IMG/VR virus record: IMGVR_UViG_3300019776_000698
Location: 1 to 23,722 of that record
Reading direction: 5' to 3' (one strand)
From: a virus
DNA: 23,722 nucleotides
Shown piece by piece: positions 1 to 23,722 of the stretch (the stretch's first letter is position 1; each line of letters starts with the position of its first letter). The translations under genes were made by a program, and so were the position numbers. Below the pieces are notes generated by a model that saw nothing but the letters and a program-made list of their open reading frames with translations, made no database searches and was not told where the DNA came from.

Positions 1-4
1 AATT

Positions 5-47
5 CGCCAAAGAAAAAATACTAAGTAGATTTACTAGTATTCTGGCG
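5..47. other. Two-part stem-loop upstream of nrdJ
   Basis: A basal helix pairs CGCCA (5-9) with TGGCG (43-47). An asymmetric internal loop (10-17 against 41-42) separates it from an upper 9-bp helix (18-27 with 32-40, one bulged A at 24) closed by a GATT loop. All pairs are Watson-Crick. No U-run follows on the + strand, so a simple intrinsic terminator is unlikely there. It could be part of the nrdJ 5' leader, a small RNA, or the end of something left of the window. It lacks the length and B12-box elements of a cobalamin riboswitch. Confidence 0.45.
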
Positions 48-89
48 TAGAATAGCATAAGTTATTCACATACATTCTTTGTCAAATTT

Positions 90-2081
90 ATGATTACAAA
101 CTATACCTCTGAGCTGTTACCGGAAAAATTTCTACAAAAATATATCAGTAAAGAAGTTCCCTGGGGCTTCAATGGATTAGGGTATATTGTTTATAAACGA
201 ACATATGCTAGAAAACTTGAGGGCACAGACAATACAGAGGAGTGGTGGCAGACAGTAGCGCGCTGTATTAACGGTGCACAAGAAATTGGTGCAGACTATA
301 CACCGGAAGAGGCTCAACGTTTATATGATTTAGTTTTCAACCTTAAGTGTAACTTTGCTGGTAGAATGCTTTGGCAGCTAGGTACTGAAACAGTTAAGAA
401 GTTTGGTGCTAACTCTTTGCTTAACTGCTGGTACTGCAGTATTAATGACCCAAAAACCTTTCTCTTTATTTTTGAGAACTTAATGCTTGGGGGTGGTGTT
501 GGTTTTTCTATTCGCAGAGAAGACATTCACGAACTTCCTAAGATTAAAAAAGATGTTACAATAGAACATCAATGCACTAAAGACGCTGATTTCATTGTTC
601 CGGACTCTCGTTCTGGGTGGGTAGAACTGCTTCGTAAAGTATTAGATGCTTATTATGTAAATGGTAAATCCTTTTCCTACTCAACTATCCTTGTAAGAGG
701 TTCAGGTGAACGTATTTCAGGTTTTGGTGGTACTGCTTCTGGGCCTGGCATTCTTATTGAAGGTATTGAAAAGATTTCTAAGATCTTTCAATCAAGAGAA
801 GGTAAAAAACTCCGTTCTACAGATGTTCTTGATATCTGTAATATTATCGGTTCAATTGTTGTAGCTGGTAATGTTCGTCGTTCAGCTCAAATTGCTCTTG
901 GTGATCCGGATGATTATCTCTATCTCAGAGCTAAAAACTGGTCATTAGGTAATATTCCTAACTGGAGAGCAATGTCTAACAATACAATCTACGCTGATGA
1001 TTTCTCTCATATTTCTAATGAAATCTGGACAAACGGTTACATAGTAGATAAAGAGACAGGGTTTGCTAAAGGGGAGCCTTACGGGTTCTTTAATCTCCCT
1101 TTATCTCAAAAGTTTGGTCGCTTGAAAGATGGAGCCATGAAATCATCTAAACTCTATCCTACAAATGAAGATAACGTACTAGGAACTAATCCTTGTGCTG
1201 AAATCTCTTTAACATCTTATGAGTGCTGCAATCTATCTGAGCTTTATCTCAATAATATTACTTCTGTTGAAGAGCTAACCGATTGTGCAACCTTGCTTTA
1301 TAAGACACAAAAAGCAACAGCAGCAATGCCTTTTATTCATGACGAAACAAATAAAATTGTTCATAAGAACATGCGTTTAGGTCTTGGTGTAACTGGTATT
1401 TGTCAATGTACGGATGAAAAAATACAATGGCTCGATAAAGGTTATGAGGCGCTTCGTAAATTTGACAAAGAATGGAGTAAAATAAAAGGTTACCCGGAAT
1501 CAATTAAACTAACTACAGTGAAGCCTTCCGGTACCCTATCCCTGCTAGCTGGCTCAACACCAGGGGTACATCCTGCTTATTCACCCTTCTATATTCGTAG
1601 AGTAAGAATGGGTTCAGGAGATAAACTTGTTAATATCTGCCGAGAGCTCGGCTATCATGTTGAGTATGTTCGTGGTTTTGACGGTAAAGATGATCATACA
1701 ACAGTTGTAGTGGAGTTTCCTTGCTATGCAGGTAATGAATGTGTAGTAGCTAAATCAATGACAGCTGTTCAGCAACTTGATTTGGTTAAGAAGCTTCAAA
1801 CCTGTTGGTCAGATAATGCTGTATCGGTTACAGTTTATTATAAACAAGAAGAGTTAGAAGAGATCAAAGCCTGGCTCGAATATAACTACGAGACTTCTAT
1901 TAAATCCGTATCCTTCTTACTTCATAACGAGCACGGATTCGCACAAGCCCCATACGAAGAAATCTCTGAAGAAGAGTATCAGAAGTTAACTGAGAAAGTT
2001 AAACCAATTACCTCAATTAATATCGGTCAAGGAGATATCGAAAGTATGGAATGTGCAGGCGGTGCTTGCCCGATTAAATGA
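90..2081 (+). CDS. nrdJ: Adenosylcobalamin-dependent (class II) ribonucleoside-triphosphate reductase
   Basis: This enzyme reduces ribonucleoside triphosphates to dNTPs using an adenosylcobalamin-generated thiyl radical, and supplies phage DNA synthesis in the cytoplasm. The 663-aa protein resembles the monomeric RTPR type known from Lactobacillus leichmannii. Visible active-site elements: Cys113 (LLNCWYC), the NPCAE finger loop with radical Cys369 and Glu371, and Cys380 in ECCNLSE, which keep the C408/E410/C419 spacing of the L. leichmannii enzyme. The C-terminal re-reduction pair is Cys655 and Cys660 in CAGGACPIK. It is somewhat shorter than the L. leichmannii protein (about 740 aa). No Shine-Dalgarno sequence precedes the ATG. 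T4 itself uses a class I NrdAB, so this is a different solution. It ends directly against the stop codon of the convergent minus-strand gene with no spacer. Confidence 0.95.
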   Translation: MITNYTSELLPEKFLQKYISKEVPWGFNGLGYIVYKRTYARKLEGTDNTEEWWQTVARCINGAQEIGADYTPEEAQRLYDLVFNLKCNFAGRMLWQLGTETVKKFGANSLLNCWYCSINDPKTFLFIFENLMLGGGVGFSIRREDIHELPKIKKDVTIEHQCTKDADFIVPDSRSGWVELLRKVLDAYYVNGKSFSYSTILVRGSGERISGFGGTASGPGILIEGIEKISKIFQSREGKKLRSTDVLDICNIIGSIVVAGNVRRSAQIALGDPDDYLYLRAKNWSLGNIPNWRAMSNNTIYADDFSHISNEIWTNGYIVDKETGFAKGEPYGFFNLPLSQKFGRLKDGAMKSSKLYPTNEDNVLGTNPCAEISLTSYECCNLSELYLNNITSVEELTDCATLLYKTQKATAAMPFIHDETNKIVHKNMRLGLGVTGICQCTDEKIQWLDKGYEALRKFDKEWSKIKGYPESIKLTTVKPSGTLSLLAGSTPGVHPAYSPFYIRRVRMGSGDKLVNICRELGYHVEYVRGFDGKDDHTTVVVEFPCYAGNECVVAKSMTAVQQLDLVKKLQTCWSDNAVSVTVYYKQEELEEIKAWLEYNYETSIKSVSFLLHNEHGFAQAPYEEISEEEYQKLTEKVKPITSINIGQGDIESMECAGGACPIK

Positions 2082-2627
2082 TTAATAGAAGTTTAGGGTA
2101 GCTCGTGCAACATCTTTATAAGAAGTAAATGCAGGTGGTAGACCAGTATTTAAGGAAAATACATAAACAGACGTCAAAGGTGTAGAGGTAGACCATGTTG
2201 AAACAGCACTACCGGAGGGATTAAAGCTATCAGCGCCAAAGACAGTTGTTCCGTCTGTACTTTGTTCAATAATACAGCCGTGCGAAAACCCAGTTGTTAC
2301 TATGGGTGTTATAAACCTAATTTGATAGAGTGCTTCTTGCACCTTAATAACTTCAGATACATTGTATGAGCTATAAATTGTACAAGGGCTAAAATTAGAA
2401 ATTCCTTTACCACGAAATGTTACCGAAGCTTTATAAAAAGGAACAGCTGTTAAGGTAACTACCCCGTTTTGAGTATTAGTAACAATTTGCGGACTTGTAG
2501 ATGTTACTTGTTGAATAAAAGTCGATGAAATAGTAGTTATTCTGCTATCAAAATTGTCTGCATTATAATTAATTTTACCTAAAGAATCACCAATACATTC
2601 TTCTCTATCTATATACAAATAACTCAT
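2082..2627 (-). CDS. Hypothetical protein, 181 aa, late-type gene
   Basis: I do not recognise this family. The protein is rich in Ser, Thr, Val and Ile, with alternating hydrophobic and polar stretches that look like beta structure. It has no signal peptide and no membrane segment. It begins MSYLYIDREECIGD and ends ARATLNFY. It is preceded by two overlapping late-promoter-like NATAAATA motifs that overlap the stop of the small-terminase gene, so it is probably expressed late and may be a virion component. It converges on nrdJ with abutting stop codons. A head or neck decoration protein is possible, but nothing in the sequence decides this. Confidence 0.75.
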   Translation of the reverse strand: MSYLYIDREECIGDSLGKINYNADNFDSRITTISSTFIQQVTSTSPQIVTNTQNGVVTLTAVPFYKASVTFRGKGISNFSPCTIYSSYNVSEVIKVQEALYQIRFITPIVTTGFSHGCIIEQSTDGTTVFGADSFNPSGSAVSTWSTSTPLTSVYVFSLNTGLPPAFTSYKDVARATLNFY

Positions 2628-2629
2628 AT

Positions 2630-2644
2630 TATTTATTATTTATC
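2630..2644 (-). promoter_or_regulatory. Two overlapping T4-type late promoter motifs
   Basis: On the minus strand GATAAATA (2637-2644) is followed at once by AATAAATA (2630-2637). Both match T4 late consensus TATAAATA at 7 of 8 positions. They end 9 and 2 bases before the ATG at 2627, so transcripts would be leaderless or nearly so. They overlap the stop codon of the upstream TerS gene. Confidence 0.55.
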
Positions 2645-3130
2645 TTCAACAACCACAGATTCAATGACTTCTGTGGTGTCTTCTTGTATGTCATTTAAAA
2701 GCTGTTTAAAGATTTCTTCTCTTGAAGCAACAAGATTTACTGTGTTATTGGTTATGTTGTTTCCAGGTAAAGATCCTGCTATAGCTTTTTTACCCTCTAT
2801 ATCAATAGCTTTAAGCTCTTTATCAGTTTTAGCTTTTTTGTTCTGTAAATTAATTTTATTAAGAGCTTCAATAGCTTTTGTAGTAGAAGAAATAAGCTCG
2901 GAAAGAGCAGCTATTTCATCCGGGTTTTGACCTTGCACAATAAAGTCTTTTAAATCACTAACTGCGCCAAGACCGGCATCAATTAATGTACCGGTCTTTT
3001 GTAAGATGTATTCATTTATATTATCTTCAGTTATATGTGTAGGGGTGCCTCTGGGAACAGATTTTGCTGTTGATTGCTGAGGGAAAGAAAATGAAGACAA
3101 TTCATTTAATAATGTATCAATATCGGACAT
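2636..3130 (-). CDS. Terminase small subunit, T4 gp16 type (TerS)
   Basis: TerS recognises or regulates DNA entry into the packaging motor and partners TerL. The assignment rests on layout shared with T4 gp16 as I know that protein: a disordered N-terminus, a helical coiled-coil centre (about residues 40-110, with QNPDEIAALSELISSTTK followed by a Lys/Asn-rich helix), then a short beta segment NNITNNTVNLVASREE with a final helix. The match to gp16 [20 protein letters not shown] is good in spacing and pattern but weak in identity. ATG at 3130 is chosen over TTG at 3133. The gene lies about 15 kb from TerL across the early plus-strand genes, whereas in T4 genes 16 and 17 are adjacent. It has no clear NATAAATA promoter. 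Confidence 0.65.
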   Translation of the reverse strand: MSDIDTLLNELSSFSFPQQSTAKSVPRGTPTHITEDNINEYILQKTGTLIDAGLGAVSDLKDFIVQGQNPDEIAALSELISSTTKAIEALNKINLQNKKAKTDKELKAIDIEGKKAIAGSLPGNNITNNTVNLVASREEIFKQLLNDIQEDTTEVIESVVVEDK

Positions 3131-3151
3131 CAAATATACTTAATCCTATAG

Positions 3152-3179
3152 TTGCTTTTGTTAAACTTTATACTATTAT
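3152..3179 (+). promoter_or_regulatory. Sigma70-like early promoter placing +1 at the start codon
   Basis: TTGCTT (3152-3157), a 16-bp spacer and TATTAT (3174-3179, 5 of 6 matches) lie in the 55-bp gap between divergent TerS and the 58-aa gene. Six bases separate the -10 from the ATG at 3186, so the expected transcription start is the A of ATG. The -35 is only a half match. Confidence 0.5.
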
Positions 3180-3185
3180 ATCAAA

Positions 3186-3362
3186 ATGGAAACAGTTATT
3201 AATACAATTCACGGAACATATATTGTGCCTGGTAATAAGCTTGATCAGTTAATACAATGGTTAGAACATAATGCAGTTAAACCTGCTACAACACCATTAC
3301 GAGAAGTTAAAATAGGGGAATATTCCCCAGAGTTTCAAGCCCGTCAATTAATCAATGAGTGA
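3186..3362 (+). CDS. Small unknown protein, 58 aa, first gene of early operon
   Basis: This short reading frame begins METVINTIHG and ends ARQLINE. It is probably real: it fills the space between a promoter and dut, overlaps the dut ATG by 8 bases (ATGAGTGA, a translational-coupling arrangement), and starts six bases after a -10 box. The protein is soluble, with a likely beta hairpin near residues 8-15 and an amphipathic helix at 18-30 (NKLDQLIQWLEHNA). I do not recognise a family and propose no function. Its neighbours suggest expression with early nucleotide and replication genes. Confidence 0.7.
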   Translation: METVINTIHGTYIVPGNKLDQLIQWLEHNAVKPATTPLREVKIGEYSPEFQARQLINE

Positions 3363-3837
3363 TACATTTTCATATACGATGGTAAGTTATGCAACTGCCT
3401 TGGGTGCAAAGTTTCTTAAAACTCATCCTGATGCCGTTCTACCTGAACGTAACCATAAAGATATTCATACAGGAGATTCTGGTTATGATGTAACGGCAGT
3501 TGAAGAAACTGTTATTCCTGCTAGAGGAGCTGCTACAGTACCGGTTGGTCTTAAATTAGCTTACCTTCCACCAAATGTTTGGATTAGAGTAGAGTCTCGT
3601 TCCGGTTTACAATTTAAATACGGCCTTCAGGCTTTTAATGGTATTATTGATAATCAATATAGAGGGGATTTAGGTATTCGAATTCTCAATCACTCTGATA
3701 ATGACTATACTGTTAAAAAAGGTGATAGGGTTGCTCAATTTGTTCTTTATCCTCTTGTTACTTTAGAGTCGTCATGGGCTGAAGAAATTCATGAGACCGA
3801 ACGAGGTGAAAAAGGGTTTGGCAGTTCCGGTGATTGA
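3355..3837 (+). CDS. dut: dUTP diphosphatase (dUTPase)
   Basis: The enzyme hydrolyses dUTP to dUMP and pyrophosphate, keeping uracil out of phage DNA and feeding dTMP synthesis. All five trimeric-dUTPase motifs are present in order in 160 aa: GDSGYDV (40-46), SRSGL (81-85), NGIIDNQYRGD (95-105, with the catalytic Asp), KGDRVAQFV (122-130) and the C-terminal RGEKGFGSSG (150-159). The start at 3355 overlaps the stop of the 58-aa gene by 8 bases; an in-frame ATG at 3379 is a reasonable alternative because the conserved part begins after it. The end of the gene carries the -35 box of the gp44 promoter. With nrdJ it forms the dNTP-supply part of the window. Confidence 0.95.
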   Translation: MSDTFSYTMVSYATALGAKFLKTHPDAVLPERNHKDIHTGDSGYDVTAVEETVIPARGAATVPVGLKLAYLPPNVWIRVESRSGLQFKYGLQAFNGIIDNQYRGDLGIRILNHSDNDYTVKKGDRVAQFVLYPLVTLESSWAEEIHETERGEKGFGSSGD

Positions 3838-3846
3838 TAGTATAAT
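3818..3846 (+). promoter_or_regulatory. Near-consensus sigma70 promoter for clamp-loader gene, leaderless geometry
   Basis: TTGGCA (3818-3823, 5 of 6), a 17-bp spacer and a perfect TATAAT (3841-3846) sit across the dut stop codon. Six bases (CTATTC) then lead to the ATG at 3853, so the expected +1 is the A of the start codon. There is no Shine-Dalgarno sequence. This is the strongest host-type promoter in the window. Confidence 0.75.
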
Positions 3847-3852
3847 CTATTC

Positions 3853-4758
3853 ATGTTTCAAAACTTATTTGTTGAGAAGTACAGACCTAAGACTTTAACT
3901 GATATTGTTCTTACTAGTGAAGAACGTCAGTACTTTGAGTCTTTAAAGTCCAAAGAAGAGATTCCAAACCTTCTCTTTGCAGGTAATCCTGGTACAGGTA
4001 AAACTACTCTCTCTAAGATTATCGCAACTGATATCTTAGACTGTCAATACCTTTATATTAATGCCTCAGATGAGAACGGTATTGATACTATTCGTTCTAA
4101 AGTTATCGGGTTTGCCTCTACAAAATCATTAGACGGTAAGTTAAAGATTGTGCTCTTTGACGAATGTGACGCTCTTACCCTCGACTCTCAGAAAGCTCTT
4201 CGCAACGTTATCGAAGAGTATTCTCACAATACGAGATTTATCTTTACCTGTAACTATCTCTTTAAGGTTATTCCTGCTCTGCAATCACGGTGTCAGATCT
4301 TTAATCTAACTCCTCCTCTCGATGGAGTATTGAACAGAGTGGTAGCTATACTTAAACATGAGGGAATCACCGTTCCTGACACCGAGAAACCTAAGCTCGT
4401 AGAGCTTGTCAGATCTGGTTATCCTGACTTACGGCGTATTATTAACGATATTCAAAAGTTCTCTTATACGGGAACTTTAACGATTAAGGACAACCAAGTT
4501 AAGGGCATTGCTAATAAAGTAGTAGACAAGATTAGAGGTAAAGTAACACCTCAAGAACTTCGTAAGTATGTTATTGAAAGAGAACAAGAATTCTCTGGCG
4601 ATTATCTTCAGCTTCTTAAAGAGATGTTCGAAGTAATGTTTGAGTCAGATATTAATGCTAATAACCTTCTTATAATCTCTGAAGGTATGTACAAGGATGC
4701 CATTGTAATTGATAAAGAAATTAACTGGTTTAGTACTTGCTTAAAACTTTACAATTAA
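3853..4758 (+). CDS. 44: Sliding-clamp loader AAA+ ATPase subunit, T4 gp44 type
   Basis: This AAA+ ATPase would form the clamp-loader motor that opens and loads the gp45 ring at primer-template junctions. Over 301 aa: the N-terminal VEKYRPKTL motif typical of RFC and gp44 proteins (8-15), Walker A GNPGTGKTT (44-52), Walker B VLFDECDA (100-107), sensor-1 FTCNY (131-135) and the SRC arginine-finger motif (145-147), followed by helical lid and collar regions. Length is close to T4 gp44 (319 aa). The small loader subunit gp62 is not visible in the window. The gene appears to have its own leaderless-type promoter inside the end of dut. Its TAA stop overlaps the stop of the convergent minus-strand gene by two bases. 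Confidence 0.93.
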   Translation: MFQNLFVEKYRPKTLTDIVLTSEERQYFESLKSKEEIPNLLFAGNPGTGKTTLSKIIATDILDCQYLYINASDENGIDTIRSKVIGFASTKSLDGKLKIVLFDECDALTLDSQKALRNVIEEYSHNTRFIFTCNYLFKVIPALQSRCQIFNLTPPLDGVLNRVVAILKHEGITVPDTEKPKLVELVRSGYPDLRRIINDIQKFSYTGTLTIKDNQVKGIANKVVDKIRGKVTPQELRKYVIEREQEFSGDYLQLLKEMFEVMFESDINANNLLIISEGMYKDAIVIDKEINWFSTCLKLYN

Positions 4759-5009
4759 CGGCCGCAACAAGATTTTTTAGGGTATTTATTAGCATTAATT
4801 ATAGCTTGTCGATGTTTGTTAACATCGGTAAAAACCTGTTCTGCTATAACTTGATTTTGAGAAGATAGGTAAGCGTTCATATCTTCCATAACTTGTTGTT
4901 GAGTGTTATATTCTTTTGTAACGTATGCTTCTACATTATTAGAAGCATTTATAACTCGTCCAATATATTTACCTTCTTTAATTTCTATATTTGTGTAGTA
5001 GCTATTCAT
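4755..5009 (-). CDS. Hypothetical protein, 84 aa
   Basis: I do not recognise this small protein. It starts MNSYYTNIEIKEGKYIGRV, a likely beta hairpin, continues with a helical Gln/Asn-rich middle (about 35-70), and ends in a basic, cysteine-containing tail KKSCCGR. There is no signal peptide or membrane segment. It is the last gene of the minus-strand late block, downstream of the hub-like gene, after a 34-bp AT-rich gap. Its stop codon shares two bases with the stop of gp44 on the other strand. A minor tail role is possible from context only. Confidence 0.6.
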   Translation of the reverse strand: MNSYYTNIEIKEGKYIGRVINASNNVEAYVTKEYNTQQQVMEDMNAYLSSQNQVIAEQVFTDVNKHRQAIINANKYPKKSCCGR

Positions 5010-5043
5010 AGATTTAATTAATACTTTTTAAAACATAATTCAA

Positions 5044-6972
5044 TTATTGGTCAGGTAAAGGTTCAAGTACAGGAAAATCATCCCCGGTCGAGGGCGTAGG
5101 GACATCTACAGGTTCAGAGTCTCCTTGTGGTAAATCAGGTTCTACTGGGGTCTGACCGCCGTTATTTGTTGTATCATCATCTGGAAGAGGATCTAGCGGG
5201 GGTAAATTTTCGTCAAAAGTTTCACCGCCACCACCTCCACCGCTGGTTCCTCCACCGCCACCACCTCCACCGCTGGTTCCTCCACCACTCGTGCTACCCC
5301 CTCCGTTAAAAATACCTCCACCGAAATCTGATGTAACTGCAGGAGAATTAGCCGGTGAAGGAGTTTCTGAAATTAAATTGTTAAATGTAACACCTGTACC
5401 TTTGAATCTATGAACTTTAATAGCTGTTATTTCATTATAATACATACCCGCTTCAAATATATGTTGTACGTTAATAACAAACCACTGACCATAAAATTTA
5501 TCATTAAATTTATTTTCTTCGATACCTTCAGTTTTATCAATTGCTATAAACCGACCACATTCTCGATTTGTTGATCCTAAACATCGAAAATGCAAACAAG
5601 CATTTTGAAATACCCCTGTTCTTAATAAATTATGAAGACCGTCACTTTGACGGGCTCTTAAGTCTTCTTCAACGTTATTGCCGTATAAAGAATGAGTACC
5701 GCTATATAAAGAAAATATGGGAATTATATTTTTTCCTCTTTTACTTCTTTCTAAAGTCAATAAAAATAAACTCTTTGCATTTTCAGTAGATTTAAATACT
5801 TCGGAGATATACTTATCAACTATTAAATCCCGGGCAGTTAAAACAGAGTTTTGTTGAAATTCTATATTAAATGTTCGATTTAAAAAATCATAAGAATTAA
5901 CTGCATGTGTTCTAAATTTAGAAGCATTAGTAAAAGCAGAAATATCTACAAAACGATAGCTAGTTATCATAGAATAATTTGCTAACTTAGTATCTTTTTG
6001 CATGTTTTGAGTATTTAAATATGGTGCTCGTTTTGTACTAACAGTTTTATTATTTGAATAGTCTTGAACAAAAAAGTGTTCAATTTGATAATCTCCAGGA
6101 GCATCTTGAGTTTTACCTGCTTTTTCAAAAAATTTTGAAAAGGGTCTTAAAGCAAAATAACCTACGTCATTATCATTAGGGCCACGTTCTTTATATAAAA
6201 TAGAATAATCATAAGCCAAATTTTCATTACTATTAGCACTAACATGACGATCGTAAATATCCATTAAGGTATCATAAGCATTATTAGTAGCAGGAGCAGT
6301 ATAAAAAACATTTGTTGAACCGTCTTCCCAATCATCCCCTTTACCGCCACCGACAATATTGGTTGTGCTTATACCTTGTTCACTTAGAGCTTTTTCAATT
6401 ACTTCTTTCATTGCAACCCCTGTAAACTTCGATCTTAAAAAGTCTGGAATAGATGTACGGCGGGCTCCTGCTGTTTTTTCATTGTTATTAGCAGTAGAAT
6501 ATTCCATGGTGTTTGTAATCATTTTTTGATACCATTCATCCCAAAAATAAAACTTTTTACATTTAGAATTAGTAGAGGCAGCATTTTGTGCTCCGGGAGG
6601 AAGATCTATATCTTCCATATCGTAGATAGAAAATTTATAAACTAACTTCCAATGTACATTATCAATAGTTAGACCTGCTTTATCTAATCTAGGAAAAATA
6701 TTAATATTTAAAATGTCATTTCCGTCGTTTCGAAACGTGTATGAGGGAACTGCTCCTAATACTCCGGTTTTGGAGGCTCCGGTCTCCATTATGTTAAAAT
6801 CATAATATATTGCCATTGTGCCTTTTATAACCCAATCGGCTAATGTATCTTCAATGTTAAGATTAACAATTGAATTGGGGTTTATTTGAAATTGCTCAGT
6901 ACCGTTATCTAAATAAATTTTAACGTCATACTCTAGCTCATTAAATTTAGTAGTTTGTACATTGACACTCAT
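5044..6972 (-). CDS. Putative baseplate hub protein (gp27/gpD-like) with Gly-rich tail
   Basis: The first 530 or so of 642 aa look like a beta-rich baseplate hub. The N-terminus (VKIYLDNGTEQFQINP, then TLADWVIKGTMAIYY) resembles a hub barrel. A central FLRSKFTGVAMKEVIEKAL helix followed by FYTAPATNNAYDTLMDIYDR, YSILYKERG and GYFALRPFSKFF recalls the mid-part of gp27/gpD-type hubs. The assignment also rests on order: tape measure, gp48-like, LysM protein, hub. From about residue 545 the chain becomes Gly/Ser-rich and then acidic and Pro-rich, ending PVLEPLPDQ; T4 gp27 (391 aa) has no such tail. The preceding gene's stop and this start form TAA-AA-ATG. Identity with gp27 is not demonstrable by eye. 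Confidence 0.5.
   Translation of the reverse strand: MSVNVQTTKFNELEYDVKIYLDNGTEQFQINPNSIVNLNIEDTLADWVIKGTMAIYYDFNIMETGASKTGVLGAVPSYTFRNDGNDILNINIFPRLDKAGLTIDNVHWKLVYKFSIYDMEDIDLPPGAQNAASTNSKCKKFYFWDEWYQKMITNTMEYSTANNNEKTAGARRTSIPDFLRSKFTGVAMKEVIEKALSEQGISTTNIVGGGKGDDWEDGSTNVFYTAPATNNAYDTLMDIYDRHVSANSNENLAYDYSILYKERGPNDNDVGYFALRPFSKFFEKAGKTQDAPGDYQIEHFFVQDYSNNKTVSTKRAPYLNTQNMQKDTKLANYSMITSYRFVDISAFTNASKFRTHAVNSYDFLNRTFNIEFQQNSVLTARDLIVDKYISEVFKSTENAKSLFLLTLERSKRGKNIIPIFSLYSGTHSLYGNNVEEDLRARQSDGLHNLLRTGVFQNACLHFRCLGSTNRECGRFIAIDKTEGIEENKFNDKFYGQWFVINVQHIFEAGMYYNEITAIKVHRFKGTGVTFNNLISETPSPANSPAVTSDFGGGIFNGGGSTSGGGTSGGGGGGGGTSGGGGGGETFDENLPPLDPLPDDDTTNNGGQTPVEPDLPQGDSEPVDVPTPSTGDDFPVLEPLPDQ
5223..5282 (-). 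repeat. Exact 30-bp tandem duplication coding for Gly-rich linker
   Basis: Bases 5223-5252 are repeated exactly at 5253-5282. Each copy encodes ten residues, mainly glycine with one Thr-Ser pair, inside the C-terminal linker of the hub-like protein. A partial further match begins at 5283. The region is much more GC-rich than its surroundings. Confidence 0.9.
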
Positions 6973-6974
6973 TT

Positions 6975-7328
6975 TTAACCGCGTGTTGTTACTAATTCAG
7001 TTAATATTTGCGTTACTACAGAAGGTTTAGGTATACGAATTGTTTGACCGGGTATTAAAAAATCTATTGGGTTTATTACATTATTAGCTAACGCTATTAA
7101 CCACCATAATTTTATACTGTTATAACTTTTATAAGATATTAAAGGCCAAGTATCATTATACTTAACATCATAAGTTGTAAAAAACGTATCGGGTAAATCC
7201 TGTGGAAAGTGAATAGTTTGTAAGAGATTATAAAAATAAAAATCATTATCGTCTTGATAGACGTTAAAAATATTTTCGTAATTTTCGTCTTTTAAACGGG
7301 GCAATTCTTGAATATTATTTTGTTGCAT
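6975..7328 (-). CDS. 53: Baseplate wedge protein, gp53-like, with LysM fold
   Basis: In 117 aa, residues about 52-100 follow the LysM pattern: TYDVKYNDTWPLISYKSYNS, then LWWLIALANNVINPIDFLIPGQTIRIP. T4 gp53 carries a LysM-like domain and holds wedges together around the hub. Small LysM proteins also occupy this position, between tape measure and hub, in other contractile tails (P2 gpX role), so the exact equivalence is uncertain. There is no signal peptide, which argues against a secreted endolysin. Both junctions are TAA-AA-ATG: with gp48-like upstream and hub downstream. A GGAGG at 7338-7342, nine bases before the ATG, is one of the few Shine-Dalgarno-like strings in the window, though it also lies in Gly codons. 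Confidence 0.7.
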   Translation of the reverse strand: MQQNNIQELPRLKDENYENIFNVYQDDNDFYFYNLLQTIHFPQDLPDTFFTTYDVKYNDTWPLISYKSYNSIKLWWLIALANNVINPIDFLIPGQTIRIPKPSVVTQILTELVTTRG

Positions 7329-7330
7329 TT

Positions 7331-8326
7331 TTACGGGCCTCCTGGAGCTGGTGTTGTAGGTGTTGGAGCGTTAATTAACTTCACATTAACAGGGGTTTCT
7401 CCATATAATACAGAATGCATATTTTGACTCGGCATTATCATATCTGTTAAAGTCATTTCAATTTCAAATGCATCAGGTATATTACGAACCTTATTACCAA
7501 AGGGTATACGATGAATATGTCCTCTGTTATATATTTTAAGATCACTTACATAAGCCCCTATACTAAAATATTGACCTGGTGCATAAACGGTATAAAAAAC
7601 AGGTGGTATAGCAGTTATAAAATCTCTTTTATTAAAAAGATTTTGATATGTTAGTAAATAGCATAGTTCCCAATTTTTTTGTATATCATCTTCTTCAAGT
7701 GTATTAAATAGAGGAAATTTTATTGTAATAGAACGAGGGGTTGATGATTCCCAAAGTTTAGGTCTATCCATAATACCCACCCGGGGGTATTTTGCTTCAT
7801 ACCCAAGCCTAATAGCAGCTGTTGCAGTTTCAGCAATTCCCCCTAAACCCGGCACAATAAAATCAGCAGCATTTTTAGCTTTTTCTAAAATATCTAAAGA
7901 TGTCCAAGAATTATTAATATCGGTATTAATATCAGAAAAAAATGGTAAGCGGTAACTAAAATTACTAGAGTTAGCAAAATCTAATAATCCTTTATAGCCG
8001 GCTACATAACTATCAGAAGCCATAGGGTTTTCACTACCAGTACTATTACCAGTTGGTGTAATTTGCTGACCGGTACCTTCAGCGTAGTAAAGAGCAGAAC
8101 TTTCTAAACTTGATCGTAATATTCTCCATTCTGTTAAAACAATATCAGGCACTTCTTGTCTTGCTTCGTATGATAAACGAGTAGATGTCCATGCATAGTC
8201 ATTAATTACATCAATATATCCTGTACCAGATTTTGGTTTTAAAAAGTTAGCCAAACCGCCACGAGCACCAGAGTAGTTTTTCGGGGCTTCAGTAGTAAAA
8301 AGTTTTGGTTCAAGAGTTAATGCCAT
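7331..8326 (-). CDS. 48: Baseplate tail-tube cap protein, gp48-like
   Basis: The 331-aa protein is likely the tube-fold cap that joins baseplate and tail tube. The C-terminal pattern, NIPDAFEIEMTLTDMIMPSQ followed by LYG, resembles the end of T4 gp48 (NLPSTFTLEITMREIITLNR, then LYTG). The middle part has RSITIKFPLFNTL and a helix with NWELCYLLTYQNLF, as in the gp48 middle region. It directly follows the tape-measure gene, as gene 48 follows gene 29 in T4, and its length is close to gp48 (364 aa). Its start is preceded by AATAAATA five bases before ATG, overlapping the tape-measure stop. gp54 is the main alternative. Confidence 0.6.
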   Translation of the reverse strand: MALTLEPKLFTTEAPKNYSGARGGLANFLKPKSGTGYIDVINDYAWTSTRLSYEARQEVPDIVLTEWRILRSSLESSALYYAEGTGQQITPTGNSTGSENPMASDSYVAGYKGLLDFANSSNFSYRLPFFSDINTDINNSWTSLDILEKAKNAADFIVPGLGGIAETATAAIRLGYEAKYPRVGIMDRPKLWESSTPRSITIKFPLFNTLEEDDIQKNWELCYLLTYQNLFNKRDFITAIPPVFYTVYAPGQYFSIGAYVSDLKIYNRGHIHRIPFGNKVRNIPDAFEIEMTLTDMIMPSQNMHSVLYGETPVNVKLINAPTPTTPAPGGP

Positions 8327-8331
8327 AAAAA

Positions 8332-8339
8332 TATTTATT
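8332..8339 (-). promoter_or_regulatory. Late promoter motif AATAAATA before gp48-like gene
   Basis: The minus strand reads AATAAATA, 7 of 8 to T4 late consensus, ending five bases before the ATG at 8326. It overlaps the stop of the tape-measure gene. It would serve the gp48-gp53-hub set. Confidence 0.55.
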
Positions 8340-11300
8340 AAGCAAATTGAGCTCTAACTGCTCTTATAGGATCAGAATTTCTATTAGCAGCAACAGATGC
8401 ACTTGCTGGCTCTTCTTGTCTACCTCCAGCGTTGATAATAGTTGATGATCGTTGGGTAGTTAATTTCTTATCGATAATTGTTACAAATTTTATTAATGTT
8501 CGAGTTAATTCTGCTAATGATGCATTTGTATCTTTTGTATTATCGGCAATATTTTCTAGTGTGTCGTTATTTAAACTTAAATCAGTTTTATTGAAATATT
8601 TTTCAAGGGATATTGCTTCTGGTTTAGGTAAAACAGTTTCTCCTGACGATAGTAAAGCAGGATAAGTATCATCAGGGTAACCTTGTGGTATAACACCACC
8701 ATCTTTCATTCCTGGTAAATCTTTTTGTTGTTGAATAGGTGTTGTAGACGAAGGTTGAACGGTTTTTGATATGTCAGAAGAAGGAGGTGCACCGAACCAA
8801 GAGCTTGGATCCCAAGATAAATTACTCCACCAATCTTTAACACCACCAATCAAGTTTCCAACAAAACCTGTAACCTTTTCAAACAGAGTATCTTTCATCC
8901 ACGTCCAAAGTTTTTTAATAGGATTTTCTTGTTTTTGATCAATTTCAATTTCTTGTTCTGTAAAACCAAACAAATCTAAAATCCAACCCATACCCGGTAT
9001 AATACGAGCAATTGTATTTAAAGCATTGCCCCATTGGCCGTTTAAAAGGAATTCCCCTGTTTTAATTAAACGACCAATAACTGGAAGCTTTTTAGCAACA
9101 TCATATATCCATTTAGCAACACCCTTAGTAAATTCTAGTACTTTTTTACCTGCTGTTTTTAATGTACCTATAGGATCTTTTTTAAGGTCACCGCCTGTAA
9201 AGTACTCTATAACAGCTACTAAAGGATCAAATAAAGGGTTGATACGAGCAAAATTCCATAAAGCTTCTTTCCATTCCCCTTTAAAGATATTTTCTACCAT
9301 AGCTAGAAGAGGGCCAATGACTGGAATATATTTTATACCAGACCATATCATTTTAACAATACCCTTACCAAATTCTAACATCTTACCGGCAATTTCTTTT
9401 AAATTGCCTTTTCTGAGTGTCTCTTTTATATTTGTTCCTGTAAAATATTCAACAAGACCTACTAAAGGATCAAATAAAGGGTTAATGCGTGCAAAGTTCC
9501 ACAAAGCATCAAACCACTCACCTTTAAATAGGTTTTCAATCATCGCTAAGAGCGGCCCGATAACTGGAATATATTTTATACCAGACCATATCATTTTAAC
9601 AATTCCTTTACCCCATTCTAGTATTTTACTACCAATTTCTCTCAAGTTACCTTTTCTAAGAGTTTCTTTTATATTAGAACCAGTAAAGTATTCGATAAGG
9701 GCGACGACAGGGTCAAATAAAGGATTTATACGAGCAAAGTTCCATAAAGCATCAAACCACTTACCTTTAAATAAACATTCAGCTGTCTCTATTAAGGGTC
9801 CAATAACAGGTATATATTTTATACCTTTCCAAATTAATGAACCTAGACCTTTAGCCCATTCCCAAAGTATGTTACCTTTCTTTTTACTTGCTTTAGCATC
9901 CGCTCCTCCTGATTTAAAATCTAAGAAAGCGTTAAGAATATCTAAACCAAAAGCAATTGCCGTACCAATACCTGGGAATAAAGATGCAATACCTGATAAG
10001 ACATCTATAATACCGCCAATTATATCTCCAGATTTAAAACGAGTGAAAGCGAACCCCCAGCTAATAATTGTGCCTATACCGGGTATTTTTGTGAGTACTG
10101 GTTTTAAAAATTTAAATAATTTACTTCCAATTGTTGCAAAAAGTTTTCCTACACCACCTAAAGCTTTACCTATAACAGATTTACCAGCAACTTTACCAAA
10201 TATACCGGTTATACTTTTAAAAATATTACTCCCTATCCCTTTTACAAATGTAAATATATTGGCAAATATAGAGGTAAAAAAACCTTTAACTTTACTAAAC
10301 ACATTAGTAATTGAGCTTGTAAGACTTGATAATATAGAAGTAAATTTTGTTGAAACACTTTTACCTATTTGTAGTAATGTTTTATAAACATCTTTACCAA
10401 ATAAACGTCCTATAAATTTAGCAGCATTTTTAAGAGAATTGCCTATTAATTTAAATACCAATTTTAAATTTTCAATAAAAAGTTTAGCTCCTGCTTGAAT
10501 TAATTTTATACCACCCGTTAAACCTATTTTACTTAGTATTTTAAGTAAACCTTTAAAAGGTCCATCTGTCATTAAACCAGTAACAAGAGCGGCTAAACCG
10601 CCTAATAGTAAAGCTATACCACCACCTAAAAGACCGAGACCACTCCCTTTTTTAGGAAAAAGATCTTTTAACCCTTTTGTAAGTTTATCAAACAAGTTTT
10701 TAAATATACCTCCTAACCCCTCTTTTAAAAACTTTGCTGCATTTTCAGCAATACCGACAATAACAACTTTTTTTGGTTTTTCGTCTTCTTTTATTAACGT
10801 TGGTCGGCCACCTTCTCCTGTATTTTTATTTTCTTTTGGTACTGAAACTTGTTGTAATTTTTCAGTACCTAGAATTTTAAGATCTTTTAATTTATCAATT
10901 CCTTTTATAGATACATCTTTTAGTTTATTAATTCCTTTTATAGATACATCTTTTAGTTTTTCAGTACCTAGAATTTTAAGATCTTTTAGTTTCTCAAGTC
11001 CTTTTGTTGAAACATCTTTAATTTTTTCAGTACCTAGTACTTTAGGGTCTTTTAGTTTTTCAGTACCTAGTACTTTAGGGTCTTTTAGTTTCTCAGTACC
11101 TAGTATTTTAAGATCTTTTAATTTTTCTAAACCTTTTATAGATATATCTTTTACTTTTTCAAGCCCTTTTACGGATATATCTTTTAGTTTCTCAGTACCT
11201 AGTATTTTAAGATCTTTTAATTTTTCTAAACCTTTTATAGATATATCTTTTAGTTTCTCAGTACCTAATACTTCGAGATCTTTTAATTTTTCGGTGCCTA

Positions 11301-11661
11301 GTACTTTAGGGTCTTTTAGTTTTTCAGTATTGTTTATTGATAACTCAGGTAATGAAATATTTTGAAAAAATTGTTTATCAAAAATTTTCCGAAAAAAGTT
11401 TTGTGTCTCTTTAGCTAGACGCCCGTCTTTTAATAGCTCAACATACAGCTTTTTAAGCTGATTAATGTAATTAGAATCAAAGAGTAGGCCTTTTTGGGAA
11501 GAAGTTTGATCGGTATTAGAACGATTTAAATTTGTAGTTACTTTTTTAAGAAGAGTATTAAAAAAGTTTTCAATAAATTTAGGATCAAGTGTTTGTTTAT
11601 CAATTTTATTGATAAACTCTGCAGCAACTTGATTAAGAAGATTATCTATAGCTACTTCCAT
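8338..11661 (-). CDS. Tail length tape-measure protein (gp29 role)
   Basis: This is the longest gene in the window (1107 aa), between the tail chaperone-like genes and the gp48-like gene, the usual place of the tape measure that sets tail length inside the tube. Layout: helical N-terminus (1-105), fifteen 11-residue repeats of the type LGTEKLKDxxV (110-274), a basic linker, a Gly/Leu hydrophobic segment able to span a membrane (about 340-364), amphipathic F/G-rich stretches, a second hydrophobic zone (about 525-580), four 81-residue repeats (615 to about 900), then a Gln/Ser-rich region and a helical C-terminus. Hydrophobic segments are typical of tape measures and may help DNA cross the inner membrane. 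It is longer than T4 gp29 (590 aa), which predicts a longer tail. CATAAATA lies six bases before the start. Confidence 0.85.
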   Translation of the reverse strand: MEVAIDNLLNQVAAEFINKIDKQTLDPKFIENFFNTLLKKVTTNLNRSNTDQTSSQKGLLFDSNYINQLKKLYVELLKDGRLAKETQNFFRKIFDKQFFQNISLPELSINNTEKLKDPKVLGTEKLKDLEVLGTEKLKDISIKGLEKLKDLKILGTEKLKDISVKGLEKVKDISIKGLEKLKDLKILGTEKLKDPKVLGTEKLKDPKVLGTEKIKDVSTKGLEKLKDLKILGTEKLKDVSIKGINKLKDVSIKGIDKLKDLKILGTEKLQQVSVPKENKNTGEGGRPTLIKEDEKPKKVVIVGIAENAAKFLKEGLGGIFKNLFDKLTKGLKDLFPKKGSGLGLLGGGIALLLGGLAALVTGLMTDGPFKGLLKILSKIGLTGGIKLIQAGAKLFIENLKLVFKLIGNSLKNAAKFIGRLFGKDVYKTLLQIGKSVSTKFTSILSSLTSSITNVFSKVKGFFTSIFANIFTFVKGIGSNIFKSITGIFGKVAGKSVIGKALGGVGKLFATIGSKLFKFLKPVLTKIPGIGTIISWGFAFTRFKSGDIIGGIIDVLSGIASLFPGIGTAIAFGLDILNAFLDFKSGGADAKASKKKGNILWEWAKGLGSLIWKGIKYIPVIGPLIETAECLFKGKWFDALWNFARINPLFDPVVALIEYFTGSNIKETLRKGNLREIGSKILEWGKGIVKMIWSGIKYIPVIGPLLAMIENLFKGEWFDALWNFARINPLFDPLVGLVEYFTGTNIKETLRKGNLKEIAGKMLEFGKGIVKMIWSGIKYIPVIGPLLAMVENIFKGEWKEALWNFARINPLFDPLVAVIEYFTGGDLKKDPIGTLKTAGKKVLEFTKGVAKWIYDVAKKLPVIGRLIKTGEFLLNGQWGNALNTIARIIPGMGWILDLFGFTEQEIEIDQKQENPIKKLWTWMKDTLFEKVTGFVGNLIGGVKDWWSNLSWDPSSWFGAPPSSDISKTVQPSSTTPIQQQKDLPGMKDGGVIPQGYPDDTYPALLSSGETVLPKPEAISLEKYFNKTDLSLNNDTLENIADNTKDTNASLAELTRTLIKFVTIIDKKLTTQRSSTIINAGGRQEEPASASVAANRNSDPIRAVRAQFA
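8962..9819 (-). repeat. Four 243-bp (81-aa) repeats in the tape measure
   Basis: Repeat anchors (K[YL]IPVIG or KLPVIG) begin at 9819, 9576, 9333 and 9090, exactly 243 bp apart. The first three units are full and share KGxWxxALWNFARINPLFDP and EYFTG blocks; the fourth is a diverged partial unit that keeps PVIG, GQWGNAL and IARI. Codons differ between copies, so the repeat is old. Confidence 0.95.
10840..11334 (-). repeat. Fifteen 33-bp (11-aa) repeats in the tape measure
   Basis: Residues 110-274 consist of fifteen 11-residue units, alternating mainly between LGTEKLKD and KGLEKLKD types with variable ends (PKV, ISI, LKI, VSI). The first and last are degenerate. Several copies are nearly identical in DNA, which suggests recent unit exchange or slippage. 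Confidence 0.95.
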
Positions 11662-11667
11662 CCATAT

Positions 11668-11675
11668 TATTTATG
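11668..11675 (-). promoter_or_regulatory. Late promoter motif CATAAATA before tape measure
   Basis: The minus strand reads CATAAATA, 7 of 8 to the T4 late consensus, ending six bases before the ATG at 11661. It falls in the short gap after the second gp26-like gene. Confidence 0.55.
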
Positions 11676-11684
11676 GACGAGATA

Positions 11685-12515
11685 TTATAGATTAAACAAT
11701 GTTGCGTCTAATGGAAGATCTTTTTCTAGTACTGTATCTTGTACTTTAAGTTTAAATGTTGTTAAAGGTGCTATTAATTTTTTGTAATCTTCTATATACT
11801 TCAACACACTGTTAATTGCTCGTGTAGGTAGTTGCTCAACAACTTTAACTCTTGTTTTAAAGTCTAATGAATCTAAAGAAAAAGCAGATTCATTAATTTT
11901 TATTATTTCAATATACTTTGAAAGTTCATTTATAAATGTTTCTCCAACAGTTGTACGTAGTTCTTCTGGCGAAGAAATTTCTAATTTCATATTTTTATGA
12001 AGCTCTTTTTCAAGTTTATTTTCTGTTTCTAAAGTAGGTAAGCTGCAAAATAAACTATACTGTTCATGTGTAAACTCTTTTGCAGTATAAGATTTAGGTT
12101 GCTTCTGAAACTCTGTGTACACGTTCATTAAATTTATAGTGCTTTTATTTTCTGTAGATAGATTATATTCTTTAATTTCGTCTTCAGAAAAATTAAAAGT
12201 ATACTCTGGTGAAATACAATCAATGCGGGTCTTTATAAGGAACAAAAGTTTATCAAATACATTTAACTTGGTAGTTACAATTTCTGAATCTATAATGTTT
12301 TCTTTAATTATAGAGTTAATTGTTATAGTAAATTCTGTGTTATAAATTGGTGAATCAACTACTGTTTTTATAAGTCGTTTGTATTGTTCGGTATTAAGTT
12401 GTTTGAACTTTACTTCTTTTTGTAAAGATGGTAGGTATACGCTGTATATGTTAGCTTTATCTATTTCTTGTAAAAGCTGAATAATGTTTTGAGCGTTTTC
12501 AGTATTAGTACTCAT
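11685..12515 (-). CDS. gp26-like tail/baseplate assembly protein, copy 2
   Basis: The 276-aa protein has the N-terminal pattern VYLPSLQKEVKFKQLNTEQ then YKRLIK, which matches the T4 gp26-type baseplate family as I know it. It lies directly before the tape measure, where tailed phages usually encode tail-assembly chaperones. It aligns with the gene just upstream over much of its length (VKFKQL against LKYKEL; VEQLPTRAINSVLKYI against LQQLPIKIYASIIKKI). It lacks that gene's C-terminal 100-residue extension. ATG at 12515 is preferred; an in-frame TTG at 12554 would add 13 residues and overlap the upstream gene. Whether it is a hub component or a tape-measure chaperone cannot be decided from the sequence. 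Confidence 0.7.
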   Translation of the reverse strand: MSTNTENAQNIIQLLQEIDKANIYSVYLPSLQKEVKFKQLNTEQYKRLIKTVVDSPIYNTEFTITINSIIKENIIDSEIVTTKLNVFDKLLFLIKTRIDCISPEYTFNFSEDEIKEYNLSTENKSTINLMNVYTEFQKQPKSYTAKEFTHEQYSLFCSLPTLETENKLEKELHKNMKLEISSPEELRTTVGETFINELSKYIEIIKINESAFSLDSLDFKTRVKVVEQLPTRAINSVLKYIEDYKKLIAPLTTFKLKVQDTVLEKDLPLDATLFNL

Positions 12516-12540
12516 ATTTGTATTTAATAAGGGGTTTAAG

Positions 12541-13503
12541 TTATTCAAGTTCAAAATTTTCTTTTTCTGCTAATGGTGGTAAATCCGGATAATTATTGGA
12601 ACCCGTAGAGTTAGACTGATTACGATTTTGTTCTTTTAAATAAAAATCTAATTTTTTGCAAAATACATAAAACTCCCCCGGAGTACAATCATCTAAATAT
12701 TCTCCAGTGAAGTGACTTGTATTTATAAGCATAAAAATGTTGCTATATAAAGTGTTTATATCTGCATTAAAAAGTAATTTTACTAAAAAACCTATACACT
12801 CGGCATCAGGCAATAATGGTAAGCGCATATTAAAGTATTTGGGATTATAAACTGATTCAAAGAAATTTATATTATTAAAAAATTCTAATATAGTTTGTAT
12901 TTTTTTAATAATGCTTGCATATATTTTTATCGGTAATTGTTGTAATGTACTGTTTTGTTCTTCAAAAGAAAGACTGCTAAATAAAATTTTATTTTTATTA
13001 ATAATAATATCTTTAATAAAAAAATTATAAATACTTTCTTTAGAATGTTTAGAATATAAAATTATATTTGAAAAAGTTGGTAGCTGGTAATTTACAGTAA
13101 TATTTGATGCATCAAATGTAGATGAAGATAATAATTCATTATAATCTAATTGTTGTAAAAGATCTGTAATTTTGATTAAATCAATAGCTACAGTAGTGGT
13201 AGTATTTTGATTATTTGGTAATTTAAAACTTAAGCTTACTTCATTACCAATACTAACACTTCTTATTAAAAGTACTAAAATTATATAATCAATATAATGT
13301 ATTTCTTTTAAAAGGTTTTTAATATTTTTTTCTACAATACAATCTTGTAATATGTTATTGAGATTTAAAAAAACAAAATCAGTATATAATTCATTACCTA
13401 ATAAACATTTAACTAAAGTACGATATTGTTTAAATGTAAGTTCTTTATACTTTAATATAACATTATTAGATAAATTAACAGTATTTAAAAGTGAACAAGG
13501 CAT
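12541..13503 (-). CDS. gp26-like tail/baseplate assembly protein, copy 1
   Basis: The 320-aa protein starts MPCSLLNTVNLSNN and has the gp26-type stretch ILKYKELTFKQYRTLVK near residues 16-32. Residues from about 219 form a helical extension (FLVKLLFNADINTLYSNIFM, then GEYLDDCTPGEFYVFCKKL) that looks like tail-assembly chaperone C-termini, and it ends in a polar tail. It is a paralog of the next gene downstream. The DNA is extremely AT-rich even for this window; long tracts have only A and T. A perfect TATAAATA (12720-12727) sits inside the gene and could be a chance match or an internal late promoter for the next gene. There is no Shine-Dalgarno sequence. Confidence 0.7.
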   Translation of the reverse strand: MPCSLLNTVNLSNNVILKYKELTFKQYRTLVKCLLGNELYTDFVFLNLNNILQDCIVEKNIKNLLKEIHYIDYIILVLLIRSVSIGNEVSLSFKLPNNQNTTTTVAIDLIKITDLLQQLDYNELLSSSTFDASNITVNYQLPTFSNIILYSKHSKESIYNFFIKDIIINKNKILFSSLSFEEQNSTLQQLPIKIYASIIKKIQTILEFFNNINFFESVYNPKYFNMRLPLLPDAECIGFLVKLLFNADINTLYSNIFMLINTSHFTGEYLDDCTPGEFYVFCKKLDFYLKEQNRNQSNSTGSNNYPDLPPLAEKENFELE

Positions 13504-13518
13504 TATTCAGCTTATGTT

Positions 13519-14391
13519 TTATGGGTATTTAGGTATTTGGGAGTCAGGACCTAATGAAGGGTTGAAAGGAACTCCAGATAGTTGTACCTGTATGGGTTTA
13601 ACATTGGAAGGGTTATTTGGAAGCGTATTATCTATAGGTGTGTTACTAGCGAAATAACTTTCTGAAGATCCTGTAACCTCTGACGGGAGTACTTCAAAAG
13701 TATAATAATGAAAATTAAAAACAACTTCTCTATTAATTGGTGAAGTTGCAGCTATATAATTGTATTCTTCAGATGTAACGCTTATAGGGCATGCTCCATG
13801 GAAAGTATATTTTTGTAAAACAGCAGGAGGTTTATCTGGGCTATAAATACCTAATTTGTAGACTTCTATAATTGCTCGATACTGTTGATTAGCGTCAGAG
13901 CGTGCTTTCATACCTAAACGAGCAGTAGTTAGTACCCAAGGTCTAATAACAGAATCAACAAAGCTTACATTGGTATCTAAAAAGGTCATTTGCAAACCTG
14001 TATAAGCATCCCGGCCGCCGCCAACAGCTGTACGGAGTAAATTTTGTTGTTGAATACCTTCAGGGTTAGCAACCATAGACTCTCCTGGAACAGAAACAGC
14101 TTGAACAAAAAAACAGCCCTTATTGTTATTTTTTAAATATTTTTCAATAATAACGTCAAGTCCTTTAGCCACATTCCAACCTGATCCAGTTTCAGGGTTA
14201 TTAGGGTCGCTACCTGTTGATGCAGCCGCTGTATTACCGTATTGTTCAAGTGTTGCTGTTTTTAATATTGCCGGTTTAACTAAATCGACTCCTTGAAAGT
14301 TAGCAACCCATAAAGCATTTTTAGGTAATGCAGAAGCTGGTTTACCTAAATACTGCTGTAAAAAATAAGGTATTTGTTCGGTAAACTCCAT
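13519..14391 (-). CDS. Putative baseplate tail-tube initiator, gp54-like
   Basis: The 290-aa protein contains a tail-tube-like core: CFFVQAVSVPGESM (about 94-107), LQMTFLDTNVSFVDSVIRPW, then YRAIIEVYKLG and the FHGACPISVTSEEYNY block. These features are shared by the small tube-fold proteins that start tube polymerisation on the baseplate (gp54 role in T4). It follows the tube gene and precedes the gp26-like pair. AATAAATA ends four bases before the ATG; the sequence AAGG there is too close to the start to act as a normal Shine-Dalgarno. gp48 or another tube paralog is possible. Confidence 0.5.
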   Translation of the reverse strand: MEFTEQIPYFLQQYLGKPASALPKNALWVANFQGVDLVKPAILKTATLEQYGNTAAASTGSDPNNPETGSGWNVAKGLDVIIEKYLKNNNKGCFFVQAVSVPGESMVANPEGIQQQNLLRTAVGGGRDAYTGLQMTFLDTNVSFVDSVIRPWVLTTARLGMKARSDANQQYRAIIEVYKLGIYSPDKPPAVLQKYTFHGACPISVTSEEYNYIAATSPINREVVFNFHYYTFEVLPSEVTGSSESYFASNTPIDNTLPNNPSNVKPIQVQLSGVPFNPSLGPDSQIPKYP

Positions 14392-14395
14392 ACCT

Positions 14396-14403
14396 TATTT
14401 ATT
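14396..14403 (-). promoter_or_regulatory. Late promoter motif AATAAATA before gp54-like gene
   Basis: The minus strand reads AATAAATA, 7 of 8 to T4 late consensus, ending four bases before the ATG at 14391. A stem-loop (14409-14424) lies just upstream. Confidence 0.55.
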
Positions 14404-14408
14404 TAATG

Positions 14409-14430
14409 TGGTTAAAATTAACCAGTTTTT
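14409..14430 (+). terminator. Possible + strand terminator hairpin between tube and gp54-like genes
   Basis: TGGTTAA (14409-14415) pairs with TTAACCA (14418-14424) around an AA loop, followed on the + strand by GTTTTT. A U-run follows only in the direction opposite to the late genes, so it could stop antisense transcription. On the minus strand it sits just upstream of a late promoter. The two-base loop would open to four in practice. Confidence 0.35.
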
Positions 14431-14440
14431 AAGAAAAAAA

Positions 14441-15070
14441 TTATCCTTCTTCTGTGTTTGTATTTGCGTTTGATGAAGCAACGTAAGCAGGTATAGTCTT
14501 TGTAGATGCACTTGTAATAGCTCCAGTACCAGTAGGGTCTCCTGTTGTACCAATTCTCCAGTATTGATATGCTAGAGTTACTGGAACAGTCTGTATGGTG
14601 CCGCTATCTCCTAAGTTATAGGATAGATCCCCAACACTAACAACATAGGCACCAAGAAGTTTATATGATCTAACAACTGCAAGTTGTTTATCAAGTAATT
14701 CCAACTCGATAAGTTGGCCTTCTCTTGCTATGTTATAATCACCTGTTGATGTACTATCGTCAAATGTTAAAAACGTAGCAGCTTCTAGAGCAGCACGAAT
14801 ATCATAACCTTGATCACATCTAAATGTAACATTCCAAGCATCTGAACCAGGATAAGTAGCGGTACCAGGAACATTAAACTGTAGCCCCATAAATGGTACC
14901 TGAACGTTAGTTATTGATCTACCTGGCAAAGTAGATGACTCTACATAAACATGTTGATCATCAGTAAACCCGGTATTTGCAAGCTGAGTAACTCGAAATT
15001 GAAACTGACGAGCGAAATCGCTTGCTTGTACTTGTGTATAGAATTTATTAATAGTTTGTGCGTTTGCCAT
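14441..15070 (-). CDS. 19: Tail tube protein, gp19 type
   Basis: This 209-aa protein would form the stacked rings of the inner tail tube. It has the gp19-type start (INKFYTQVQASDFARQFQFRV), the SSTLPGRSITNVQVPFMGL segment that resembles tube protein signatures, then NVTFRCDQGYDIRAALEAA and a final beta strand VTLAYQYWRIG. Residues after about 185 form a Ser/Thr/Ala-rich tail. It lies directly after the sheath gene, the same order as genes 18-19 in T4, and is longer than T4 gp19 (163 aa). AATAAATA lies seven bases before the ATG. It is one of several tube-fold proteins in the block, but the only one directly after the sheath. Confidence 0.85.
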   Translation of the reverse strand: MANAQTINKFYTQVQASDFARQFQFRVTQLANTGFTDDQHVYVESSTLPGRSITNVQVPFMGLQFNVPGTATYPGSDAWNVTFRCDQGYDIRAALEAATFLTFDDSTSTGDYNIAREGQLIELELLDKQLAVVRSYKLLGAYVVSVGDLSYNLGDSGTIQTVPVTLAYQYWRIGTTGDPTGTGAITSASTKTIPAYVASSNANTNTEEG

Positions 15071-15077
15071 ATATTTT

Positions 15078-15085
15078 TATTTATT
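15078..15085 (-). promoter_or_regulatory. Late promoter motif AATAAATA before tail tube
   Basis: The minus strand reads AATAAATA, 7 of 8 to T4 late consensus, ending seven bases before the ATG at 15070 and overlapping the stop of the sheath gene. Confidence 0.55.
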
Positions 15086-17360
15086 AGATAAGTTCATCGA
15101 AGTTTTGACCAGTTCTTGTTGCAATAAAGTTAACAAGAATAAATTCTGCTGCACGAACGGGCTTGATATAAATATCAACTTTTAATTCGTTAGCATCAAT
15201 TGTTGCTGGGGTGTTGTTACGCTCATCGCATACGATTAGGTAATCATATAAACCTTCTGTATTCTTTGCGTTTTCGAAAATAGGTGCTAGTGTATTACGT
15301 ACACGAGATCTTGTGAAAGCTGTATTTGGTTCAAATACGAAGTATTTGACAGTTCTTAATACCGCTTTTTCTAGATTTAAGAACAGTCGGCGAACATTAA
15401 TTCTATCAAATGCTGATGGTTTTGACTGTAAGGTTTTTTGACCAAATACTGTATACCCGTCTCCTGAGAAAAATACAATAGGATTAATAGATATTGTATA
15501 AAGGAAGTCTCTTTGTTTTTGACTTGGATTGAATGCTAGATCAACAATATTTGGTACAGTTCCGCGGGAGAACCCTGCTGGAGCAATCCATGGTTGAGCA
15601 TTAGCATCTGTACGAGCATAGATGCCTGCTAGGTAACCAGAAGGTGGTAACCATACTGGTCTATCTGAATAGATATCGAAACTCTTAACCCAGTTGCCGT
15701 ATATTGCTGAATAATTTGTATTCAGACCTGATACAAGATTTTTGAGAGGATTGTAAATAGTTGATGTAAAATTACTATTTCTAAGAGATAGTGTTTTTGT
15801 ATTTATACCGTTTATAAATATTTGACGAAGAGGGTCAGCTATAAACATACAATCCCTTCTTGTATTTTGTACGAAGTTATTGAAGATGCCGAATAAGTTT
15901 TTCCAGCGCTGTACAGCTGTAGATGAACTACTACCAAGGTCTGAACGATCAATATATATAGAATCGTCGTAATTTTTCTTAGTGATTGTATTAGCATGTA
16001 TTGTTGTTAAACCGCCATCAATAACGATATCAACATTTACAGTTTCAGTAGATTCTACATAAGTTAAAGCTCTTGAAACTTTTTCTGTTACTGAACCAAT
16101 TTCTTTAGTTGCTATATAGTTATTGGATGGTGAATATGCACCATTTGCATATATTGCAGAATCAGATACCACAACGGATTTATCTGGATTAATTGATGAA
16201 AGAGATGTATTCCATAAAGAATTCTTAATAGCGGGATTAACCATTATTGTTATGTTGTTAGAATTATTGTTTACTACGTCTTCTAAGAACGCTGAATTAT
16301 TAAGAGTACTTTTCTTCTTTGAATCAAGAGAACCAATATGAGATTCTACTAAACGAGATGTTAAAAGATCAGGTTCGTATATGGATTTTCTGACTTTAAA
16401 GAGGGTTAAAATTAAACTATCTTTATAATACGGATCATTAAAATTAAATGTAGGTATACCTTCAATAATTTCTGATATACTGCCAGTACCTGCGGCAGTA
16501 TTAGCGGCTGATAATGAGAATGTTAATTTTTGTTCTGACAGTTGCGCAAAACCATTAGTAGCTGTTAACGTATAAAATTTTGAAACAGATGTGAAATCTG
16601 AACTTGCATCAATATTTCTATTATCTGTTAATGCGAGGTAATAACCTTCGCTGTTTTCATTAATTGTTGCTTGTATTTTGTTTAATACTACAATACCTGC
16701 GTTTAATGTATTACCTGTGTAAAAACCGTTATCAGGACCATATGTAAGAGTTGATGTTAAATTAACTTGGAAAGTAAATGTTACAGAACTGGCACTAGTA
16801 TATTCTACACTATATGTCGCTGGTGAAGGATCAACTGCTTGAATTGCTGTTAATACTGTAGCAGATGTTGCAGCAGTAGCTGTTACTGATGAATTAGCAA
16901 CCGTAACAGTGGTAGTAGTGATATTACCAGTTGTTAAGGGCTGCCAATCAAAGTTATTTTGAACTAAATTATCATATTCATCGACTGTTAAAGTACGAGT
17001 TGATGGTTGACCAATAGTAAAACCTGACGCACCAGAAGCTACAGGGAAAAATAATGCACTATATTGATCTCCAAAACCATCTCCAGCACCGGAGCCATAT
17101 GGAAGGCGGGTAGTGAGTAGAGTGGCAGGAGAATTTAAAACTTCTTTACATGCAAAATAAAAATACTGTTCTGCTGCTGTTTGGGGTACCCCGTAAATTG
17201 TTTCCCATTCGGAAACTGAAGTAACTAATAATGTTTCGTCTGTAGGTCCTTGATCAGCATATCCTAAAACTAAAACATTAGTACCGACTGTAGGTACAAT
17301 ATTTGTTGAAAGGTCAGTTTCTATTATTTGTACACCTGGAGAGTTAATTGAACGTGCCAT
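15084..17360 (-). CDS. 18: Tail sheath protein, gp18 type
   Basis: The contractile sheath subunit wraps the tube and drives DNA injection by contraction. Key features in 758 aa: the N-terminal SPGVQIIETDLS motif common to myovirus sheaths, and a C-terminal domain from about residue 610 (VVFFSGDGYTVFGQKTL equivalent region, then INVRRLFLNLEKAVLRTVKY, FEPNTAFTRSRVRN, IYIKPVRAAEFILVNF), the conserved sheath core. The middle is long, Ser/Thr/Val-rich and likely exposed. Length is near T4 gp18 (659 aa) but longer. It has the only perfect TATAAATA at a start codon in the window, 13 bases before the ATG, fitting a highly expressed gene. Another TATAAATA (15800-15807) lies inside the gene. Confidence 0.95.
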   Translation of the reverse strand: MARSINSPGVQIIETDLSTNIVPTVGTNVLVLGYADQGPTDETLLVTSVSEWETIYGVPQTAAEQYFYFACKEVLNSPATLLTTRLPYGSGAGDGFGDQYSALFFPVASGASGFTIGQPSTRTLTVDEYDNLVQNNFDWQPLTTGNITTTTVTVANSSVTATAATSATVLTAIQAVDPSPATYSVEYTSASSVTFTFQVNLTSTLTYGPDNGFYTGNTLNAGIVVLNKIQATINENSEGYYLALTDNRNIDASSDFTSVSKFYTLTATNGFAQLSEQKLTFSLSAANTAAGTGSISEIIEGIPTFNFNDPYYKDSLILTLFKVRKSIYEPDLLTSRLVESHIGSLDSKKKSTLNNSAFLEDVVNNNSNNITIMVNPAIKNSLWNTSLSSINPDKSVVVSDSAIYANGAYSPSNNYIATKEIGSVTEKVSRALTYVESTETVNVDIVIDGGLTTIHANTITKKNYDDSIYIDRSDLGSSSSTAVQRWKNLFGIFNNFVQNTRRDCMFIADPLRQIFINGINTKTLSLRNSNFTSTIYNPLKNLVSGLNTNYSAIYGNWVKSFDIYSDRPVWLPPSGYLAGIYARTDANAQPWIAPAGFSRGTVPNIVDLAFNPSQKQRDFLYTISINPIVFFSGDGYTVFGQKTLQSKPSAFDRINVRRLFLNLEKAVLRTVKYFVFEPNTAFTRSRVRNTLAPIFENAKNTEGLYDYLIVCDERNNTPATIDANELKVDIYIKPVRAAEFILVNFIATRTGQNFDELI

Positions 17361-17373
17361 ATTATTATATTAT

Positions 17374-17381
17374 TATTTATA
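17374..17381 (-). promoter_or_regulatory. Perfect T4 late promoter TATAAATA before tail sheath
   Basis: The minus strand reads TATAAATA exactly, ending 13 bases before the sheath ATG at 17360. The spacer is all A and T. Immediately upstream is a short hairpin and an A-run. Confidence 0.75.
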
Positions 17382-17404
17382 CCAAACGGGGGTATTTTTT
17401 TTTT
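17379..17404 (+). terminator. Weak hairpin plus T10 run, + strand orientation
   Basis: ATACC (17379-17383) pairs with GGTAT (17391-17395) around a 7-base loop, and ten T residues (17395-17404) follow on the + strand. This is a weak intrinsic-terminator form opposite to the late genes. Its left arm overlaps the sheath late promoter. Confidence 0.35.
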
Positions 17405-17405
17405 G

Positions 17406-18014
17406 TTAAGAAAATATTTTCATATCAAGCTGACTGAATTGAAAGGTAGCTGTTGTTTCTATAATGTCTGGATTTCTATAACTGTAATCAATTGCACCTA
17501 AACCTACAATAAAAGCATTGTAATAGATAAACTCGGCAAGCCGCTCGTTATATTCGTTTAATGAAAAAATAGATAAATTTGTTTGATATTCTAACAGATT
17601 ACCTTGCTCTACTCGTTCGTTAATTGATATTTTTCTTTTCTCTTTTCCTAAGTAAAGACTTTCTCGAGATGAATTTAAAGAATTAAGCCAATACCATAAA
17701 TTCCAGTAATTTTTAAATTTACTATCTACAACAAAATTAACTGTTAAAGGTTCGTAGTTTGGTCGTGCATGACCCGATACATTATATGATTGTCCTCCGA
17801 AACGAACTTCGTTTGGGGGAATTTGTATAGATGGAACTATAGTTCCGTAAACACTAATCTGTAACGGGTTAATACTTATATTATTATTAGAAACGGCTTG
17901 TTCTTTTAAAAGTAATGGTAAATTTAAAACAAGTACGAATTTGTCTTTACTGACCCGGTTTAAAACTGATTGTTGAGTCGGCTGTGGTGTTTCGCAAAGG
18001 TCGTTGTCTGGCAT
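17406..18014 (-). CDS. Tail-tube-fold structural protein, 202 aa
   Basis: Located between TerL and the sheath gene. The core reads like a tube-fold protein: VPSIQIPPNEVRFGGQSYNV, then RPNYEPLTVNFVVDSKFKNY and WNLWYWLNSLN, followed by beta strands ending TATFQFSQLDMKIF. That pattern (loop, strand, helix, strands) is shared by tail tube and tube-initiator proteins. It is not T4 gp15 or gp3 by any clear match, although this position would suit a tail completion or terminator protein. The junction with TerL is TAA-T-ATG, so it is probably coupled to TerL translation. A paralog of the tube protein with a joining role is my inference. Confidence 0.55.
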   Translation of the reverse strand: MPDNDLCETPQPTQQSVLNRVSKDKFVLVLNLPLLLKEQAVSNNNISINPLQISVYGTIVPSIQIPPNEVRFGGQSYNVSGHARPNYEPLTVNFVVDSKFKNYWNLWYWLNSLNSSRESLYLGKEKRKISINERVEQGNLLEYQTNLSIFSLNEYNERLAEFIYYNAFIVGLGAIDYSYRNPDIIETTATFQFSQLDMKIFS

Positions 18015-18015
18015 A

Positions 18016-19797
18016 TTACATTGGTTTCCAACCCTGAGACATTAAATCATCGATATCTGATGTATCAAACATTTTTTCAAGTTCTTCATTTAAAATTAAC
18101 GGTTGATACTTTGATTCTTCATTAATACCCAAAGTTGTTATATTGTTACTATTATTTAAGTCTTTTATTTTATATAAATTTTTATCAGCTTCGTAATAGC
18201 CGTTGTCAGAAATTTTTAAAGGTTTGTTCTGTTCATCGTTTTCATCGATATTAAAGTGCTGCTGACAGATTTCAGGTTCAAGAATAAACAAGGCCCATAC
18301 AAGAGACATAATTCTGTCGTCGTAAAACAGATCGTTCTTTTTTCTGTACGTGCCGTTTGGATAGCGAATAAAGGTTTCAAACTCTTTAATAGTGTCTAAA
18401 TCGTTAATGTGAACAACTTGTAAAAAGTTAACCCAGTAACGCATATTAGCTACACCTGCAAAACGAAGATTGTTATGTGAAAGAATTCCTAAATGTCTTG
18501 TATTAGAAAATGACCCGGTGTTAGCTAACTTTGAACACGATACAATTCTCTCGTACATATGTTTATGAAAGAGTGCGTCGATAATCTGAGCGCCACAATT
18601 ATTTCTTTCTACAAGCAAGGGCGGATTACCCCACTGAGAACAAAGATTAACTAATTTGTTAGCATAGTGATAAGGTTCAACTGTATTAGTGCCATACACG
18701 GCAACTTGTTTAATTTCGGTCAAATCTGTAACATCGAGGACTTGAGCCACAGACGAAGCTCTCCCAATGCCTTCTCCAACGTCCACACCGATTGCATAAA
18801 GCTTATTAATATCGGGGATCTCAAATACTTTGTAAGCTCCTTCATTACTAGTAAAAATAGCGGGTTTTTTATTTTCTTTAAACCTTTCAATAACCGAAGC
18901 ACCTACTGCTGAGTTACCAGCATCAAGGAATGTATTACCAAACTCTTGTTGAAAGGCTTCATCAGAACCTAAAGCGGCTACCATTTGCTTACGCCATTTT
19001 TCACCTCTACCAGGTACATCCCACCAATCAATTCTTTCAGCTTTCCAGCCATTAGCCTCTTTTTCAGCACCAGAATAAATTTCGTAAAATTTGTTACCTG
19101 TACCGTTTGGGGTACTAACCATAAAAATTTTTGTCTTCTTACCGGATGAAACAATTGGAATAACAGATTTCCAGAACTCTTCCATGAAATGAGGATCGAT
19201 GAAGGCAGCCTCGTCAATACAAAGAATAGAAGCCGTATCACCACGAGCAGCCGTCGAGGTTGTTGTGCTAATGCCTATACTAGAACCATTAGCAAAAGTT
19301 ACTCCTGTTTTACCATACTCCTTAACACCAGGCTTGAGATAGTTTGGCAACAATTCATAGGCCATTCTTATTCTTTTAAAAATGTTAATGGCAGTACTTT
19401 CTTTATTGGCAACAATAATAACTCTTTGGTCGTCAAAGAAGCAGGTATTCCAGAGTGCATATATTGTACTAATTGTTGTCTTACCGCATTGACGGGAGGC
19501 TAAGACACAAACAAATCTATTGTCGGCTAGTGACTTAAGAGCACGTTTTTGAGCTTTATAGAGCTCAATCTTCATCTTGCCCTGATCGAGATTTACAATC
19601 CAAAAATGATTTTCAGCAAAGTGTGTAATATTTTCTCTACACTTTTTGAGCTCTTTGACCATCTTAGGTGTCCACTCAAACTGGGCGTCCTCTTTTGGTA
19701 CATTTTTATCCCCTCTATAAAACTGAGAGTCGTCTATAGGGTTCTCGATTATAACGTCGTCGTATGGGTCTTTAAATACTTCTTCTTTTTTTGCCAC
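18016..19797 (-). CDS. 17: Terminase large subunit, gp17 type (TerL)
   Basis: The DNA-packaging motor ATPase and headful nuclease. In 593 aa: Walker A SRQCGKTT (101-108), Walker B ILCIDEAAF (191-199) with catalytic Glu196, coupling motif STPNG (228-232), and an RNase-H-like nuclease with Asp339 (GVDVGEG), Glu397 (LLVERNN) and Asp493/Asp494 (YDDR), the order of T4 gp17 D401/E458/D542. Length is close to T4 gp17 (610 aa). The start is GTG at 19797, which reads on into KKEEVF. It is preceded by an 8-bp inverted repeat whose edge touches the start codon. TerL is probably transcribed from the late motif before the 126-aa gene. The small subunit lies 15 kb away. Confidence 0.95.
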   Translation of the reverse strand: MAKKEEVFKDPYDDVIIENPIDDSQFYRGDKNVPKEDAQFEWTPKMVKELKKCRENITHFAENHFWIVNLDQGKMKIELYKAQKRALKSLADNRFVCVLASRQCGKTTISTIYALWNTCFFDDQRVIIVANKESTAINIFKRIRMAYELLPNYLKPGVKEYGKTGVTFANGSSIGISTTTSTAARGDTASILCIDEAAFIDPHFMEEFWKSVIPIVSSGKKTKIFMVSTPNGTGNKFYEIYSGAEKEANGWKAERIDWWDVPGRGEKWRKQMVAALGSDEAFQQEFGNTFLDAGNSAVGASVIERFKENKKPAIFTSNEGAYKVFEIPDINKLYAIGVDVGEGIGRASSVAQVLDVTDLTEIKQVAVYGTNTVEPYHYANKLVNLCSQWGNPPLLVERNNCGAQIIDALFHKHMYERIVSCSKLANTGSFSNTRHLGILSHNNLRFAGVANMRYWVNFLQVVHINDLDTIKEFETFIRYPNGTYRKKNDLFYDDRIMSLVWALFILEPEICQQHFNIDENDEQNKPLKISDNGYYEADKNLYKIKDLNNSNNITTLGINEESKYQPLILNEELEKMFDTSDIDDLMSQGWKPM

Positions 19798-19814
19798 AGA
19801 GTTATTTAACTCTG
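19797..19814. repeat. 18-bp palindrome over the TerL start and upstream stop
   Basis: CAGAGTTA (19797-19804) and TAACTCTG (19807-19814) are perfect inverted repeats around TT. The element covers the stop codon of the 126-aa gene and the first base of the TerL GTG codon. In RNA it could mask the TerL start, or it could be a protein-binding site. No U-run follows. Confidence 0.6.
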
Positions 19815-20186
19815 AGCATTAATAATTCCTAGGAGTGTTGTACGAAGATGTTCTACTAATGCATCTCTATCATTAGGATTCGTAGCATGCATAATAAAAA
19901 CTTTCTCGCCATTTAAGTCGTAACCTAAAACCATAAAGGCTTTTAAAAATTCTGATACCATAGTATCAAGATGTTCGAGATCTTGTACTTTATATTGTTT
20001 TATTTGTGCAGCATCAGCAAAACGAAGGAAGGCGTTTTTAATAACTTCTTCAACTTGTGCGAGCTGCTTTTCAGGAAGGATATTTTCTTCAACAGAGTTG
20101 AGGGCACTTAAGCCAAGAGACTCTGTTTTCTTTTTACGATAAACTCTCTTGGTAGGCTTATTTTTATCTTTATCCCTTTTAGCCAT
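19806..20186 (-). CDS. Conserved-looking hypothetical protein, 126 aa, upstream of TerL
   Basis: The N-terminus is strongly basic (MAKRDKDKNKPTKRVYRKKK), which suggests nucleic-acid contact. The rest is helical (about 35-85) and ends with HLRTTLLGIINAQS. I considered whether it could be the small terminase because it precedes TerL, but it lacks the gp16-type layout seen in the 2636-3130 gene. AATAAATA ends eight bases before the ATG, so it heads a late unit with TerL and the tube-fold protein. Function unknown. Confidence 0.7.
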   Translation of the reverse strand: MAKRDKDKNKPTKRVYRKKKTESLGLSALNSVEENILPEKQLAQVEEVIKNAFLRFADAAQIKQYKVQDLEHLDTMVSEFLKAFMVLGYDLNGEKVFIMHATNPNDRDALVEHLRTTLLGIINAQS

Positions 20187-20193
20187 ACCGTTA

Positions 20194-20532
20194 TTATTTA
20201 TTTGAATGACTAAATTTCTTATTATACCCCGGAGCTTTATTATTAATGTTATATTTGACTAAATGTTCAACAAGAACTTCAAACGATGAAGTAGAAATTT
20301 TTAAACGCCCTGGTATTCTTTGGTCGCCATCTGTTAATTCAAAATATGAATCACCATAAAAGGGTTCATTGACAAAACAGGTACAAAATACTGACGAAAC
20401 ACCCGGATCAATTACAATTGTCCAAGCACGAGGATCAGCGTCATTATACTCGGTAAAGAGTTTATGAGCATAGTAACCTGAATCTCTTAAACGCTTTAAA
20501 GTATAACCTAGTGTGGACAGTTTATTTGACAT
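20194..20532 (-). CDS. Hypothetical protein, 112 aa
   Basis: Starts MSNKLSTLGYTLKRLRDSGY, a basic helix, then a beta-rich centre (WTIVIDPGVSSVFCTCFV, SYFELTDGD, RLKISTSSFEVLVEHLVKY). It looks like a small compact alpha/beta protein with two cysteines close together (CTC). I recall similar small proteins near replication genes of marine T4-like phages but cannot name a function. It follows gp45 by 23 bases. A -10-like TATAAG sits seven bases before the ATG. Confidence 0.7.
   Translation of the reverse strand: MSNKLSTLGYTLKRLRDSGYYAHKLFTEYNDADPRAWTIVIDPGVSSVFCTCFVNEPFYGDSYFELTDGDQRIPGRLKISTSSFEVLVEHLVKYNINNKAPGYNKKFSHSNK
20195..20202 (-). promoter_or_regulatory. Late promoter motif AATAAATA at the head of the TerL unit
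   Basis: The minus strand reads AATAAATA, 7 of 8 to T4 late consensus, ending eight bases before the ATG at 20186. It overlaps the stop of the 112-aa gene and marks the switch from the replication block to the late block. Confidence 0.55.
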
Positions 20533-20539
20533 ATTAAAA

Positions 20540-20566
20540 CTTATACTACAAGGTGCTATTTTACAA
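20540..20566 (-). promoter_or_regulatory. Weak early promoter candidate before the 112-aa gene
   Basis: On the minus strand TTGTAA (20561-20566), a 15-bp spacer and TATAAG (20540-20545) lie before the ATG at 20532, with seven bases from -10 to ATG. The spacer is short and the -35 poor; it is listed because the -10 to ATG spacing repeats that of the gp44 gene. Confidence 0.25.
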
Positions 20567-21293
20567 GCGCTGATATAATAAATTTTATATTAATATCTTT
20601 TTCTTCTATTTGAAAAAGAGTTACTTTTAATTCGTTATTAACCTTTACAGTAAATTCATTACATTTAGTACCAGCGAGTAGACGAATATTTTCTAAATTA
20701 AGAGGTAAAGTATTTTTAATATTTTCTCCAACAAACTTCTCAGCTACGAGGTAGGTTATGTTGTTAATGTTCTGTCTTTCAAGATCGTTAAGTTCACAAT
20801 AAACTTTTTCATCCTTTGTATAAAAGTAAAGCTTATCAGAATCAGTAGCAATAGAGCTACCTTTTAATATTTCGTTAAACTTGGTATTAGGAAGAAGAAA
20901 AGCTGTATCATATTTTAGCTGTTTAATCTTTTCAGGATTAACCGGGCACCTTTGCATATAACTATCCTCTAACAAAAAGTAATTAAACTTAAAAGAAAGT
21001 GTTGTATATTTGAGATGATTATTCTCAATAGTTAAAGCTATGTTATCCTGTTCAACACAATCTAAGAGACGAACAAACTTTTTAACATCAGGAAGGTTAA
21101 TTCGAGGGATACCTTTTACTGCAGTATCAGTCTTATAACTAGCTAAAAGAACAATTGAACCATCCTGAGATGCACAAGTAGTAAATACCTCATCGTCATT
21201 GAATGAAATAGAGACATTATCAGCTAGTTTACTGATAGGTGTTAGAAACTTTTGAACAAAAGTTTCTTTATTAAGAGACAGAATGTTTGTCAC
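20556..21293 (-). CDS. 45: DNA polymerase sliding clamp, gp45 type
   Basis: The clamp tethers the replicative polymerase to DNA and in T4 also activates late promoters together with gp33 and gp55. The 245-aa protein has the gp45-type start (LNKETFVQKFLTPISKLADN), an early beta-strand region (VSISFNDDEVFTTCASQDGSIVL, shown here in part), the LPDVKKFVRLLDCV helix, and a second domain with FNEILKGSSIATDSDKL. T4 gp45 has 228 aa. The start is GTG at 21293, overlapping the end of the preceding Gln-rich gene by 23 bases. Its loader gp44 is about 16 kb away on the other strand. Confidence 0.88.
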   Translation of the reverse strand: MTNILSLNKETFVQKFLTPISKLADNVSISFNDDEVFTTCASQDGSIVLLASYKTDTAVKGIPRINLPDVKKFVRLLDCVEQDNIALTIENNHLKYTTLSFKFNYFLLEDSYMQRCPVNPEKIKQLKYDTAFLLPNTKFNEILKGSSIATDSDKLYFYTKDEKVYCELNDLERQNINNITYLVAEKFVGENIKNTLPLNLENIRLLAGTKCNEFTVKVNNELKVTLFQIEEKDINIKFIISALVK

Positions 21294-21717
21294 GGCTTAT
21301 AATTTTATCTAATTTGTTGTTAATAGAGTACAGGTAATCAACAATTAAATCAAGCTGCTTGAGTGACTTTTTCTGTGTAGCTTCATCAATAAAATCAAAA
21401 GTAAGTTGATTAGGATCTTGTCCTGTAAAGGTTTGAGGTTGTGGCTGAGAAACAGTTTGAACAATTGGAGCTTGTTGAACAGGGATTTGCTGCTGAGGTA
21501 ACGGATGGGCCATCATAGCTTGTCTGTTAAGCTCCTCTATCATTCTTTGTTGCTGGTTTTGCTGCATTTGTTGAACACCAGGAAGAAAATTCTTTGGATC
21601 AATTCTTGTAGCTGGGCCAGTAGAAGATTGAGAGAGTGTGTTATCATCAACCTTTTTAAGCTCCATACCAGCCATTTTAGCTACCAGAGCTGTTGCTAGT
21701 TGTTCGTCAGTAATCAT
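21271..21717 (-). CDS. Gln-rich hypothetical protein with possible clamp-binding motif
   Basis: The 148-aa protein has a helical N-terminus (ITDEQLATALVAKMAGMELK), a Gln/Pro/Met-rich disordered linker (about 48-102), the short sequence QLTFDFIDE (104-112), and an amphipathic C-terminal helix (117-141). The QLTFDF peptide resembles sliding-clamp-binding peptides, and the gene overlaps the clamp gene by 23 bases, so a clamp partner role is plausible but unproven. ATG at 21717 is preferred over an in-frame ATG at 21795 because it begins one base after the folE stop (TAA-A-ATG); the longer form would overlap folE by 77 bases. I do not recognise the family. Confidence 0.7.
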   Translation of the reverse strand: MITDEQLATALVAKMAGMELKKVDDNTLSQSSTGPATRIDPKNFLPGVQQMQQNQQQRMIEELNRQAMMAHPLPQQQIPVQQAPIVQTVSQPQPQTFTGQDPNQLTFDFIDEATQKKSLKQLDLIVDYLYSINNKLDKIISRDKHSVS

Positions 21718-21718
21718 T

Positions 21719-22384
21719 TTACGAAACCGCCCCTTTATTGTTTTGAGCAAATTCCACAAACTTGTAAAACTCAGCTCTTGAATTATCTTTTTCATCTAAG
21801 AAAGACCCGGACATTCTAGCAGTCCTCATAGTGCTATCATGTTTAATACCGCGGTTAGAACAACAGGTATGATTAGCTTCAATTAAGACTGCTACTCCTT
21901 TATTCTTCTCACAGACTGTATCAATATACTGATGAATTTGCATTGTAAGATTTTCCTGAACTTGAGGACGACGAGAAAACCAATCAACAATGCGATTAAG
22001 TTTTGAGAGACCAATAACCTTGCCGGTCTTTGATGGAATATATGCTACGTGAGCTACACCCATAAACGGTGCATGATGGTGAGAGCACATTGAAACAACT
22101 TTGATATTATTCTGACATACCATACCGTCATAACCATCAATATTATCAAATGCTGTTACTTTAGGTGGTTCAGTGTAACATCCCATTGCTAGGTCGGTAA
22201 CAAAAGCCTTAGCGACCCGGCGCGGTGTATCCGCACTATTAGGGTCATTACGCCAATCGAAACCGAGAGCATCTAAATATTGTTCGTATGCCTGAGCTCC
22301 CTTTGATATTAATTCTTCTATTTCTTCTGGTGTATGAATTATATTGTGATTAGCGTATTGGAGTTTCTTTTTACTTCTTAACAT
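21719..22384 (-). CDS. folE: GTP cyclohydrolase I (FolE)
   Basis: Catalyses GTP to 7,8-dihydroneopterin triphosphate plus formate, the first step of folate synthesis and of the 7-deazaguanine (queuosine) pathway. In 221 aa, the expected family length, zinc and catalytic residues are visible: Cys100 and His103 in MCSHHHAPF, and Cys174 in NHTCCSNRG (E. coli C110, H113, C181). DTPRRVAK (52-59) and the helix near 125-140 are conserved family features. It lies between gp32 and the clamp gene in one tight unit: three bases after the gp32 stop, one base before the next ATG. Marine T4-like phages often carry folE. Other queuosine genes are not in the window. Confidence 0.95.
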   Translation of the reverse strand: MLRSKKKLQYANHNIIHTPEEIEELISKGAQAYEQYLDALGFDWRNDPNSADTPRRVAKAFVTDLAMGCYTEPPKVTAFDNIDGYDGMVCQNNIKVVSMCSHHHAPFMGVAHVAYIPSKTGKVIGLSKLNRIVDWFSRRPQVQENLTMQIHQYIDTVCEKNKGVAVLIEANHTCCSNRGIKHDSTMRTARMSGSFLDEKDNSRAEFYKFVEFAQNNKGAVS

Positions 22385-22387
22385 AAA

Positions 22388-23305
22388 TTAGAGACTTGCA
22401 AGGAGTTCTTTAAGTTTAGCGTCGGTGTCGTCAACAGCTGGCTTTTCTTCAGCTTTAGGCTTCTCTTCAACTTCCTTAGAAGAAGATTCTTTAATACCAG
22501 CAAAGATATTACTTAAAGCTTCATCTTTCTTAGAAGTAACAGGCTTAGAAACCGGAACATCATCTTCATCTTCTTCTAGATTAGTAACATCCTGGATGCA
22601 GAAAAAGTGTTGATCAAGCATACGCTGAAGTTCAGCATAAGTCTTAGGTTTATTAAATTTACTAAGATCGTGAGCTGCTTCGTAAATAGCATCAAGTTTC
22701 TTAGCATCAATACCTTCAAGCTTAGAAGGTGAAGTAAACTTAGAGGCTGAGTAAGTAACAAAAGCTCTACTACCGCCCATACCAGTACGGGATTCACATT
22801 TGATCTTAAGGGAACAGCCTTCTGCAACGTCAAAGATCTTAACACCAAATTCATCAGCGTCATCTCCGTCAATAGCCGAGTTAATAATCTTAGCTAATTC
22901 TTTACCGTAACGGATAACCTTAACCTTACCTTCGTTATCAGCATTAGTAGGATCAGTAATTACATAAGCGTTAACAAACCAGTTCTCTTTACGAGTGATA
23001 GGTTTAATCTTTTCTTTCTCTTCAGCAGAACCTGTATTATAAGTCTTAAGAACAAGCTGATCAATAGGGCACTGCTCTCCATAAGTCGAAGGACAGAGGG
23101 TAGTAACAAACTGACCAGTGCAAAGACTATTCCAAGAGTGATGGTAGTAATGATACATTGTCGACTTAGGATCGGTAACATTAGGTACCAAACGGACAAC
23201 ATAAGTCTTGCCAGGTTCAAATTTCATAATCTCTTTGTAAGAAGAGTCCTTCTTATCAGTCAAAGAGGCTTTAATTTCGTTAAACATATTTTTCGTGAAT
23301 GTCAT
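22388..23305 (-). CDS. 32: Single-stranded DNA-binding protein, gp32 type
   Basis: Coats ssDNA in replication, recombination and repair. In 305 aa (T4 gp32 has 301): an N-terminal cooperativity region (1-25), an OB-fold core with a candidate zinc site His56, Cys62, Cys71, Cys79, a YVVRLVPN strand, and Tyr/Trp-rich strands; a linker from about 235; and a C-terminal acidic tail (EEDEDD near 240, ending DDTDAKLKELLASL) of the kind that recruits partner proteins. T4 gp32 uses one His and three Cys with different spacing. Stop-to-folE gap is three bases. A promoter-like TTGAAC-16-CATAAT ends ten bases before its ATG (counting to the -10 edge), inside the end of the upstream gene. Confidence 0.88.
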   Translation of the reverse strand: MTFTKNMFNEIKASLTDKKDSSYKEIMKFEPGKTYVVRLVPNVTDPKSTMYHYYHHSWNSLCTGQFVTTLCPSTYGEQCPIDQLVLKTYNTGSAEEKEKIKPITRKENWFVNAYVITDPTNADNEGKVKVIRYGKELAKIINSAIDGDDADEFGVKIFDVAEGCSLKIKCESRTGMGGSRAFVTYSASKFTSPSKLEGIDAKKLDAIYEAAHDLSKFNKPKTYAELQRMLDQHFFCIQDVTNLEEDEDDVPVSKPVTSKKDEALSNIFAGIKESSSKEVEEKPKAEEKPAVDDTDAKLKELLASL

Positions 23306-23314
23306 AGTGTTATT

Positions 23315-23342
23315 ATTATGGTTGATATTTTGCAGAGTTCAA
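23315..23342 (-). promoter_or_regulatory. Candidate early promoter of gp32
   Basis: On the minus strand TTGAAC (23337-23342), a 16-bp spacer and CATAAT (23315-23320, 5 of 6) lie in the last codons of the upstream gene. The expected +1 falls about three bases before the gp32 ATG at 23305. Confidence 0.4.
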
Positions 23343-23722
23343 GTTTTTATCTACAAAAAGTTTTAGGCGAATAAAAGCCTTTTCAAGAAAAGGTCTTAGT
23401 TCTTTAGAATTCATATATCGTGTCCGGTATTCGAGAAAATTAGTTCCAAAACGTCCTAGCAGGAACTCTCTTTCATCTTTAGGCATTTCTTGTATTGTAT
23501 GAAATATATTAGGAAATTCCATTAAAACATACGGATTAATTTTGTTATGCTTGATGTGATAGGTCCAAATTGGTTCAATTCCTTTTTCTTTATGATGAAT
23601 GTAATCATGAAGCTGAATATTACTCTGTAAACAATAACGAACCAGAAACGTTAAAGATTCTTTCACATCATCTTTTTGAGAGTCTGGAGATTCTTGAAGT
23701 AATTGCTGTTTATAAATTGTAT
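23316..23722 (-). CDS. Hypothetical protein, 5' end cut by window edge
   Basis: The frame is open to the right edge with no stop, so the true start is outside the window; the GTG at 23666 is only an internal codon. Visible are 135 residues, from IYKQQLLQESP to NSAKYQP, mostly helical, with the notable stretch EPIWTYHIKHNKINPYVLMEFP and a basic helical end. In T4 the gene before 32 is 59 (helicase loader), and a weak resemblance in a LQSNI segment exists, but I do not consider it proof. It could equally be a marine-phage protein of unknown function. Ends 10 bases before the gp32 start. Confidence 0.65.
   Translation of the reverse strand, partial: TIYKQQLLQESPDSQKDDVKESLTFLVRYCLQSNIQLHDYIHHKEKGIEPIWTYHIKHNKINPYVLMEFPNIFHTIQEMPKDEREFLLGRFGTNFLEYRTRYMNSKELRPFLEKAFIRLKLFVDKNLNSAKYQP

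Follow-up and report, generated by a model that had tools for sequence, protein, structure and literature searches.

Phage T4 is the textbook system of leader- and Shine-Dalgarno (SD)-based phage translation. Phage mRNAs that start at AUG are known from the Thermus phages phiYS40 and P23-45 and from lambda cI, which represent other hosts and other phage lineages than the clade described here. In one type of bacterial leaderless gene, TANNNT lies about 12 bp before the start codon (Zheng 2011, PMC3160421). Leaderless genes whose −10 element abuts the start occur in Actinobacteria and Deinococcus-Thermus (PMC3160421, PMC12340547), those of Deinococcus-Thermus having been described as "−10 adjacent to ORF" (PMC12340547). 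A search of the literature found no paper describing leaderless mRNA in T4-like phages. Leaderless genes as such are already known; their use across a whole gene repertoire, early and late, in a clade of the T4 superfamily appears to be new.

The window analyzed here is the entire 23,722-nt (23.7 kb) IMG/VR fragment and derives from a deep T4-superfamily myovirus. It encodes an NrdJ-type ribonucleotide reductase, dUTPase, gp44, gp32, GTP cyclohydrolase, terL, and tail sheath, and the presence of gp17-, gp18-, gp32-, and gp44-like proteins places it in the T4 superfamily. The terL protein was at most about 36% identical to those of cultured phages, and in the terL tree the window and its relatives formed a long, deep branch of their own, separate from T4, phiM12, and the cyano- and pelagiphages. 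No near-identical phage DNA was present in the phage collection, and an Rfam search of the window gave no match. The Far-T4 lake phages resemble the clade in being uncultured, freshwater, and deep-branching T4-like, which is a likeness and not a placement; their description reported no promoters or leaders and did not detect the T4 transcription-regulation core genes (PMC4360716).

Two genes in the window have a sigma70-type promoter lying flush against the start codon. The first gene of the plus-strand cluster, a conserved 58-aa ORF (3186–3362, + strand), is preceded by −35 TTGCTT (3152–3157, +), a 16-nt spacer, and −10 TATTAT (3174–3179, +), with six nucleotides (ATCAAA, 3180–3185) between the −10 box and the ATG; this distance from motif to start codon is called the gap below. 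The gene for the gp44-like sliding-clamp loader (3853–4758, +) has −35 TTGGCA (3818–3823, +) within the dUTPase codons, a 17-nt spacer, and −10 TATAAT (3841–3846, +), again at gap 6 (CTATTC, 3847–3852). Both arrangements are exactly those of the original prediction, which had placed +1 on the A of each ATG, and its statement that neither gene has an SD sequence was confirmed in the window. The two starts are unambiguous because in-frame stops lie upstream (TAA at 3162–3164 and TAG at 3838–3840) with no ATG, GTG, or TTG in between. Like bacterial TANNNT leaderless genes, both place the hexamer at −12 to −7, lack an SD, and have a predicted +1 on the A; unlike those genes, which are found in cellular genomes, they belong to an AT-rich T4-superfamily phage clade with a clear −35 box and late promoters of the same layout. 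The two sites that had been called similar and weaker were also as described, with TATAAG 7 nt before the 112-aa gene and CATAAT 9 nt before gp32, and are candidate sites not assignable to a class. The dUTPase gene (3355–3837, +) shares 8 nt with the 58-aa gene, an overlap through which its translation is probably coupled to that gene.

The gp44 site matched the sigma70 consensus at 11/12 positions, with a TTGACA-like −35 at a spacing within 16–18 nt, and was the best promoter match in the first 20 kb, tied with two others. Promoter-like matches were no commoner in the window than in shuffles (83 vs. 85.9), so that function cannot be proved from the window alone; the proof comes from comparison with relatives. 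A scan of viral contigs for gp44 yielded 80 loci; the survey covered the 34 whose identity was at least about 65% and whose start was clear. A −10 box was present upstream of 27 of these, at a gap of exactly 6 in 24 (TATAAT or TATACT). The sequence of the six-nucleotide gap drifts (CTATTC, CAATAC, ACACAC, AGCTTC, CGCTTT, ACAACT, and others); its last base is C or T in 24/24, which matches the initiator expected before a +1 A. Conservation of the gp44 −35 says little by itself, since it lies in conserved dUTPase codons (GFGSSG). The deviating relatives had gaps of 1, 5, and 25 (one each), and seven lacked a −10 box. Two cases count as evidence against the flush layout: in G008 the gp44 TATAAT lies 25 nt from the ATG, and in L021–L027 gp44 adjoins the dUTPase gene without a −10 box, except for one at gap 1. 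Transcription of gp44 might also proceed from the promoter of the 58-aa gene, as part of a polycistronic RNA that has a leader.

The 58-aa protein (METIVNTI...IVP) is conserved in 40 contigs, with no Pfam and no PHROG match. A TTG-N15-19-TANNNT unit 6–9 nt from its ATG was kept in 25/31 distinct orthologous upstreams, compared with 2.1% of shuffles, and among the closest relatives the gap is exactly 6 with only two exceptions.

The −10-to-ATG distance was then plotted across 11 contigs, including ten longer relatives (48–218 kb), which together hold 1,013 ATG genes as called by a simple ORF caller favoring ATG in the relatives. Sigma70-type −10 hexamers peaked at gap 6 (40 observed vs. 4.7 expected from internal ATGs). 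At the 100 −10 boxes with gaps of 6–8, a TTGA box emerged at −35 spacing, though not selected for, and −35 matches of at least 4/6 numbered 49 vs. 15 in shuffles. At gap 6, the base before the ATG was a pyrimidine in 85%, in keeping with an initiator.

Late-type motifs in the window, all on the minus strand, have a comparable placement. ATAAATA precedes the 181-aa gene (2637–2643, gap 9, with a second copy at gap 2), the 331-aa gene (8332–8338, gap 5), the 1107-aa gene (11668–11674, gap 6), the 209-aa gene (15078–15084, gap 7), whose orthologues were compared, and the 126-aa gene (20195–20201, gap 8). At terL, which starts with GTG (19797), the motif is TAAATA (19803–19808) at a gap of 5, and the tail sheath gene has the full octamer TATAAATA (17374–17381) at a gap of 13. 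A variant, TAAGTA (3137–3142, −), stands 6 nt before the ATG (3130) of the 164-aa gene divergent from the 58-aa gene; the G004 orthologue of the 164-aa gene has ATAAATA at gap 7. The octamer is the same as that of T4 late promoters and is found here upstream of virion genes. In T4, TATAAATA spans −13 to −6 (PMC1524935), so a gap of 5 would put +1 on the A of the ATG. Among the 1,013 genes, NATAAATA occurred 195 times at gaps 5–14 vs. about 1 expected, with a sharp edge (3 at gap 4, 26 at gap 5) at the position expected for leaderless transcription. The base before the ATG was T in 89% at gap 5, which likewise suits an initiator; gaps of 8–14 predict leaders that are short, not zero. Homologues of gp55 were identified in G001, G003, G004, G005, and G007 (E 1e-10 to 6e-18), in a region that the window does not span, and are consistent with ATAAATA acting as a late promoter. 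When one random gene was drawn per family (~426 ATG-start families), 33% were of the late class, 10.5% of the sigma class, and 34% abutted or overlapped the previous gene; SD accounted for 1%, and 21% fitted none of the classes.

SD-like sequences, defined as pairing of −5 kcal/mol or lower, were near background in the clade (2–13% of genes vs. 1–6% in shuffles). The corresponding observed and shuffled values were 53 and 18% for T4, 54 and 20% for Mosig, 29–42 and 11–12% for HTVC008M, 22 and 11% for Syn9, and 21 and 10% for P-SSM2. The main exception to this scarcity of SD-like sequence is gp23, the major capsid gene. Its conserved leader (G002 37151–38599 = L089:17151–18599; L154–L231) contains ATACTCA, AGGTCGA(A/C), and AAAGGAG(A); across relatives, GGTCGA was found in 28/45 and A/T-AAGGA-G/A in 32/45, with AAGGA mostly 10–14 nt before the ATG. 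SD-like sequence is thus not forbidden in the clade, and the gp23 leader could be regulatory. A GGAGG at gap 8 in G004 was considered as an SD and rejected, since it encodes part of the C-terminus in a family of tandem genes.

Other T4-like phages differ from the clade to varying degrees. In the T4 control region ATAAATA lies 12–35 nt from the ATG, mostly 24–28, and SD is common, whereas in the clade the distance is 5–14 nt and SD is rare; in Syn9 the gaps are 15–39. The expectation that leaderless mRNA would be unusual for a T4-like phage therefore holds against T4, Syn9, P-SSM2, and the pelagiphage Mosig (gaps mostly 15–36 nt, SD enriched), yet the geometry is not unique to the clade, because the Pelagibacter phage HTVC008M has six late promoters at a gap of exactly 5. 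These ATAAATA motifs (L137: 6280, 7562, 16007, 18916, 19456, and 31132) precede annotated ATGs with no clear SD. HTVC008M is nonetheless mixed: only some of its genes have the gap-5 geometry, SD is enriched genome-wide, and two late motifs at gap 18 are both followed by SD-like sequence. It encodes a late sigma and bS21 and, having been cultured on SAR11, offers a direct test case for the same late geometry.

We consider it quite probable that the 58-aa/dUTPase operon and gp44 are transcribed from the flush sigma70-type promoters as leaderless mRNAs, within a clade-wide layout of flush promoters (gaps of 6–9 early and 5–14 late), coupling, and near absence of SD. With promoters flush against the start codon, +1 is expected at the A of the ATG or no more than about 3 nt away. 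The host RNA polymerase, carrying its principal sigma factor, would most likely start the 58-aa operon and gp44 at AUG, presumably early, and ribosomes would bind the 5'-terminal AUG of both mRNAs, with dUTPase translated by overlap coupling to the 58-aa gene. Later, gp55 would direct the polymerase to the ATAAATA sites placed likewise, giving the late genes, with their gaps of 5–14, predicted leaders of 0–9 nt. For most of the other genes, which adjoin or overlap the one before, translation would probably be by coupling. The original prediction of leaderless mRNA from these two promoters draws strong support from conserved spacing, an independent −35, and near-background SD; its restriction to early mRNA was too narrow, because the gp55-type late promoters have the same flush geometry, which makes this a general layout of the clade. 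The layout may, as originally suggested, bear on how translation begins in the host. A common aquatic relative of T4 would seemingly run its early and late programs alike on leaderless or near-leaderless mRNA, and leaderless translation of a whole lytic cycle becomes testable. More tentatively, and with somewhat less than even confidence, we suggest that the clade has nearly abandoned SD initiation, such that every promoter, of the host type or the gp55 type, would make a 5'-terminal-AUG mRNA, downstream genes would be coupled, and only gp23 would keep an SD-like leader; the phage may separate its own messages from those of the host by initiation mode, possibly aided by bS21 in some members.

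It is improbable, in our estimate, that the −10-like boxes represent internal or minor sites and that the main transcripts begin farther upstream with SD-independent leaders as in Bacteroidota. A precedent exists in Flavobacterium johnsoniae, where SD-less leadered initiation is the rule and the mean leader is 33 nt (PMC6847099), and a weaker site, CGGACA-17-TATAGT (TATAGT at 3147–3152), does lie upstream of the 58-aa gene. However, this gene is separated by just 55 bp from the divergent gene with which it forms a pair, and most close relatives have kept TTG...TATTAT but not TATAGT. The glycan-cluster epimerase of G001 is closest to Bacteroidota (61–65%), which favors this alternative; as a host clue it was judged weak, since glycan genes frequently undergo transfer and the promoters do not conform to the Bacteroidota type. 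The −35/−10 logo shows the canonical TTGA/TATAAT and differs from the Bacteroidota consensus TTTG/TANNTTTG (PMC6847099), which argues against such a host, and Rhodothermus phage RM378, a cultured deep T4 relative, showed neither motif pattern.

It is very unlikely that the motifs serve translation instead, as AT-rich signals of an A/U-rich, S1-binding, or Kozak-like kind. All these phages have AT-rich sequence before the ATG, but a TTGA box at the proper −35 spacing, the abrupt onset of ATAAATA at gap 5, a gp44 gap held at exactly 6 nt while its sequence drifts, and the gp55 homologues all fit promoters. Coincidence in an AT-rich genome, compatible with the lack of excess promoter-like matches in the window, is barely credible given the conservation across contigs and the position-specific enrichment.

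Further clues to the host were limited. No relative turned up when 85,000 genomes were scanned with gp44, and inspection of G004 gene content by eye revealed no host-diagnostic gene. Both G001 and G004 encode bS21, with weak matches only, from mixed phyla, when the G004 protein was compared to the PDB. In bS21-encoding Bacteroidota phages, bS21 has an aromatic residue at Tyr54 (PMC9723584); at this position the G001 and G004 proteins had no clear aromatic residue, as compared by eye without formal alignment. The phage bS21 genes (L082:4043–4273 and G004:190721–190936) have TATAAT upstream at gaps of 9 and 7, respectively.

Several minor features accompany these genomes. A conserved ATTCTTTGTCAAATTT lies immediately 5' of the ATG of the NrdJ gene (window 90) and matches neither promoter class. 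The GTP cyclohydrolase gene in the window (21719–22384), together with QueC/QueD/QueE-like ORFs in relatives L102, L109, and L111, suggests a 7-deazaguanine pathway, perhaps used for DNA modification. Tandem overlapping small genes in G004 (195315–199008; L110) encode proteins with an N-terminus like MSFKxFF.ES and a C-terminal (S/T)FGGLL, reminiscent of T4 internal head proteins.
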